A stretch of DNA of 64,000 nt from Bifidobacterium asteroides. Its GTDB lineage: Bacteria > Actinomycetota > Actinomycetes > Actinomycetales > Bifidobacteriaceae. Below the pieces are notes generated by a model, which did not search any database, was not told where the DNA came from, and saw nothing but the letters and a program-made list of their open reading frames with translations. The stretch is from positions 496,001 through 560,000 of the forward strand of contig NZ_WKKW01000001.1 of NCBI RefSeq assembly GCF_009683175.1, given 5' to 3'. How positions within the stretch are numbered: the stretch's first letter is position 1; each line of letters starts with the position of its first letter. Made by a program: the position numbers and the translations under genes. Of this stretch, positions 1-64,000 are shown piece by piece.

Positions 1-573
1 TCCGAAGCCCAGGATGGGGATGGCAATCAGGAAGACCAGGGATATGGGCCTGGAGATCCTATAAGAAAAGAGCCAGGCCACAATGACCATGATCGGCGCC
101 CTGACCCCGACCCTGATGACCATCTGATAGGCGTTCTGCAGATTGGTCACATCGGTGGTCAGCCTGGTGATGATGGACCCGGTGGAGAAACGGTCGATGT
201 TGGTGAAGCTGAAGGACTGCACCTTGGCGAACAGATCGCTGCGGACATTCCTGGCCAAGCCGGAAGAGGCGATGGCCGCGTACCGCCCGGACATGAACCC
301 GGAGAAGAGGGAGACGGCTGAGCAGGCCAGCAGAATCAGCCCGAATTTGAAGATGGCCGGCATGGACCTCCCCGAGACCCCTTGGTCGATCAGGGAGGCC
401 ATGATGGTCGGGATCACAATCTCTAGAACGCTCTCAAGAAAGACGAAGGCCGGAGCCAGAAAGCTGGCCTTCCGGTATTCGCGCAGGGAGCGCAGGATGG
501 TTCGGATGGTGTGCTTCGGACGCGCTGGTTCCTGTTTATCCGATCTGACCACGGATGCCGTAGACCCCTTCAA
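1..573 (-). CDS. ABC exporter, N-terminal fragment (permease/ATPase)
   Basis: This is the 5' end of a gene continuing beyond the left edge; 191 codons are present. The translation reads as the transmembrane domain of a type-I ABC exporter (MsbA/LmrA-like). It has hydrophobic helices and the intracellular-loop motif RLTTDVTNLQNAYQ, which in this family precedes the middle helices. The ATPase domain lies outside the window. I chose a TTG start at 573 because an AGAGG sequence sits about 5 nt upstream; a GTG 8 codons inside is the alternative. Family members export drugs, lipids or peptides, often as heterodimers, and the substrate cannot be told here. Confidence 0.75.
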   Translation of the reverse strand, partial: MKGSTASVVRSDKQEPARPKHTIRTILRSLREYRKASFLAPAFVFLESVLEIVIPTIMASLIDQGVSGRSMPAIFKFGLILLACSAVSLFSGFMSGRYAAIASSGLARNVRSDLFAKVQSFSFTNIDRFSTGSIITRLTTDVTNLQNAYQMVIRVGVRAPIMVIVAWLFSYRISRPISLVFLIAIPILGFG

Positions 574-720
574 ATGGACCTCTTCTGTTTCTGTACTGGT
601 TTCTCTATCTTTTACGGCCAATCACCGACATGCAACACCCTCGAAAGAGGGCCTGAATGCACCTAGGCTATCATCCTGTCCGCCAGGGTTGGGCGGACGC
701 GCGGGGATTTCCGCCCTCCA

Positions 721-761
721 CAAAAAGAAGCTGTCACGCCCCTTGGGGTCATGCAGCTTCT
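721..761 (-). terminator. Terminator after adk
   Basis: The arms AGAAGCTG and CAGCTTCT form a perfect 8-bp stem around an inner GGGG/CCCC-type pairing, followed on the minus strand by TTTTTG. It lies about 105 bp beyond the adk stop and is the likely end of the ribosomal-protein transcription unit. I see nothing else in the 574-866 interval. Confidence 0.75.
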
Positions 762-866
762 ATGCTTCAGTCAGTCCTATCAGCGAGTCTTACCAGCGTG
801 TCATGAACTAGGCATCCTCAGAGTTGATTCAGCTGTCGACAGGCCTCTCGCCCAATAGGCTATGGA

Positions 867-1439
867 TTAGCGCTCATCCAACTTGGTGATGATCTCCTTG
901 GAGATCTGGTCGACCTCGCCCTGGCCATCCACTGCAACCAGAAGGCCACGGGACTTATAGGTGTTCAGCAGCGGTGCAGTCTCCTTGGCATAGATATCCA
1001 GACGCTTGGCAATGGCCTCGGGAGTATCGTCTGCCCGCCCCTCTTCCTTGGCCCGCTTGGCGATGCGCTGCATGAGCACGTCATGGTCTGCATCCAGGGC
1101 CACCACAGCTGTCAGCGGAGTGCCAAGCTCCTGGAGCATCTTGTCCAGCGCCTCGACCTGGGAGGCCGAACGGGGGTAGCCGTCCAGAATCCAGCCCTGG
1201 GCGGAGTCGTCCATGCCAAGGCGGTCCTTGACAATCTTGTTGGTCAGCTCGTCTGGCACCAGCTCACCCTTGTCGGTGTAGGCCTTGGCCTGCTTGCCCA
1301 ACTCGGTTCCGTTCTTCAGGTTGTAGCGGAAAATGTCGCCGGTGGAGATGGCAGGAATCCCGTAATGCTTGCTGAGCAAGGCCGCCTGTGTGCCCTTGCC
1401 AACACCTTGAGGTCCCATGATCAACAGTCGCTGTGCCAT
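867..1439 (-). CDS. adk: Adenylate kinase
   Basis: It catalyses ATP + AMP to 2 ADP in the cytoplasm. The 190-aa protein starts with the P-loop GPQGVGKGT (residues 9-17), followed by the AMP-site stretch STGDIFR and the DGYPRS motif. The LID is the short kind without the four-cysteine zinc module, which fits the 190-aa length (zinc forms are about 215 aa). It follows secY at the distal end of the spc-type operon, the usual place for adk in Gram-positive bacteria. The gap to secY is 248 bp with an inverted repeat, so partly independent expression is possible. Confidence 0.97.
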   Translation of the reverse strand: MAQRLLIMGPQGVGKGTQAALLSKHYGIPAISTGDIFRYNLKNGTELGKQAKAYTDKGELVPDELTNKIVKDRLGMDDSAQGWILDGYPRSASQVEALDKMLQELGTPLTAVVALDADHDVLMQRIAKRAKEEGRADDTPEAIAKRLDIYAKETAPLLNTYKSRGLLVAVDGQGEVDQISKEIITKLDER

Positions 1440-1603
1440 TCCCTATCCTTTGTTCGATCTTCCATTGTTTTATAGCTCTAAGGCCCAGACGATTTTAGCT
1501 GTCTGAGCCGTGCAGAACCCTCATTTACGTATGCTAGTGGCTACCTGGCCCAACACAGGTTGCACTCACTAAACTCGTGCAAACCGTCTTCCGGATACAA
1601 GAG

Positions 1604-1640
1604 GGTCCGACCACATGCCACCTAGGGCCAGGGTCGGACC
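1604..1640 (-). repeat. Inverted repeat between secY and adk
   Basis: GGTCCGACC and GGTCGGACC form a perfect 9-bp stem with a 19-nt loop, about 48 bp after the secY stop. There is no clear U-run on the minus strand, so it could be an attenuator, an mRNA-processing stem or a weak terminator. Confidence 0.5.
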
Positions 1641-1687
1641 TTCAACTGTTTCAGTCAGCCATTACTCGCGGGTGTTCGGCAGAAGGG

Positions 1688-3016
1688 TCAGCCCTCCTTG
1701 TGTTCGCCCTCCAGCAGGAAGCCGGTGTACTGGAACTGTTCGGTCTGTGCCCTGGCCTGGCGCAGGGTGTCCAGGCCGACACCGGCGATAATCAGAATGG
1801 TGGTGCCGCCGAAAGGCAGCTTGGAGTTGATCTTCAGCAGCATGATCAGCACCGTGGGAATCAGAGCCACAAAGAGCAGATAGATGGCGCCCACCGTGTT
1901 CAGTCGATTCATCACGTATGACAAGTACCGGCTGGTGGCCCGTCCGGCCCTGATACCCGGGATGAAGCCGCCATACTCTTTCATGTTGTCGGCCGTCTCA
2001 TCAGGGTTGAAGGTGATGGACGTGTAGAAGAAGCAGAAGAAGACAATCATGACCGAGTAGAGCACGATGTACCAGACCGAGGTCGTATTTGCCATGTTGG
2101 CATCAATCCACTTGACCCAGCTCTGATCGGAATTGCCGAACTGGGCAATAAGGGTCGGAATAGCCAAAATGGAGGAGGCGAAGATCGGTGGAATCACGCC
2201 GGACATATTGATCTTGAGGGGCAGATAGGTGGAAGAGCCGCCGTACATCTTGCGACCAATCATCCTTCGAGTGTACTGGACCGGAATGCGGCGCTGAGCC
2301 AGTTCCACGTAGTCGACCAGAATAAGAATAACCAGCAGAACGGTCACGACAATGCCGAACTTGACCCAGTCGCCGTCCTTGCCATTGGTCCCCCAACCGA
2401 TGTTCCAAAGCTGGGGCAGGAAGCCGGAGCAGATGGAGATGAAGATCAGGACGGACATACCATTGCCGATGCCCTTGTCGGTGATCAACTCGGCCATCCA
2501 CATAATAAAACCGGTGCCGCCGGTCATGATCAGAACCATGACGGCCATATTCCACCAGGAGCTGTCAGGAATGACCTGCTGTTGACAGGCACCGCCGAAG
2601 AGCGCACCCTTGTTGGCCGTAACCAGAATGGTTGTGGACTGCAGCACCGCCAGGCCGATGGTCAGATACCTGGTGTACTCGGTCAGTTTGGCCTCGCCTG
2701 ACTGGCCTTCCTTGTGCAGAGCCTCGAAGCGAGGAATGACCACGCGCAGCAACTGCACCACGATTGAAGCAGTGATGTAGGGCATGATGCCCAGTGCAAA
2801 GATGGACAGCTGCAGCAGGGCTCCGCCCGAAAACAGGTTCACCAGACCGATGAAGTCCTCATTGCCGGCCGTGGTGATGCACTTTTGCACGGCGGGATAA
2901 TCCACGCCTGGGGTAGGTATGAACGACCCGATGCGATAGATGATGATGATGCCAAGAACGAAGAAGATTTTCTTCCTCAACTCCTTGGTCCTGAAGGCCT
3001 GGATTAACGTCCTCAC
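1688..3016 (-). CDS. secY: Preprotein translocase subunit SecY
   Basis: This is the channel subunit of the SecYEG translocon in the cytoplasmic membrane. The 442 aa contain about ten hydrophobic helices, starting with an N-terminal cytoplasmic segment rich in R and K (RTLIQAFRTKELRKKIFF). The GKGIGNGMSVLIF-type motif (TDKGIGNGMSVLIFI) in the middle and the QRRIPVQYTRR cytosolic loop are SecY hallmarks that bind SecA and the ribosome. It follows rplO after about 185 bp and precedes adk, the standard spc-operon order. Confidence 0.98.
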   Translation of the reverse strand: MRTLIQAFRTKELRKKIFFVLGIIIIYRIGSFIPTPGVDYPAVQKCITTAGNEDFIGLVNLFSGGALLQLSIFALGIMPYITASIVVQLLRVVIPRFEALHKEGQSGEAKLTEYTRYLTIGLAVLQSTTILVTANKGALFGGACQQQVIPDSSWWNMAVMVLIMTGGTGFIMWMAELITDKGIGNGMSVLIFISICSGFLPQLWNIGWGTNGKDGDWVKFGIVVTVLLVILILVDYVELAQRRIPVQYTRRMIGRKMYGGSSTYLPLKINMSGVIPPIFASSILAIPTLIAQFGNSDQSWVKWIDANMANTTSVWYIVLYSVMIVFFCFFYTSITFNPDETADNMKEYGGFIPGIRAGRATSRYLSYVMNRLNTVGAIYLLFVALIPTVLIMLLKINSKLPFGGTTILIIAGVGLDTLRQARAQTEQFQYTGFLLEGEHKEG

Positions 3017-3201
3017 CTAAGTTCCCTCCCTACGCGCCCGCGCGTTGGTCCCGGTGCATCGCACCTTCTTGCTCCGACCAGCTTAACCGATGGCTCCGTC
3101 AAATCCCGACGGCAACCAGGCCGGAAACGAGTTCCGGCCCCCGCCCGCTTGGAGCGGGGAGGGCCGGAATCATCTGCCTTGCGGTCTGTCCCCTATGAGT
3201 A

Positions 3202-3666
3202 TCAGTCCTCGGAGACGGACCCGCCTGCGGCTTCTATCTTGCTTCTGGCCGAGGCCGAGGCCTTGACGCCCTTGAGGGTGAAAGCAGCCTTGACGTCACC
3301 ATCACCCAGGACCTTGACAGGGCGGCCCTTGCGGACCGCTCCCTTGTTGACTAGATCCTCGACGGTGACTTCGCCGCCCTTGGGGAAGAGCCCTTCCAGA
3401 GCACCCAGGTTGACCACCTGGTACTCCTTCTTGAAGGGGCTTCTGAACCCGCGCAGCTTGGGCAGCCGCATGTACAGGGGCAGCTGGCCACCTTCAAAGC
3501 CCGGACGGACCTGGTAGCGGGCCTTGGTGCCCTTGGTGCCACGACCGGAGGTCTTGCCCTTGGACCCCTCGCCACGACCCACACGGATGCGGTCGCGCTT
3601 GGCGCCCGGAGCGGGACGCAGGTCATGCATCTGCAGGATGGTTGGCTCTTGCTTGTCGCTGGCCAT
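3202..3666 (-). CDS. rplO: 50S ribosomal protein L15 (uL15)
   Basis: This is a large-subunit assembly protein, 154 aa. It has the basic, glycine-rich N-terminal stretch [19 protein letters not shown] that threads into 23S rRNA, then [15 protein letters not shown], typical of L15. It starts 2 nt after rpmD ends, so the two are translationally close. It is followed by secY, as in other spc operons. Confidence 0.97.
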
Positions 3667-3668
3667 AA

Positions 3669-3854
3669 TCAGTCTGCCTCCTCTACGTTCACCAGGTGGC
3701 GGACCTTGTCAGCCATTCCCCGGTAGACGGGGGTGTCCTCACGCAGGACTGACTGGCCGATCTTGTGAAGGCCCAGAGACCTGACATTCTCCTTCTGGCG
3801 GTCAGTGGCGTGAGCCACGCCCTTGACCAGGGTGATCTTGATCTGCTTGGTCAT
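3669..3854 (-). CDS. rpmD: 50S ribosomal protein L30 (uL30)
   Basis: A 61-aa protein with the compact L30 fold: IKITLVKG, then [12 protein letters not shown]. The ATG at 3854 is taken as the start; a GTG one codon upstream (3857) is equally possible. It overlaps the rpsE stop, which implies translational coupling. Confidence 0.95.
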
Positions 3855-4615
3855 CACTCACCTGCCTTCGACTGCTCGTCAGCCTTGGCCTTGGCCTCTT
3901 CGCGCTCCTTGCGTTCGTCGGCGATGCCGGCTGCACGGGCGCGCAGGAGGGAGTCGGGGGCAACCTCCTCCAAGGGCAGACCGCGGCGTGCCGCGATCTC
4001 CTCGGGTTCCTCCAGCTGTTTCAGGGCAGCCACAGTGGCCCGCACCATGTTGACAGCCGTGGCCGATCCCATGGACTTGCTCAGGATGTCAGTGATGCCG
4101 GCGCACTCCAGGACGGCGCGAACCGGACCACCGGCGATAACGCCGGTTCCGGGGGCTGCAGGCCGCAGGAGAACCGTGCCGGCCGCATCGTGCCCGATCA
4201 CCGGATGGGTGACGGTGCCGCGGATGCGGGGAACAGTGAACATGTGCTTCTTGGCGTCCAGCTGACCCTTGGAGATGGCTGCGGGAACCTCACGGGACTT
4301 GCCGTAGCCAACGCCCACGGTGCCCTTGCCGTCGCCCACGACCACCAGGGCCGCGAAGCTGAAGGTTCGGCCTCCCTTGTGGACCTTGGAGACGCGGTTG
4401 ATGGTAACGACCCTGTCGAGCATGTCGTCACGCTCGTCGCGATCGCGACGGCCACGACGACCATCCCTGCGGCCGTCACGGGAACCGCCCCGACGACCAC
4501 CGCGACGATCATCGTTCCGGTCGTTCCGGTCCCTTCTGCCACCCTGGCTGGACTGAGCGTTTGTGGAATCTTCAGTCACCTGGGTTGTTTCCTTTGTAGT
4601 TTCGTTGTCGCTCAC
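3854..4615 (-). CDS. rpsE: 30S ribosomal protein S5 (uS5) with long N-terminal tail
   Basis: The canonical S5 core ([18 protein letters not shown] onward, with [19 protein letters not shown]) starts near residue 60. It shapes decoding accuracy and mRNA unwinding at the entry site. The first 60 or so residues are an extra tail made almost entirely of R, D, G and N, with repeated RRGGR/RDGRR units and probably disordered. This makes the protein 253 aa against about 165 in E. coli. Such tails occur in actinobacterial S5. The gene overlaps rplR by 4 nt. Confidence 0.96.
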
Positions 4616-4983
4616 AGTGCCAAACCTCCCTCACGGGCGCCTTCCGCAACCGCTGCGACCCTTCCGTGGTACTTGTTGCCACCACGGTCGAAGACCACGG
4701 TGGTGATGCCGGCCTTCTTGGCCTTGGCCGCGATCTGCTCGCCCACCTTACGGGCGGCCTCGGTCTTGGTGCCCTTGAAGGAGCCGTAGTCCGAAGCCAT
4801 GGTCGACTCGCTGACCAGGGTGACGCCCCTGGTGTCGTCGACGATCTGGGCGATCATGTTGCGGTTGGTCCGAGTGACCACCAGACGGGGGCGCTCTGCC
4901 GTGCCGGAGACGTGCTTGCGCAGACGGGCATGGCGGCGCAGACGGGCGATCTTCTTGCCTTTGCCTAGTATCGAGACCGTCAT
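4612..4983 (-). CDS. rplR: 50S ribosomal protein L18 (uL18)
   Basis: A 123-aa 5S rRNA-binding protein. The frame is open for 65 codons further upstream, but the ATG at 4983 ([18 protein letters not shown]) is the conserved L18 beginning. It sits just after the rplF stop, while the upstream extension overlaps rplF. The basic [15 protein letters not shown] stretch binds 5S rRNA. The 3' end overlaps rpsE by 4 nt. Confidence 0.96.
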
Positions 4984-4984
4984 A

Positions 4985-5524
4985 TCACTTACCAGCCTTT
5001 CCAGCCTTGCGCAGGATGTGCTCGTCGGCGTACTTGATGCCCTTGCCCTTGTAAGGCTCGGGAGCACGCAGGGCGCGGATGTTGGCCGCAGCCTGGCCGA
5101 CAGCCTGCTTGTCGATGCCGGAGACGACCACTTCGTTGGCGTTCGGCGTCTCGAAGGTGATGCCCTCCGGAGGGTCAACAGTGATGGTGTGCGAGTAGCC
5201 CAGCGAGAACTCCAGGGACTTGCCCTTGGCGACCACGCGGTAGCCGGTGCCGACGATCTGCAGGTGCTTGCTGTAGCCCTTGGAGACGCCTTCGACCATG
5301 GAAGCCACGATGGAGCGGCTCAGTCCATGCTTGGCCTTGGTGGTGCGGTCCTCGTCGGCGGGGGTCATGATGATCTCATTACCCTCGACCTTGCCGGTGA
5401 TGCCTTCAGGCAGCGTGTATCCGTCAGAGCCCTTGGGGCCCTTGGCGGTGAATTCCTGGCCCTTGAAGGCCACCTCCACACCTGCCGGAACAGCGATGGG
5501 GAGCTTACCGATATGCGATGCCAT
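4985..5524 (-). CDS. rplF: 50S ribosomal protein L6 (uL6)
   Basis: A 179-aa protein made of two similar alpha/beta halves, with the N-terminal [18 protein letters not shown] and the C-terminal [16 protein letters not shown] signature. It sits near the GTPase-associated centre on the large subunit. A one-base gap separates it from rplR. Confidence 0.97.
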
Positions 5525-5540
5525 GTTCAGCTCTCCTTTC

Positions 5541-5939
5541 TCACCATACGTAGGCGACGATTTCGCCGCCGATGCCCCTGTCGAGGCATTCCTTCTGGGT
5601 CATCAGTCCCGAGCTGGTCGAGATGATGGCGATTCCCAGCCCGCCCAAGGGCATGGGCAGGGAATCCGACTTGGCGTACCGTCGCAGACCGGGCTTGGAG
5701 ACGCGCTTGATTCCCTGAATGGACTGGCGTCCATCGGGGCCGTACTTGAGCGTGATCTCCAGATCCTGCCCGACCCGCGCCTCCTTGGCGCGGTAATCGG
5801 CGATGAAACCTTCGCGCTTGAGGATCTGCGCGATGTTCGCCTTGAACTTGGAGTACGGCATGTCGACTGTTTCATGCTTGGCCGCACTCGCATTACGCAG
5901 ACGTGTCAGCATGTCTGCGATGGGATCTGTCATTGTCAT
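5541..5939 (-). CDS. rpsH: 30S ribosomal protein S8 (uS8)
   Basis: A 132-aa 16S rRNA-binding assembly protein. It begins [17 protein letters not shown] and ends with [19 protein letters not shown], both signatures of the family. In E. coli S8 feeds back on spc-operon translation; whether it does so here is not shown. The 80-bp gap to rpsN contains a small GGCAGC-AA-GCTGCC hairpin near 5979-5992. Confidence 0.97.
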
Positions 5940-6019
5940 GTGGGCTTATGCCCTTCCTCGCCGTGGTTTCCGCCGCCGGGCAGCAAGCTGCCGCGACCGC
6001 GGACCTTCAGCGTCGATCT

Positions 6020-6205
6020 TTACCAACTGGACTTCGTCACACCCGGCAGCTCGCCGCGATGGGCCTTCTCGCGAAGGCAGATGCGGCACAGGCCGAACTT
6101 GCGATAGACGGAATGAGGACGACCGCAGACCTGGCAGCGCGTGTATCCACGCACCTTGAACTTCGGCTTGCGTGCCGCCTTGTTTCTCAGAGCGGTTTTT
6201 GCCAT
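6020..6205 (-). CDS. rpsN: 30S ribosomal protein S14, zinc-binding type (uS14)
   Basis: A 61-aa short S14 with a zinc ribbon: Cys24-x2-Cys27 and Cys40-x2-Cys43. It is the zinc-dependent form. Many actinobacteria also carry a zinc-free paralogue elsewhere, used under zinc limitation; none is in this window. It lies 1 nt from rplE. Confidence 0.97.
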
Positions 6206-6206
6206 A

Positions 6207-6779
6207 TCAGTTCTCCTTGAAGGGGAAGCCCAGCTGCTTGAGCAGCGCCCGGGCCTCCTGATCGTTCTTGGTGGAGGTCACCACGGTGATATCCATACCA
6301 CGCTGGTGATCGATCTGATCAGGATCGATCTCGTGGAACATGGACTGCTCCGTGAGACCGAAGTTGTAGTTGCCCTGGCCGTCGAACTGACGGTCGCTGA
6401 TGCCGCGGAAGTCGCGGATGCGGGGCAGAGCCAGGGTCAACAGACGATCCAGGAACTCCCACATACGCACGCCGCGCAAGGTGGCGAAGGCGCCTATAGC
6501 CTGTCCCTCACGCAGGTGGAACTGCGCCACGGACTTCTTGGCCTTGGTGATCTTGGGCTTCTGGCCGGTGATGGCCGTCAGGTCCTTGACCGCGCCCTCA
6601 ATCAGCTTGGAGTCGCGTGCCGCGGCACCCACGCCCATGGAGACCACGACCTTTTCGATCCTGGGCACCTGCATGGGGTTGGAGAACTTGAACTCCTTCT
6701 CCAGCTCGGGGACGATGCTCTCGCGGTACTGCTGCAGCAAACGAGGGACTGCCGGTGCTTCAACGGTGGTATCGCTCAT
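6207..6779 (-). CDS. rplE: 50S ribosomal protein L5 (uL5)
   Basis: A 190-aa 5S rRNA- and P-site tRNA-contacting protein. The signature [15 protein letters not shown] and the later [15 protein letters not shown] are both L5-specific. The start overlaps the rplX stop in an ATGA, implying coupled translation. Confidence 0.97.
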
Positions 6780-7111
6780 GACAGCTCCTTGCCTGACTTC
6801 TTGGCGAAGCGGGTACGCACGACCTTGACCTTGCCGTCACGCGCCTCCTCCTTGATGTTCACGCCGATGCGAGTCGGCTTCTTGGTCTCCGGGTCGATGA
6901 CCATCACGTTGGAACGATGGATGGGCGCCTCGGTCGGGACAATGCCCGACTCCTGACCCTGCTGGGTGGCCCGCACATGCTTCTTGACGATCTGAATACC
7001 CTCGACGATCAGACGGTCATTGGGCAGAATCCGCAGAACCTTGCCCTCCTTGCCGCGATCCTTGCCGCGGATGACCTTGACCTGGTCGCCTGTCTTGATC
7101 TTGGCTACCAC
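6776..7111 (-). CDS. rplX: 50S ribosomal protein L24 (uL24)
   Basis: A 111-aa assembly initiator with an N-terminal KOW motif ([20 protein letters not shown]). It is one of the first proteins to bind 23S rRNA. It sits between rplN and rplE with a 1-nt gap and a 4-nt overlap. Confidence 0.97.
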
Positions 7112-7112
7112 T

Positions 7113-7481
7113 TCAGATCACCTCCGGTGCCAGGGACACGATCTTCATGAAGCGCTTGTCGCGCAGCTCACGACCGACCGGTCCGAAGATACGAGTGCCG
7201 CGGGGTTCACGACCGGTGCCGAGGATGACCGCCGCGTTCTCGTCGAACTTGATGTAGGAGCCGTCATGCCGACGATGCTCCTTGACCGTACGGACGACGA
7301 CCGCCTTGACGACCTCGCCCTTCTTGACCGACCCGCCGGGAATGGCATCCTTGACGGTGGCGACGATCACATCGCCAATGCCGGCATAGCGTCGCTTCGA
7401 CCCGCCGAGCACGCGGATGGCCAGAATCTCCTTGGCACCCGTGTTGTCGGCGACCTGAAGCCGCGATTCCTGCTGAATCAT
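7113..7481 (-). CDS. rplN: 50S ribosomal protein L14 (uL14)
   Basis: A 122-aa beta-barrel protein at the subunit interface. It begins [19 protein letters not shown] and contains the family pattern [20 protein letters not shown]. As the first gene of the spc part, it is preceded by a 79-bp gap with a hairpin, the largest break between rpsQ and rpsH. Confidence 0.98.
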
Positions 7482-7505
7482 TGATTCTCCTTAGCCGCGC
7501 TGGTT

Positions 7506-7546
7506 CTCCGCAGACACCCCGCACCAGGGCGGGATGAAATGCGGAG
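7506..7546 (-). repeat. Hairpin at the S10/spc boundary
   Basis: The outer arms CTCCGC/GCGGAG and inner CCCGC/GCGGG pairs form a two-part stem in the rpsQ-rplN gap. This is the classical border between the S10 and spc operons. There is no U-run, so it may tune read-through or serve as a protein-binding leader rather than end transcription. Confidence 0.5.
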
Positions 7547-7560
7547 CCTGGCCGAACTTG

Positions 7561-7827
7561 TTACTTGGCGCGCTCGACAATGGAGTCGAGACGCCAGCGC
7601 TTGGTCTTGCTCAGAGGACGGGTCTCCATGATACTCACGAAGTCGCCCACATGGGCCTCGTTCTTCTCATCATGGGCCTTGACCTTGCGGTTGCTGCGGA
7701 CGACCTTGCCGTACAGGGGGTGGGTCGAACGCTGCTCCAGCTCAACGGTGATGGTCTTGTCCATCTTGTCGGACACGACGTAGCCGCTGCGAACCTTGCG
7801 GAAGTTGCGCTCCTGCTTGTCAGCCAT
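7561..7827 (-). CDS. rpsQ: 30S ribosomal protein S17 (uS17)
   Basis: An 88-aa OB-fold protein binding the 5' domain of 16S rRNA, with the motif [18 protein letters not shown] and the [14 protein letters not shown]-terminal signature. It is the last gene of the S10 part and lies 2 nt after rpmC. Confidence 0.97.
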
Positions 7828-7829
7828 GC

Positions 7830-8093
7830 TTACTTCTCCTCAGCTTTGCTCTTGGCCTTTGCTTCGGCGGGCTCCTGGCTGATGCCCAGCTCGCGCTCAC
7901 GCAGGACGGTGTACATCCTGGCGATGTCGTGCTTGACGGCCTTGAGGCGGGAGGTGTTCTCCAGCTGACCGGTGGCCGACTGGAAGCGCAGGTTGAACAG
8001 CTCTTCCTTGGACTTCTTCAGGAAATCCTCGATCTCCGCATTGGTCTTTTCATTCAGATTCTTGATGGAATACTCGGCTGTTCCGACTGACAT
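7830..8093 (-). CDS. rpmC: 50S ribosomal protein L29 (uL29)
   Basis: An 87-aa two-helix hairpin protein near the peptide exit. The core is [20 protein letters not shown] followed by [13 protein letters not shown] lysine/alanine/glutamate tail of about 20 residues is added at the C-terminus compared with the usual 63-70 aa. Its start and the rplP stop share one base. Confidence 0.96.
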
Positions 8094-8512
8094 CAGATGT
8101 CACCGCCTTCACGTGCAATAATCCGGCACTTCATGGGAAGCTTGTCAGTGGCGCGGCGAAGGGCCTCGCGGGCCACATCCTCGCTCACGCCGCCGATCTC
8201 GAAAAGCACCCGGCCGGGACGGACATTGGCCACCCAGAACTCGGGCGCACCCTTGCCGGAACCCATTCGGGATCCCAGGGCATGCTTGGTCAGGGGGCGA
8301 TCCGGGAAGACCGTGATCCAGACGCGGCCACCACGCTTGATGTACCGGGTCATGGCGATACGGGCCGCCTCGATCTGCCGGTTGGTCAGGTAGGCAGGAG
8401 CCAGGGCCTGGATGCCGTAATCGCCGAAAGCGATCTCGTTGCCGCCCTTGGACATGCCCGAACGACCCGGACGATGCTGCTTGCGGTATTTAGTCCTCTT
8501 TGGGATAAGCAC
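8093..8512 (-). CDS. rplP: 50S ribosomal protein L16 (uL16)
   Basis: A 139-aa protein near the peptidyl-transferase centre and A-site tRNA. It begins [19 protein letters not shown] and contains [20 protein letters not shown], the site that is hydroxylated on Arg in some bacteria. It starts 3 nt after rpsC. Confidence 0.97.
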
Positions 8513-8515
8513 GGC

Positions 8516-9361
8516 TCACTCCTTTGCTTCGGTTGCGACGGGCGCCGAGGCGGTCTGCTCCTGAGCCGCCGCCGGCGGCGTGGCCACACCGCTGTTCTGC
8601 TTGGCTGCATCCTGCTCGCGGCGGGTGCGTCCCTCGGAGGGACGGACGCCACGACGGGGACGACGATCGCCGCGCCGACCGGGGCGGTTGTTCTGCTGAG
8701 CCTGCTGCTCCTCAAACTGACGCTCGGTCATATCGCCCTTGTAGATCCAGACCTTGACGCCGATGCGACCGTAGGTGGTTCTGGCCTCGAAGAAGCCGTA
8801 GTCGATCAGGGCGCGCAGAGTCTGCAGGGGCACACGGCCCTCGCGGTAGAACTCCGAACGGCTCATCTCGGCTCCGCCCAGACGACCTGACAGCTTGATC
8901 CTGATGCCCTTGGCGCCTGCGCGCATGGCATCCTGCTGAGCCTTGCGCATGGCCCGGCGGAAGGTGACGCGGTTGGTCAGCTGCTCGGCGATGCCCTGAG
9001 CCACCAGCTGGGCATCGATGGAGGCGTTCTTGACCTCGAAGATGTTCAGCTGGACCTGCTTGCCGGTGATCTTCTCCAGCTTGGCGCGCACACGCTCGGC
9101 CTCTGCTCCACGACGACCGATGACGATGCCCGGCCGGGCGGTGTGGATGTCGACGCGCACACGGTCGCGGGTCCGCTCGATGACAATCTTGGAAACGCCT
9201 GCGCGCTCCAGGTCCTTGTTCATCTCCTTGCGGATCTTGTCATCCTCAAGCACGAAGTCGCTGTAACGCTCCCCCGCCTTGTTGGAGTCGGAGTACCACT
9301 TGCTGCGGTGCTCCTCGGTGATGCCGAGTCGGTACCCAAACGGGTTGATCTTCTGCCCCAT
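8516..9361 (-). CDS. rpsC: 30S ribosomal protein S3 (uS3) with C-terminal extension
   Basis: The standard S3 core begins [20 protein letters not shown], with the KH domain around [20 protein letters not shown] and the mRNA-entry helicase residues. After about residue 215 there is a low-complexity tail rich in R, Q, A and P, giving 281 aa against about 233 in E. coli. The gene shares a base with the rplV stop. Confidence 0.97.
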
Positions 9362-9720
9362 TATCGGGCTCCTTCCTTGTCGGCCACCACTACGGTGATG
9401 TGGCTGGTCCGCTTGTTGATGCGGGCCGCACGACCCTGGGCGCGGGCGCGGAACCGCTTCAGGGTGGTTCCTTCGTCCACGTAGGTCTCACGAACCATCA
9501 GCTCGTTCTCGCGGAAGGGCTGGTTGGCCTTGTCCGCCTTGACGCGAGCGTTGGCGATGGCGCTCTCCAGGCACTTGCGGACCGGAACGGCCGCGTCCTG
9601 GGGGGCGAACTTCAGAATGGTCACGGCCTCGGTCGCCTGCTTGCCTCGGATGAGGTCGACGACGCGGCGAGCCTTGCGAGGCGTCACGCGAACGTGACGT
9701 GCAATTGCCTTAGCTTCCAT
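9361..9720 (-). CDS. rplV: 50S ribosomal protein L22 (uL22)
   Basis: A 119-aa protein lining the peptide exit tunnel. The beta-hairpin that reaches the tunnel constriction is seen as [21 protein letters not shown]-terminal [20 protein letters not shown] is diagnostic. Mutations in this loop give macrolide resistance in other species; no deviation is obvious here. Confidence 0.97.
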
Positions 9721-9741
9721 GTGTCTCTACTCTCCCTCGCC

Positions 9742-10020
9742 TCAGCGGCGTGCTTTCTTGTCGTCCTTCACGTGACCCCTGAAGGTCCGGGTGGGGGCGA
9801 ACTCGCCGAGCTTGTGGCCGACCATGGCCTCGGTGACGAAGACCGGGACATGCTTACGGCCATCGTGCACAGCGAAAGTGTGCCCGATGAAGTCCGGGGT
9901 GATCATGGAACGACGGGACCAGGTCTTGATGACGTCCTTGGTGCCCTTCTCGTTCTGCTCGTCGACTTTCTTCTGCAAGTGGGCGTCGACGAATGGGCCC
10001 TTCTTGATGCTACGAGTCAT
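9742..10020 (-). CDS. rpsS: 30S ribosomal protein S19 (uS19)
   Basis: A 92-aa head protein of the small subunit contacting A-site tRNA. It begins [19 protein letters not shown] and ends with the basic KDDKKARR tail; [16 protein letters not shown] is the family signature. Confidence 0.98.
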
Positions 10021-10035
10021 CTTTCCGACACTCCC

Positions 10036-10866
10036 TTACTTGCGGTTCTTACCATTTGGACGACGACGCACGATCATCTTGTTGGAGGCCTTCTTGGGCC
10101 TGCGGGTGCGGACCTCGCCCTTGCCCCAGGGAGACACTGGTGGCTTGCCGCCACGGGTGCGCCCGCCATGCGGGTGGTCGACCGGGTTCATGGATTCACC
10201 ACGGGTGATGGGCCTGCGTCCCATCCAGCGGGCACGTCCTGCCTTGCCAAGCTGGACGTTGGCGTGGTCGTTGTTGCCGACCTCACCCACCGTTGCGCGG
10301 CAGCGGGAGTCGACATTGCGAATCTCTCCTGAGGGCATACGCAGCTGGGCGTAGGCCCCGTCCTTGGCCACCAGCTGGACGGCAGCACCGGCCGAGCGGG
10401 CGATCTTGGCGCCGCCCAGGGGCCGCAGCTCGATGGCGTGGACGATGGTGCCGGTGGGGATGTTGCGCAGGGGCAGGTTGTTGCCGGGCTTGATGTCGGC
10501 CTGGGGACCGGTCTCGATGACGTCACCCTGCTTGATGCCCTGCGGGGCGATGATGTAGCGCTTCTCACCGTCTGCAAAGTGCAGAAGGGCGATGCGGGCC
10601 GAGCGATTGGGATCGTATTCGATCTCAGCAACCTTGGCGGGCACGCCGTCCTTGTCCCAGCGACGGAAGTCGATGAGGCGGTACTGGCGCTTGTGCCCGC
10701 CGCCGCGATGGCGGCTGGTGACGCGGCCATAGGAGTTGCGTCCGCCGGTCTTGCTCAGCTTGCGAACCAGCGACTTCTCGGGCTTGGAGCGCGTGATTTC
10801 GGCAAAGTCCGAAACCGAGGCGTTGCGACGGCCCGCGGTCGTCGGCTTGTATGTACGGATAGCCAT
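10036..10866 (-). CDS. rplB: 50S ribosomal protein L2 (uL2)
   Basis: A 276-aa protein close to the peptidyl-transferase centre and needed for subunit joining. The catalytic-loop region [16 protein letters not shown], with the essential histidine of the [10 protein letters not shown]-type motif, is intact. It lies between rplW and rpsS in the S10 order. Confidence 0.98.
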
Positions 10867-10901
10867 AATCTAGTTCTTCCTTAACTTTTCTCGGCTAGCC
10901 T

Positions 10902-11204
10902 TCAGTTGTTGGTACCGAAGACATCGATCGACTGGCCCTCGGCCACCTTGACGATGGCGCGCTTCTCGGCGGCGCGACGACCCCAGCCCGTACGGGTCCG
11001 GGTCCGCTTGCCCTGGCGGTTGAGGGTGTTGACCGATGTGACCTTCACGTTGAAGATCTGCTCGATGGCCTGCTTGATGGCGACCTTGTTGGCATCAGGG
11101 TCAACCACGAATGTGTACTGGCCGCGGTCCGAGTTGGCGTAGCTCTTCTCGGAGACTACCGGGCGCAGAATGATGTCGTGTGCTGGCTTGTGAATAGCTG
11201 CCAT
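10902..11204 (-). CDS. rplW: 50S ribosomal protein L23 (uL23)
   Basis: A 100-aa protein at the tunnel exit that docks trigger factor and SRP. It has [20 protein letters not shown] and the [20 protein letters not shown] loop. It follows rplD by 5 nt. Confidence 0.97.
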
Positions 11205-11209
11205 GAAAA

Positions 11210-11884
11210 TCAGGCCTCCTTGACGGTCTCGGACTTGACGCCGCTCTTGGCAGCCAGGAAGGCATCAAAGCCATCCTTGCTGAAGACGACATCCTCGGCC
11301 GTGACCACATCGTAGGTGTTGAGCTGATCGGCGAAGAGGACATGGACGGTGGGCAGGTTCCTCACGGAGAGCCACTCGTTGATGTTCTCACGGGACAGCA
11401 CGACGGTGGTGAATCTGTTGTCGACAAGGGGCAGCAGGGCCGCCTTGGCTGCCTTGGTGGACGGAGTCTCGCCAATGCCGAAGTCGACCACGTGCACGCG
11501 TCCGGCGTTGACCCGGTCGGACAGGACGTAGCGCAGGGCTGCGGCCTTCATCTTCTTGGGGGTGCGCTGGGAGTAATCGCGCGGCTGCGGGCCGTGGACA
11601 ATGGCGCCACCGGTCCACTGGGGAGCGCGGATGGAACCCTGACGGGCACGTCCAGTGCCCTTCTGCTTCCAAGGCTTGCGGCCGCCGCCTGAGACGGTGG
11701 ACCGGGTCTTGACCGAATGCGTGCCCTGGCGGGCTGCTGCCAGCTGGGCGACAACCACCTGGTGGATCAGCGGCACGTGTGAGCGGACATCCTCCTCGGC
11801 AATGCCGAAGATCTGCTCGGGTGCATCCACGGTACCGGTGTTCTTGCCCTGGGCGTCGGTGATGTTCAGAGTCAACTTAGCCAT
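11210..11884 (-). CDS. rplD: 50S ribosomal protein L4 (uL4)
   Basis: A 224-aa protein whose extended loop lines the exit tunnel; the loop [20 protein letters not shown] is clear. In E. coli L4 represses its own S10 operon by acting on the leader. Nothing in the rpsJ upstream region proves this here. It sits 4 nt after rplC. Confidence 0.97.
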
Positions 11885-11888
11885 GGTT

Positions 11889-12542
11889 TCAGGCTCCCTT
11901 CACTGCCGAACGAACCAGGACGATGGCGCCGCGGGGCCCGGGCAAGGCACCCTTGATGGCGATGACGCCCTTCTCGGCATCTGCGGAGACGATGGTCAGG
12001 TTCTGGACGGTCGAGGTGTCGTGACCCATGCGGCCGGCCATCCGCTTGCCCTTGAGGATGCGGCTGGGCGTTGCGCAGGCGCCCACTGAACCGGGACGAC
12101 GCTCGTTCTTGTGCGAACCGTGGGTGCGGCGGTAGGACTTGAAGCCCCAGCGCTTGATGGTGCCGGCAAAGCCCTTGCCCTTGGTGGTTCCGGTCACATC
12201 GACCTCGCTGCCCTCGGGCAGCAGGTCCAGGCCCAGCTCCTGGCCGGGCTGATAGCTGTCGGCATCGGCGGTGCGGACCTCGACCAGGTGACGACGCGGG
12301 GTCACTCCGGCCTTGGCGAAGTGTCCAGCCAGCGGCTTGGTCACCTTGGTGGGGTCGATCTGCCCGTAGCCGATCTGGATGGCCTGGTAGCCGTCCTTCT
12401 CCTGGTTCTTGACCGCGGTCACCACGTTGGTGGACACGTCCACCAGGGTCACCGGGACGAAGAAGCCGTTCTCGTCCCAGACCTGGGACATGCCCAGCTT
12501 GCGGCCCAGGAGAGCCTTGCGGTTCCTCTGCTCTTCAGCCAT
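11889..12542 (-). CDS. rplC: 50S ribosomal protein L3 (uL3)
   Basis: A 217-aa early assembly protein. The ATG at 12542 ([20 protein letters not shown]) is used because GGAGGAGG sits about 7 nt upstream; the frame stays open 11 codons further. The glutamine methylation site region ([20 protein letters not shown]) is present. Confidence 0.97.
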
Positions 12543-12558
12543 GCGGTTTCCTCCTCCC

Positions 12559-12867
12559 CTACAGCTTGATCTCAATGTTGACGTCCGCCGGCAGATCGAT
12601 GTGCATCAGCGAATCCACAGCCTTGGGCGTGGGATCCACGATGTCGATCAGGCGCTTGTGGGTGCGCATCTCGAAGTGCTCGCGGGAGTCCTTGTACTTA
12701 TGAGGAGAACGGATGACGACATACACGTTCTTCTCAGTCGGCAGCGGAACGGGGCCAACCACAGTTGCGCCCGCGTTCGTCACCGTCTCGACGATCTTCT
12801 TCGCCGATTGGTCGATGACCTCATGGTCATAGGACTTTAGCCTGATGCGGATTTTCTGTCCCGCCAT
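12559..12867 (-). CDS. rpsJ: 30S ribosomal protein S10 (uS10)
   Basis: A 102-aa protein of the small-subunit head; the same protein is NusE in antitermination complexes. [19 protein letters not shown] and [19 protein letters not shown] are diagnostic. It is the first gene of the S10 operon, so the promoter must lie in the 287-bp gap before the adhE stop. Confidence 0.98.
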
Positions 12868-13084
12868 TGCCGTCCGCCCTTTCTAGCGATCTATGAACTG
12901 ATTACCCAGTCTGTTTCGAGGGCACGGAACGACGGCCGCAAGGAGACATTCCTCCCGACAGGCCTCAGCCGGATCCATGCGCAGCCGTGGAGAATCCCGT
13001 GGGGATGGGACTCCTCGCTGCACCCGCTATTGTGATTGACAAAATGCGAGCCCAAAACAGGCAACTTTCTTATTAAAGCACGAG

Positions 13085-13132
13085 GGTTCCCCTAGAAGAA
13101 TCCGGGCGTGTCGCACCGCTTCCAGGGGAACC
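13085..13132 (-). terminator. Probable terminator after adhE
   Basis: GGTTCCCCT and AGGGGAACC form a perfect 9-bp stem about 22 bp beyond the adhE stop. The U-run is poor (CTCGTGCTTT). The rest of 12868-13154 should carry the S10-operon promoter and 5' leader. An AT-rich stretch at 13030-13080 is the likely place, but I could not settle a -10/-35 pair. Confidence 0.55.
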
Positions 13133-13154
13133 CCCCGGCTCAATTCCGGCCCTG

Positions 13155-15920
13155 TCAGGACCGCCGGGAGGCCTCCTGGAGCACATCCTCGCCCTGGCGG
13201 GCAACCCTCATCCGGTGGCCCTCCTCCTGGGTGACTCCATAGTAGGCGGCCACGGCGATGTCCTTCATGTCCTCAATCAGCGGAATGCGGGGGTTGGCCG
13301 GCGTGCACTGATCCTCATAGGCGCGCATGCCGATCTGATCCAGGGACCGCCAGTAGAGGTCCTCGTCCACTCCGGCAGCCTGGAAGGAGGCATCCATGCC
13401 CAGGCGCTCGTCCCTGTAGGATTCCACGGCACGGGCCAAGAGCTCCACGCCCTCCTCGGGGGTAGCGGATTCGATGCCCAATACATGGGCCATCTGCCTG
13501 TAGCGCTCCGGGGCCACATACTCGCTGTACTTGGGCCAGCTGGTCGGCTCGTCCGGGATCCGCCCGTTGTAGCGGATCACATAGGGCAGGAGGATGGAGT
13601 TGGCCCGCCCATGGACCACATGGCAGAGGGCTCCGATGGTATGCGCCATGCCGTGGCACATGCCCAGGAAGGCCGAGCCGAAGGCCATGCCAGCCATGGT
13701 CGCCGCATTGTGCATCTTCTCCTGGGCGCGCACCTTGGCCTCGCCGCCGGCGGTGCCCACGGCAGACTCCAGGTTGTCCCAGATCAGCTTGGCGGCGTGC
13801 AGGGCCATGGCGTCGGTGTAGTCATTGGCATAGACCGAAACGAAGGCCTCCATGCAGTGGGTCAGGGCATCGAAGCCCGAGTCGCAGGCCAGCTGCTTGG
13901 GCTGGGTGCGGGCCAGAACCGGATCCACGATGGCCACGCTGGGGGTCAGGGCGTAGTCGGTGATGGGGTACTTGTATCCGGTCCTGTGGTCGGTGATGAC
14001 CGCGAATGGGGTGACCTCCGAACCCGTGCCCGAGGAGGTGGGAATGCAGACCAGCCTCGCCTTGGTGCCCAGGGGCGGAATCTTGAAGGCCCGCTTGCGG
14101 ATGTCGAAGAACTTCTCCCGAACATCGGCAAAGGAAATCTCCGGGTGCTCATAGAGCAGCCACATGATCTTGGCTGCGTCCATAGGGCTGCCGCCGCCCA
14201 CAGCGATGATGGTGTCGGGGCCGAACTCATCGCGCATCATGGCCGCACCGCGCTCCACCGTCTCGACGCTGGGCTCCGGCTCCACGTAGTCGATGATGCG
14301 GAAGGTGACCGGCTCGGGCCGGGCCCGCAGCTGATCGATGATCTTGTCGACGATTCCCAGCTGCTCCATGACCTTGTCGCAGACAATGACGGCCCGGCGG
14401 ATGCCGAACATGTCGCGCAGATAGCGGACGGAGTTGGGCTCGAAGTAGGTCTTGGGGGGCACCTTGAACCACTGCATGTTGTTGTTCCTCCGCGCGATCC
14501 GCTTGATATTGATCAGATTGACCGCCTGGACGTTGCCCGAGACCGAGTTGCCGCCGTAGGAGCCGCAACCCAGGGTCAGGGAGGGGGCGATGGCATTGTA
14601 GATGTCGCCGATGCCGCCCAGGGAGCTGGGCTGGTTCCAGACGATCCGGCAGGCATGCATGCGCTGTCCATACTCACGCACCAGCCTCTCATCGTCGGTG
14701 TGGATGGCCGCCGTATGTCCGGCACCATAACGCAGCATCTGCTGGCAGAGGGTGAAGCCCTCCTCCTTGTTGCTGGCCTTGAGCACGGCCTGAACCGGTG
14801 CCAGTTTCTCCAGGGTCAGGGGTTCCATGGGGCCGACCTGGTCGCATTGGGCGGCCAGAATGGTCACATCCTCGGGTATCTTGAAGCCGGCCTGGCGGGC
14901 GATGAACTGGGGGGACTTGCCCGGAACCTCGGAGTTGAGCCTGGGAGCGGGCGCATCGGTACCGGCATGGGCCCGCACGCCGAACATGTACTCCTCCAGC
15001 TTGACCTTCTCCTCGGGGTTGACGAAGTAAGCCTTGCGCCGCTTCATCTCCTCGATCACCCGGCCATACACATCCTGATGGGCGATGATGGCCTGCTCTG
15101 TAGCGCAGATCATGCCGTAGTCAAAATGCTTGGACAGGATCAGGTCGTTGACGGCCCGGGGCACGTTGACCCTGCGGTCCACATATGCCGGGGCATTGCC
15201 GGCACCTACGCCCAATGCCGGCTTGCCCGAGGAATAGGCGGCCTTGACCATGCCGGTGCCCCCGGTGGCCAGAATGGTGGCTACGCCGGGGTGCTGCATG
15301 AGGGCGCCGGTGGCTTCGACTGAGGGGTGCTCGATCCACTGGATGCAATCGCGCGGAGCGCCCGCCTCGATGGCGGCGTCGCGGACAATCCGGGCCGCCT
15401 CCACCGAGCAGCGCTGTGCGTAGGGGTGGAATCCGAAGACGATGGGGCAGCGGGTCTTCAGGGCCAGCAGCGACTTGAAGATGGCTGTCGAGGTGGGGTT
15501 GGTCACCGGGGTCACGCCGGCTACAACTCCCACCGGCTCGGCCACCTCGATGATGCCGTCCACATCGTTCTCGCTGATGATGCCCACGGTGCGCTGCCTG
15601 GCCAGGTAATTGGTCACATGCTCGCAGGCAAAGATGTTCTTGGTGGCCTTGTCCTCCACCAGGCCGCGTCCGGTCTCCTCCACGGCCATCTGAGCCAGGG
15701 ACAGATGCTTGTTCAGGGCCGCAATCGAGGCCTTGGCCACAATCCGATCCACTTGGCTCTGGTCGAGCTCCTCAAAGGCATGTAAAGCCGACTGCGCTCG
15801 GACGACCAGGGCATCCACCTCCTTGCGGGCCAGCTCACTGCCGTCGGCCCGGGTGTCTTCCCTGCCGGTTGCCGGCTCCTTCACCTGATGCTCTTGCTTC
15901 TGCTTCTGCGTTCCAGCCAA
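13155..15920 (-). CDS. adhE: Bifunctional aldehyde-alcohol dehydrogenase AdhE
   Basis: It reduces acetyl-CoA to acetaldehyde and then ethanol, regenerating NAD+ for the fermentative bifid shunt. The N-terminal CoA-acylating aldehyde dehydrogenase domain has the catalytic-cysteine stretch YGMICATEQ. The C-terminal iron alcohol dehydrogenase domain has the GGGSPMDAAK NAD loop and the metal-ligand histidines in FDALTHCMEAF and GMCHGMAHTIGALCHVVHG. Such proteins assemble into helical spirosomes. I take the TTG at 15920 (about 921 aa) because a perfect AGGAGG lies 9 nt upstream; ATGs at 15938 and 15977 in the same frame have no ribosome-binding site. Confidence 0.95.
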   Translation of the reverse strand: MAGTQKQKQEHQVKEPATGREDTRADGSELARKEVDALVVRAQSALHAFEELDQSQVDRIVAKASIAALNKHLSLAQMAVEETGRGLVEDKATKNIFACEHVTNYLARQRTVGIISENDVDGIIEVAEPVGVVAGVTPVTNPTSTAIFKSLLALKTRCPIVFGFHPYAQRCSVEAARIVRDAAIEAGAPRDCIQWIEHPSVEATGALMQHPGVATILATGGTGMVKAAYSSGKPALGVGAGNAPAYVDRRVNVPRAVNDLILSKHFDYGMICATEQAIIAHQDVYGRVIEEMKRRKAYFVNPEEKVKLEEYMFGVRAHAGTDAPAPRLNSEVPGKSPQFIARQAGFKIPEDVTILAAQCDQVGPMEPLTLEKLAPVQAVLKASNKEEGFTLCQQMLRYGAGHTAAIHTDDERLVREYGQRMHACRIVWNQPSSLGGIGDIYNAIAPSLTLGCGSYGGNSVSGNVQAVNLINIKRIARRNNNMQWFKVPPKTYFEPNSVRYLRDMFGIRRAVIVCDKVMEQLGIVDKIIDQLRARPEPVTFRIIDYVEPEPSVETVERGAAMMRDEFGPDTIIAVGGGSPMDAAKIMWLLYEHPEISFADVREKFFDIRKRAFKIPPLGTKARLVCIPTSSGTGSEVTPFAVITDHRTGYKYPITDYALTPSVAIVDPVLARTQPKQLACDSGFDALTHCMEAFVSVYANDYTDAMALHAAKLIWDNLESAVGTAGGEAKVRAQEKMHNAATMAGMAFGSAFLGMCHGMAHTIGALCHVVHGRANSILLPYVIRYNGRIPDEPTSWPKYSEYVAPERYRQMAHVLGIESATPEEGVELLARAVESYRDERLGMDASFQAAGVDEDLYWRSLDQIGMRAYEDQCTPANPRIPLIEDMKDIAVAAYYGVTQEEGHRMRVARQGEDVLQEASRRS

Positions 15921-16020
15921 GATATTGGCCCTCCTCATGTTCCGCGGATGCCGATGAGGGCCGGCAGAAGGTCTCATACAGTCTCAGACCGTGGCGGTCC
16001 ACGAAAGACATCCGTCATAA

Positions 16021-16036
16021 CGTGACGAAAGTCACA
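16021..16036 (-). promoter_or_regulatory. CRP/GlxR-like operator upstream of adhE
   Basis: On the minus strand TGTGA-N6-TCACG matches the CRP-family consensus TGTGA-N6-TCACA at nine of ten core bases, about 100 bp before the adhE start. This would fit carbon or redox control of ethanol formation. It is pattern matching only. Confidence 0.4.
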
Positions 16037-16073
16037 ATATAGACCCAAGGGGGCACCATTGAGCCCCCGGATG

Positions 16074-16087
16074 AGCGAACGTTCGCT
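16074..16087. repeat. Perfect 14-bp palindrome upstream of adhE
   Basis: AGCGAACGTTCGCT is perfectly self-complementary and lies about 150 bp before adhE. A GGGGGC/GCCCCC hairpin (about 16049-16068) sits between it and the CRP-like site. It could be an operator for an unknown dimeric regulator. The 327-bp region 15921-16247 also holds the rpsI terminator but no gene. Confidence 0.45.
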
Positions 16088-16196
16088 TGAAGCGTGTCGT
16101 GTGGGAATTCGTGGTTTTCCTGGTCATTTTCCGCACCCCAACGTGCGCTTTGTCGTTCGCTTGGAACTGGGCTGGCCAGGCATGGATCCAAGCATG

Positions 16197-16230
16197 AAAA
16201 ATCCCCAAGGTCCGTGAGGACCTTGGGGAT
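16197..16230 (-). terminator. Terminator after rpsI
   Basis: ATCCCCAAGGTCC and GGACCTTGGGGAT form a perfect 13-bp stem with a 4-nt loop, followed on the minus strand by TTTTTC. It is a textbook intrinsic terminator 18 bp beyond the rpsI stop. Confidence 0.92.
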
Positions 16231-16247
16231 GGAAGAAACTGCGAACG

Positions 16248-16739
16248 TCAGCGCTTGGAGAACTGCGGGGCGCGACGGGCCTTGTGCAGACCGGCCTTCT
16301 TGCGCTCCACCACGCGGGCGTCACGGGTCAGGAACCCGGCCTTCTTCAGGGCAGGACGGTTGGCATCCCGATCGATGGCGTTCAGGGCGCGTGCAACGCC
16401 CAGACGGACTGCGCCGGCCTGGCCGGTCACGCCGCCGCCCTCGACGCGCACAACCACGTCGAACTTGTTCTCGAGCTTGAGCAGCACGATGGGCGAGTTG
16501 ACCTCGCGCTGGTGCAGCTTGCTGGGGAAGTACTCCTCCAGGGTGTGCCCGTTGATGCTCCACTTTCCGGAGCCCGGAATCAGACGGACGCGGGCGACTG
16601 CCTCCTTGCGGCGGCCGGTGCCATAGCCCGGCTCGATGGCGGAGGTGCCGGTGCCTGCACCGGCGTTGGTCTCGGAAGTGTAGGAAGCGCTGGTCTCCTC
16701 GGCCTCAAGAACCGCGGAGCTGTTGTTGTTGTCAGCCAT
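16248..16739 (-). CDS. rpsI: 30S ribosomal protein S9 (uS9)
   Basis: The S9 core begins around residue 40 ([19 protein letters not shown]) and ends with the invariant basic tail RRAPQFSKR, whose last arginine touches P-site tRNA. About 38 extra N-terminal residues rich in S, A, T and E bring the length to 163 aa. It lies 20 nt after rplM in the usual pair. Confidence 0.97.
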
Positions 16740-16759
16740 GATGATTATCTCCTCTGGTC

Positions 16760-17209
16760 CTACTTGGCCTGCTGGGCGACCTGATGGATCTTGTACTCAA
16801 TGGGCTGCTGGGAGGTGTGAGGATGCTCCTCGCCTGCGAAGACCCGCAACCTGGTCAGCTGGACCTTGGCCAGTTTGTTCTTGGGCAGCATGCCCTTGAC
16901 CGCCGTCATGATGATGCGCTCGGGATTGTGCTCCATCAACTGCCCGTAGGAGTCGCGGCGCAGACCGCCGGGGCGGCCGGAGTGGGTGTAGAGCACCTTG
17001 TCGCTCTTGTTGCCTGTCAGCACCATCTTGGAGGCGTTGATGACAATGACGTTGTTGCCGGAGTCGGCGTAGGGCGCATAGGTGGGTTTGTTCTTGCCAC
17101 GCAGCAGATCGGCCACCTGGGCTGCCAGACGACCCAGCACCACACCGGAGGCGTCGACGATATACCAGTCATGTGTCAGATCGGCTGGTTTCGGGGTGAA
17201 AGTCTTCAC
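16760..17209 (-). CDS. rplM: 50S ribosomal protein L13 (uL13)
   Basis: A 149-aa early assembly protein: [20 protein letters not shown] near the N-terminus and [19 protein letters not shown] near the C-terminus. It is the first gene of the rplM-rpsI operon. The 203-bp gap upstream contains AT-rich sequence around 17345-17375, a possible promoter. Confidence 0.97.
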
Positions 17210-17412
17210 GATTCAACCTTTTCCTTGCATTGTGTTTCGGGCTCTCCGCGCCGCATGCTGCCATGCTGGCCGAAAGCCATGTATTCCGTGGGCTCCCTTA
17301 AAGTCCTAGACGGCGAGTGGGAAAAGCGCTTTGAGGACCCCTTAGGGAAACACAACAATCCATTATTGTAACGCCTGAGTGCCATTCGTCAAAATTCGCG
17401 TCCGCCCCGGTC

Positions 17413-18045
17413 TCAGCGGGAGGCTGCTGCCCGTGCCACCTGCCCGTCCGGGTCCTTGCGCAGGGCATCAAGGGTGGCCTGCCCGGTGTTGGGATTCAGG
17501 GCCACGGCCCGGCGCACCATGGCAGCCAGCACATGGGGGGCATTTTGCTCCTCGCGAGTGCCGAGAGCTCCCAGAAAGTCCAAGGTATCAGCATCGGTAC
17601 GCTCGTCCTGGGCGCCCTCCAGGCGCATCTTCCAGGAGGTCATGGGATTGGTCAACGCTGCAGCCCTGACTCCGGCATCCTCGTCCTTGGTGAGCAGACC
17701 GGCCAACCAGTTCTTGTCGTCCTTGTTGGCGGCCACCGCCCGACGGACCTCCACGCTGGAATCCTGGGAGAGCTTGACCAGGATGTTGGGGAAGGGCATG
17801 GTCTGTGCCAGGTAGATCCTGTCCTCCACCGGCGTGTGCTCATTGCCGGCGACGGCCTCCAGCAGTGCCGTAAAGCGGGAGAAGGCGGCCTGATCGGACT
17901 TGTCGGGCAGGGGACTGCGGGCGAATTCATGCAGCTCGGCCGTATCCGTAGAGTGCCTGAGCCTTTCGTAGAAAACGGTCAGGGCCTCGTGGGGCTTGCC
18001 GGCTGACGGTGATTCGGTTTCCGGTTGGTCCTGGGGATTGGTCAT
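17413..18045 (-). CDS. HEAT-like/variant leucine-rich repeat protein, unknown function
   Basis: I do not recognise a named family. The 210-aa protein consists largely of repeated helical units of the kind VEVRRAVAANKDDKNWLAGLL, AGVRAAALTNPMTSWKMRL and MVRRAVALNPNTGQATLDAL. This R-x-A-(V/A)-A-x-N-P spacing is seen in bacterial HEAT-like variant repeats that act as protein-binding scaffolds. There is no signal peptide and no catalytic motif. It stands alone, divergent from the YigZ gene. The start lacks a clear ribosome-binding site. Confidence 0.6.
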   Translation of the reverse strand: MTNPQDQPETESPSAGKPHEALTVFYERLRHSTDTAELHEFARSPLPDKSDQAAFSRFTALLEAVAGNEHTPVEDRIYLAQTMPFPNILVKLSQDSSVEVRRAVAANKDDKNWLAGLLTKDEDAGVRAAALTNPMTSWKMRLEGAQDERTDADTLDFLGALGTREEQNAPHVLAAMVRRAVALNPNTGQATLDALRKDPDGQVARAAASR

Positions 18046-18152
18046 GGGGCCAGCTTAGGTCGTCTCCTTGATAACGGGCTCGACCCGGGATCCCCTCTAG
18101 CATGGAGATAACGCAGGAACCGAGGAGACGATAGGCATAGGAGGCAAGCCGA

Positions 18153-18815
18153 TTGCTCACCATACTGGATACGCCGCAGAAACCGGCCACAGGCTCCCTG
18201 ACCGAGCGCAAGTCCGAGTTCATCGGCCAGGCCTGCCACGTGGAGGACCAGGAGGCGGCCATGGCCTTCGTCCAGGAGGTCCGCTTGCAACACCCCAAGG
18301 CCCGACACGTCTGCCACTGCGCGATCTGGGGACCCGAGGGCCGCACCAGCGAGCGCATGAGCGATGACGGGGAGCCCTCCGGAACGGCCGGCAAGCCCAT
18401 ACTTGAGGTCATGCGTCGGCAGGGGCTGACCGACTGCGCCCTGACGGTGACCCGATACTTCGGAGGGATTCTTCTAGGGTCAGGTGGACTGATCCGCGCC
18501 TACTCCTCAGCAGCCTCCCTGGCGCTCAAGGCGGCCAGATCGGCACGCGTGCTCCCGACGCAGCGCTTCACGATCGCTGTGGACTATCCAGAGTACGAAC
18601 CCCTCCGCCGTCTGATCCGCAACTCGGGAGGACACGTGGAGACCGAAGACTTCACCGATAGGGTCCGATTGACCTACGACCTGGAGCCCGCAGCGGTACC
18701 GGCCTTTCACGGCCGACTGGATGATCTTCTGCAGGGCCGGGCCCAGCCCAGCACACTGGGGGAAGGCCGCAGGCTGATTCCTCTGTCCGGGAACAAGGCT
18801 TCGTCTGCCTCATAA
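18153..18815 (+). CDS. YigZ/IMPACT family protein
   Basis: A 220-aa protein of the UPF0029 (YigZ/IMPACT) family. The conserved core is present: SEFIGQACHVEDQEAAMAF, HVCHCAIW, SDDGEPSGTAGKPILEV and VTRYFGGILLGSGGLIRAYS. The C-terminal half has the EF-G domain V-like fold. In eukaryotes IMPACT modulates Gcn2; the bacterial role is unclear, possibly nucleic-acid or ribosome binding. The start is a TTG, chosen because AGGAGG lies about 9 nt upstream. Confidence 0.9.
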   Translation: MLTILDTPQKPATGSLTERKSEFIGQACHVEDQEAAMAFVQEVRLQHPKARHVCHCAIWGPEGRTSERMSDDGEPSGTAGKPILEVMRRQGLTDCALTVTRYFGGILLGSGGLIRAYSSAASLALKAARSARVLPTQRFTIAVDYPEYEPLRRLIRNSGGHVETEDFTDRVRLTYDLEPAAVPAFHGRLDDLLQGRAQPSTLGEGRRLIPLSGNKASSAS

Positions 18816-18955
18816 CAGTCAAAGCAATCCATACAGCCATTGCCTGGCTGGGGTATATCCTTCCGGACAGGCTTATGCCAAGCACCGACTGATAATGAAC
18901 TGATAATGAATAAGACCGGCAATCGAGCAGGATCAACGATCACCGGTCATCAGGC

Positions 18956-19041
18956 GGAGACGAGGAGATTCGAACTCCTGGACCGCTTGCGCAGTCAACA
19001 CCTTAGCAGGGTGCCCCTTTCGGCCACTCAGGCACGTCTCC
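18956..19041 (-). tRNA. tRNA-Ser (GCU)
   Basis: An 86-nt serine tRNA with the long variable arm, acceptor GGAGACG pairing with CGTCTCC, anticodon GCT within CTGCTAAGG, and T-loop TTCGAAT. No CCA is encoded. A small inverted repeat TTTATGG/CCATAAA follows the next gap at 19171-19190. Confidence 0.95.
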
Positions 19042-19267
19042 ATGCAGGCTCCCGAGCCGGGGCCCTAGCCCCAGAGTTTCGAGAACAAAACAATAGAATA
19101 CCATGATTGACCGACCTGACTCGCCGGGGCGACAGGAAGCGGCAAGGCAGGGCACGGAACCGTTCACTTTTATGGATAAAAACCATAAAAACGAACCTTC
19201 TCCAAGAATCGATGCCTGAGAATAATTTATCGCATGTTCCTCCGGGACCCCCTTCTATCATGGAGCC

Positions 19268-20539
19268 ATGAGTACCGCACCAAGGCTTGCAGCCGCCAAG
19301 AAGGACTGGGGACATGACGAGACCGGCTGCACGGTGCTGCACATTGACATGGACGCCTTCTACGCCTCCTGCGAAGTCGCTCGACACCCGCAATTGCAAG
19401 GCCGGCCGGTCATCATCGGCACCGGACGGCGTTCTGTGGTCTCCGCGGCCAGCTACGAGGCCAGGGCCTTCGGCATCAACTCGGCCATGCCCCTGGCACG
19501 CGCCAGACGACTGTGCCCTCAAGGGGTCTTCCTCCCGGTTGACATGGCCTATTACCGAGGCATCTCACGACGGATATTTGATACGGTTTTCTCACGAATC
19601 ACCGATCAGATCGAGCAGGTCTCTGTGGACGAATGCTACATGGACGTGTCCGGGGCGCTCATCCGCTGGGGCATGCCCACGGCCATCGCCCGGTGGATCC
19701 GGGCCAGCGTGGCACGTCAATTCCACGTAACCTGCTCGGTAGGCGTCGCCACCAACAAGCTGGTGGCCAAGATGGCCTCCACCAACGCCAAACCCGACGG
19801 TATGCTGCTGATTCCCAGGGCCCGGCAGGCCGAGTTCGTCCAGCTGATGCCCCTGCGTGGCATTCCCGGAATCGGACCGGCCCTGGAGAAGCGGCTCAAC
19901 GCCTGGGCCATCAAGGACGTGGCCGACCTGGCCACCATGAACGAGCGGGATCTGACTCGGGCCACGGGCTCGAACCTTACAGCCAGGAAGCTGGCACAGG
20001 CCTCCCACGGACTGGACGACGATCCGGTCCAACCGCGGGCGCCGGAGAAGTCCCTGGGTGCGGAACGCACCTTTCTACACGACACCACCAGCATGAAGCA
20101 GGTCTGCGACCTCCTGCGCGTCTGCAGCAACGAGGTCGCCACCGGACTGCGATCGCACGACCTGATCGCCCGGACCATCACCGTCAAACTGCGCTTCGAT
20201 GATCTGCGCTATATGACCAAGGCCCACACCCTGGAAACCCCGGTCAACTCAGCCAACCGCATCTATCCGCAAGCGGTCGGTCTGCTCAAGGCCATGCTGG
20301 GATTGCCCGACGGCGTGCCCATGGACACACCCCTGCCCAGGCTGATCCGTCTGGCCGGTGTCAGCGCATCCGGTCTGAGCCGGGTGGAGGACACTCCCAT
20401 CCAGCCTTCCTTGGAAGACATCATCCACGAGAGCAAACGTCGCACCGGCAGCGAGTCCCAGCGCCTGGATCAGGCAGAGGCCACCATGGACTCCATCAGA
20501 AGCCGCTACGGCAAGGGCTCAGTCAGCATGGGCCTCTAA
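19268..20539 (+). CDS. dinB: DNA polymerase IV (Y-family translesion polymerase)
   Basis: A 423-aa error-prone polymerase able to bypass lesions. The palm carries the metal-binding motif HIDMDAFYASCEV (Asp27 and Asp29 region) and SVDECYMDVSG (Asp/Glu pair). YYRGISRRIF and the helix-hairpin-helix GIPGIGPALEKRL of the thumb follow, then the little-finger domain. The C-terminus has no obvious beta-clamp pentapeptide that I could confirm. No LexA box was recognised upstream. Confidence 0.95.
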   Translation: MSTAPRLAAAKKDWGHDETGCTVLHIDMDAFYASCEVARHPQLQGRPVIIGTGRRSVVSAASYEARAFGINSAMPLARARRLCPQGVFLPVDMAYYRGISRRIFDTVFSRITDQIEQVSVDECYMDVSGALIRWGMPTAIARWIRASVARQFHVTCSVGVATNKLVAKMASTNAKPDGMLLIPRARQAEFVQLMPLRGIPGIGPALEKRLNAWAIKDVADLATMNERDLTRATGSNLTARKLAQASHGLDDDPVQPRAPEKSLGAERTFLHDTTSMKQVCDLLRVCSNEVATGLRSHDLIARTITVKLRFDDLRYMTKAHTLETPVNSANRIYPQAVGLLKAMLGLPDGVPMDTPLPRLIRLAGVSASGLSRVEDTPIQPSLEDIIHESKRRTGSESQRLDQAEATMDSIRSRYGKGSVSMGL

Positions 20540-21690
20540 GCGGCGCTCTGCAGACGCCCCAGGGCCAGCTCCAGCTGCTCGTCAGTGATGGTTGACGAAA
20601 ATCGCAGATAGTGGCCATCCCCGTAGAACTCCCCTGGACTGGCCAGAATACCCAGGCGGGACAGGTCCGCCATATCGGCCCAACAGTCGCCCGAGCGGGC
20701 CGGTGCCCAGATATACAGGCCGCCCTGGGGCATGACGGCATCGTATCCGTAAGAACTGAGGGCTTCATCCAGGGCATGCAGGCGACGGGCGTAGATATTG
20801 CGCTGGACCCTCACAGCCTCGCCATCCTCCAGCGCGGCCCGCATGGCCCGTTGCACCGGACCTGGCACAATCAATCCCACTTGCTTGCGGTAGGCGGTCA
20901 TGGCCTTCACCAGTTGGGCATCGCCAGCCACCAGGGCCGCCCTATACCCGGCCATGTTGGACTGCTTGCTCATTGAGTACAGACAGAGTATCCCGCTGGC
21001 ATCGCCGCCACAAACTTCCGATTCCAGGATGCAGGGCGAGGCGGGGATCTGCGCATTCCGCCCGACTCGATCCGGCTCTGACCAATCCAGCAGGGCATAG
21101 CACTCGTCGCTCAGGACCGTGGCCCCTATCGAACGGGCCGCCCGCACGATCTTGGCCAACCCGGCTCGGTCGATGATCCGCCCACTGGGGTTGCCTGGCG
21201 AATTGATCCATATTGCTCGCACACCAGGCAGGTTCATCCATGAATCCGTATCAGCAGGATCGTCCACGGTCGTCACCTGGGCCCCGGCCAGCTGGGTTCC
21301 GATGGCATAGGTGGGATAGGATACCCTCGGCTGCACCACCCGGTCCCCCGGTCCCAGATGCAGGAGGGAGGCCATGAGTGCCACCGCCTCCTTGGACCCG
21401 ACCGTGGGCACCAGATCCGCGCCAATGGCATCCGGATCGACCCCGCGGCGACGACGGAACCAGTCGGTCGCGGCCTGCCTCAGGAGGCCGTCACCGGTAG
21501 TTTTTGGATATCCTCGTGCCTGTCCATCATCCGCAGCCGCAGCCAAGGCCTCCTTGACCGACCTGGGCACAGGATCCACCGGCGAACCCACCGAGAGGTC
21601 AACCAGACCGCCGGGGCACTGCTCAGCACGCCGCCGGTAGGGGTCAATCCTTGACCAGTCGTAGGGGGATCGGAAAGAGTGAAAACCCAT
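20536..21690 (-). CDS. dapC: Succinyldiaminopimelate-type aminotransferase (DapC)
   Basis: A fold-type I PLP aminotransferase, 384 aa from the ATG at 21690 (MGFHSFRSPYDWSRIDPYRR). The upstream open frame overlaps the intergenic space and lacks family residues. The PLP pocket shows NSPGNPSGR, SDECYALLDW and the lysine in YSMSKQSNMAGYRAAL. DapC acts in lysine/diaminopimelate synthesis. The assignment rests on similarity and on the neighbouring ferredoxin gene, a pairing typical of actinobacterial dapC. The 3' end overlaps dinB by 4 nt, convergently. Confidence 0.85.
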   Translation of the reverse strand: MGFHSFRSPYDWSRIDPYRRRAEQCPGGLVDLSVGSPVDPVPRSVKEALAAAADDGQARGYPKTTGDGLLRQAATDWFRRRRGVDPDAIGADLVPTVGSKEAVALMASLLHLGPGDRVVQPRVSYPTYAIGTQLAGAQVTTVDDPADTDSWMNLPGVRAIWINSPGNPSGRIIDRAGLAKIVRAARSIGATVLSDECYALLDWSEPDRVGRNAQIPASPCILESEVCGGDASGILCLYSMSKQSNMAGYRAALVAGDAQLVKAMTAYRKQVGLIVPGPVQRAMRAALEDGEAVRVQRNIYARRLHALDEALSSYGYDAVMPQGGLYIWAPARSGDCWADMADLSRLGILASPGEFYGDGHYLRFSSTITDEQLELALGRLQSAA

Positions 21691-21760
21691 GGCCCGCCTT
21701 TCTCTTATGAATAAGCCGCGGTGGGTTGGCTCCCATCCGCGGCTCGTCAGCCTTAATCGA

Positions 21761-22078
21761 CTACTTGTTGGGCGGCAGTGCTGCCACACCCTCCGGATCG
21801 TGATCGTAGGGGCCGACCGCAGCAGCGCCGCCGGCATCCCCCACCTGGGCGAAGAAATCAGTCGCCGCGTCCTTGTACCAGGTCCACTCCTCGGGCAGGT
21901 CGTCCTCGTAGAAGATGGCCTCCACCGGGCAGACCGGCTCGCAGGCGCCGCAGTCCACGCACTCGTTGGGGTTGATGTAGAGCGAGCGGACGCCCTCGTA
22001 GATGCAGTCCACCGGGCATTCGTCCACGCAGGCCTTGTCCTTGACGTCCACGCAGGGCTGAGCGATGACGTAGGTCAT
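21761..22078 (-). CDS. fdxA: 7Fe ferredoxin (3Fe-4S plus 4Fe-4S)
   Basis: A 105-aa electron carrier. The cysteine pattern matches Azotobacter-type 7Fe ferredoxin: Cys9, Cys17 and Cys50 for the 3Fe-4S cluster, and Cys21, Cys40, Cys43 and Cys46 for the 4Fe-4S cluster, with Cys25 as the extra cysteine. The acidic C-terminal extension is usual in actinobacteria. A strong AGGAGGT lies upstream of the ATG. Its redox partner is not in the window. Confidence 0.95.
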
Positions 22079-22135
22079 GAGTTACCTCCTGAGTATGCGA
22101 GTATTCACTCTACACTCCAGCGCCGACGCTCCAGG

Positions 22136-23659
22136 TCAGTCCAGACCGGCCTGGGTGGCCTTGGATATCTTCCCACTCAGCTGATGCCGACCGAGCAGGG
22201 AGTGCCGGTAGGAATAGCCGAAGTAGATGGCCAGTCCAGCAGCCAACCAGACAACGAACCGGATCCAGGTCAGCACGGTCAGGTTGAGCATGAGCCAGAG
22301 GCAGGCCAGGGCGATCAGAATGGGAACCCAGGGGTTACCGGGCATCTTGAAGGACCGGGGCAGGTCCGGCCGGCGCTTGCGCATGATGGGCAGGGAGATG
22401 GCCACCAGCAGGAAGGCCGAGAGCGTGCCGATGTTGACCATGTCAGACAGGACGTCTATGGGGAAGCAGGAGGCCACCACGGCCACCACGATGCCGCCCA
22501 GGATCTGGATGCGGGCAGGCGTGCCGTGACGGCCGGTGCGGGACAGGGCACGGGGAAGAAGCCCGTCACGGCTCATGGCGAAGACAATGCGGGTCAGCCC
22601 CAGCAGGAGCACCATGACCACGGTGGTCAGCCCCACCACGATGCCGAAGGAGATGATCTTGGCAGCCCAGGGAGCGCCGACCATCTCGAAGCCGGTGGCC
22701 AGGGAGGGGTTCTTGGCCTTGGCCAGGTCCTTGTAGGAGACCATGCCGGTGGTGACGATGGCGACCAGGATGTACAGGGTGATGACGATCAGCATGCCCA
22801 GGCCGATTCCGCGAGGAATGGTCTTGTGGGGTTCCTTGGCCTCCTCGGAGGTAGTAGCTACGATATCGAAGCCCACGAATGCGAAGAAGACCAGGGCAGC
22901 GCCTGAGAGGATGCCAGGGACACCGTAGATGGTGGGCTGCATGCCAGAGACCCACTGCCAGAGCGGCTGACCCATGATTCCCGGAACGCTGGCACCCGGA
23001 ACAGCCGAGGCCGGTTCGGACGGCGGGATGAAGGGCCTATAGTTGTCCAACTTGACGTAGAAGAAGCCCACCACGATGACGAAGACCACAATGCCGATCT
23101 TGAGGACGGTCAAGGCGCCGTCGAACCGGGCAGAAAGCTTGGTGCCCAGGACCAGAAGGACCGTGAAGAGGGTGACGACCGCCAGCGGGGCCAGGTCCAC
23201 GTCCAGCAGGCACACGTGGAAGCTGGAGCTAAATGAGGTGCCGCCCATAAGATGGATGAAGTCGTTCAGGTAGACGCCCCAGTACTTGGAGATGACCGAG
23301 GCAGCCATAAGCATCTCCAGAATCAGGTCCCAGCCGATGATCCAGGCCACCAGTTCGCCCATGGTGTTGTAGGTGAAGGTGTAGGCCGAGCCTGAAACCG
23401 GGATCATGGAGGCGAACTCCGCGTAACACATGACGGCTGCCGCGCAGACGATGCCTGCGATGACGAAGGAGATGATGACGGCCGGCCCCGCATGGAAGGC
23501 CGCCGCCTGTGCCCCCACCGAGAAGATGCCGGCGCCCACGGCCACTGCGACGGCCATGATGGCCAGATCCCAGGTGGTCAGCGTCCGCTTGAGCGACCTG
23601 CCCTCCTCCCCGGTCTCTGCCAGAGTCTGTTCAACCGATTTCTTCCTGAATAATTCCAT
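22136..23659 (-). CDS. APC-superfamily amino-acid permease
   Basis: A 507-aa membrane protein with 12 or more hydrophobic segments. The family signature AVAVAVGAGIFSVGAQAAA in the first helix contains the GAGIF substrate-binding break. The sixth-helix region FFAFVGFDIVATTSEEAKEPHKTIPRG is typical of the cationic amino-acid transporter (CAT/YfnA-like) branch. It likely imports amino acids by proton symport; the exact substrate cannot be told. It lies 216 bp downstream of uxaA behind an inverted repeat, so it is probably separate from the uronate genes. Confidence 0.9.
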   Translation of the reverse strand: MELFRKKSVEQTLAETGEEGRSLKRTLTTWDLAIMAVAVAVGAGIFSVGAQAAAFHAGPAVIISFVIAGIVCAAAVMCYAEFASMIPVSGSAYTFTYNTMGELVAWIIGWDLILEMLMAASVISKYWGVYLNDFIHLMGGTSFSSSFHVCLLDVDLAPLAVVTLFTVLLVLGTKLSARFDGALTVLKIGIVVFVIVVGFFYVKLDNYRPFIPPSEPASAVPGASVPGIMGQPLWQWVSGMQPTIYGVPGILSGAALVFFAFVGFDIVATTSEEAKEPHKTIPRGIGLGMLIVITLYILVAIVTTGMVSYKDLAKAKNPSLATGFEMVGAPWAAKIISFGIVVGLTTVVMVLLLGLTRIVFAMSRDGLLPRALSRTGRHGTPARIQILGGIVVAVVASCFPIDVLSDMVNIGTLSAFLLVAISLPIMRKRRPDLPRSFKMPGNPWVPILIALACLWLMLNLTVLTWIRFVVWLAAGLAIYFGYSYRHSLLGRHQLSGKISKATQAGLD

Positions 23660-23826
23660 CCCGCTCCCAATCGTGACTTATTGTGCCGTAAGCTCCTCCG
23701 GCCCATCACTATAGGAGATGGGAATACACAAGTCCGGACTTTGCTCATTTCGGGATATTACCCGTTGACAAGTCTTCCGGAATCGGCAACTCGATCAAGG
23801 CACAAGTATCCGCCAATATACAACAA

Positions 23827-23855
23827 GGCACCCCAGCTATTTCGGCCAGGGTGCC
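23827..23855 (-). terminator. Possible weak terminator after uxaA
   Basis: GGCACCC and GGGTGCC form a 7-bp stem about 20 bp beyond the uxaA stop, followed on the minus strand by TTGTTGTAT. The stem is plausible but the U-run is poor. Confidence 0.4.
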
Positions 23856-23875
23856 CACTTGGTGAAACCCGCACT

Positions 23876-25492
23876 CTATTCAGTCGGACCATCCTTGAAG
23901 ATGGCAATGTCCTGCATGCCGTTACGCTCATTGCAGGTCTGCTCGCCGTTGACCACTGAAAGGACTTTATTACGAAAATCGTTGAAAACCTGATCTCCGG
24001 GCTCATCCAGAAGACGGCCGGCATCGAAGTCAATCCAACGATGCTTCTTGGTGGCCAGAGGCGTATTGGTGGCTACTTTCATTGTAGGCACGAAAGTTCC
24101 GAATGGAGTGCCCCGGCCTGTAGTGAAGAGGACTACCTGCGCTCCGGCCGCGGCCATTCCCGTACTGGAGACAAGGTCGTTGCCTGGCGTCTGCAGCAGA
24201 GAGAGCCCAGGTCTAGAGATATGGTCGCCATAGTTGAGCACATCCTCGACCTCACAACGACCGCCTTTGCGGATGCAGCCCAAGGATTTATCCTCCAGAG
24301 TCGTGATTCCGCCCTCCTTGTTGCCTGGAGAGGGATTGTCGGATATAACTTCGCCGTATTTCCGGAAGAATCCTTTGAAATTGTTGATAAGGTCGACGAT
24401 ATCATGGAAGACCCGCTCGTCGCGTGCCTGACTCATCAGGACCTGCTCGGCCCCGAACATTTCAGGGACCTCGGCCAGAACCACGGAACCGCCCTGGGTA
24501 ACCACCCATTCAGCGAACCGACCGACCAGCGGGTTAGCCGTGATGCCTGACATTCCATCGGACCCGCCGCACTTGACGCTGACCTTGAGTTCGGACATGG
24601 GCACCTCTTCACGGTGATCACCTTTGGCCGCCTCGTTAATCTGGTCCAGGAGGGCATCGGCCTCATCCAGCTCGTCCTCCACCTCCTGGCATATGATCCA
24701 ACGAACCCGGTTCGTGTCATATTCGCCCAGGGTGCTCAGCATGTCCTCCATCTGATTGTTTTCACACCCCAGACCAACGAGGAGCACACCCCCGGCATTA
24801 GGGTGGGTGGCAATGTCCTGAAGACAACGCCTGGTGTAGACCAGATCGCCGCCGAGTTGGGAGCATCCATAAGGATGACGCGCCACGATCACCGAGTCAA
24901 AAGACCCGTTGCCGGGATGGCGGGCTGAAAAAGATCGTGCCATGGCGTTGCACAGACTATTGATGCAGCCTACGGTTGGGACGATATAGAGGTCGTTGCG
25001 GATGCCCACCTTGCCTGTAGCGCGCCGATATCCTTGGAAAGTCCCGGTCGGACTGCCCGGCTTGACAGTGTCGGTAACCGGCTGATAACGGTAGTTCAGA
25101 TCGGCGCCCAGGTTGGTGTCCACATTGTGGGTGTGGACCCATTGTCCCGTAGTGATAGCCTCCTTGGCATGGCCGATGGCATAGCCATACTTGATGACGT
25201 CCTCACCCTCGGCAATGTCCTGAAGCGCGAGTTTGTGTCCGCGAGGAATTCGGTCAAGCACCGTCACCTCGCCACGACCCTCTACCACGACCCTTTCGCC
25301 GGGCTCCAGATTTCTGGCAGCGACGGCCACCATATCCGTAGGATTAAGCAGAATCGTATCCTGACCGGTCCGCGCCGGTATATCATTGATATAGTCATGT
25401 TTCAAACCAGCGGCTTTGCCGTCACCACAGGTGGAGACGAATCCTGTGGAGCCGCCCTCTGGAATCATGCAATGCTTCTTTGCGTCACTCAT
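23876..25492 (-). CDS. uxaA: Altronate dehydratase
   Basis: It converts D-altronate to 2-keto-3-deoxygluconate in galacturonate breakdown. The 538-aa protein has an N-terminal SAF-type domain with RGHKLALQDIAEGEDVIKYG and GQWVHTHNVDTNL. The large catalytic UxaA domain follows, with ARHPYGCSQLGGDL, LGCENNQ and KCGGSDGMSGITANP. About 43 residues precede the point where the E. coli protein begins. The start has no good ribosome-binding site; an internal ATG at codon 9 has only a weak one. It is transcribed in the same direction as uxaC, after a terminator. Confidence 0.93.
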   Translation of the reverse strand: MSDAKKHCMIPEGGSTGFVSTCGDGKAAGLKHDYINDIPARTGQDTILLNPTDMVAVAARNLEPGERVVVEGRGEVTVLDRIPRGHKLALQDIAEGEDVIKYGYAIGHAKEAITTGQWVHTHNVDTNLGADLNYRYQPVTDTVKPGSPTGTFQGYRRATGKVGIRNDLYIVPTVGCINSLCNAMARSFSARHPGNGSFDSVIVARHPYGCSQLGGDLVYTRRCLQDIATHPNAGGVLLVGLGCENNQMEDMLSTLGEYDTNRVRWIICQEVEDELDEADALLDQINEAAKGDHREEVPMSELKVSVKCGGSDGMSGITANPLVGRFAEWVVTQGGSVVLAEVPEMFGAEQVLMSQARDERVFHDIVDLINNFKGFFRKYGEVISDNPSPGNKEGGITTLEDKSLGCIRKGGRCEVEDVLNYGDHISRPGLSLLQTPGNDLVSSTGMAAAGAQVVLFTTGRGTPFGTFVPTMKVATNTPLATKKHRWIDFDAGRLLDEPGDQVFNDFRNKVLSVVNGEQTCNERNGMQDIAIFKDGPTE

Positions 25493-25550
25493 ATTGTCAA
25501 GCTAACAAGTCCTCTATGATACCAGTCACTTTGTTGCCAGCCTTTGCACA

Positions 25551-25595
25551 GAAAAAGGCCCCGGACCCCCTCTTCTAAGGCTGGGTCCGCGGGCC
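25551..25595 (-). terminator. Terminator between the uxaC unit and uxaA
   Basis: GGCCC-CGGACCC and GGGTCCG-GGCC arms form a long GC-rich stem, followed on the minus strand by TTTTTCTG. It ends whatever transcript includes uxaC and the decayed frame next to it, so uxaA needs its own promoter in the 58 bp after it or is reached by read-through. Confidence 0.85.
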
Positions 25596-25606
25596 ATATT
25601 TGACTA

Positions 25607-25960
25607 GCGTTCCGACTTGAGATGCCGGTTAATCCCAATGAGAGCCGCCTGCCCCATGAGGATTCCCGCAAGAGAAGCCAGAAGGCACCTCCTCATGCAT
25701 AGTAAGCAGACCATGCTGAGGCTGATCCTTGACCTTAAAGGAGAGCTTGGCCCCACCCTCACTCTGTGTTTATAAGGCACCAGAGTCACGTTCGGCATAA
25801 CGCCTTGCTCAGTGGAACCCTGACCATCCACAGTAATCGGCGTGGCCGGTGAGGGCGTAGGCGAGACAAAGTCAGGAAAGGCCGTAGACCCGAGAGCCAT
25901 TTTGCCCAAGACCCTTGTTACCCCCGAATCGAACTGTCCACCGCCAAACCGTATAGCGCA
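25607..25960 (-). pseudogene. Decayed coding remnant between uxaC and uxaA
   Basis: About 350 bp after the uxaC stop contain protein-like sequence in two frames. One reads IRFGGGQFDSGVTRVLGKMA and continues to LVPYKHRVRVG (about 25750). A second frame continues as AKLSFKVKDQPQHGLLTMHE to a stop near 25635. A single frameshift near 25750 would join them. A strong terminator follows, as expected behind a real gene. I do not recognise the family; the N-terminal part is missing. It may instead be non-coding. The rest of the 492-bp interval 25493-25984 holds no gene. Confidence 0.35.
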
Positions 25961-25984
25961 AGTCTACCGCCGACTACTCGGGCC

Positions 25985-27391
25985 TTAGCCCTCAAAGAGG
26001 GCCAGAGCGTTCCCATAGGAGACCGCACGCACCAGAGGAGCCAGATACTCCTTGTCATCAGGTATGATACCTTGGGCGGCCCAGTCGCCCAAGAGCCCGC
26101 AGAGCACCCTGCGGAAGAGTTCATGCCTGGGGAAGGACAGGAAGCTGCGGGAGTCCGTGGTCATTCCTACCGCATTGCCCAGGAGTGAGGTTTCAGCCAG
26201 AACTTCGAGCTGCCGACGCATCCCGGTGACGGTGTCGTTGAACCACCAGGCATTGCCCAACTGAAGCTGGCCCCTGTCATCGCCTCCGAAGCAGCCTAAA
26301 TCAGTGGCTATGGCCATGTAGTCGTTGGGATTGAGGGAATAGACGATGGTTCTGGGCAAAATGTTCGAACTCTGCGCTTGGTCAAGAAGGGCGGCAAGGG
26401 GGGCGGCAACCGAGTTGTCAGCCATGGAATCGTAACCCGTGTCGGCTCCAAGCTTCTGGAAAGCCGTCGAGTTGTTGTTGCGACTGGCTTGAAGGTGCAG
26501 CTGCATGGTCCAGCCCTTATCCTTGTATATTCGCATCAGTTCAAGAAGGACGGCCGCACGGTATTGGGCCTGTTCCTGCCTGTCCAGGCCCAGTCCGGCC
26601 TTGGCCTTGCTGAAAATGGCATCCAAATTCTCAGCAGTCGCCGGAGCGAACTCCACCACATCGACAGCATGGTCGGAGAGTCTGGAACCATGCCGGTGGA
26701 AGTAATCCACCCGATCACGCAGAGCGTCGACAAGCCCGCTGAAGTCATTGATCGGCTTGCCACAGACCGACTCCATTGTGCCGATCCAATCGCCATACCC
26801 TTTGGCGGTCGGATTCAGGGCCGCATCCGGACGGAAGGCGGGAACCATCCTAAAGGGCTCCCCCTCCTTGGCGAATCGATCGTGGTACTCCAGATTATCC
26901 TCAGGGGAATCCGTGGTGCAGATAATCTTGACATTCATGCGACGCAGAAGTGCTCTTCGCGAGAAGTCCGGGGTGGCCAGCAGCTCGTTGGTCTGATCAA
27001 AGATGGACCTGGCGGTCTTGGTGGTCAGGGGTTCGTAGATGCCGAAGTACCTCCGCAGCTCCATGTGGGTCCATAGATAGACCGGGCTGCCCACAGCCTG
27101 TTCCATGGTCCGGGCGTAAGCCATGAATTTGTCCCAAGGGTCGCCGTCCCCGGTGATCAGCCGTTCCGGAACACCATTGGCCCTCTCCAGTCGCCATTTA
27201 TAGTGGTCTCCATAATTGTGTCCATCTGTCAGCCAGGCATCGACGATATTATCGAAGTTGGGGTCCTCATAGATCTCCTTGGCGTGCAGATGGCAGTGAT
27301 AATCCACCAGGGGAAGATTCTCAGCCACGTCATGGAACAACTCCCGAGACAACCGCGTCCCGAGAAGAAAATCGTCATCCAGGAAAGCCAC
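25985..27391 (-). CDS. uxaC: Glucuronate/galacturonate isomerase (uronate isomerase)
   Basis: It interconverts D-glucuronate and D-fructuronate, and D-galacturonate and D-tagaturonate, the entry step of the Ashwell pathway. The protein is an amidohydrolase-fold enzyme of 468 aa, with the metal/substrate motif LVDYHCHLHAKEIYED near the N-terminus and LQASRNNNS and the later HELFRRVLCGLLGDW conserved in the family. I place the start at the GTG 27391 (AFLDDDFLLGTRLSRELF) because AAGGAG lies 6 nt upstream and the family begins this way; an ATG 12 codons upstream has no such site. Confidence 0.95.
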   Translation of the reverse strand: MAFLDDDFLLGTRLSRELFHDVAENLPLVDYHCHLHAKEIYEDPNFDNIVDAWLTDGHNYGDHYKWRLERANGVPERLITGDGDPWDKFMAYARTMEQAVGSPVYLWTHMELRRYFGIYEPLTTKTARSIFDQTNELLATPDFSRRALLRRMNVKIICTTDSPEDNLEYHDRFAKEGEPFRMVPAFRPDAALNPTAKGYGDWIGTMESVCGKPINDFSGLVDALRDRVDYFHRHGSRLSDHAVDVVEFAPATAENLDAIFSKAKAGLGLDRQEQAQYRAAVLLELMRIYKDKGWTMQLHLQASRNNNSTAFQKLGADTGYDSMADNSVAAPLAALLDQAQSSNILPRTIVYSLNPNDYMAIATDLGCFGGDDRGQLQLGNAWWFNDTVTGMRRQLEVLAETSLLGNAVGMTTDSRSFLSFPRHELFRRVLCGLLGDWAAQGIIPDDKEYLAPLVRAVSYGNALALFEG

Positions 27392-27581
27392 TACAAACTC
27401 CTTAATCAAAAACAGCAAGTCCGGCATTCGAATTTCCGCGATGCTCAGAATCCTCCTGTACAGACCAACAGACAGGCGAAACAGTCACACAATCGGAACT
27501 CACATATGCTATTTGTCAGCCTATGCGTGCCTGCAAAGGGACGGTCTCGATGTTGCCATGATTTGTCGGAACCTTCCTTGA

Positions 27582-28592
27582 TCAGGAACCTGATGTAGCC
27601 TTACCTGTGCTTTCCCGGACGATCAGGTGGGAGGGAATCGTGATGCTCTGCGCCGGATTAGTTCGGCCATTCAGCCGATCCAGAAGGATGCCGGCTGCTG
27701 TCTTTCCCAGTTTCGGCGGGGTGTTACCCACGCTGGACAATGGCGGATCGCTTACCTGTGCCATAGTGTCGTTGTCGAATCCAATGATCACATAGTCGTC
27801 CGGACAGCGAATACCCTGACGACGCATAGCAGCCATGAAACCCAAGGCCATCAGGTCATTGTGAGCAATGACGGCGCCCGTAGGATCATTCAGATACTGC
27901 TTCGCCAAGGCATACCCACCGACGAAGGTGGGAAGACCCGGCCAAATTCGTCTAACAGTCACTCCGCGCTTACGGAACTCTTCGTAAGTGTGATTCCACC
28001 TGACTCCCACAGACCATGACGCAGAAGGGCCATCGAGATAGGTCACTCGTGAAAAACCCATGGAAACCAACAGTTCAGCGGCCTGGCGGATACCAGTGCC
28101 AATATCGATGACCACACTGGGCACCCCACGCACAGTCCGGTTGACCACGACGATGGGCCTGGTCTGAGCGCACTTGCGGATCATGGCATCAGGCATTCTC
28201 GATGAGGTCAGAATTACCCCGTCCACATAGGCGGCGATCCTATTGAAGGCCTGCCGCTCCCTACTGGCACTTTCCTCTGATTCCGCGACGATAAGGGCAA
28301 ATCCAGCCAGATTGAACTCGTGTTGTACGGAACGGATGATGTCGGAGAAGAACTGATTGGTGATGTCCGGAACGATGATGGCGATCATGCCCTGCAGCGT
28401 CCTGGACGGAACCGTATCGACCGGCTCCGTATAGTACCCCAGTGCGTCGGCTGCGGCGAATATCCGCTTGGACGTGGCCGCACTGACCCTATCAGGCCGA
28501 GCGAATGCTCTTGATACCGTGGAGGGGGAGACGTCGGCCATGTCAGCCACCTCTCTGATTGTCACACGCCTGGAACGGTCATGACCGCTCAT
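27582..28592 (-). CDS. LacI-family regulator 1
   Basis: A 336-aa repressor-type protein. The N-terminal helix-turn-helix and hinge are TIREVADMADVSPSTVSRAF, followed by a periplasmic-binding-protein-like effector domain (IVPDITNQFF, VIAHNDLMALGFM, VIIGFDNDT). It is a paralogue of the next upstream gene: segments such as RMPDAMIRKCAQ, YLDGPSASWS and DPTGAVIAHNDLMA match almost exactly. Its ATG overlaps the stop of that gene by 4 nt. It lies between uxaC and uxuB, so it probably senses a uronate intermediate. Confidence 0.93.
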   Translation of the reverse strand: MSGHDRSRRVTIREVADMADVSPSTVSRAFARPDRVSAATSKRIFAAADALGYYTEPVDTVPSRTLQGMIAIIVPDITNQFFSDIIRSVQHEFNLAGFALIVAESEESASRERQAFNRIAAYVDGVILTSSRMPDAMIRKCAQTRPIVVVNRTVRGVPSVVIDIGTGIRQAAELLVSMGFSRVTYLDGPSASWSVGVRWNHTYEEFRKRGVTVRRIWPGLPTFVGGYALAKQYLNDPTGAVIAHNDLMALGFMAAMRRQGIRCPDDYVIIGFDNDTMAQVSDPPLSSVGNTPPKLGKTAAGILLDRLNGRTNPAQSITIPSHLIVRESTGKATSGS

Positions 28593-29656
28593 GGCCGAGA
28601 TTCCTTCTCTGCCTCATTTAGGCCCAAAGGCTTGCTCGACCTGGCACCCGTGCTCTGTCTGATGACCAGACGGGCTGGAACCCTCGGGGCTACAGACAGG
28701 TCGGTTCCGGAAAGACGCCGCATAAGGAGGTCGGCAGCCCCCCGCCCAAGGACTGAAAGGGACATATGAATGGTGGTCAGAGGCGGACTGCTCACCATGG
28801 ACATGGTGTCGTTGTCGAACCCGATGACGGAGATATCACGAGGGCACTCGCAACCAAGCCTTCTGAGGGCCACGATCAGGCCGATTGCCATCAGATCATT
28901 ATGGGCGATGACCGCACCTGTGGGGTCGTCCATGTACTTCTCTGCGAAGGAATAGCCTCCGTAAAAGGTAGGAGCGCAAGGCAGCGAGCGCTTGACGCTC
29001 ATCCCCTTGGCGTCGCATTCATTGAAGATATGCCGCCACCGGATACCTCCTGACCATGAGGCTGCCGGACCATCCAAATAGGTGAGACTCCGATAGCCCA
29101 ATGAGTACAGGTAGTCGACCGCTTGGCAGGCCCCCTTGGCCACGTCGATGCTAATGCTGGATACACCCCTGACGTCACGGTTGACGCTGACCAGGGGACG
29201 CAGCTGGGCGCACTTGCGGATCATGGCATCGGGCATCCTTGGGGAGACCAGGATGATTCCCGAGACCACGGGGGCGACCGTATCGACGATCGTTCGCTCC
29301 CTGGCGATGGACTCCCGGGTATCAAGAATCAGGGTTTCAAAGCGGAAGCGCTCACACTCGTCCTGGATGCTGCGAATGACGCCGGTGAAAAACTGATTGC
29401 CCAGGTCAGGCACAATGACCGCTACCAGCCCCCTGCCCTGCGAACCTGACCGGCTGTCGACGATATCGCTGTGATAGCCCAGTGCATCAGCGACCTTCTG
29501 AACCATTCGAGCCGTCGAAATACTGACCCGATCCGGGCGCGAGAAGGTACGCGAGACCGTTGAAGGTGATACTCCAGCCTGGCGAGCCACATCATATATG
29601 GTGATACGGCGGTTGTCCGTGGAGGAATCACTACCCGAATCTGCTCCGGTCTTCAT
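28589..29656 (-). CDS. LacI-family regulator 2
   Basis: A 355-aa LacI-type regulator with HTH TIYDVARQAGVSPSTVSRTF and an effector domain closely matching its downstream paralogue. It is transcribed divergently from uxuB, with the 244-bp gap holding a candidate operator (29847-29862). The recognition-helix context differs from regulator 1 in only a few residues, so the two may share operators or form heterodimers. Effectors are not predictable from sequence alone. Confidence 0.93.
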   Translation of the reverse strand: MKTGADSGSDSSTDNRRITIYDVARQAGVSPSTVSRTFSRPDRVSISTARMVQKVADALGYHSDIVDSRSGSQGRGLVAVIVPDLGNQFFTGVIRSIQDECERFRFETLILDTRESIARERTIVDTVAPVVSGIILVSPRMPDAMIRKCAQLRPLVSVNRDVRGVSSISIDVAKGACQAVDYLYSLGYRSLTYLDGPAASWSGGIRWRHIFNECDAKGMSVKRSLPCAPTFYGGYSFAEKYMDDPTGAVIAHNDLMAIGLIVALRRLGCECPRDISVIGFDNDTMSMVSSPPLTTIHMSLSVLGRGAADLLMRRLSGTDLSVAPRVPARLVIRQSTGARSSKPLGLNEAEKESRP

Positions 29657-29846
29657 CTATATGTATCAGCCTTCCTTCGTATGCCCCATATCGCATGAAA
29701 TGCACGCCAACGGCGCCGAGCACTTCTAACATCCAAGTATAAGTGACTTCCCGGTCCCACAGCAGCCGACAGCAGTTTGATGAGAAACAAATTGCAACTC
29801 CGAAAGCATACGGGCACTGACTTGGTAGGTTCGGAAGCAGGATGGG

Positions 29847-29862
29847 CAAGCGTTTACGCCTG
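29847..29862. promoter_or_regulatory. Candidate LacI-type operator upstream of uxuB
   Basis: GCGT-TT-ACGC is a perfect inverted repeat inside AAGCGTTTACGCC, about 40 bp before the uxuB start. Its size and CG-rich inner bases resemble LacI/GalR operators. A related half-site AAGCGTT occurs upstream of kdgK near 36567 on the minus strand. Confidence 0.45.
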
Positions 29863-29900
29863 GTCTCCGCGATATGTTTTTTTGATAAAGGAAGGCACTG

Positions 29901-31544
29901 ATGCTTCACCTTAGTGACGATATACATAATGAGTCCGCAGCCTGGCAGAAGGCCGGCGTGACTCTGCCAACCTACGACATCGAAGCCATGCGCCAGACCA
30001 CCAAGCGCTCGCCTACCTGGGTTCACTTCGGGGCCGGCAATCTCTTCAGGGCGGTTCACGCTCCCATTGCCCAAAAACTTCTGGATTCAGGCGCCACCGA
30101 CCGAGGCATATTGGTGGCCGAATCCTTCGACCCCGCCATTGTCGATCAGGCCTACACTCCCTTCGACGACCGCTATCTTCAGGTCATCCTGAAAGCAGAC
30201 GGATCCATGAAAACCTCCCTGGTCACCTCCGTTGCGGGCGCCTACCCGCTGGGCGAGGATCCGAAGCCCCTACGTGATCTGAGGCTGGTCTTCCGCAATC
30301 CCAGCCTGCAGATGGTCACAACGACCATCACCGAAAAAGGCTATGCCCTGGTCGACTCCCAAGGTCGGCCGCTGCCGTGGATCGCTCCGGAATTCGAGGG
30401 CGGACCTGATAAAGCCAAGAGCGCCATCGCAGTCATCACAGCCCTCCTGCTGGAGCGCTACCAGGCCGGTGCCCTTCCACTGGCCCTGGTCAGCACCGAC
30501 AACTTCTCACGAAACGGGGAGCGGTTCGGCCAAGCCGTCAGACAGATGGCTGACGAGTGGATAGGAAGGGGCCTGGCCGAAAAAGGCTTCGGCGACTACC
30601 TCAGAGACAAGAACAAGATCACCTTCCCGCTGACCATGATCGACAGAATCACTCCCAACCCCGACAAGGAGGTGGGTCGCCGCCTCAAGGCTCTGGGCAT
30701 CGCCGACGCGGAACCTTTCCGGACCAGGGGCGGAACCGCCATGGCCCCCTATACCAACACTGAGGAAACCTGGTATTGGGTGGTCGAGGACGACTTCCCC
30801 GCAGGCCGCCCGCCTCTGGAGAAAGCAGGGGTCTACATGGCCGACAAGGATACAGTCAACGCCGCCGACCAGATGAAGGTCACCACCTGCCTGAACCCCC
30901 TGCACACGGCCCTGGCCATCTTCGGGATGCTCCTAGGGTATCCGACCATGTCAAAGACCATCGCCGACCCGGACCTCAAGGCCCTGGTCACCCGCCTGGG
31001 GTATGTGGAAGGACTGCCTGTGGTCGAGGACCCGGGCATCTTCTCCCCCAAGGAGTTCCTCCGCCAGGTCATCGAGATCAGGGTTCCCAATCCTGGTCTG
31101 CCCGATACACCGGCGCGTATCTGCGCCGACACCTCTCAGAAGATTCCGGTCAGATACGGAATCACCATCAGCAAGTACATCCAAGCCAAGGACCTTGACA
31201 CCGCCGATCTGGAAGCCATCCCACTAATCATCGCCGCCTGGCTGCGGCTGCTGATCGGTTCGGACGGCAATGGAACCGACGATGCAGGACGGCCGGTCAA
31301 GCTGAGCCCAGACCCGCGCCTGGAGGAGCTTCAACGGATTCTGGTTGACATCCCACTCAATGGGTCAGCCAAGAAGGAGACTCTGACGACGACCATCAAG
31401 TCCATCCTGGCCGATACCTCCATCTTCGGAACCGATCTGAACGCCACCCCTCTGGCCGACAAAATCGAGACCTTCCTGACCGCCATGTGCCAGGGCAATG
31501 GCGCTGTAGCGAGCACCCTTCACAAGGCTGCAAGCGCCTGGTGA
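29901..31544 (+). CDS. uxuB: Fructuronate reductase / mannitol dehydrogenase family
   Basis: An NAD-dependent long-chain polyol dehydrogenase of 547 aa. It is expected to reduce D-fructuronate to D-mannonate. The nucleotide-binding region VHFGAGNLFRAVHAPIAQKL and the catalytic stretch KITFPLTMIDRITPNPDKEV (with the family lysine and histidine neighbourhoods) are visible. It is followed 74 bp later by uxuA, which supports UxuB over a plain mannitol dehydrogenase. AAGGAAGG precedes the ATG. Confidence 0.88.
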   Translation: MLHLSDDIHNESAAWQKAGVTLPTYDIEAMRQTTKRSPTWVHFGAGNLFRAVHAPIAQKLLDSGATDRGILVAESFDPAIVDQAYTPFDDRYLQVILKADGSMKTSLVTSVAGAYPLGEDPKPLRDLRLVFRNPSLQMVTTTITEKGYALVDSQGRPLPWIAPEFEGGPDKAKSAIAVITALLLERYQAGALPLALVSTDNFSRNGERFGQAVRQMADEWIGRGLAEKGFGDYLRDKNKITFPLTMIDRITPNPDKEVGRRLKALGIADAEPFRTRGGTAMAPYTNTEETWYWVVEDDFPAGRPPLEKAGVYMADKDTVNAADQMKVTTCLNPLHTALAIFGMLLGYPTMSKTIADPDLKALVTRLGYVEGLPVVEDPGIFSPKEFLRQVIEIRVPNPGLPDTPARICADTSQKIPVRYGITISKYIQAKDLDTADLEAIPLIIAAWLRLLIGSDGNGTDDAGRPVKLSPDPRLEELQRILVDIPLNGSAKKETLTTTIKSILADTSIFGTDLNATPLADKIETFLTAMCQGNGAVASTLHKAASAW

Positions 31545-31618
31545 CATCGGCAATCCACTGACTGAGCAAGGCACACAATGACCGGGTCCGCCCGATCCGG
31601 ATGTAAGGAGAGAGCATT

Positions 31619-32746
31619 ATGCACATGGGATTCCGCTGGTACGGCCAAGGCAACGACACCATCAGCCTAGATGATATTCGTCAGATTCCGGGGGTGGAGA
31701 CCATTGTCTGGTCCCTGCACCATAAACAGGCCGGCGAGGTTTGGCAGCCGGATGAAATCGAAGAGGCCATGGCGACAATCACCGAGCTGTCTGCCAGGGA
31801 TCGGGCGGCAGGCATAACCAAGACCTTCAACGCCGATGTGGTTGAGTCGGTCAACGTTCATGAGTCCATCAAGACCGGTTCGACGGTCCTCGGGATCAGC
31901 CGTGACCAGGCCATTGACGCCTACATCGAGACCGTAGCCAACCTGGGCAAGGCCGGGGTCAAAGTCGTCACCTACAATTTCATGCCGGTCTTCGACTGGC
32001 TGCGCACGGAGATGTTCCACCCCTGCCCAGACGGGTCCACCGCCCTCTACTACAACCAGCACCAGGTGGACCAGCTCAGCCCGCAGGGAATCATCGACGA
32101 AACCCTGAAGGGGGCCGGATCCCTGACTGTGCCCGGCTGGGAACCTGAACGGCTTGCCCATCTGCCTGAACTGATGGAAGCTTATCAGGGAATGGACCAC
32201 GAGCAGATGTACGCCAACTACAAGTACTTCCTGGATGCCGTGATCCCCACCTGCGAGCGCTACGGGGTCAAGCTGGCCGTCCACCCCGACGACCCTGCCT
32301 TCGACCTGTTCGGCTGGCCGCGCGTGGTCTCCAGCAAGGAGGGGATCCAACGAGTGCTGGATCTGAATCCCAGCCCCTGCAACGGACTGTGCCTGTGCCT
32401 GGGATCCTTCTCATCCAGACGGGGTAACGATGCCGTGGATGCAGTCAAGACCTTCATGGACAGGATCTACTTCAGCCACGTGCGCAACATCCGGTTCACC
32501 GACGAGCAGGGCTCTTTCTACGAGGTGGGTCACCGGGCCAGCGAGGGGAACGTGGACACCGTCGGCATCATGAAGGCTTACGCCGAGGCCGATTACCAGG
32601 GCTACATCCGCCCCGACCACGGACGGCATTTGTGGAGCGAGAACACGGAGGCCGGTAGACCGCGGCCAGGCTACGGCCTTTATGACCGCGCCATGGGCAT
32701 CCAGTATCTGCTTGGAGTCTGGGACGCTTACCGCTACAACCGTTGA
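31619..32746 (+). CDS. uxuA: Mannonate dehydratase
   Basis: It dehydrates D-mannonate to 2-keto-3-deoxygluconate with Mn2+/Fe2+. The 375-aa TIM-barrel protein has MGFRWYGQGNDTISLDDIRQ at the start, VKVVTYNFMPVFDWLRTE, LAVHPDDPAFDLFGWPRVVS and the metal-site region CLCLGSF and FSHVRNIRF. All match UxuA. It has a strong AAGGAGAG site. A GC-rich terminator follows, closing a uxuB-uxuA operon. Confidence 0.96.
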   Translation: MHMGFRWYGQGNDTISLDDIRQIPGVETIVWSLHHKQAGEVWQPDEIEEAMATITELSARDRAAGITKTFNADVVESVNVHESIKTGSTVLGISRDQAIDAYIETVANLGKAGVKVVTYNFMPVFDWLRTEMFHPCPDGSTALYYNQHQVDQLSPQGIIDETLKGAGSLTVPGWEPERLAHLPELMEAYQGMDHEQMYANYKYFLDAVIPTCERYGVKLAVHPDDPAFDLFGWPRVVSSKEGIQRVLDLNPSPCNGLCLCLGSFSSRRGNDAVDAVKTFMDRIYFSHVRNIRFTDEQGSFYEVGHRASEGNVDTVGIMKAYAEADYQGYIRPDHGRHLWSENTEAGRPRPGYGLYDRAMGIQYLLGVWDAYRYNR

Positions 32747-32762
32747 TGGGGCAAAATCAAGC

Positions 32763-32810
32763 AAGGGCCCCCTTGTCATGCTGTTCGGCAAGGGGGCCCT
32801 TTATTTTCTC
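32763..32810 (+). terminator. Terminator after uxuA
   Basis: AAGGGCCCCCTTG and CAAGGGGGCCCTT form a perfect 13-bp stem with a 13-nt loop, followed by TTTATTTTC. It lies 16 bp beyond the uxuA stop. Confidence 0.92.
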
Positions 32811-32920
32811 ACTGCCACCATTCCAGTAACTTATTGCTTGGTCTCATCCGTCAAGACATGTCTGGCCCGACAGCGAAGCAGACCTGAATGTGGAGCAGAA
32901 GAAACCCTTAACAATAAGGA

Positions 32921-32973
32921 AGTGTCTGATGCTAGTCCGGGTCAATCGCAAACCCGAGCCGGCATCAGACACT
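32921..32973 (-). terminator. Long hairpin beyond uxaB, possible terminator
   Basis: AGTGTCTGATGC and GCATCAGACACT pair perfectly over 12 bp, and an inner GGGT/ACCC extends the structure. It is about 128 bp beyond the uxaB stop. On the minus strand it is followed by TCCTTATTG, a weak U-run. I see no other feature in the 354-bp gap 32747-33100 apart from this and the uxuA terminator. Confidence 0.5.
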
Positions 32974-33100
32974 TGTTCAGTGTTCCCGTCAGGACCACGC
33001 CCTGTGGGAAGTTTCCTTTAACCTGGGAAAGCCGACATACTTGCAAACGCGGGAATCAAATTGCCTCGAAGCAACTGACCCCCTCGTTTGCACCGTTGGC

Positions 33101-34546
33101 TCATGCCAATCGGTCAATCAGGGGCTGGACACCCCGGTCGGCCAAATCGTCCAGGTTCTTCTGTACAGCTTCCACTAGTCCAGCAATCCTGGTCAGGTCA
33201 TGGCCCCAAATGGAAGCATCGGAAAGAATCCGACTGACAAAATCCCCCTGACCGGCAGCCTCGTGGAAGGCATCAATGACCTTTTGATCATCCTGAATCT
33301 TCACAGCATCACCGGCCTTGCCGCCATAAGTCCACAAGAGGCAGGACAGCGCCAGGATGATGCGTTCGGGAAGCCCACGCCCCTGCTCTACGTTGGCCGT
33401 GACCAGCGGGAGAAGGCGGGAGACGAATTTGGAGACCGAGTTCAACCCTATGGAGTCCAAAGAATGCTGGACAAAGGGGTTGTCGAACCGCTCGCGAACC
33501 GCAGCAGCGAAGTTCTCCAGCTCCTCCTTGGGCAGGGTCTGGACGGGAATGATCTCCTCCTCCATCTCGCGGGTAATGAAAGAGCGCATGGTCTTATCGC
33601 CCATGACCTGCCCTACGGTCTTGAATCCGGCCAGCCGAGCCACCTGGGCCATGGTGGTATGAGGACCGTTGAGCAGATAAACCTTGCGCTCACGGTAGGG
33701 CTGTACAGCATCGCAGGTCACCAGGTCGATTCCTGCCTTCCGCGCGGGAAGCAGCTCATCAACCTTGCGCTGGGCGGTCTGGTCACCGGCTACGACCCAA
33801 AGCAGGAAGGGTTCGGCCTTGACCATGTTCTGATCCTCGTAGCCCAGCATCTCCCAAAGCTCCTGGGCATCTTCACGCGGGTAGCCGGGGACTATCCGAT
33901 CCACGAGAGTGGATACGAAAGTGTTCTCCCGATCAAGCCACTCGATGAAGTCCTTACCCCACCCGAACCGTTCAGCGACATTTATCAGAGCACGATGCAG
34001 GGCCGGACCATTGTCAGCGATGAGCTCGCAGGGCATAATCAGGTAGCCTGGCATGGACCTGTCGAACCGACGCTTGAGCAGATGAGCCAACTTCGCCGGA
34101 TATCCCGCTGGTGGCTGGTCCGTGACCTTATCCCCATCGTTGACGGCAATGCCTGCTTCGGTGGTATTGGAGATGATGATCTTCGTATCGGGATCATCGG
34201 CCAGAGCCAGAAACCCATCCCAGTCCCGGTAGGGGTCGACCGTCTTGCCGATAGAGTCAATCAGCTCATGGCTGCGGACGGGCTTACCATCCTTGAGACC
34301 TTCTAGAATGACTGTATAGAGCCGCTCCTGGTCCTCCAAGAAATGGACCCTGCCGTTTTCAAGGGGTTGGACAACTGCTACGTTCCCCCCGAACAAGCCC
34401 TTGTTGTTGAGCTGCTGGACTATCCAATCAACGAATGCTCTGAGGAAATTTCCCTCACCGAACTGGATGATCTTGATGGGTCGTTGAGCTGCCTGTGTAC
34501 CAGTCAGCCCCAGATGCACGGCCACTGCTTCCTGTAGTCTTTCCAC
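33101..34546 (-). CDS. uxaB: Tagaturonate reductase (altronate oxidoreductase)
   Basis: It reduces D-tagaturonate to D-altronate with NADH, feeding UxaA. The 481-aa protein belongs to the same polyol-dehydrogenase family as UxuB, but has the UxaB-type opening IIQFGEGNFLRAFVDWIVQQ and the conserved IISNTTEAGIA, YLLNGPHTTMAQVARLAG and LVTCDAVQPYRERKVY stretches. The start codon is GTG with AAAGGAAG upstream. It is followed in the reverse direction by no other uronate gene; eda lies just upstream. Confidence 0.94.
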   Translation of the reverse strand: MERLQEAVAVHLGLTGTQAAQRPIKIIQFGEGNFLRAFVDWIVQQLNNKGLFGGNVAVVQPLENGRVHFLEDQERLYTVILEGLKDGKPVRSHELIDSIGKTVDPYRDWDGFLALADDPDTKIIISNTTEAGIAVNDGDKVTDQPPAGYPAKLAHLLKRRFDRSMPGYLIMPCELIADNGPALHRALINVAERFGWGKDFIEWLDRENTFVSTLVDRIVPGYPREDAQELWEMLGYEDQNMVKAEPFLLWVVAGDQTAQRKVDELLPARKAGIDLVTCDAVQPYRERKVYLLNGPHTTMAQVARLAGFKTVGQVMGDKTMRSFITREMEEEIIPVQTLPKEELENFAAAVRERFDNPFVQHSLDSIGLNSVSKFVSRLLPLVTANVEQGRGLPERIILALSCLLWTYGGKAGDAVKIQDDQKVIDAFHEAAGQGDFVSRILSDASIWGHDLTRIAGLVEAVQKNLDDLADRGVQPLIDRLA

Positions 34547-34642
34547 AATGCTTCCTTTCCGTCCGCTTGCATCCCGCCCATATAGGAGATCCGGTCAGAC
34601 CATCGAACTTGGCGACCGATGACCAACCCGGGACCCAGACAC

Positions 34643-35308
34643 TCAGCCTTGCACCACCTGCCTGGCCTGAGCACAGGCATCAGCAACGGCCTTCCAGTCG
34701 CCTTGGCGCTGGGCCTGGGATGGTACGGGGAAACTCCCGCCCACAGCAAAGACGTTGGGCAGGTCCATGTATTCCCGGGCGTTCCCGAACCCGACTCCCC
34801 CGGTGGGCAAGAAGTTCATCTCGGCAAAGGGGCCAGAGAGCGCCTTCAAGGTCTTGACGCCGCCGTAAGCCTCGGCTGGGAAGAACTTAGTGAAACGCAG
34901 CCCAAGATCGTAGGCTTTCTCAATGTCGCTGGGAGTCGCCGTTCCAGGCAAGACCGGTATCCGAGAGCCCAGGCACCAGTCGACCACAGCATCGCTGAAT
35001 GCCGGGGAAACGATACCCTTGCAGCCTGTCTCCACTGCCTGGCGTGCCTGGTCGACCGTGTGCACGGTTCCTGCCACCAGGGTCACCTCAGGCACCTGGT
35101 CGTGAATAGCCCGCATCCCGTCCAAGGCGGCAGCCGATCGGAAAGTGACCTCTGCGATGGGCACTCCACCGGCAGCCAGGGCCCTGGCCAAAGGAACCGC
35201 CTCCTCAGGTGAATGCAGGGTCACCAGAGGAACCACTTTGATTGTTCTGATCAGATCAATCAATCCAATTCGCTCCTCTGGTACATCCGCCTTGTCAAAC
35301 TCGCTCAT
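34643..35308 (-). CDS. eda: KDPG/KHG aldolase
   Basis: It splits 2-keto-3-deoxy-6-phosphogluconate into pyruvate and glyceraldehyde-3-phosphate. The 221-aa TIM barrel shows the Schiff-base lysine in LRFTKFFPAE, the glutamate in IAEVTFRSAAA and the loop FLPTGGVGFGN. AAGGAAG precedes the ATG. It lies between kdgK and uxaB, all leftward, spaced by about 92-96 bp, and probably forms a kdgK-eda-uxaB unit. Confidence 0.95.
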   Translation of the reverse strand: MSEFDKADVPEERIGLIDLIRTIKVVPLVTLHSPEEAVPLARALAAGGVPIAEVTFRSAAALDGMRAIHDQVPEVTLVAGTVHTVDQARQAVETGCKGIVSPAFSDAVVDWCLGSRIPVLPGTATPSDIEKAYDLGLRFTKFFPAEAYGGVKTLKALSGPFAEMNFLPTGGVGFGNAREYMDLPNVFAVGGSFPVPSQAQRQGDWKAVADACAQARQVVQG

Positions 35309-35400
35309 GCCTGCTTCCTTCTCTTGTGGAATTGAACTTGTTGAATCGAATCCATCGCCTGTCCATGGAGGACTTCTGATCGTCGCCCAGATAAAACGGC

Positions 35401-36405
35401 TCAGCCAACCTGTCTGACCACCGCCCGCTGGTGTCGGGCAATAAAGTCATTCAACCGGGCCTTGTCAGGCAAGCCTTCGTTGTCGGATACCACCTGGGTC
35501 TGCATGGCGCCAACGGCACACCCGCGCTCCAAGGCTTCGGACATGCGTCGGCCTTCAAGCAGGGCCGACAAGACACCGGCTGCGAAACCGTCGCCGGCAC
35601 CGACTGTGTCCACCACCGCATCAACCTTGAAACCAGGAACATAGACGCCATCGTGACCGTCCGTCGCGTAGGCTCCATCGGGCCCGTCCTTGACCACCGC
35701 ATAACGGGCGCCATTGTCAATGAAGGCCTGGCCGATATCGCGGACATTGTCCAGCCCGAACAGATGCCTGCCTTCGGAAATGCCTGGAAGGACCAGATCA
35801 GCCTTGGCGCTCAAGGACAGAAGCGTCTGCTTCATTTGCTTGTCGCTCTTCCAGAGAGCCGGACGTTCATTGGGGTCAAAGGAAACGAAAATGTGATTGG
35901 CCCATGACATCTCAACCAGCGCTTTGCTGGCTTCCAGGGCACTTTCCGAAAGCGCCGGAAGGATTCCGGTCATATGCATCAGCGAGATTCCGCTGCAGTC
36001 GATGGCCTTGACATCGGCCGGACCCAAGGCCGAAGCCGCTGATCCCTTACGAAAGTAATAAGTCTTGGGGTCTCCCTGATCTACCTTGGACTTCATCATA
36101 AAGCCAGTGGAACGAGTGGCATCCTTGCCGACCAAGGAGGTGTCCAAGTCGTTCTGCCGCATGAAGTACAGAATCCGTTCGCCTATTGGATCCTGACCTA
36201 TGCGAGTCATATAGACCGGATGCTGGCCCAATCGCTCCAGGCCAATGGCCACGTTGAGCTCCGCACCTGCCACCGAGGCGCTGAAAGATCCGACCTCGCT
36301 ACAGGGCCCCTCCTCGCCTGCAGCGAAGAGCCCCATACCCTCGCCGACCAGGAGGACCTTGCCGGGACGGACGCCGCTGACCGCTATGTCGTGGGAAACC
36401 GCCAT
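35401..36405 (-). CDS. kdgK: 2-Keto-3-deoxygluconate kinase
   Basis: A PfkB-family sugar kinase of 334 aa, expected to phosphorylate KDG to KDPG. It shows the N-terminal substrate motif GSFSASVAGAELNVAIGLER and the C-terminal anion-hole/catalytic base motif DTVGAGDGFAAGVLSALLEG. The neighbouring eda and uxaB strongly favour KDG as substrate over fructose or ribose. AGGAA precedes the ATG. Confidence 0.92.
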   Translation of the reverse strand: MAVSHDIAVSGVRPGKVLLVGEGMGLFAAGEEGPCSEVGSFSASVAGAELNVAIGLERLGQHPVYMTRIGQDPIGERILYFMRQNDLDTSLVGKDATRSTGFMMKSKVDQGDPKTYYFRKGSAASALGPADVKAIDCSGISLMHMTGILPALSESALEASKALVEMSWANHIFVSFDPNERPALWKSDKQMKQTLLSLSAKADLVLPGISEGRHLFGLDNVRDIGQAFIDNGARYAVVKDGPDGAYATDGHDGVYVPGFKVDAVVDTVGAGDGFAAGVLSALLEGRRMSEALERGCAVGAMQTQVVSDNEGLPDKARLNDFIARHQRAVVRQVG

Positions 36406-36578
36406 ACCATTCCTTCCATGACCAGGACCGATGGATCCGACAGGTCTGTTTCAACCAGCGACAACGCAGGTGACGGTCCGATTCGTCCATTGATGTTTTC
36501 AAGCTATGTGATAGAGCGGTGGCGGAGGAATATGTTGCCAGCTGTTGCTTATCCCGGCATTTTTATGAACGCTTTTTT

Positions 36579-36617
36579 AAAAAAAGACCCCCAGATCTTT
36601 GCGTCGATCTGAGGGTC
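36579..36617 (-). terminator. Terminator after murB
   Basis: GACCC(T)CAGATC and GATCTG(G)GGGTC arms form a 12-bp stem with an 8-nt loop, followed on the minus strand by TTTTTTT. It lies 27 bp beyond murB. Confidence 0.9.
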
Positions 36618-36643
36618 GGAAGAAACGGAGCTTGGAGCAGGGG

Positions 36644-37885
36644 TTACCAGGCCAAGTCGATACCCGGGGTGACAGGTTCGGGAATCAGGCGGATGCCGAA
36701 GGTGGAATCTACGCCTTTCTGTATGGCACGGGCCAAGGCCACCATGTCGTCGGAGCCGGCGCCTCCCCGGTTGGTCAAGGCCAGCGTATGCACGTCGGAC
36801 AGGGCTGCAGCCGACCCCTCCTCCAAGGAGAAGCCCTTGTGGAAGCCTGAATGATCAATCAGCCAAGCCGCCGAGGTCTTGACCAATGCCGAGCCCTCGA
36901 CAGGATAGCGCGGGGCATCAGCCGGCAGGGCATTCGCGGCCTCACGACTGATGATCGGATTGGTGAAGAAACTGCCGCAGCTGTGGCGGTCAAGCAGCAC
37001 CCGTTCGCCCCTGGGGCCGTGAAGGTCATCCTGGACCGCCTCCAGAGCCTCTTCCGAGTCGGAGGTTCGACGGCATAATCCCATCCAGTCGGTCAGGTAC
37101 CTGTAAGGATCCTCCAACATCCCCTTGCCTGCTCTGACGGTCAGGACCGCCTGTCGAATCCGCTCCAGGGGAAGGGTTGCTCCGGGCTCCACGCCCAGGG
37201 CCTTGGCAAGCTGGGCCGAATCCACCCGAGCGGCGGACCCATGTCGCAGGACCAGGGTGACCGAAAGGACCACATAGCGGGGCGTGGGGAAGAACCTTGC
37301 ATCGGGCACAGCCGGCGCCTGGTACATGGTCTGCTTGAGCAGGGAGGTCCTGTATCCGAAATCCAGATCCGAGGCCCGCAGATAGGCGGTGACCTTGTCC
37401 TGGCGGTCCCATACCTCGACCGAGTCGACAAGGCGTCCGACCTCCTGGCCGTAGGCGCCGATGTTCTGGACCACCGAGGCCCCGACAGTCCCTGGGATGC
37501 CGGATAGGCCCTCCAGCCCGATCAGGTGCATGCGCACGCAGTAGGAGACCAGGTCATCCCAGTTGGTCCCAGCCGTGGCGTTGATATGGACGACGGGAAC
37601 TCCGCCCTCAGGCGGGGCCACCTCGTCAGGCACGCTGATGTCCTGACGGGTATCACGCACAACCACGCCGGGAAAGTCCTGGTCAGAGGCAAGCAGGTTG
37701 GATCCCCCACCGATCAGGCAGAGGGGCAGCCCCTTGGAATCCGCGCCCTCCACGGCCTCGATCAGCCCGACCCTGTCGTGTGGCTGAACAAAGGCTGCAA
37801 TGCGTCCTCCCACACCCATGGTGGTGATATCAGCAAATGTCGGAGTTGAGATACTGGAGGTGACTGCTTCTGGCATGTCTTTCAC
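36644..37885 (-). CDS. murB: UDP-N-acetylenolpyruvoylglucosamine reductase
   Basis: An FAD/NADPH enzyme that finishes UDP-MurNAc synthesis for peptidoglycan. The 413-aa protein has the FAD-binding GGGSNLLASDQDFPGVVV, the substrate motif GLEGLSGIPGTVGASVVQNI (with YGQEV), and the catalytic serine/glutamate region SCGSFFTNP. It is longer than E. coli MurB (342 aa), mostly through extra loops. A GTG (37885) and an ATG (37876) are both possible starts; neither has a strong ribosome-binding site. Confidence 0.95.
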   Translation of the reverse strand: MKDMPEAVTSSISTPTFADITTMGVGGRIAAFVQPHDRVGLIEAVEGADSKGLPLCLIGGGSNLLASDQDFPGVVVRDTRQDISVPDEVAPPEGGVPVVHINATAGTNWDDLVSYCVRMHLIGLEGLSGIPGTVGASVVQNIGAYGQEVGRLVDSVEVWDRQDKVTAYLRASDLDFGYRTSLLKQTMYQAPAVPDARFFPTPRYVVLSVTLVLRHGSAARVDSAQLAKALGVEPGATLPLERIRQAVLTVRAGKGMLEDPYRYLTDWMGLCRRTSDSEEALEAVQDDLHGPRGERVLLDRHSCGSFFTNPIISREAANALPADAPRYPVEGSALVKTSAAWLIDHSGFHKGFSLEEGSAAALSDVHTLALTNRGGAGSDDMVALARAIQKGVDSTFGIRLIPEPVTPGIDLAW

Positions 37886-38238
37886 TGTATCATCGCAGGT
37901 GACAGGGCTGGTCCGAAGCCCCTCCTCTCTGCCGGCCCTCGGTCTGCTGTCTTTATCCGCTTTCTCGACCCACTGGCTCGATTCGGTGAATTACGGCAGG
38001 CACACCATGTGTCCTTAGCCTGCAAACAGCAGACAAAAGCAAAATACAGCCACCCATGGGTGTGTTCTCTTGATTGAACCCCCGTCAGCCGAGATGCATA
38101 CCGACAAGGACGGCGGAGGATGAATAACCTTTTATAAGGAACGCCTATAGAGGCACCGTTGTCTCGGCATCTGAAAACGGGTTTGATGATCCGTGAAGCA
38201 CGCGAGCATCTAGGCCACATTCAGAGGAGCGGGCCGTC
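37886..38238. other. Divergent intergenic region, murB / sulfhydrylase gene
   Basis: This 353-bp gap must hold both divergent promoters. I see one perfect 12-bp palindrome, CACCCATGGGTG (38051-38062), and AGAGGAG as ribosome-binding site for the rightward gene. I looked for a SAM-type riboswitch core upstream of the methionine gene and did not recognise one. Confidence 0.4.
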
Positions 38239-39570
38239 ATGAGCAAAGGATTCGCAACAAGAGCCGTCCATGACGGCTATGACTGTCAAGGCCTGGGCGG
38301 AGGCGCGGCCAGCGTCCCCATCTACCAGTCGGCCGCCTTTGACATGGTCACTGCCGACCGGGGTGATGCCCTGGCCGCCGGTGAAATTCAAGGATTCTCT
38401 TACTCACGCCTGGCCAACCCCACGGTCAAGGTCCTGGAGGACCGCCTGACCAGCCTTGAGGGAGGTAAGGGGGCCGTAGCCATGGCCTCAGGGATGGCCG
38501 CCGTATCGTCAGCCCTCATGTGCGCAGCCGAAGGTGGCGGGAGGCTGATCTCCCCTGTCAATCTTTACGGAACCTCGGTGGACGCCATGAAGACCTTCTT
38601 CCCCAACTTCGGCATCGAGACGGATTTTGTGGACGACATCAACGATCTTGACGCGGTGGAATCCCTGATCCAGAACGACACCAGGGCCATCTTCGCCGAG
38701 TCCGTGGCCAATCCGTCCACAGCCATAGCCGACATCCCTGGCCTGGCCGAACTGGCCCACCGGCATGGACTGGCCCTGATCATCGACAATACGGTGCCCA
38801 CGCCATACCTGCTTAACCCGATCGACTTCGGCGCCGACATCGTCGTGCATTCGACCACCAAGGGGATCAGCGGCCATGGCAATGCCCTGGGCGGGGCCAT
38901 CGTGGATGCGGGACGGTTCGACTGGGGCAACGGCCGCTTCCCGCAGATGAGCCAGCCCGAACTGATTATCAGCGACGAGCGGCACGAGTCCATGGTCAGC
39001 TTTCTGGATGCCTTCGGCAGGATGGCCTTCCTGCACAGGGTCCATACCAAGTACCTGCACACCTTCGGGGCGGTCATGAGCCCCTTCACCGCCTACCTGC
39101 AGCTGACCGGACTTGAGACTCTGGCCCAGCGGGTCGCCACCGAGGTGAAGACGGCAGAAGCCCTGGCCCGCCATCTGCTGACCATCCCCCAGGTGGAAGA
39201 GGTCAACTATTCAGGCATTCCCGAGGGCCGACACCAGGGCGATGGCGGCCAGCAGGACCGCCTGGCCTCGACCCTGCTGCCCAAGGGCGTCGGCACGATC
39301 CTCTCCTTCAAGGTCCAGGGAGGCTACGGGCAGGTCAAGCGCATCGTGGACTCGGTACGTCTCATGAGCTACATGCCCAACATCGGCGACTGCCGCACCC
39401 TGATTGTGGACCCGGCCAGGATCACCCACAGGGAGGTTCCAGGCCCCTACCGCCTCAGCGCCGGTGTGGGCGACGATCTGATTCGAATCTCCGTGGGCCT
39501 GGAGAACCCGGGTGACCTGATCGCCGACCTGGATCAGGCCTTTGCAGCCGCCTACCAGAGCAATCTTTGA
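38239..39570 (+). CDS. metY: O-acetylhomoserine sulfhydrylase-type enzyme (Cys/Met PLP family)
   Basis: A 443-aa fold-type I PLP enzyme. It most likely makes homocysteine from O-acetyl- or O-succinyl-homoserine and sulfide. Family features: FATRAVHDGYD at the start, YSRLANPTVKVLEDRLTSLE, the PLP phosphate region ASGMAAVSSAL, IDNTVPTPYLLNPIDFGADI and the Schiff-base lysine in HSTTKGISGHG. It is longer than cystathionine synthases/lyases (about 390 aa), with a 40-50 residue insertion typical of MetY. Confidence 0.88.
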   Translation: MSKGFATRAVHDGYDCQGLGGGAASVPIYQSAAFDMVTADRGDALAAGEIQGFSYSRLANPTVKVLEDRLTSLEGGKGAVAMASGMAAVSSALMCAAEGGGRLISPVNLYGTSVDAMKTFFPNFGIETDFVDDINDLDAVESLIQNDTRAIFAESVANPSTAIADIPGLAELAHRHGLALIIDNTVPTPYLLNPIDFGADIVVHSTTKGISGHGNALGGAIVDAGRFDWGNGRFPQMSQPELIISDERHESMVSFLDAFGRMAFLHRVHTKYLHTFGAVMSPFTAYLQLTGLETLAQRVATEVKTAEALARHLLTIPQVEEVNYSGIPEGRHQGDGGQQDRLASTLLPKGVGTILSFKVQGGYGQVKRIVDSVRLMSYMPNIGDCRTLIVDPARITHREVPGPYRLSAGVGDDLIRISVGLENPGDLIADLDQAFAAAYQSNL

Positions 39571-39572
39571 AT

Positions 39573-39602
39573 AAAAAAGAACCCGACCATCTGGTCGGGT
39601 TC
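39573..39602 (-). terminator. Terminator between metY and rpmG
   Basis: GAACCCGACC and GGTCGGGTTC form a perfect 10-bp stem with a 4-nt loop. On the minus strand it ends in TTTTTT and so ends the tRNA-rpmG transcript; it may also stop metY transcripts from the other side. Confidence 0.9.
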
Positions 39603-39628
39603 CGATGAAGCCAAAAGACGGGAAGAAC

Positions 39629-39796
39629 TCAGCGGGTCTCCCGGTGCAGGGTATGCTTGCCGCAACGGGGGCAGAACTTCTTGAGCTCCAGACGGTCAGG
39701 AGTGTTACGACGGTTCTTGGTCGTAATGTAATTACGCTCCTTGCACACGGTGCACGCCAGCGTAATGCCAGGACGGATATCTGCGGCTTTTGCCAT
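39629..39796 (-). CDS. rpmG: 50S ribosomal protein L33 (bL33)
   Basis: This 55-aa gene encodes [20 protein letters not shown] onward, with zinc-ribbon cysteines in CTVC and CPRC, so it is the zinc-binding L33 form. It ends [14 protein letters not shown] precedes the ATG. It lies downstream of three tRNA genes, an arrangement common in actinobacteria. Confidence 0.95.
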
Positions 39797-39842
39797 GGTT
39801 CACCTCTATAGTCGTTGCACGACCGACGTATGTCGGCCACAG

Positions 39843-39916
39843 TAGCGAGGAAGAGACTCGAACTCTTGACCTTACGATTATGAGTCGTACGCTCTAGCCA
39901 GCTGAGCTACCCCGCC
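39843..39916 (-). tRNA. tRNA-Met (CAU)
   Basis: A 74-nt tRNA with acceptor GGCGGGG pairing with CCTCGCT (one G-U at the end, one inside), discriminator A and anticodon CAT in GACTCATAATC. The first base pair and D-arm suggest an elongator rather than an initiator. An isoleucine (CAU, lysidine) tRNA cannot be fully excluded. Confidence 0.88.
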
Positions 39917-39920
39917 AGAG

Positions 39921-39992
39921 AGCCTCGGGTGAGAATCGGACTCACGACCTCTTCCTTACCAAGGAAGTGCTCTGCCACTGAGCTACCGAGGC
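39921..39992 (-). tRNA. tRNA-Thr (GGU)
   Basis: A 72-nt tRNA with acceptor GCCTCGG/CCGAGGC and anticodon GGT in CTTGGTAAG. It lies 4 nt upstream of tRNA-Met. Confidence 0.95.
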
Positions 39993-39993
39993 G

Positions 39994-40075
39994 TGGCGGA
40001 TAGAGGATTCGAACCTCTGAAGCATTACGCGGCTGATTTACAGTCAGCTCCCTTTGACCGCTTGGGAAATCCGCC
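39994..40075 (-). tRNA. tRNA-Tyr (GUA)
   Basis: An 82-nt tRNA with long variable arm, acceptor GGCGGAT/ATCCGCC and anticodon GTA in GACTGTAAATC. It is 1 nt from tRNA-Thr. A promoter-like TTGCGG with ATTATA about 18 nt later lies upstream on the minus strand near 40115-40145. Confidence 0.95.
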
Positions 40076-40144
40076 ATGCCGCACTAGAACCGGAGCTCCG
40101 TACGGCAACTTGCCTATAATGACATGTTTTTCCGTTTTCCGCAA

Positions 40145-40184
40145 GTCCCGCTCCAACGTCGTGTCTTCCGTGCCAGAGCGGGAC
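40145..40184 (-). terminator. Hairpin after nrdF1
   Basis: GTCCCGCTC and GAGCGGGAC form a perfect 9-bp stem, 8 bp beyond the nrdF1 stop, without a U-run. It separates the reductase locus from the tRNA cluster. Confidence 0.55.
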
Positions 40185-40192
40185 CAGACAGG

Positions 40193-41329
<1,137 letters not shown>

Positions 41330-41359
41330 ATCGATTGCACATGCCTGAGGACAGGTGCC

Positions 41360-43555
41360 TTAGAGCATGCAGCTGACGCAGCCCTCGACCTCGGTGCCCT
41401 CCAGCGCCTGCTGGCGGATCCTGATGTAGTAGAGGGTCTTGATCCCCTTGCGCCAGGCGTAGATTTGAGCCTTGTTCAGGTCGCGTGTGGTGGCCGTGTC
41501 GGGGAAGAAGAGGGTCAGCGAGAGCCCCTGATCCACATGCTGGGTGGCCTCGGCGTAGGTGTCCACGATCTTCTTCCAGCCGATCTCGTAGGCGTCCTCG
41601 AAGTAGTCCAGGTTCTCGTTGGTCATGTAGGGGGCCGGGTAGTAGACGCGCCCGATCTTGCCCTCCTTGCGGATCTCGATCTTGGAGGCGATCGGGTGGA
41701 TGGAGCTGGTGGAGTGGTTGATGTAGGAGATGGACCCGGTCGGGGGGACGGCCTGGAGGTTCTGGTTGTAGATGCCGTCCTTGAGGATGGCAGCCTGGAG
41801 CTCCTTCCAGTCCTCAACCGTGGGGATGTGGACCTGGTACTGGTCGAAGAGGTCCTTGATCCGCTGGGTCCTGGGCTCCAGGGAACGGCTGCCCTCGGTG
41901 TACTTGTCGAAGTAGTTCCCCTGCCCTGCCGGCTTGGCATAGTCGGACTTGGCGAAGGAGGCGAAGGCCTTACCCCGCTCCACGGCCAGGGCATGGGAGG
42001 CCCTGTAGGCATGGTAGGCCACGGTCATGAAGTACATGTCCGTGAAGTCCAGCCCCTCCTCGGATCCGTAGTGGATGCCCTCGCGGGCCAGGAAACCATG
42101 GAGGTTCATCTGACCCAGGCCGATTGCATGGCCCTCGTCGTTGCCCCGCTTAATTGAGGGGACGGCCTCGATGTTGGTGTGGTCGGAGACGGAGGTCAGG
42201 GCCCGCACCGAGGTCTCGACCGTGTCGGCCAGGCCGCCGTCCATGGCCTTGGCGATGTTCAGTGACCCCAGGTTGCATGAGATGTCGCGGCCGATATGCT
42301 CGTAGTTCAGGTTCTCGGAGTAGGTGCTGGGCTCCTGGACCTGCAGGATCTCCGAGCAGAGGTTGGACATGGTGATCCGGCCGTCGATGGGGTTGGCCTT
42401 GTTGACCGTGTCCTCGAAGAGGATGTAGGGGTAGCCGGACTCGAACTGGATCTCGGCCAGGGTCATGAAGAAGTCGCGGGCGTCAATGTACTTCTTGTGA
42501 ATCCGCTTGTCCTTGACCATCTCCTCGTAGTGCTCGGTGATGGAGATGTCGGCGAAGGGCTTGCCGTAGACCCGCTCCACGTCGTAGGGCGAGAAGAGGG
42601 CCATGGGCTCCTTGCGCTTGGCCAGCTCGAAGGTGATGTCAGGGATGACCACGCCCAGGGCCAGGGACTTGATGCGGATCTTTTCATCTGCATTCTCCCG
42701 CTTGGTGTCCAGGAAGCGCATGATATCGGGGTGGTGGGCCGACAGGTAGACGGCGCCGGCACCCTGGCGGGCACCCAGCTGGTTGGCGTAGGAGAAGGAA
42801 TCCTCCAGGAGCTTCATGACCGGGACCACGCCGCTGGACTGGTTCTCGATGTGCTTGATGGGTGCGCCCATCTCGCGCAGGTTGCTGAGCAGCAGGGCCA
42901 CACCGCCGCCCCTCTTGGACAGCTGCAGGGCGGCGTTGACGCCGCGGGAGATGGACTCCATGTTGTCCTCGATGCGCACCAGGAAGCAGGAGACCGGCTC
43001 GCCGCGCTGGGCCTTGCCCAGGTTCAGGAATGTTGGTGTGGCGGGCTGGAAGCGGCCTGAGATGATCTCATCCGTGTACTTCATGGCGGCCTGCTCGTCC
43101 CCGTCGGCCAGCTCCAGGGCCACGGCCACGCAGCGCTGGGGGAAGTCCTCCAGGTAACGCTTGCCGTCAAAGGTTTTCAGCGCGTAGGAGGTGTAGAACT
43201 TGAAGGCGCCCAGGAAGGTCTCGAACTCGAAGCCGCTCTCGGCCGCATGCTTGTAGATCCTATCCAGGAACTCAGGGGTGTAACGTTCGAAGACCTTCCG
43301 GTCATAGTACTCGTGGTCCAAGAGGTAGGCGATCCTCTCGGCCGTGGAGGGGAAGGTCATGGTGTTGGGCCCCACGTGCCGGTCCATGTACTGGCGCTCT
43401 GCCTCGTGGTCCTTGTCGAACTGAATCCTGCCGTCCTTGTCGTACAGGTTCAGCATGGCGTTCAGGGCATGGTAGTCGTGAGCCGGATCGAAGGTCTCCT
43501 CATCCTCAGATGCGGTCCTATCCAGGGCCAGGGACGTGTCCTCGTTTGCTCCCAT
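41360..43555 (-). CDS. nrdE: Ribonucleotide reductase catalytic subunit NrdE, class Ib
   Basis: The R1 subunit reduces ribonucleoside diphosphates. The ATG at 43555 (731 aa, [14 protein letters not shown]) is chosen because AAAGGA lies 6 nt upstream; the ATG five codons earlier lacks one. Active-site cysteines appear in [10 protein letters not shown] and [11 protein letters not shown], the radical-site stretch in [14 protein letters not shown], and the NrdH-reducible tail in EGCVSCML. There is no N-terminal ATP-cone, as expected for class Ib. It is the only NrdE in the window and probably serves both NrdF proteins. No nrdH is present here. Confidence 0.97.
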
Positions 43556-43606
43556 CGGGTGTCCTTTCATGAATATGACGATGATGATACGAGTAATGAA
43601 ATCGGC

Positions 43607-44104
43607 TCAGGACTCGGGGTGGTTGCGGAAGAAATCCACGACCCCGCGGCGGACCTTCTCCTGGTCCTCCTTGGTGCCCATGAGCTCGAAATAGTAGAGG
43701 AAGGGCACATTGCACTTGCGGGAGATGATATCCCCCGCCATGCAGAAGGCCTCCCCGAAGTTGGTGTTGCCCGAGGCGATGACCCCGCGGATACCGGCCC
43801 GGTTGGCCGGATCGTTCAGGAAGCGCTTGATCTGCGGCATGACCGCCTTCTTGGCTGACCCTCCCCCATAGGTGGGGACGATCAGGATGTAGGGCTGCCG
43901 AATGTTGAGCGGCGGGTCCTTGGGCCTCAGCGGGATGCGGAAGACGTCAATCCCCTCGTCATCCAAATGGCAGTTGGCGATGAACCGGGCGGTGTTGCGC
44001 GAGGCCGACGAGAAGTAGACCACGGCCCCCAGGCGCTGACCCTGGGCGGCGAACTCGGGAGCGCTGAGCTCCGAATCAGTTCCGGCGGTCTGCTGTTGCT
44101 CCAT
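43607..44104 (-). CDS. nrdI: NrdI flavodoxin, copy paired with nrdE
   Basis: A 165-aa flavodoxin-like protein that makes superoxide/peroxide for NrdF cofactor activation. FMN-binding signs are [27 protein letters not shown] and ASGNTNFGEAFCMAG. About 26 residues precede the core. AGGAGG lies just upstream of the ATG. It sits 51 bp before nrdE. A 175-bp gap with two NrdR-box-like sites separates it from nrdF2. Confidence 0.95.
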   Translation of the reverse strand: MEQQQTAGTDSELSAPEFAAQGQRLGAVVYFSSASRNTARFIANCHLDDEGIDVFRIPLRPKDPPLNIRQPYILIVPTYGGGSAKKAVMPQIKRFLNDPANRAGIRGVIASGNTNFGEAFCMAGDIISRKCNVPFLYYFELMGTKEDQEKVRRGVVDFFRNHPES

Positions 44105-44197
44105 GCTTCCTCCTGATCAGGCCATCCAGAGCCTGTCTTGACGGTGATGTCCGCCCAGAGGACGGACCGATCAGAACCCGCCCAGCGCGAGCCTGAA

Positions 44198-44244
44198 CTA
44201 CTATATGTGCTATCGATATCGAAAACGGTGAGCATATATAGGGT
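44198..44244 (-). promoter_or_regulatory. Candidate NrdR box pair upstream of nrdI1
   Basis: Two 16-bp sites starting at 44198 (core CTATATGTG) and 44229 (core ATATATAGG) lie 31 bp apart. This equals three helical turns, the spacing typical of NrdR box pairs. Each is a weaker match to ACACWATATATWGTGT than the pair before nrdI2. Confidence 0.55.
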
Positions 44245-44279
44245 TTTCTGTGCCCAATATCACACCGGTTCCAACTGGC

Positions 44280-45344
44280 CTAGAAGTCCCAGTCGTCGTC
44301 GTCCGTGGACTCGGAGTGCCCCATGACGTAGGAGGAGCCCGAACCCGAGAAGAAATCATGGTTCTCGTTGGCCGATGGCGACAGGGCCGCCAGGATCTCC
44401 GAACTGACATCGGTCTGGTCGGCTGCGAACCGGGCCGGGTAGCCCAGGTTCATCAGCGCCTTGTTGGCATTGTAGCGAACGAAGGCGAAGACATCCTCGA
44501 CGAAGGGGAAGCCCTCATAGATCTGCCCGGAGTAGACCATCTCCAGATCATAGAGCTTGTCCAGCAAATCATTGGTGAACTTCTCCAGCATGGCCTGGTC
44601 GGCCTGGGTCCTCTCCTCCAGACCCCGCTGATACTTGTAGCCCGAGTAATAGCCGTGGATGGCCTTGTCGCGCAGGATCAGACGGATCATGTCAGCCGTG
44701 TTCATCAGCTTGGCATGGCTGGAGAAGTAGAGAGGCAGGTAGAAGCCCGCATAAAGCATGAGGGAGGAGAGCATGGTGGAGGCCACCTTGCGCTTCAGGG
44801 GATCCTCGCTGACATACTCGTGCAGGACCGTGTGGACGCGCTCCTGGAGGACGTCGTTGGCCACGGCCCAGCGGTAGGCCTTGTCAATCTCCTCGCTGGA
44901 GCAGAGGGTGGAGAAGACCGAGGAGTAGGAGCGGGCATGGACCGACTGCATGAAGGCGATGTTGGTGTAGATGGCCTGCTCCTGCTCGGTGCGGGCATGA
45001 TCGATCTGCACCAGCTCGCCGATGGTGGCCTGGGTGGTGTCCAGCATGGTCAGTCCGGTGAAGACGCGGACCGTGGTCTGGCGCTCGTGATCGGTCAGCG
45101 TGTTCCAGGATGGGATGTCGTTGGACAGCGGCACCTTCTCGGGCAGCCAGAAGTTGGAGACCAGGCGGTTCCAAACTTCCAGATCCTTCTCGTCGGTGAT
45201 CTTGTTCCAGTTGACCGGGCGAATCCTGGCCTCAGGGGTGACACGGTACTGGGGCGGGGTGATGGATTGGCGCATCATCTCGTCGTCGGCATAGACGCCG
45301 GCCTCTGACTTGGTGCTTTCTTGCGTGCTTTCCTGCTGGCTCAT
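44280..45344 (-). CDS. nrdF: NrdF2, ligand-substituted R2 (class Ie, QSK type)
   Basis: A full-length, 354-aa R2-fold protein with a 30-residue N-terminal extension. Compared with the other NrdF, three metal-binding glutamates are replaced: Gln133 (in MQSVHARSY), Ser193 (MLSSLMLY) and Lys227 (RDKAIHGYY). Asp102, His136, His230 and the radical-position Tyr140 remain. This Q/S/K triplet is the mark of class Ie R2 proteins, which work without metal using a tyrosine-derived DOPA radical made with NrdI. The C-terminal tail DDDDWDF equals that of NrdF1. It overlaps nrdI2 by ATGA. Nothing suggests a pseudogene. Confidence 0.93.
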
Positions 45345-45829
45345 GACAAAACCGCCTTTCGTGAATCAGTCGACTGCTGCTGGAGCTGCACTCCCATACC
45401 GGCCAGAATGGCCCTGACCGCTTGAACATCCTCCGAGGTGCCCAGCAGCTCGAAGCGATAGAGCTCGGGGACGCCGCACCGGCGGGCTATCAACGGGCCG
45501 GCTGCGCAATAGGCGCTGCCGAAGTTTCGGTTGCCCGAGGTGATGACCCCGCGAATCAGCCCGCGGTTGACCGGATTGTTCAGGAAGTGGATGACCTGCT
45601 TGGGCACGGCTCCCTTGGCTGACCCGCCGCCATAGGTGGGCACCAGCAGAAGGTAGGGCGTATCCATAACGGGCATGGGCTGGCGCCGCTCATACAGGGG
45701 GATGCGGATGGGCCCCTCCACGCCCAGCCGCTGTACAAAGCGGTGGGTGTTGTTGGAGACGCTGGAGAAATACACCAGCCTGGAGGCGCCATCGGGAGGA
45801 TCGTGCCGATCCACATCTGCTGAGGACAT
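45341..45829 (-). CDS. nrdI: NrdI flavodoxin, copy paired with nrdF2
   Basis: A 162-aa flavodoxin starting at the ATG 45829 ([16 protein letters not shown]); AAGGAG lies about 11 nt upstream, and 20 further codons upstream would overlap the NrdR-box region. Core motifs are [29 protein letters not shown] and [15 protein letters not shown]. In class Ie systems NrdI is needed to hydroxylate the R2 tyrosine. Its tight coupling to nrdF2, and its divergence from the other NrdI, fit a dedicated partner. Confidence 0.94.
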
Positions 45830-45851
45830 AGTGACTGCTGCTCCTTGGTAA

Positions 45852-45899
45852 ACACTATATATTGGATAAAATTGGCCAGCCAACCACAATATATAGGTT
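45852..45899 (-). promoter_or_regulatory. NrdR box pair upstream of nrdI2-nrdF2
   Basis: Two sites fit the NrdR consensus ACACWATATATWGTGT well: ACACTATATATTGGAT (45852-45867) and CCACAATATATAGGTT (45884-45899). Their starts are 32 bp apart and they lie 22-70 bp before the nrdI2 start. NrdR represses reductase genes when dATP/ATP is high, so this pair should set the level of the class Ie genes. Confidence 0.8.
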
Positions 45900-46007
45900 T
45901 ATCCAGGGCGACACAAGTTCACAGGAGCAAAACCGCCCCCGCTGTGAGATTCCATACAAGAACGGAGACGGCCATCATTTACATTTACGCTGGCGCCCTT
46001 ACGACCT

Positions 46008-47117
46008 TTAGTCAGGGATCGGATTCTGCGGCAAACCCTGTCGACGCAGGTCGGCGCAAACCTCCAGGACCCGGTCGTTGGCCTCCCGCTCCCCCACAGT
46101 GATGCGGATGCCCTCGCCGGGGAAGGTTCTGACCGACAGGCCGGCATCGCGGAAACGCTGATCAGCCTGCGACGCGGCCTCGCCCAGAGGCAGCCAGTAG
46201 TAGTTGGCCCTAGGCTGAGGAATCTTCCACCCCTGATCCTGCAAACCAGCCAGGATTCTGGCCCGTTCCTGCTTGAGCGCCTGGACCCGTTCGGCCAGTC
46301 GATCCTGTGCGTCCAGACTGGCCATTGCCGCCGTCTGGGCCACATCGGTGACGCCGAAGGGCAGGGCCACCTTGTTCATGCCGGCAATGATCGGCTCGGC
46401 AGCCACGGCGTATCCGATCCGCAGACCCGCCAGCCCGTAGGCCTTGGAGAAGGTGCGGGCCACTATCACATTGGGATGTTCCCGCATGAGCGACAATCCG
46501 TCGGCTCGATCGGGGTCATCGTTGAACTGTATGTAGGCCTCGTCAAAGAGTACCGGCAGGTCGGCGGGCAGAGCCTGTAGCAGACGTTCGGCCTGGTCGT
46601 GGTCGACGTTGGTCGCAGTCGGATTATTGGGATTGTTGACAATGACCAGTTTGGTGTGGTCGTTGACTGCGGCGATCATAGCTTCGATGTCATGCCGTCC
46701 CTGCTTATCCAGGGGCACCGGCACCCCGGTGGCACCAGCCATGGTGACGATGATGGGATAGGCCTCGAAACTACGCCAGGGATAGACCACCTGGTCGCCA
46801 TGACCGGCCACCAGGTCAACCAGCTGGGTGATGACCTCCGTGGACCCGCATCCCAGCTGGATGCATGCGGGATCCACCCCATGCAGCTGGGCCAGCCGCT
46901 CTACCAGAAGGGCGCCACTCATATCCGGATAACGGTTCAGATGACCCAAGGCCTGCTCCGAAACGGTCTGAACCACGCCTGGCAGGGGCGGGTAGGGGTT
47001 CTCGTTGCTGGAGATCTTGTAGCTGGTCAACCCGGGAACGGCTGGTGCCGGGCTACCCTGCCGGTATCCGGGGAGGGAATCAATGCTGGCGCGATGACGA
47101 TAGTACATGAGCACCAT
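46008..47117 (-). CDS. hisC: Histidinol-phosphate / aromatic aminotransferase (HisC-like)
   Basis: A 369-aa fold-type I PLP transaminase. It has SSNENPYPPLP at the N-terminus, CGSTEVITQLV, NNPNNPTATNV, DEAYIQF and the Schiff-base lysine in TFSKAYGLAGLRIGYA. These fit HisC and the HisC-like aromatic aminotransferase Pat. Because it stands alone, away from other his genes, it could be the second, aromatic-acting copy common in actinobacteria. ATGs at 47117 and 47108 are both possible, with no ribosome-binding site for either. Confidence 0.85.
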   Translation of the reverse strand: MVLMYYRHRASIDSLPGYRQGSPAPAVPGLTSYKISSNENPYPPLPGVVQTVSEQALGHLNRYPDMSGALLVERLAQLHGVDPACIQLGCGSTEVITQLVDLVAGHGDQVVYPWRSFEAYPIIVTMAGATGVPVPLDKQGRHDIEAMIAAVNDHTKLVIVNNPNNPTATNVDHDQAERLLQALPADLPVLFDEAYIQFNDDPDRADGLSLMREHPNVIVARTFSKAYGLAGLRIGYAVAAEPIIAGMNKVALPFGVTDVAQTAAMASLDAQDRLAERVQALKQERARILAGLQDQGWKIPQPRANYYWLPLGEAASQADQRFRDAGLSVRTFPGEGIRITVGEREANDRVLEVCADLRRQGLPQNPIPD

Positions 47118-47181
47118 GCTAGTGGCCGCTATATGTCCCTGACGTGTTTGTTCCGTTGGACGGTACTGACGAGACGCAAAT

Positions 47182-47212
47182 GGCCCCTGGTCCTTCCGCA
47201 GGACCAGGGGCC
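47182..47212 (-). terminator. Terminator after groES
   Basis: GGCCCCTGGTCCT and AGGACCAGGGGCC form a perfect 13-bp stem with a 5-nt loop, 16 bp beyond the groES stop, followed by ATTTGCG. The U-run is short. It shows groES is expressed without a groEL behind it. Confidence 0.75.
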
Positions 47213-47227
47213 ACTATCACCGCTTCT

Positions 47228-47521
47228 TTACTTGAGGATGGCCAGAACGTCGCGCGCGGACACGATCAGGTAGTCCTCGCCGCCGTAGTTGACCTCGGTG
47301 CCGCCGTACTTGGAGTACAGAACCTTGTCGCCAACCTTGACATCCATGGGGATGCGCTCGCCCTTGTCGTCACGACGGCCGGGGCCTGCCGCCAGCACCT
47401 CGCCCTGCTGGGGCTTCTCCTTGGCGGTATCTGGAATGACCAGCCCGGAAGCGGTCTTGGTCTCCGCCTCAGCCTGCTTGATGACGATCTTGTCTTCCAA
47501 CGGTGTGAGTGAAATCGACAC
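47228..47521 (-). CDS. groES: Co-chaperonin GroES
   Basis: The 97-aa lid of the GroEL chamber. The GTG at 47521 (read as [16 protein letters not shown]) is used because AGGAGGT lies 5 nt upstream and GroES proteins begin this way; the frame is open 28 codons further. The mobile loop is [20 protein letters not shown]. No groEL lies next to it, so GroEL is encoded elsewhere, as in many actinobacteria. A CIRCE element lies about 117-143 bp upstream. Confidence 0.97.
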
Positions 47522-47637
47522 TGTGGACCTCCTACATCTTGTGAGAACAGCCAATGAACCCACGCCGGAACGTCGATGAGAGGCTGACGAACACTCACCA
47601 CGCATTCCTTTGCGCTACAAGCCATAGTAGCGCGAAA

Positions 47638-47664
47638 TTAGCACTCTGCCAACTTGAGTGCTAA
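47638..47664. promoter_or_regulatory. CIRCE element (HrcA operator)
   Basis: TTAGCACTC-N9-GAGTGCTAA is a perfect CIRCE inverted repeat upstream of groES. It should bind the HrcA repressor and give heat-shock induction. Confidence 0.95.
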
Positions 47665-47699
47665 CGCTGGTGGTGAAAGATAACTTGCAGATTGGCCCC

Positions 47700-49124
47700 T
47701 CAGGACTTGTCTGCCGGACGACGCCGGGCCAATATGGCCTCGACACCGATGGACAGGGAGTCCTCGCTGCGATCAGGTGCTTCGACCTGGGCCTGCATCT
47801 CCCGCTTGTGAAAGTCGTCGGGCTGCCCATCGGCCTTCTTCTTTTCGGGGGGACGGGCCACAGAGACCTGCCGGGTGGACTTGATCTCCAGGCTTTGGGG
47901 ACCTTCGTCTTCGCTGCTCTTGCCATCCTTGCCTGATCCCTCGCCACGGGCTGATCCCAGGGAGAAGGAGATCAGATCCTGGCCCGCCGCCATGCCGAAG
48001 GCGTCCAAGGCCGGAGAAGGACTGATGCGCTCGAGCTCATTGGTGGCATCGTCCTGGGCCTTCACCAAGGACGATGAAGCTGGGCGCTCTTTGCCAGCAG
48101 ACGCAGAGACCGATCCGGGCTGGTCTGAATGGGCAGCGGCGGATTGGGCAGGTACGGACTCCGGCGCAGTCGGCCGGGCCGCAGACTTGGAGGCAGCAGA
48201 CTTGTTCACTGACGATTTAGGCGCTGTGGGCTTGGAGGCAGTCTCTTGAGCCTTTGAAGATTTGGTGGTTGCCGGTTTGGAAGCCGTCGGCCCAGAAGCC
48301 GTTTGTTTGGCTGGGGTCCGTTCAGAGGCCTTCTTGGCGACGGACGGACTATTCGACGCATGTCCGGTCTGCGCAGCGGTCTTCTTCGTCGACTGGACGG
48401 ACCCGGCCGAACCCTTGGCCTTGCTGTTGTTGACCGTCGACTTCGCAGGCTGGGCCGAATTGTGCCGCCTGGCCTTGAGGGCTGCCTGCTGATCAGCCTT
48501 GGCCTGGGCCAGCGTTCGACGAATCTCACCCTGGTCAAGCACATCCGTGGCAGTGTCCGTGCGGCCCTCATTCTTGGTCTGCCCAGGCCTGCCGGAGGTC
48601 CTGCTCTTGGTCAGACTGGCCGCCTGCTGACGACGCTGCCGGGCACGCCGCTGGGCCAAATTGCGCTCCCAGGCCCGAGCCTGGGCTGAAGCATGCACGC
48701 CTGCCGCCAACACCACTATCACCAAGGCCAGAGGAATCAAAGTGAACCATGGGCTGTAGCCCAAGGGGAAAGAGAGCCCAGCCACCAGCAGGGTGACGAC
48801 CAAGAGGACAAGGACCAGGATGCGACGACGGCGTATGGCCGCGCGGCGCAACTGTCTGATCTGCTTGATGCGCTGGGCCTGACTGCGCCGGTTGCCATCC
48901 TGCTGCCCTTGCTGCATGACCAACCCTTTCACCGTCCTCGACTGCCTGTCGCAGAACCTCATGCCGTCTTCCCGCCCGACCATGTGCAGGGAGGTGGAAA
49001 GCCTGTCCTGGCGATGCTCCGAGGCCCGCTTCATACCCTTGACAGTGCGAAACGGCAGCCAACCCAGCACCAGAATCACCGCAATCACCAAAACCACGAT
49101 GCTGCTGAGTGATTCATAAACCAT
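47700..49124 (-). CDS. Membrane protein with long K/A/S/T-rich tail, unknown function
   Basis: I do not recognise a family. The 474-aa protein has an N-terminal membrane helix (SSIVVLVIAVILVLGWLPF), a basic cytoplasmic stretch with RRAAIRRRR, then two adjacent helices (LVLVLLVVTLLVAGLSF and WFTLIPLALVIVVLAAGV). From about residue 165 to 370 it is low-complexity, dominated by A, K, S, T and P with repeats of the type KPTAPKSS. The end is charged. It may be a membrane-anchored scaffold. It is monocistronic and lacks a clear ribosome-binding site. Confidence 0.7.
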   Translation of the reverse strand: MVYESLSSIVVLVIAVILVLGWLPFRTVKGMKRASEHRQDRLSTSLHMVGREDGMRFCDRQSRTVKGLVMQQGQQDGNRRSQAQRIKQIRQLRRAAIRRRRILVLVLLVVTLLVAGLSFPLGYSPWFTLIPLALVIVVLAAGVHASAQARAWERNLAQRRARQRRQQAASLTKSRTSGRPGQTKNEGRTDTATDVLDQGEIRRTLAQAKADQQAALKARRHNSAQPAKSTVNNSKAKGSAGSVQSTKKTAAQTGHASNSPSVAKKASERTPAKQTASGPTASKPATTKSSKAQETASKPTAPKSSVNKSAASKSAARPTAPESVPAQSAAAHSDQPGSVSASAGKERPASSSLVKAQDDATNELERISPSPALDAFGMAAGQDLISFSLGSARGEGSGKDGKSSEDEGPQSLEIKSTRQVSVARPPEKKKADGQPDDFHKREMQAQVEAPDRSEDSLSIGVEAILARRRPADKS

Positions 49125-49200
49125 AGGTACTACGTTAGTTGACGGTATGCCCCAAGCGGCAAGTCAAACCCAGCGTGTCGACCATATCCGCCCCAGAGGT

Positions 49201-49854
49201 TCATAGACGATCCAGCAGATCGGGATCGAATCGGTCGCTGATCCAGGCAAAGGTCAGGTGGTCCCTCCACTGTCCGTTTACATACATGTAGCTGCGGCGC
49301 AGTCCCTCCGGCTCCATGCCCAGCTTTTGGACTACACGCAGGGAACGCTGGTTTTCAGGCAGAATCGCCACCTCCAGACGGTGTAGATGAGGCCCCTTCC
49401 TGTCCCTGAAGGCCCAATTCGCCAACATCGCCAAGGCCAGGGGCGCGAATCCGTGACCAATCCAATCCTGGTCCACCCAGTAGCCCGCTACCCCCGTGCG
49501 CATGGACCCGTATCGGATGGCGCCCAGGGAGATCTGCCCTACGATGCTCTGATGAAACTCCATCAGGAAGACCGCCGAAGTGCCCTCCTGCCGGGCACGC
49601 TCCAGCTCCTGCATCCACTGGGCATAGGTCATGCCAGGTCCATGGCGGGGGTCCCCTGATTCCCATGGCGCCAGCCAATCGCGGTTCCTCCAACGAACCG
49701 CATTCCAGGCTGCCTGGTCACCCTCGCAAATGGGCCTGAGCAGGAAGTCCCCATGGCCTGGGGGCGGAGTCAGACGATCAGGCAGATCCAGTGCATGGGC
49801 CGAGCGGGCACGGGAACCCTGCCAGACCTGGCGGAAGGTATGCAGAACCGACAT
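49201..49854 (-). CDS. GNAT acetyltransferase (RimJ/RimL-like)
   Basis: A 217-aa acetyl-CoA-dependent N-acetyltransferase. It shows the RimJ-type start DFLLRPICEGDQAAWNAVRW, a central VGQISLGAIRYGSM strand, and the C-terminal region LEVAILPENQRSLRVVQKLG with MEPEGLRRSYMYVNGQWRDH. These are typical of enzymes acetylating ribosomal protein N-termini or small molecules. The substrate is unknown. It is divergent from the folate gene. Confidence 0.9.
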   Translation of the reverse strand: MSVLHTFRQVWQGSRARSAHALDLPDRLTPPPGHGDFLLRPICEGDQAAWNAVRWRNRDWLAPWESGDPRHGPGMTYAQWMQELERARQEGTSAVFLMEFHQSIVGQISLGAIRYGSMRTGVAGYWVDQDWIGHGFAPLALAMLANWAFRDRKGPHLHRLEVAILPENQRSLRVVQKLGMEPEGLRRSYMYVNGQWRDHLTFAWISDRFDPDLLDRL

Positions 49855-49933
49855 AACCCCATATTCTCACCGGAAGGCAACCGAGGCAGGCATGCGTCCA
49901 CTGGGGAAAGCCCCTGCTGGTAGAACTGAGGAC

Positions 49934-50611
49934 ATGAACGAACAGGGACGCATCAATAAGGACAAGCAGAATCGGCGTGACCGGCTACTTGAAGTCCGGC
50001 GGCACATCGACCGGGCTCAATGCCTGGAAGCAGGCCGCAAGCTGGCCGATCTGCTGGCCAGTCAGGTGCTTGCCAGATTCAAAGGCTCCCGAGGCCGCCA
50101 GAGCCTGATCGTGGCTGCCTTTTCCTCCATTCGAGGGGAGATAGCCATGGACCCCAGCCTGGACCTTCTGCTGGGCCGGGGTTACCAGGTGCTTATCCCT
50201 ATGCTTGGCACGGGCATCCAAGTAGGTTGGGGACGCCTGCAATCAAAGCAGGATCTGGATGGCATGAAGCGGATTCCCGGCTGGCGGCCGAACGAGCCCG
50301 ATATGTCGGCCCTGCCAGCACAGGCCTTGAATCAGGCCGACCTGATTCTGGTGCCCGCACTGGCCATCGACCACGCCGGCATTCGTCTGGGTCGGGGCGG
50401 CGGCTGGTATGACCGAGCTCTGGACCTGCGCGCCGAACAGGCTCCAGTGGTGGGCATCTGCTGGCCTGGCGAATTCGTGGAAGACCCTCTGCCCCATCTG
50501 GACCACGATCTTCCTGTGGATGCCGTCCTGACGCCCGAAGGTTTCACGCCCACAGCCGCAGGTCTGTCACGAAGGCCCGGAGCGGACCATAATGGTGATG
50601 AACAAGACTGA
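49934..50611 (+). CDS. 5-Formyltetrahydrofolate cyclo-ligase
   Basis: A 225-aa enzyme that converts 5-formyl-THF to 5,10-methenyl-THF using ATP. The ATG at 49934 is preferred, with GAGG 5 nt upstream; the long frame upstream is antisense to the GNAT gene. The diagnostic C-terminal motif IRLGRGGGWYDRALD and the preceding LILVPALAIDHAG are intact. It is followed by fmdB and the SAF gene in the same direction, an order common in actinobacteria. Confidence 0.93.
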   Translation: MNEQGRINKDKQNRRDRLLEVRRHIDRAQCLEAGRKLADLLASQVLARFKGSRGRQSLIVAAFSSIRGEIAMDPSLDLLLGRGYQVLIPMLGTGIQVGWGRLQSKQDLDGMKRIPGWRPNEPDMSALPAQALNQADLILVPALAIDHAGIRLGRGGGWYDRALDLRAEQAPVVGICWPGEFVEDPLPHLDHDLPVDAVLTPEGFTPTAAGLSRRPGADHNGDEQD

Positions 50612-50712
50612 CGAGAGGCCCGGTGCCGATTCTTCTGGTCGAAGCCACCACTAGGATATTGGGTGTTGAACCAATCGTCGCGCGAACCGACCATCAGCGG
50701 AGGGAAAGAACG

Positions 50713-50925
50713 GTGCCCACCTATCACTATCGTTGCAAGAACTGCGGATACGACTTTACCAAGGAGCAGTCTTTCAACGACGAGCCCATCACCATCTGCC
50801 CCAAGTGCGGGCAGCAGCAGGTCCGCAAGGTCTTCTCCGCAGTGCCCATCGAGTTCAAGGGCCATGGTTTCTACCGGACCGACGGGGCCTCATCCTCATC
50901 TTCAAGCTCCACAAGCAGCAAGTAA
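50713..50925 (+). CDS. FmdB-type zinc-ribbon protein
   Basis: A 70-aa protein starting at GTG 50713 (MPTYHYRCKNCGYDFTKEQS after initiator reading), with GGAGGGAAAG upstream. Two CxxC pairs (CKNC, CPKC) form a zinc ribbon of the FmdB/CxxC family. A serine-rich tail follows. FmdB was linked to regulation of amidase genes, but the general role is unknown. It sits between the folate ligase and the SAF gene. Confidence 0.9.
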   Translation: MPTYHYRCKNCGYDFTKEQSFNDEPITICPKCGQQQVRKVFSAVPIEFKGHGFYRTDGASSSSSSSTSSK

Positions 50926-51001
50926 GCAGACCGGAGGGCACATTCGACCACATCGGCCATGCAGACCCATATGCCTGCCAAAATCCTGACAGGCTGGGGG
51001 C

Positions 51002-52789
51002 ATGGTCGATTTTTCCGTCTTCACCAATAAGAACAGGCCTTCAGCTACCACCGGTTCCCTGACCCGACGACGGCGGCTTTTTAAGCTGCGACGTGCGGGA
51101 GCCGCCCTGGCATTGGGGCTGGCGGTCTTCTGCACCTTGCAGATTCTGGTCCAGGCCCAGGGCCGCCTGTCTGTACTGGTCGCCTCGCGGCCTATTGCGC
51201 GCGGATCAGCTATCGAGCCTGGCATGGTTGAAACGCGTATCCTGCATGGCAGGGGACGGCTGCCCGGCCTGATTTCTACATTTGGGCAAGTACGTGGGCG
51301 GCGGCTGATGATCAGCCTCCACACAGGGCAACCGCTGACCACGGCCATGATCAGCAGCAGACCGGCACAGCCACCCGGGACCACCCCGGTGACCGTCCGT
51401 CTGGCCGACGATCCAGGAGACCTGCAGGCTGGCGACAAGGTGAATTTGCTGGCCTCGGGAGACTGCCCAGCCAGTGCCGGCGCGCATTCCGCACATCAGA
51501 ATCCTCTGCCACCCTCCTCAGCGCGAGACCGGCCTGGCGCTAACAGGGAACCTGAGTTTTCCCATGTCCAGCAAGTCAAGGGCGGGCAGACACCGACTCC
51601 CGAGCAGACCCCAGGCGGTGGACACTGCATGATAGCCGAGCAGGCACTGGCTCTGCAGCCGGCACAGACCATCGCCAGGGATCGATCAGATCTGGAAGGA
51701 CGGGAGGGCAACCAGGTCCGGCAAGCGTCCCAGGCGGTCTTCGCCCTTGATGCCAGTCAGGCTCTGCTCTTGCTATCGCTGGATCCATCTACACCTGTCA
51801 TTGCCATCCGCCCCGACAGAACTTCTGCACCGACACCCTCCATTCATGTCGGAAAACCGAAACCATCCTGGGCCCGCGATAATGGAGGAAGAAGCAGGCA
51901 TAGGTGCTCTATGCCTCACATCAGCTACGGAAGGATGCAGGATGGCCTCGATCAATCAGGTGGCGGCCAAGGATACCGCCGAAGCAGTCCACAAAATCTC
52001 GCAGATCAGCAACAAGGGCGTGCTGGGCGAGTTCAAGCAGTTCATCTCGCGCGGATCCATGGTGGATATGGCCGTGGGCGTGGTTATGGGTTCGGCGGTG
52101 ACCAGCGTGGTCAACGCCATCGTCAACAATCTGATCAGCCCCCTGATTGCCATGATCTTCGGCAAACCGGACCTCTCAGGACTCCTGACCATCACCTACC
52201 GGAACGCCACCATCTCCTTCGGCGCCATTCTGACAGCCCTGCTCAATTTCCTCTTGATCGCCATCGCCGTATACTTCTGCATCATCATGCCCATCAACAA
52301 GCTGCGGCAGCTGAGCCGGGCGGCCTCAGGCATCAAGGACCAGCCCAACGCTCCCAGCCCCCAGGACCAGAGCCTGCAGCTGTTGCGCCAGATTGCGAAC
52401 GACATCCACCAATCGACAAATGCAGACAGTCAGCAGGCTGGAACCGGACTGCCCAGGAACCAGGATTAGGACCGACAGTCAGTCGCCGCGCTCATTGGGG
52501 AAGAGCCCCCAGTGAGGCGGCAGCTCGCCCAGAATCCGCCGGTCATCCCCGTCAAGACGATCCTGCGCACATACCCGGTCCTGGGGGTCCTCCTCGGTGC
52601 CATCAACATCGAACCGTTCCTTGCCTGGACGAACCACCCGCCGATGGCGACGCCGTCGCGGAGCTGAAGGCTCACCGGTCTGGTTCCCCCGGTCTAGCTG
52701 ATCGTCCTCCATCAACGCGCCTGCTGGTAGATATCGGCAAGACGGGCAACGATCCTGTCGGCTTCCTTGTCGGGGTTGACAAAGGCTGA
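51002..52789 (+). CDS. SAF-domain, CpaB/FlgA-like membrane-anchored protein; 3' end unresolved
   Basis: The first 275 or so residues look like a real protein: a basic N-terminus, one membrane helix (about residues 31-52), a SAF domain (SVLVASRPIARGSAIEPGMV and later LADDPGDLQAGDKVNLLASG) and a final strand near TPVIAIRPD. Such proteins resemble CpaB, the Flp pilus assembly protein, and pair with fmdB and mscL in actinobacteria. The frame then fails to stop and runs through all of mscL in another frame to 52787. The real end is probably near 51830-51940; a lost stop or a frameshift is likely. Confidence 0.5.
   Translation: MVDFSVFTNKNRPSATTGSLTRRRRLFKLRRAGAALALGLAVFCTLQILVQAQGRLSVLVASRPIARGSAIEPGMVETRILHGRGRLPGLISTFGQVRGRRLMISLHTGQPLTTAMISSRPAQPPGTTPVTVRLADDPGDLQAGDKVNLLASGDCPASAGAHSAHQNPLPPSSARDRPGANREPEFSHVQQVKGGQTPTPEQTPGGGHCMIAEQALALQPAQTIARDRSDLEGREGNQVRQASQAVFALDASQALLLLSLDPSTPVIAIRPDRTSAPTPSIHVGKPKPSWARDNGGRSRHRCSMPHISYGRMQDGLDQSGGGQGYRRSSPQNLADQQQGRAGRVQAVHLARIHGGYGRGRGYGFGGDQRGQRHRQQSDQPPDCHDLRQTGPLRTPDHHLPERHHLLRRHSDSPAQFPLDRHRRILLHHHAHQQAAAAEPGGLRHQGPAQRSQPPGPEPAAVAPDCERHPPIDKCRQSAGWNRTAQEPGLGPTVSRRAHWGRAPSEAAARPESAGHPRQDDPAHIPGPGGPPRCHQHRTVPCLDEPPADGDAVAELKAHRSGSPGLADRPPSTRLLVDIGKTGNDPVGFLVGVDKG
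51942..52469 (+). CDS. mscL: Large-conductance mechanosensitive channel
   Basis: A 175-aa membrane channel that opens under osmotic downshock. The ATG at 51942 is preceded by AGGATGCAGG. The N-terminal helix and first membrane segment GEFKQFISRGSMVDMAVGVV-type sequence is the MscL signature, followed by the second segment ILTALLNFLLIAIAVYFCII and a cytoplasmic helical bundle. A 20-residue pre-sequence precedes the usual start. Confidence 0.93.
   Translation: MASINQVAAKDTAEAVHKISQISNKGVLGEFKQFISRGSMVDMAVGVVMGSAVTSVVNAIVNNLISPLIAMIFGKPDLSGLLTITYRNATISFGAILTALLNFLLIAIAVYFCIIMPINKLRQLSRAASGIKDQPNAPSPQDQSLQLLRQIANDIHQSTNADSQQAGTGLPRNQD
52479..52715 (-). CDS. Small acidic/basic hypothetical protein
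   Basis: The 78-aa protein has R-rich (APRRRRHRRVV) and D-rich stretches and ends with DRRILGELPPHWGLFPNERG. I do not recognise it. Its ATG overlaps the stop of the large helicase-like gene by 4 nt, so it is probably the last gene of that unit. Convergent with mscL, 9 bp away. Confidence 0.6.
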   Translation of the reverse strand: MMEDDQLDRGNQTGEPSAPRRRRHRRVVRPGKERFDVDGTEEDPQDRVCAQDRLDGDDRRILGELPPHWGLFPNERGD

Positions 52790-55700
52790 AACGCTCCAGA
52801 CGGTCATGACCGACCAGCCAAGATACTGCAAATTCTCGGTGGTGAACCGGTGACGCTCCCGAGTGGACTGGGTGTGCATGAACTCTGCATCGTCGGTCAA
52901 CACGGCCAAGGCATAGGGCTTGTTCTTGAGTCCCACCACCAGCGGAATTCGGGGGGCCAGGTCGTACCCGTAATCCAGGGCCACATCCAGCCCCCGGGTC
53001 CGCAGCCGCTGGGCCAGATCCCTGAAGAGCACATTGGTGGACTGTTCGGCTTGTTCGGGCCGGGCGGGTTCAGCGTCGGGATGCTCAATCCAGGTCAAAA
53101 GATCCTTGAGCAAACGCGGCCCGGGCTGGTGAATGCGGTCGTCCTCCAGATCATCAGCGGAAAACGCCGCGACGATATCCAGATTCCGATCCGGCAGGAC
53201 CAGAGCATCCAGCAACATGCCCTTGCCCCCTTCGCCTTCCAGATCGCCGAACTGCTGCAGAAGACGGCCGTGGGTGGTCTTGGCAAAACCCAGAGTAAGG
53301 ATCACGTCCGTGGCCCTGGCTCCGCAGACCTCGTCAATGCCAACGATGCGTACATGCCGCAGGAACTTGGCGAAAGCCCTGTCCTTGGCCGCTGCCGACT
53401 TGAGTTCGGCGCCCAGCCTGGAGCGGTGGGTTGCCGACAGGGTGACCACAGTCAGCAGATAGCTGTTCGGCACCAGGGAGAAGGATCCGGCCTTGCGTCG
53501 GAGCATGTCGACAACGGCGGCCACCTCTTGTTGGCTGGACTCGACCAGCCCAGTGGCCATGACAGGGACCCCAGCGCCCTCCACCCTGGTCAGAGTTACC
53601 CTGCCAGGCTCCCGGCAATCGGGCACAGGCGCCGACAGATCCCCATATCCATGATCTTTCAGGAAGGTGTCCAGCCGAATTGAACGGCGCGAGGGACGGG
53701 CTTTGACAGTGACCGGGACCAGTTGGTCGACCAGCTGCAAGAGGCCATCCGAGGTGATGGTAGGCCGGTGGGCGATGACGGCCACCTGCCGGGCACGAGC
53801 CAGCACAGTCAGCACCTGGATGGAAGGCATATGGGCTCCGGCATCGATGATGACCGTGTCGGCCAGCTGTGTCGGATTGGTCCTGGTCGCCAGCGTGGCC
53901 GGAGTTGCGATGATGATGGGTTTGGCCGCCGACAGGATGCCGGGGTGGGCCTGCTGGAAGACCGCAAGGGAGGCACCAGGGTTGCCGGCCAGCATGGTGT
54001 GCAGCTGATTGGCCTCCTGGGTGCGGGAGAAGAGCAGCTCGGACAGGCGCTTTTCGCTCTCCTGGGCAACCATGGGCCCTACGCTGGCCACGTGCTGGGC
54101 ATCGACCTGGCTGAAGCGGTCGGCTGCGTTGGACAGGGCGGAGCCGTCCTGGTTGGAGATGATCTGCGAGGAGCGCATGATGTCGTCGAAGACCGTGGTC
54201 CACCAGGCCAGCTGCAATTCAGCCCGTACCGCCTTGCCCCCGACCTGGCGGTTACGCAGGTCCTGGACCAGGTCCTGCAGCCCCGCCTTGTTGAATTCGC
54301 CTTCCAGGGCGCAGCGCTCAGGCAAGGTATCCAGGGCTGTATGGTCGTCAAAGAGGGCTTTGAGCCGCTCCTCCACCTTGTTCAAGTCCATGGTCTCAAG
54401 ATCGCCACCAGCTGGAGTCGAGGCCAGAACGGTATCCAGAGCCGTCATGTCGCGGATCAGGGATTCCTGAGTGTCGATGATGACATCCAGTTTGGGCGGC
54501 AGGACCGGCCAGCCGCCGTGGGGGACGAAGGTCCGCCATTGCTCGGCCTGCTTGGATACCACCACCAGTGACTCATGCAGATCCTCGACCTGGGCACCGG
54601 GCCTGAGCAGGCTCTTGGCCTCCTTGACCAGACGTCGACGTTCCCAGAATCCCAGATTGGTGCCATTGGCCTTGCGATCAGCCTTGGACTTGGTGGCCTC
54701 GATCATGGCAGGAAGGTCACGCTCGAAGATGGAGGGCTGGAAGACATCCAGAACCCGGCGCAGATTCTTGAGGACCACCACCTGCCGTCCCCAATCCTTG
54801 ACGGTGGCCGGCACGGGGAATCCGCAGGTCTCCACAGTTGATTTGACCTGTTCGCGGGTGTCCGGCAGAAGCCGTTGCAGGAGACGAACCACGCGGGAGT
54901 AAGCGTCCACAGCCTCGTTTTCGTTGACCAGGGTGGCACCGAACCAAGGCGTGTCCTGGGGACCGATGACGAATTCACCCAGCTCGGCAGCCCTCTCCAG
55001 CTTGTCTGCCCAGGCATCCAGCTCAGGCTGCAGGTTGTGGGCTGTGGCCGCGCCCAGACGAACACGGGTGGCAGGGTGCGTAGGCATATTGGCGATGTTG
55101 GCCAGATTCTGAATGGTCTGGTAGGCCGAAACCCCCCAGCTGGAATCGACCCCATGCAGATCACCCAAATAGCGGGTCAAGCGGGAGCGGACACCCACAA
55201 GCTCGTCAGCCACCTGATCGAAGTGTTCGCTGGCCTTGCCGGGTTTGAACCCCACTGCATCGATCAGCCGCTGATCCAGGACCCGGCCAAGCTGATCGTC
55301 GGTCAGGTCAAGAGCCATGTCCGCCATCCCGGCGGCATCCAGACGATGCTGGAAGCGTCGCTTCTCCTCCACCACACAGGGCACATAGAGCACGGTTCTT
55401 CCAGCGGTGACGCAGCGCGAGGCGATAGCCAGAGCATCGTCGGCGCTGTGGCGGCCGGTCTGTTCATCGACAAACACGCTGTGCCCAGTCGCCACCAGCT
55501 GGGCGGCATAGCGGACCCGGTTGTCCACATCTCCGGCCTCGAACTCGCTGTGAGGGTCAGCATCAAAGGGGCTGTAATCGGGCACAGGCCCGCCCTTGAG
55601 CCGCTCGGAGGCAGCCTGGTCGCCAGCCAAGGCATCCAGCAGATCGTTGCCCGTGGACCCGGCGGTCATCCGGTCCAGAATCCGAAGGCTCTCGCCCAGC

Positions 55701-56434
55701 AGCTGGGCCGATGGCTCAATGAAGCATCCCAGAACGATTTTCCGTTCGATGGTGAAGTCGCTGATATGCGGCGTGATCAGGGCCGTCATGTCCTTGAACA
55801 GGGATGAAGTTTCGGGGGTGCCGCCCTGATAATGGGAGGCGGAAAACAGACGATCCGGATCCAGGGTGATGCCCCGCTCACGCATGGCCGAGATCAAGGC
55901 AGGATTAAGGTCCACCTTGCCTGTGAATCTGATGGATGCCCTGGATGCTCCCTGCGTGCTCTCGTCGATGCGCACAGGATAGAGCAGCACGGGCATGTCG
56001 CGCCCCTGCCAGGCAGCCACCCCCACCACCATGGAAAGCTGGGCGAAACCACTGGCGCGCTCCTTGGCGGCCTGATCGTCCAGAACCCGCTCCATGCGTC
56101 GGTGGGCCGCACGCAGCATGCCGCGGTCTCGGAAGAGCGCATCCAGATGAACCTGGCCACTGGCGAAGAGCTGGGCGATGCCTGAAGGATGCGCATGCGT
56201 CAGGTCCATCTGCGCTGCCAGCTGCGACACATTCTCCAAGGGGGTCAGGCCCACCTGGTTCTGGTAATCCTGGCGCCATCCCCGGATTCGCTCCAGTGGA
56301 GTCAACGGGGCCTTGACCTCTTCTGCCGCGCGGTCGGAGGAGGAGCCGGCCGTTGATGCCTGTGCATCTTCAGCCCGTTTGTCCTCTTCCGATTCCCCGG
56401 TGCTCATTACCGTCTCGCTCATCCGTCCACTCAC
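52712..56434 (-). CDS. Large SF1-helicase-like protein with degenerate ATPase motifs and Vsr/MTES-like nuclease tail
   Basis: A 1240-aa protein. The region at about 310-370 aligns by pattern with the Walker A start of DUF4011-type superfamily-1 helicases (usual GPPGTGKS). Here it reads VDEQTGRHSADDALAIASRC, with no GKT/S. Near residue 860 the Walker B position reads VIIDAGAHMP instead of VIFDEASQMP. The last 100 or so residues match the MTES_1575/Vsr-like endonuclease fold (AEFMHTQSTRERHRFT and NLQYLGWSVMTVWS), but the acidic catalytic part is altered. It may be a non-catalytic scaffold or defence-derived protein. It overlaps the FHA gene by 4 nt. Confidence 0.7.
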   Translation of the reverse strand: MSGRMSETVMSTGESEEDKRAEDAQASTAGSSSDRAAEEVKAPLTPLERIRGWRQDYQNQVGLTPLENVSQLAAQMDLTHAHPSGIAQLFASGQVHLDALFRDRGMLRAAHRRMERVLDDQAAKERASGFAQLSMVVGVAAWQGRDMPVLLYPVRIDESTQGASRASIRFTGKVDLNPALISAMRERGITLDPDRLFSASHYQGGTPETSSLFKDMTALITPHISDFTIERKIVLGCFIEPSAQLLGESLRILDRMTAGSTGNDLLDALAGDQAASERLKGGPVPDYSPFDADPHSEFEAGDVDNRVRYAAQLVATGHSVFVDEQTGRHSADDALAIASRCVTAGRTVLYVPCVVEEKRRFQHRLDAAGMADMALDLTDDQLGRVLDQRLIDAVGFKPGKASEHFDQVADELVGVRSRLTRYLGDLHGVDSSWGVSAYQTIQNLANIANMPTHPATRVRLGAATAHNLQPELDAWADKLERAAELGEFVIGPQDTPWFGATLVNENEAVDAYSRVVRLLQRLLPDTREQVKSTVETCGFPVPATVKDWGRQVVVLKNLRRVLDVFQPSIFERDLPAMIEATKSKADRKANGTNLGFWERRRLVKEAKSLLRPGAQVEDLHESLVVVSKQAEQWRTFVPHGGWPVLPPKLDVIIDTQESLIRDMTALDTVLASTPAGGDLETMDLNKVEERLKALFDDHTALDTLPERCALEGEFNKAGLQDLVQDLRNRQVGGKAVRAELQLAWWTTVFDDIMRSSQIISNQDGSALSNAADRFSQVDAQHVASVGPMVAQESEKRLSELLFSRTQEANQLHTMLAGNPGASLAVFQQAHPGILSAAKPIIIATPATLATRTNPTQLADTVIIDAGAHMPSIQVLTVLARARQVAVIAHRPTITSDGLLQLVDQLVPVTVKARPSRRSIRLDTFLKDHGYGDLSAPVPDCREPGRVTLTRVEGAGVPVMATGLVESSQQEVAAVVDMLRRKAGSFSLVPNSYLLTVVTLSATHRSRLGAELKSAAAKDRAFAKFLRHVRIVGIDEVCGARATDVILTLGFAKTTHGRLLQQFGDLEGEGGKGMLLDALVLPDRNLDIVAAFSADDLEDDRIHQPGPRLLKDLLTWIEHPDAEPARPEQAEQSTNVLFRDLAQRLRTRGLDVALDYGYDLAPRIPLVVGLKNKPYALAVLTDDAEFMHTQSTRERHRFTTENLQYLGWSVMTVWSVSAFVNPDKEADRIVARLADIYQQAR

Positions 56435-58002
56435 TTCCGCACGGCGTTCAGATATTCGTGATACCCGTCATTGTTGCGCAGGGCTGCGTCGATGTCCTGG
56501 TCGCCCTGAGCCTCCAACCAGGCGTACAGATCATCATAGAGGGCAGGGTTCATCGCCAGGAAAGGCAGCAGCTGCCGATGCTTGGCCATGGCGAACTGCA
56601 GGGCGAAGTCCCCGGTGCGTTTGGCATCATCGGAGCTCATCCCATCCACCACGATGGCCTCATGGCCACGGTCATAGTCCCCTTTGGAGACCCGCTCGAA
56701 GACGGATCCGGGCTCGAAGGCCGGCTGATAACGCTGGTCATTATCCTGCTCATCCGCTGGTTGGTGATGTCGGGCCTGGTCCGATTCCTTCCTGGACAGG
56801 CGGGCCAGCTCTACAGCTCCCAGCGGGGTGAACCCCTGGGCCGAGTCCGCCTTGCTCCCCTGGCCTTGCCGGGACTGGCCGTCCGCGTAGCCCCTGCGGC
56901 CGGAAGCTGGACGATCATCACGATGACCACGGCCGTCACGGGCATCACGAACATCGCGAGCATCCTGGTCGGAGCGATTCTGATCAGGAGCAGATTCAGC
57001 GGAACGGGAACGACGAGCATCAGCGAAAAGGTCACGGTCGACAGGCTGGCTGTCCTCCTCCTGCGTGCCAACCAACGGCAGGCCCTGCTCGGATTCGTGC
57101 TCCTGCCATGGCAGAGGCCGACGGGCTTCGCCACGAGCATCCGGGGCCTGGAAGTCACCTGCACGCTGGTCCGCATAGCCTCTGCGACGGTCAGATCCCT
57201 GACCATCCGCTAAGCCCGTGTCGGCCGGCCCCCTGTCAGCCCGGCCACGCTCGGCTGAATCAGAATCGTCAGAATACCGGGCTTGCGAGCCTCGCGACTC
57301 TGCGGACGCGGCCCCATCGGCGAAAGGCCGCGACGGATTGTCCCGCGAGTCGTGAGCGACTGGGGCAGACTTGGAAAGATCCTGTGAAGCACCGTCGGCC
57401 TCTTGGGAGGAATCGGCTGTCTTGGCGGCACCCAGGGCCATATCGTGAAGGGCAGTGACCCGGTTGCGGACTCCGTCGGCCTTGAAGATGCCGGTGGGCT
57501 CACCGGCGCGCATGTCCAGAATGTCATCGACGGACATTTCAGCTGCATCAGGCTCCACCATGCCCCGGGGCTGTGTGGAGTATGAGAAGAGGTCGGGCAC
57601 CCGGGTCGAAGGGTCGGTCTTATCGTCTTCGGGATTGTTGATGCGCACGAAGTCGACGGGGACATCACCGAATTGGAAACGAGCCGAGCTGCTGGACAGG
57701 GGGAAGGCGGCGTCCACAGGCAGCCTGACCAGTGATCCGTCGGACTGGATCAGATAGGACCCGTTGGTGGAACCCATGTCGCGCAGGGTGGCCAGACCGT
57801 CCTGGTCGACGGCGAAAATGGCATGTCGCTTGGACATGGATTTAGTCTTATCGGGCACCTCCAGGCGACGCCGGCCGTCATCGGCCAGCGGACGCAGAGG
57901 CTTGCGGCCGATTTCGACAGTCTCACCAGGCTTGAGCCGGGTCTCTTCCGCCCCATTGAACTTGATTATCCACACCTGCCCCGGTCGCCGATCGTCACTC
58001 AC
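56431..58002 (-). CDS. FHA-domain protein with disordered D/R-rich region
   Basis: A 523-aa protein. The N-terminal FHA domain (phosphothreonine-binding) has Gly32-Arg33, Ser57-x-Arg59-His60 and Ser78-Thr79-Asn80-Gly81, all expected binding residues. After about residue 130 comes a long low-complexity stretch rich in D, R, S, A and Q, then a conserved-looking C-terminal region (ALQFAMAKHRQLLPFLAMNP and ALYDDLYAWLEAQGDQDID). It is the first gene of a three-gene overlapping unit. FHA binding suggests control by a serine/threonine kinase, none of which is in the window. Confidence 0.85.
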   Translation of the reverse strand: MSDDRRPGQVWIIKFNGAEETRLKPGETVEIGRKPLRPLADDGRRRLEVPDKTKSMSKRHAIFAVDQDGLATLRDMGSTNGSYLIQSDGSLVRLPVDAAFPLSSSSARFQFGDVPVDFVRINNPEDDKTDPSTRVPDLFSYSTQPRGMVEPDAAEMSVDDILDMRAGEPTGIFKADGVRNRVTALHDMALGAAKTADSSQEADGASQDLSKSAPVAHDSRDNPSRPFADGAASAESRGSQARYSDDSDSAERGRADRGPADTGLADGQGSDRRRGYADQRAGDFQAPDARGEARRPLPWQEHESEQGLPLVGTQEEDSQPVDRDLFADARRSRSAESAPDQNRSDQDARDVRDARDGRGHRDDRPASGRRGYADGQSRQGQGSKADSAQGFTPLGAVELARLSRKESDQARHHQPADEQDNDQRYQPAFEPGSVFERVSKGDYDRGHEAIVVDGMSSDDAKRTGDFALQFAMAKHRQLLPFLAMNPALYDDLYAWLEAQGDQDIDAALRNNDGYHEYLNAVRK

Positions 58003-58201
58003 GCTTTCGACCTCCCAAATCTGCAGCCGCCTTCACTCGGTACTATCGCCTATTCTGTCATGAAACCCAGAGATAGGATTGATTGCGTGCCGAATTAACT
58101 GATAAAGGACACATGAAAGACTGGCAGGCATGTCAGCGCAGTGAACCCTCCCTGCAGGCAGGGCTTTAGCAACGACGCGATCGACTCGAGCGACAAGAAA
58201 C

Positions 58202-58252
58202 GGCGCCCGCTCTTGCTCTGGATAAAACCATCAGAGTCAAGCAGCGGACGCC
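58202..58252 (-). terminator. Terminator after the GH30 genes
   Basis: GGCGTCCGCT and AGCGGGCGCC form the base of an imperfect stem, extended by TTG-CTCTG/CAGAGCAA. On the minus strand it is followed by GTTTCTTG. It lies 10 bp beyond the first GH30 gene. Confidence 0.65.
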
Positions 58253-58261
58253 TTCATCGGA

Positions 58262-59797
58262 TCAGTCCTGGTCGACCTCGCCCTCATCGTGGTCGTCTGC
58301 TGGATGTGAAGTCATATGGACGACGAATTGGTCGTCCTCGGGCACCGTACTGCGGTTGAGGCGCTCGGAGTCTGACATGTGACAGGAGACCGTCCCGAAG
58401 GCAGGTACGCTCACCGGTCGCCAGCAAGCGCCCCAGCCATTGACGGTCAGGGCAGCCCGGATGGGCTCTCCGGTCGGATTGTAGAGGACGACGCTGAGCT
58501 CGCCGTCGTCGCGAACGAAGGCGACCGACCCCAGGCCGCCGGTCCGGCCGTCACGGGTATGGCTGGTGGAGGCCACCCTGCGAGCGCCGACCGGCACATC
58601 CTGTCCGAAATTACGGAGCATGAAATATTCCAGGTTGCGCTTGACTCCGCCAGTCTGAGAATCGACGGTGATGACCCCGCGCCGGCCCATGGTTCGCGCC
58701 CAGCTGGGCAGACCCCGCTCATCCAGGGCCAGATTCCACAGGTCGATCATGCCCACGCCCTGGCGGACCAATCCGATGCCGATCTCCCCGAACATAACGT
58801 GGCTGGCCTCATCCACCTGCTCGTCCAACATGCAACGGCGCTCACTCATGACCGAGCGCCATCCGGGGAACTGTCTGGTGGCGTTCACCACCCACTTGGG
58901 CAGACCGGAATATGTATGCATGGCTGTCCCGGCGAAGCTCTGGGCCTCGACAGGAGTCATATAGTCGCTGACCGGTCGGCTGAAGAACCTCAGGCCGTCA
59001 TCGCCGAAGAAGATTTCCACCTCGGGGAAGCTGCGATCGAGTGCCGGACGCAGGTAGTCCACCCCCCAGCGCACCAACTCTTCGGGGGTCCAGGTCGTCA
59101 TAGGCCAGGAAGGATTGTTGGAAGGCTCGTTCTGCATGGTGACGGCCGCAATGGGAATGCCAAGCTCCTGGTAAGCCTGGATAAACCGCACGAAATAGCG
59201 AGCATAGGCGGCATCGACCGTGTCACGCGGACGGTAGCCATTACCGCAGTATTGCCCCAGCCGCAGACGCCCAGCCCCGTCCAGCCGACCGCTGTCCTTC
59301 ATCCATGCAGGTGCACTCCAGGGAGAGGCCAGGATCCGCACGCCCGGGTTGATGGCCATGATCTCCTGAAGAACGGGAACCACGTACTTCATGTCCTTGG
59401 TGGCCTCGGGCGATCCAGGCTTCCCTTGCCCAATGGAGAAGTAGGTCATATCCGAATCCGACATCACGCCCTCGGGCAGCTCATCATAGGAGTAGTAGCG
59501 CTGGCTGGAGAAGTCGCAGGACCCCATGGAGATCCTCAAGGTGGACAGGCCCGCCTGAGCCGGGTCGAAGAGCTCGGTCAGAATCCGATGACGTTGGTCG
59601 GCATCCATGGCCGTCATGAACAGGTAGGCACTGGAGTCCGTCAGAGCAGCACCGGCCCCCTCCCAGTACTGGTAGCGTCTGGTCGGATCAATGACGATGG
59701 GGACGGCTGCACCGGGCCCATTCGTCGTCTCCGGGGTCGCTATCGGTTCTCGCCGCTGGGACAGATCCCCTGCCGTCGCGGTCCAAATCTCCTTCAT
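58262..59797 (-). CDS. GH30 glycoside hydrolase A
   Basis: A 511-aa cytoplasmic-looking enzyme (no signal peptide) of the glucosylceramidase-like GH30 family. The ATG at 59797 has AAGGAG upstream. The acid/base lies in VTMQNEPSN (Glu224) and the likely nucleophile in SVMSERRCML (Glu319), both with the right spacing. FSVIRI-type strand LSTLRISMGSCDFS and ILASPWSAPAWMKDSG are family motifs. Substrates in this clade include beta-glucosides, beta-1,6-glucan or xylan-derived sugars. It lies 52 bp after its paralogue. Confidence 0.9.
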   Translation of the reverse strand: MKEIWTATAGDLSQRREPIATPETTNGPGAAVPIVIDPTRRYQYWEGAGAALTDSSAYLFMTAMDADQRHRILTELFDPAQAGLSTLRISMGSCDFSSQRYYSYDELPEGVMSDSDMTYFSIGQGKPGSPEATKDMKYVVPVLQEIMAINPGVRILASPWSAPAWMKDSGRLDGAGRLRLGQYCGNGYRPRDTVDAAYARYFVRFIQAYQELGIPIAAVTMQNEPSNNPSWPMTTWTPEELVRWGVDYLRPALDRSFPEVEIFFGDDGLRFFSRPVSDYMTPVEAQSFAGTAMHTYSGLPKWVVNATRQFPGWRSVMSERRCMLDEQVDEASHVMFGEIGIGLVRQGVGMIDLWNLALDERGLPSWARTMGRRGVITVDSQTGGVKRNLEYFMLRNFGQDVPVGARRVASTSHTRDGRTGGLGSVAFVRDDGELSVVLYNPTGEPIRAALTVNGWGACWRPVSVPAFGTVSCHMSDSERLNRSTVPEDDQFVVHMTSHPADDHDEGEVDQD

Positions 59798-59849
59798 GTT
59801 CGTATGTCTCCTTCCGCCGGGCCCTTTCCCGGCATCGCCATTCCGGTCC

Positions 59850-61391
59850 TTAGTCCTGTCCGGGAGCCTTGTCATCCACGGTGTACTCAGGCAGTTGCAG
59901 AGCAAAGTCCTCATCCTCGGGCACCGCCGAATCGTTGATCCGCTCGCTGGTCGTCGCATGCATGGTCACGGTCCCCCAGGCCGGCACGGTCACACTCTGC
60001 CAGCGGTCCCCCCAGCCGTTGATGGTGACAGCCGCCTTGATCGGCTCGCCCGTGGGGTTGTAGATATGGGCGGCGATGGATCCGTCCGGGCCCAGGAAAG
60101 CCACGGAGCCCAAAGATCCGCTCCAGCCGTCCGGAGTGTAGTTGCTGGAGTCAATCACTACCGAACCGGGTTCCACATCCTGGCCGAAACTACGGAGCAT
60201 GAAATACTCCAGATTCCTGCGAACCTTGCCGCTGCCATGATCAATGGTGACCACCCCGCGTCTACCGTCGGCACCGATCTGGTTGGGCAGCCCACGCTCG
60301 TCCAGGGCCATGTTCCATAGGGTGATAAAGGAAGAGCCATGGCGGACCAGCCAGTTGCCGATGACCCCGGACATGATGTGAGCGGCATCCTCGGGGGTCT
60401 GGTCCAGCATGCAGCGACGTTCGGTCATGCCATAGATCCACTGCGGATAGACCCGGTTGGCATAGTCCAGTTGCGGGTAGTCGTTGTCATAGGTGTGCAG
60501 AGTCAAGCCGTTGATGGAGCGGGCCTGCTCGGCGGTGACATCCTTGTCGACCGGTCCGGTCAGGCAATGTGCCGAGTCGTCGTTGATGAAGATGCGCACC
60601 TGGGGGTGCAGACGGTCCAGCGCAGGACGCAGGAATCGGTGGGCGAAGTCGGCCTGCTGGGCCAGAGTCCAGGTCATGGCCGGCCAAGGGGCGGCGTTGG
60701 AGGGCTCGTTCTGCACAGTGACCGCCCAGATAGGGATGTCTATGGCTTCCATTTCGTCGATGTAGCGGGCGAAGTACCGGGCATAGACACCCTCTATGGA
60801 ATCCTCAAGCGGATCATAGCCGTTGCCGGTCCACTCGTCGAAGCGCAGGTGGCCGCCCATGCACAGGTGGCCGGTGTTCTTCATCCAGGCCGGGGCGCTC
60901 CAAGGCGAGGCGATGATCTTTACCGCAGGATTGATGGACAGAATCTCCTGGACAACGGGGATGATGTACTTGTAGTCCTTGGTGGCGTCCGGAGCGCCCG
61001 GCTCGCCCTCGCCCAGGGAGAACCTTGTCAGATCCTTGTCATGCTCGCCGTAGGGAATGTCGTCGTAGGTGTAGTAGGGCTGTGAGGACGGCTCGCAGGA
61101 GCCCAGCGGTATGCGGATGACTGAAAAGCCGCCCTTGTCCGGGTTGAACATATCGTCTAGAAGAGCATGTCTTTGCTGCGCGGATTGGCTGCCCCAAATC
61201 AGCGAGGCCGCGGCATCGGTGATGGCGGCTCCGGCCCCGAGCCAGGGCTGATGCCGCTGGCAGGGGTCAATGACGATAGGCTTGGCATCCTTGGGTCTCT
61301 CCCCCATCGGAGGGGCTTGCAGGGGCCGGCGGCGATCGGTCAGGTCTCCTGAGGTCACGGTCCAGAACTGGTTTGTGAAGGTGATGGTCAT
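59850..61391 (-). CDS. GH30 glycoside hydrolase B
   Basis: A 513-aa tandem paralogue of the neighbouring GH30. Acid/base is in VTVQNEPSN (Glu229) and the likely nucleophile in GMTERRCML (Glu324). Matching blocks such as YYTYDDIPYG, IIASPWSAPAWMKNTG and YFARYIDEMEAI show a clear duplication with divergence in loops. It is upstream of GH30 A in a probable two-gene operon. The upstream gap 61392-61669 has a 9-of-10 direct repeat TTTCGATCA near 61487, perhaps regulatory. Confidence 0.9.
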   Translation of the reverse strand: MTITFTNQFWTVTSGDLTDRRRPLQAPPMGERPKDAKPIVIDPCQRHQPWLGAGAAITDAAASLIWGSQSAQQRHALLDDMFNPDKGGFSVIRIPLGSCEPSSQPYYTYDDIPYGEHDKDLTRFSLGEGEPGAPDATKDYKYIIPVVQEILSINPAVKIIASPWSAPAWMKNTGHLCMGGHLRFDEWTGNGYDPLEDSIEGVYARYFARYIDEMEAIDIPIWAVTVQNEPSNAAPWPAMTWTLAQQADFAHRFLRPALDRLHPQVRIFINDDSAHCLTGPVDKDVTAEQARSINGLTLHTYDNDYPQLDYANRVYPQWIYGMTERRCMLDQTPEDAAHIMSGVIGNWLVRHGSSFITLWNMALDERGLPNQIGADGRRGVVTIDHGSGKVRRNLEYFMLRSFGQDVEPGSVVIDSSNYTPDGWSGSLGSVAFLGPDGSIAAHIYNPTGEPIKAAVTINGWGDRWQSVTVPAWGTVTMHATTSERINDSAVPEDEDFALQLPEYTVDDKAPGQD

Positions 61392-61600
61392 GATTGCTCT
61401 CTCATTGTCATATCTGGGCATCGGCGTCACGGTCGATAGGACAGGGCCTTAGCTTAGCAGCGATTACAATCATGAACAAACTGTTTCGATCAACTTCGAT
61501 CATTACGATTGGATGGTCATCCTACGCTCCGAAATGACCTATGCAAATCGGCTCGGGCAAGCATAATCACCCCTGCGTGCACGGTAGGACAGGGTATAGG

Positions 61601-61639
61601 AAAAGCCCCGCACCACATCAATTGCAGTGCGAGGCTTTT
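61601..61639 (-). terminator. Terminator after rplL
   Basis: AAAAGCCTCGCAC and GTGCGGGGCTTTT pair over 13 bp (one G-U) around a 13-nt loop, 30 bp beyond rplL. It ends in TTTT. Confidence 0.88.
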
Positions 61640-61669
61640 CAACATACAAAGGCTCAGAAGAGCCGATGA

Positions 61670-62050
61670 CTACTTGAGCTCGACGGTGGCGCCGGCCTCT
61701 TCCAGCTGGGCCTTGGCCTTGTCGGCGTCTTCCTTCTTGGCGCCTTCCAGGACGGCCTTGGGGGCACCGTCAACCAGAGCCTTGGCATCGGCCAGGCCCA
61801 GGTTGGTGATGGCCTTGACGGCCTTGATGACCTGGATCTTCTTGTCGCCGATGGCGGAGAGGACGACGTCGAACTCGGTCTTCTCCTCCTCAGCCGGAGC
61901 AGCAGTACCGGGGGCGGCAGCGGCCACGGCCACAGGGGCGGAGGCCTCAACATCGAACTCGTCCTCGAACTTCTTGACGAAGTCGGACAGCTCGACCAGG
62001 GTCATTTCCTTGAACGCGTCGATGAGCTCGTCAGCGGAGAGCTTGGCCAT
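61670..62050 (-). CDS. rplL: 50S ribosomal protein L7/L12 (bL12)
   Basis: A 126-aa stalk protein that recruits translational GTPases. The N-terminal dimerisation helix ([20 protein letters not shown]), an alanine-rich hinge and the C-terminal domain [20 protein letters not shown] are all clear. It follows rplJ by 103 bp. Confidence 0.98.
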
Positions 62051-62153
62051 AATGGCTTCCTTTCATTTGTGGCGACCGGCATTGACTGGTAGGCCGATCA
62101 CCGAACATCTTTTCTTGTATTTGCCGTATGAATCCGGGCCGATGGCCGTGGAC

Positions 62154-62675
62154 TCAGGCGGCCTTTTCCTGCTTCTCGCGCAGGGCGTCGAACGTGCGCA
62201 CGGCCTTGGTAGGCACAGCGACGAACAGGTTGGCGGCCTTGGACATGGTGCCCTTGAGCGCGCCGGCCATCCGGGAGAGCAGAACATCGCGGGATTCCAG
62301 ATCCGCGATCTTCTCCATGGCATCCGCGTCAGCAACAGCTCCATCGATGAAGCCGCCCTTGACGATCAGTGCCGGGTTGTCCTTGGCGAAATCACGCAGC
62401 GTCTTGGCGGCATTGACGTAATCACCCTTGACAAAGGTGATGGCGCAGGGGCCGGCAAGCATCTCATCGAGACCCTCGATTCCAGCCTCTTTGGCCGCAA
62501 TCCGGGCTAGCGTGTTCTTCGCCACGTTGTAGGAAGTATCGCGGCCTAGCTTGTTTCGCAGATCGGCGACCTGCGGAACACTGAGCCCGCGGTACTCGGT
62601 GAGGATGATGGCATCGGCGTCACGGAACTTGTCCGTCAGCCTGGCGACAGCCTCTTCCTTTTCGGGCCTTTTCAT
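62154..62675 (-). CDS. rplJ: 50S ribosomal protein L10 (uL10)
   Basis: The 173-aa base of the L7/L12 stalk. The ATG at 62675 (MKRPEKEEAVARLTDKFRDA) is used, with AAGGAA upstream; the frame is open for 40 codons further, through the leader. TEYRGLSVPQVADLRNKL is diagnostic. The long C-terminal helix binds L12 dimers. Confidence 0.96.
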   Translation of the reverse strand: MKRPEKEEAVARLTDKFRDADAIILTEYRGLSVPQVADLRNKLGRDTSYNVAKNTLARIAAKEAGIEGLDEMLAGPCAITFVKGDYVNAAKTLRDFAKDNPALIVKGGFIDGAVADADAMEKIADLESRDVLLSRMAGALKGTMSKAANLFVAVPTKAVRTFDALREKQEKAA

Positions 62676-62880
62676 GGCGTTCCTTCCTAGACAGACCTCT
62701 GGAGGGAGCCGGACGACCGAGCTTGACAGGCAAAAAGAAAGCCCTGCCGACAGGCAGAGCGGAAAACAGGCCGCGAGGACCGATTTGAAACTCAACCTGT
62801 GCTGGCTCGATCAACCGAACTTAGGAGACCCAAGGGTCCCGACCAACGGTCTTTGGTATGCAACGGCTAATAGTACACAG
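62676..62880 (-). promoter_or_regulatory. rplJ leader with terminator-like hairpin (L10 leader region)
   Basis: The 200 or so nt before rplJ are rich in possible stems. GCTCTGCC-TGTC-GGCAGGGC followed by TTTCTTTTTG (62731-62760) looks like an intrinsic terminator about 55 nt before the gene. In other bacteria L10(L12)4 binds this leader; here the hairpin suggests an attenuation step. Confidence 0.7.
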
Positions 62881-62900
62881 ATAAACAAGGACCGTCAAGT

Positions 62901-64000
62901 CTATAGATGCGGCACCATCAGATGGTGATGGCCGCAGGGCAGCGCATCCGTAACCAGGGATCCTGCTCTGCAACGAACGCCGGCCACCCGGCTCTCGGCA
63001 TCCAAGGCCTTCAGCATGATCGGCGACCCGTCCAGGAAGACCTCGACCTGAACCCCTGGTCCGACGCCGAGCACAGGAGGGAGGACCAAGTAACCCCGGC
63101 AGCCCTGGGGCACGGTCAATTCCAGATCGATATCCGGCAGGAGGACAAACCCTGGCCTGTTATCCACTCTTCCCGTGATCGTATAGGAGATATGGATGTC
63201 CCCCGTGGGCACGGGCATGGTCAGCTCGGCCCGGGCCAGGCCTCCGGGCTGTGGGGCGGCAAGGAACTCACGGTACCCGGGCTTCAAAGGCCGCAGTCCC
63301 ATCAGCCCGCTGGAAATCAGCCAGACAGGCGAGGCCCCCCAGGGGTGCGAATAGGTGGTGTTGGATTTGATCGATGGGTCCCAGGCCTCCATGGTGCCTC
63401 CAGCACCCTGGTCCAACATGTGCTTCCAGGTGCGCATACCCTCCCCTGCTGAGAGCAGAGCCAGAGCATCAGCTCCTAGGCCTGATCGATAAAGTCCATC
63501 CAAAAGCACGGCGGCCCCGTAGGCACTGCAGGCCATTCCCCTACGACGCAGATAGGCACCGACCTCCTCCAGTCGAGCGGGATCAGAGGGAGGCGCAAAA
63601 GCCAGCACAAAGGCCGAAGCATGCATGGCACAGTGATTGATGGCCGGACCGTCGGGACCGTCAAGCAGACCATCCCGGTAGGCACCAACCGCTGGATCGT
63701 AGAGCCGCTCGTCCAAGGCCTCTTGCATTTTCCGGGACACCTCTGCCAGACGGGCAGCTCGGTTACGACGTCCCAACGCCCGTGACAGACGAGCCATGGC
63801 TTTATAGGCGGCACTGGCCAGTGCGTTGATGACCGTGTTGACACGACCGAAGACATATCCATCACGTTCAACGGGCGGCCAGTCGACCAGGTCTCCATCC
63901 ATTTGGCTGGAGACGCCGGGGTCCTTGACAATCAACCCGCTGTCCTGGTCCAGATACCTGTCTGGCAGCAGTCCCATCAGCCGGTCGTACTGGTCTGCCG
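62901..64000 (-). CDS. GH78-like alpha-L-rhamnosidase, C-terminal part
   Basis: The 366 codons present continue past the right edge. The (alpha/alpha)6 barrel part shows DGDLVDWPPVERDGYVFG and GGTMEAWDPSIKSNTTYSHP, then PVWLISSGLMGLRPLKPGYR. The last part is the beta-sandwich C domain. This is the layout of GH78/GH106-like rhamnosidases that remove L-rhamnose from plant glycosides. The N-terminal carbohydrate-binding part and start are not visible. Confidence 0.82.
   Translation of the reverse strand, partial: ADQYDRLMGLLPDRYLDQDSGLIVKDPGVSSQMDGDLVDWPPVERDGYVFGRVNTVINALASAAYKAMARLSRALGRRNRAARLAEVSRKMQEALDERLYDPAVGAYRDGLLDGPDGPAINHCAMHASAFVLAFAPPSDPARLEEVGAYLRRRGMACSAYGAAVLLDGLYRSGLGADALALLSAGEGMRTWKHMLDQGAGGTMEAWDPSIKSNTTYSHPWGASPVWLISSGLMGLRPLKPGYREFLAAPQPGGLARAELTMPVPTGDIHISYTITGRVDNRPGFVLLPDIDLELTVPQGCRGYLVLPPVLGVGPGVQVEVFLDGSPIMLKALDAESRVAGVRCRAGSLVTDALPCGHHHLMVPHL

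Follow-up and report, generated by a model that had tools for sequence, protein, structure and literature searches.

A ribonucleotide reductase R2 subunit assigned to the QSK type of class Ie is encoded beside a class Ib R2 and a single R1 gene in Bifidobacterium asteroides

What kind of R2 subunit is encoded by the second of two nrdF genes that lie in one ribonucleotide reductase (RNR) locus of Bifidobacterium asteroides, and what is its role beside the first? The locus is contained in the window, i.e. the whole 64,000-nucleotide stretch of contig NZ_WKKW01000001.1 that was analysed, and comprises five genes on the minus strand in the order nrdI2-nrdF2-nrdI1-nrdE-nrdF1 within 5.7 kb. The products of nrdI2 (45341..45829; 162 aa from the ATG at 45829) and nrdI1 (43607..44104; 165 aa, belonging to the Bifidobacteriaceae NrdI group) match TIGR00333 with scores of 149.7 and 138.1 bits, respectively (cut-off, 74.65). 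The nrdF2 gene (44280..45344) encodes an R2 subunit of 354 aa that starts with ATG and has an N-terminal extension, nrdE (41360..43570) encodes the R1 subunit and is the sole PF02867 match in the genome, and nrdF1 (40193..41188) encodes a class Ib (dimanganese-type) R2 in which all six metal ligands are present. The TGA of nrdI2 overlaps the ATG of nrdF2 (ATGA), and thus these two genes are probably coupled translationally. The genome (99.99% complete) contains two nrdF genes, one R1 of class I type, a class III NrdD, an NrdH encoded elsewhere, and NrdR. Since nrdE is the only class I R1 gene in the genome, NrdE serves both R2s, if both work. Loci almost identical to that of the window (99%) were found in Bifidobacterium choladohabitans, B. 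mellis, and B. apousia, which are bee-gut species.

Translation and alignment bore out the original prediction with respect to the position of nrdF2, its ligand residues, and the retention of Tyr140: D102, Q133, H136, Y140, S193, K227, and H230 of NrdF2 align with D79, E110, H113, Y117, E170, E204, and H207 of NrdF1, i.e. three of the D, E, H, E, E, H ligands are replaced. The codons are CAG for Q133 (44948-44946), TCC for S193 (44768-44766), AAG for K227 (44666-44664, minus strand, as had been claimed), and CAC for H230 (44657-44655). The two proteins share 193 identical aligned residues (59% identity in the genome search) and the same last eight residues, TDDDDWDF. For an R2 tree, open frames of at least 200 bits and at least 280 residues were taken from 137 loci, both window proteins were added, and rows with identical last 290 residues were collapsed, yielding 103 rows; a remnant of nrdF2 in one genome (G002) and an odd third paralogue in another (G001) were left out. 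The seven positions read DQHYSKH in 49 of these rows and DEHYEEH in 54, with no intermediates, which indicates that the substitutions in NrdF2 are not due to chance. In the tree, which was built by a quick method with SH-aLRT and no bootstrap after removal of the three diagnostic columns, one branch (SH-aLRT 100) parts the 49 QSK rows from the 54 class Ib rows; the proposed phylogenetic check thus placed NrdF2 inside the QSK clade, in a comparison limited to QSK and Ib rows. NrdF2 lies within a Bifidobacteriaceae QSK group of 20 rows (SH-aLRT 99) that includes Gardnerella. In a chosen alignment of 39 rows, again limited to these two kinds, 18 columns beyond the three ligands separate the 33 QSK rows from the 6 Ib rows, and W66, H136, Y140, D226, and Y339 are invariant in all 39. 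The latter five are, by equivalence to Escherichia coli R2, presumably the radical-transfer positions.

Among solved structures, the best matches of NrdF2 were 8RAG and 8RAH (E 1e-181; 78% identity), the QSK class Ie R2 of Gardnerella vaginalis (GTDB Bifidobacterium vaginale) described in PMC11846895, followed by chains of class Ib type and then by the class Ie chains of Aerococcus and Mesoplasma; the best matches of NrdF1 were chains of class Ib type. The active-site residues of NrdF2 correspond to D112, Q143, H146, Y150, S203, K237, and H240 of the Gardnerella protein at a constant offset of 10. An AlphaFold model of NrdF2 (mean pLDDT 84.8, with both chain ends unsure) returned 8RAG/8RAH chains as all five top Foldseek matches (78% identity); superposition of the model on 8RAG gave an rmsd of 12.8 Å (TMq 0.72), which counts against the assignment. 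The N-terminal 46 residues used as a query match 8RAG from residue 2 and VPK chains from residue 8 or 11, whereas class Ib chains match only from residue 24 or 25. Across the fetched rows, most of which are cut at the match start, 18-47 residues precede W46 in QSK and 5-23 in Ib proteins, so that the ranges overlap. NrdF2 therefore combines Gln, Ser, and Lys in place of three Glu with the retained Asp, two His, and Tyr and with an N-terminus extended as in 8RAG, and both an nrdI and a class Ib-type nrdE are encoded with it. Assignment of NrdF2 to the QSK type of class Ie, as originally predicted, is supported by the residue match to the Gardnerella protein, by the tree, and by the fold search. 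The VPK type was ruled out because NrdF2 reads Q133, S193, and K227 instead of Val, Pro, and Lys, and a dimanganese class Ib R2 was ruled out because the D, E, H, E, E, H ligand set is lacking. NrdF2 nevertheless scores above cut-off with the NCBIfam class 1b models, and such automatic family models do not seem to separate class Ie.

NrdF2 is thus a known kind of R2 in an informative arrangement. A QSK enzyme of the same family was characterised biochemically in 2025 (PMC11846895). According to that report, a lysine ammonium group fills the Mn1 place (this lysine is the counterpart of Lys227) and a water molecule the Mn2 place in the Gardnerella protein, neither Fe nor Mn is bound, Y150 is converted to DOPA upon co-expression with NrdI, and CDP reduction was observed, the purified form not being in the radical state. 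The same source states that the QSK genomes it found all belong to four orders of Actinomycetota, in agreement with the original statement that this type is actinobacterial; its text puts G. vaginalis in the order Lactobacillales, which is probably a slip. The expected need for NrdI is matched in the window by the nrdI2 gene that adjoins nrdF2. The Gardnerella system resembles that of the window in its active-site set, its N-terminal extension, and the NrdE and NrdI encoded alongside, but its genes form an nrdHIEF set in which the sole nrdF is the QSK gene, and its NrdI groups with NrdI1, whereas in the window NrdF2 is additional to a retained NrdF1 and has a separate NrdI2 that falls outside the Gardnerella NrdI group. 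The VPK proteins of Mesoplasma florum and Aerococcus urinae (6GP2, 6EBO) are likewise of class Ie, have an N-terminal extension and, going by the name VPK, carry Lys at the last Glu position; they differ in showing 49-52% identity to NrdF2, in having V and P for Q and S, and in the gene order nrdFIE (as given in PMC11846895). Class Ib R2s, i.e. NrdF1, Mycobacterium tuberculosis NrdF2 (8J4X), and E. coli NrdF (3N37), share with the window NrdF2 the fold, the radical-transfer residues, the C-terminal tail, and an NrdI partner, but have the three metal-binding Glu and lie on the opposite side of the R2 tree. Sharing of R1 between QSK and dimanganese R2s has already been inferred in PMC11846895, which counts 104 nrdIF stretches with a QSK nrdF and with nrdE elsewhere; these resemble the window in having their own NrdI and an apparently shared R1, but the window cassette directly precedes an nrdI-nrdE-nrdF1 set.

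Within the genus, nrdF1 and one full-length nrdE were found in each of 27 genomes. Thirteen have the five-gene order, with nrdF1 located ~4 kb downstream of nrdF2, and a search for NrdI detected two copies in exactly these 13 and one in the other 14. The nrdF2 gene accompanies a single nrdI in five genomes (G022, G026, G004, G008, and G011), and NrdF2 can thus be served there only by the NrdI of the manganese enzyme. Two of these, G022 and G026, have the order nrdF2-nrdI1-nrdE-nrdF1 without nrdI2; in G022, the sequence read between an upstream aminotransferase-like gene and nrdF2 contains no nrdI2, and the upstream boxes described below are present. In the other three, a lone nrdF2 lies far from nrdI1-nrdE-nrdF1. 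G002 retains only the end pieces of nrdF2 (residues about 79-256 are gone), and the gene was not found in 8 of the 27 genomes, which together indicate that nrdF2 is accessory and dispensable. All seven diagnostic residues are kept in the 18 full copies. In G008 (L119:3113-5266; TIGR01525, 446 bits) and G004 (L117:1729-3717; 443 bits), a heavy-metal P-type ATPase gene stands upstream of the lone nrdF2 in the same orientation, and a Fur-like frame was seen by eye further on in L117; the neighbours of the lone gene in G011 and B. bohemicum differ, by eye, from this setting. In Bifidobacterium sp. ESL0682 (L043:5980-7164), an apparent frame change near the end of nrdF2 replaces the R1-docking tail with unrelated residues.

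In a tree of 83 NrdI rows, NrdI2 of the bee-gut group is placed with the NrdIs of non-bifidobacterial QSK loci (84/86), a support below the star threshold at a point where, as the program warned, long branches meet; NrdI1 and the NrdIs of Gardnerella and B. thermophilum/boum form one Bifidobacteriaceae group (100/99). Grouping of NrdI2 with the NrdIs of the Gardnerella/thermophilum/boum QSK operons was rejected (AU p 0.005; the group was named after the tree had been seen). The same test did not reject a common clade of NrdI1 and NrdI2, as would result from simple duplication within the family (AU p 0.21), and so the tree does no more than favour a foreign origin of NrdI2. As the R2e proteins form one Bifidobacteriaceae group, the adjoining NrdI changed at least once. 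Since the Gardnerella NrdI belongs to the NrdI1 group, an NrdI that supports DOPA formation (PMC11846895, as described there) comes from a lineage that serves class Ib enzymes in relatives. In L036-L041 (Gardnerella and B. thermophilum/boum), the QSK nrdF follows nrdE and an nrdI of the nrdI1 type, where nrdF1 would normally stand, which suggests replacement in place. We tentatively propose that the metal-free R2 parted from its dedicated NrdI more than once in Bifidobacteriaceae: an NrdI2 of the wider actinobacterial QSK kind may have been kept only in the bee-gut group, with an NrdI of the manganese-enzyme lineage being used in G022, G026, the three lone-nrdF2 genomes, Gardnerella, and B. 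thermophilum/boum, and the whole set acting as an NrdR-gated reserve on one shared R1. The finding of a single nrdI in all five genomes that carry nrdF2 and lack nrdI2 raised this proposal from unlikely to one worth tentative consideration. If it is correct, the R2 site, and no special NrdI, would determine DOPA formation, and a five-gene locus that lost nrdI2 would be left with an F-I-E order that is otherwise typical of VPK enzymes.

Two NrdR-like sites, identified by their match to the consensus ACACWATATATWGTGT, precede nrdI2 on the minus strand. Box 1 (45852..45867; 2 mismatches) overlaps a -10-like hexamer, TATAGT, and box 2 (45884..45899; 3 mismatches), 32 bp from box 1, lies directly before a -35-like TTGGCT that starts at 45883. 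Box 1 is the only site in the genome with as few as 2 mismatches, and sites with up to 3 occur at six positions (two of them overlapping), compared with three for a reversed control. This pair was equalled in none of 1000 first-order shuffles, and neither was a weaker pair before nrdI1 (44198..44244, minus strand; 31 bp apart, 11 mismatches over 32 positions); no pair stood out before nrdF1 (983 of 1000 shuffles). Weak pairs with 11 mismatches each also occur before nrdD and near nrdH. Between nrdE and nrdF1, a GC-rich hairpin of 14 pairs with a short T-containing tail (41298-41329) may lower or end read-through into nrdF1; terminator-like sites in the region, including this hairpin, numbered 5 against 3.9 expected.

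The pair before nrdI2 recurs in all 12 five-gene relatives scanned, similar pairs precede nrdF2 in G022 and G026, and in each of five lone nrdF2 loci tested a pair was present that none of 500 shuffles matched. Over 982,074 bases of named loci, the spacings of 31 and 32 bp jointly accounted for 48 pairs with up to 10 mismatches, and no other spacing between 24 and 40 bp had more than 16. NrdR spacers are reported in PMC12051234 to be best at 15-17 bp, which with 16-bp boxes corresponds to 31-33 bp from start to start; the predicted boxes thus form a promoter pair about three helix turns apart in a genome with an NrdR gene, as is expected of an NrdR regulon. Pairs equalled by at most 2 of 200 shuffles were found at 22 of the 42 testable QSK loci and 26 of the 36 testable Ib loci (one locus of each kind was not testable), and many Corynebacterium QSK loci had none by this count. 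These figures are undercounts, because the open frame of nrdI2 starts inside the boxes in L033-L035 and the boxes lie more than 500 bases upstream in L039-L041. Within 350 bases before nrdF or nrdI, no pair beat the shuffles in two Gardnerella loci and one B. thermophilum locus (best, 16 of 500 shuffles, nrdI of L037); L036-L041 have pairs further upstream, at 2585-2665.

Taken with the homology to the Gardnerella enzyme, these features make it very likely that NrdF2 is a QSK class Ie R2 that uses a DOPA radical on the shared NrdE, with nrdI2-nrdF2 as a second supply that NrdR would release. NrdF2 most likely works as a metal-free R2 activated by NrdI2, and NrdI1 probably activates it as well. 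By homology, Lys227 and a water molecule would stand in for the two metal ions, and Tyr140 would be converted to DOPA by an oxidant formed from reduced NrdI and O2. The radical would then reach the active-site cysteine of NrdE by way of His136, Asp226, Trp66, and Tyr339 near the C-terminus, and NrdE would serve NrdF2 as well as NrdF1. The coupled nrdI2-nrdF2 cassette would stand under NrdR before an NrdR-controlled nrdI1-nrdE and nrdF1, and could be released when dATP falls, e.g. on the arrival of O2 or when NrdF1 is short of manganese; metal shortage could act through this route by stalling NrdF1.

It is very improbable that NrdF2 is a decaying duplicate. The G002 remnant, the C-terminal frame change in L043, and the absence of the gene from 8 of 27 genomes would fit such decay, but the seven diagnostic residues are intact in every full copy and dN/dS against 12 relatives ranged from 0.010 to 0.070 for nrdF2 (0-0.017 for nrdF1, 0-0.174 for nrdI2, and 0-0.115 for nrdI1), all 12 pairs sharing the window sequence and therefore not being independent. 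nrdF2 is under purifying selection by this measure, and nrdI2 had a higher dN/dS than nrdI1 in 10 of the 12 comparisons, a lower one in 1, and a tie in 1. Hardly more credible is the idea that NrdF2 pairs with NrdF1 in a mixed dimer instead of acting as an independent radical subunit, for which yeast Rnr4 is the comparison case. Both R2 genes share a locus in 15 of the 27 genomes and nrdF1 is kept in all 18 with nrdF2, as such a partnership might require, but the radical tyrosine, the transfer residues, and the R1-docking tail are all retained in NrdF2. Moreover, the solved relative is described in PMC11846895 as a homodimer with a large interface; according to the same text, Gardnerella has no class I R2 other than the QSK protein, and QSK enzymes are the sole RNR in 65 species by one of its figures and in 67 by another.

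With NrdF2 taken as an independent QSK enzyme, two further readings concern its use in the cell, the conditions of which are not understood for class Ie according to PMC8463856. The original prediction was that it permits DNA synthesis when the host withholds metals; in the form considered here, a metal regulator would sense the lack of iron or manganese. This role is plausible, yet we regard it as unlikely. The Ie operon of Streptococcus pyogenes is repressed by Fe and Mn, which PMC8463856 calls consistent with a backup role. The lone nrdF2 following a heavy-metal P-type ATPase gene in L119 and L117 also points in this direction. Against it, forms of the DtxR, Fur, MntR, and Zur sites, taken from other genera and perhaps unsuited to this one, were clearly better than shuffles before none of the four window units, including those of nrdI2 and nrdI1 (lowest, 61 of 500 shuffles, Fur before nrdE). 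The DtxR, Fur, and Zur forms, with the same reservation, were likewise not above chance upstream of the five lone nrdF2 genes or of nrdF and nrdI in the two Gardnerella loci and one B. thermophilum locus (lowest, 30 of 200), whereas the NrdR-like pairs before the lone genes beat every shuffle. Further, a class Ib R2 and a class III NrdD are available in this genome, and nearly a third of the genus genomes, the 8 mentioned above, manage without nrdF2. A role in aerobic or oxidative growth is possible, if still doubtful: bee-gut bifidobacteria are O2-tolerant, and a metal-free subunit would be spared peroxide damage to metal sites. PMC6244367 reports that nrdHIEF is the most induced cluster and nrdR falls when B. 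longum is exposed to O2, and mentions that B. asteroides has a gene for a haem catalase; the NrdR-like boxes of the window locus agree with this. However, class Ib is O2-induced as well, and hence the induction carries nothing specific to NrdF2.

The preferred reading, a QSK enzyme released through NrdR, can be examined in a single cell, where one locus encodes a manganese-type R2, a metal-free R2, and two NrdIs along with the only class I R1. Together with the natural variants in the genus, i.e. those without nrdI2, without nrdF2, or with a lone nrdF2, the locus offers a clean test of R2 use, of the ability of a class Ib NrdI to support DOPA formation, and of NrdR versus metal control. Our literature search found no paper on a metal-free R2 in bee-gut Bifidobacterium; the supplementary tables of PMC11846895 may list these genomes. 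In G001, the third, divergent NrdF-like frame (501 aa; L146:1763-3268, contig G001:C1, minus strand) has a long insert and a DDDWDF tail, and several of its metal ligands are apparently changed, the last Glu and His reading I and S by eye. An open frame with only the C-terminal part of NrdE lies ~1 kb from it, in a stretch that is listed twice.
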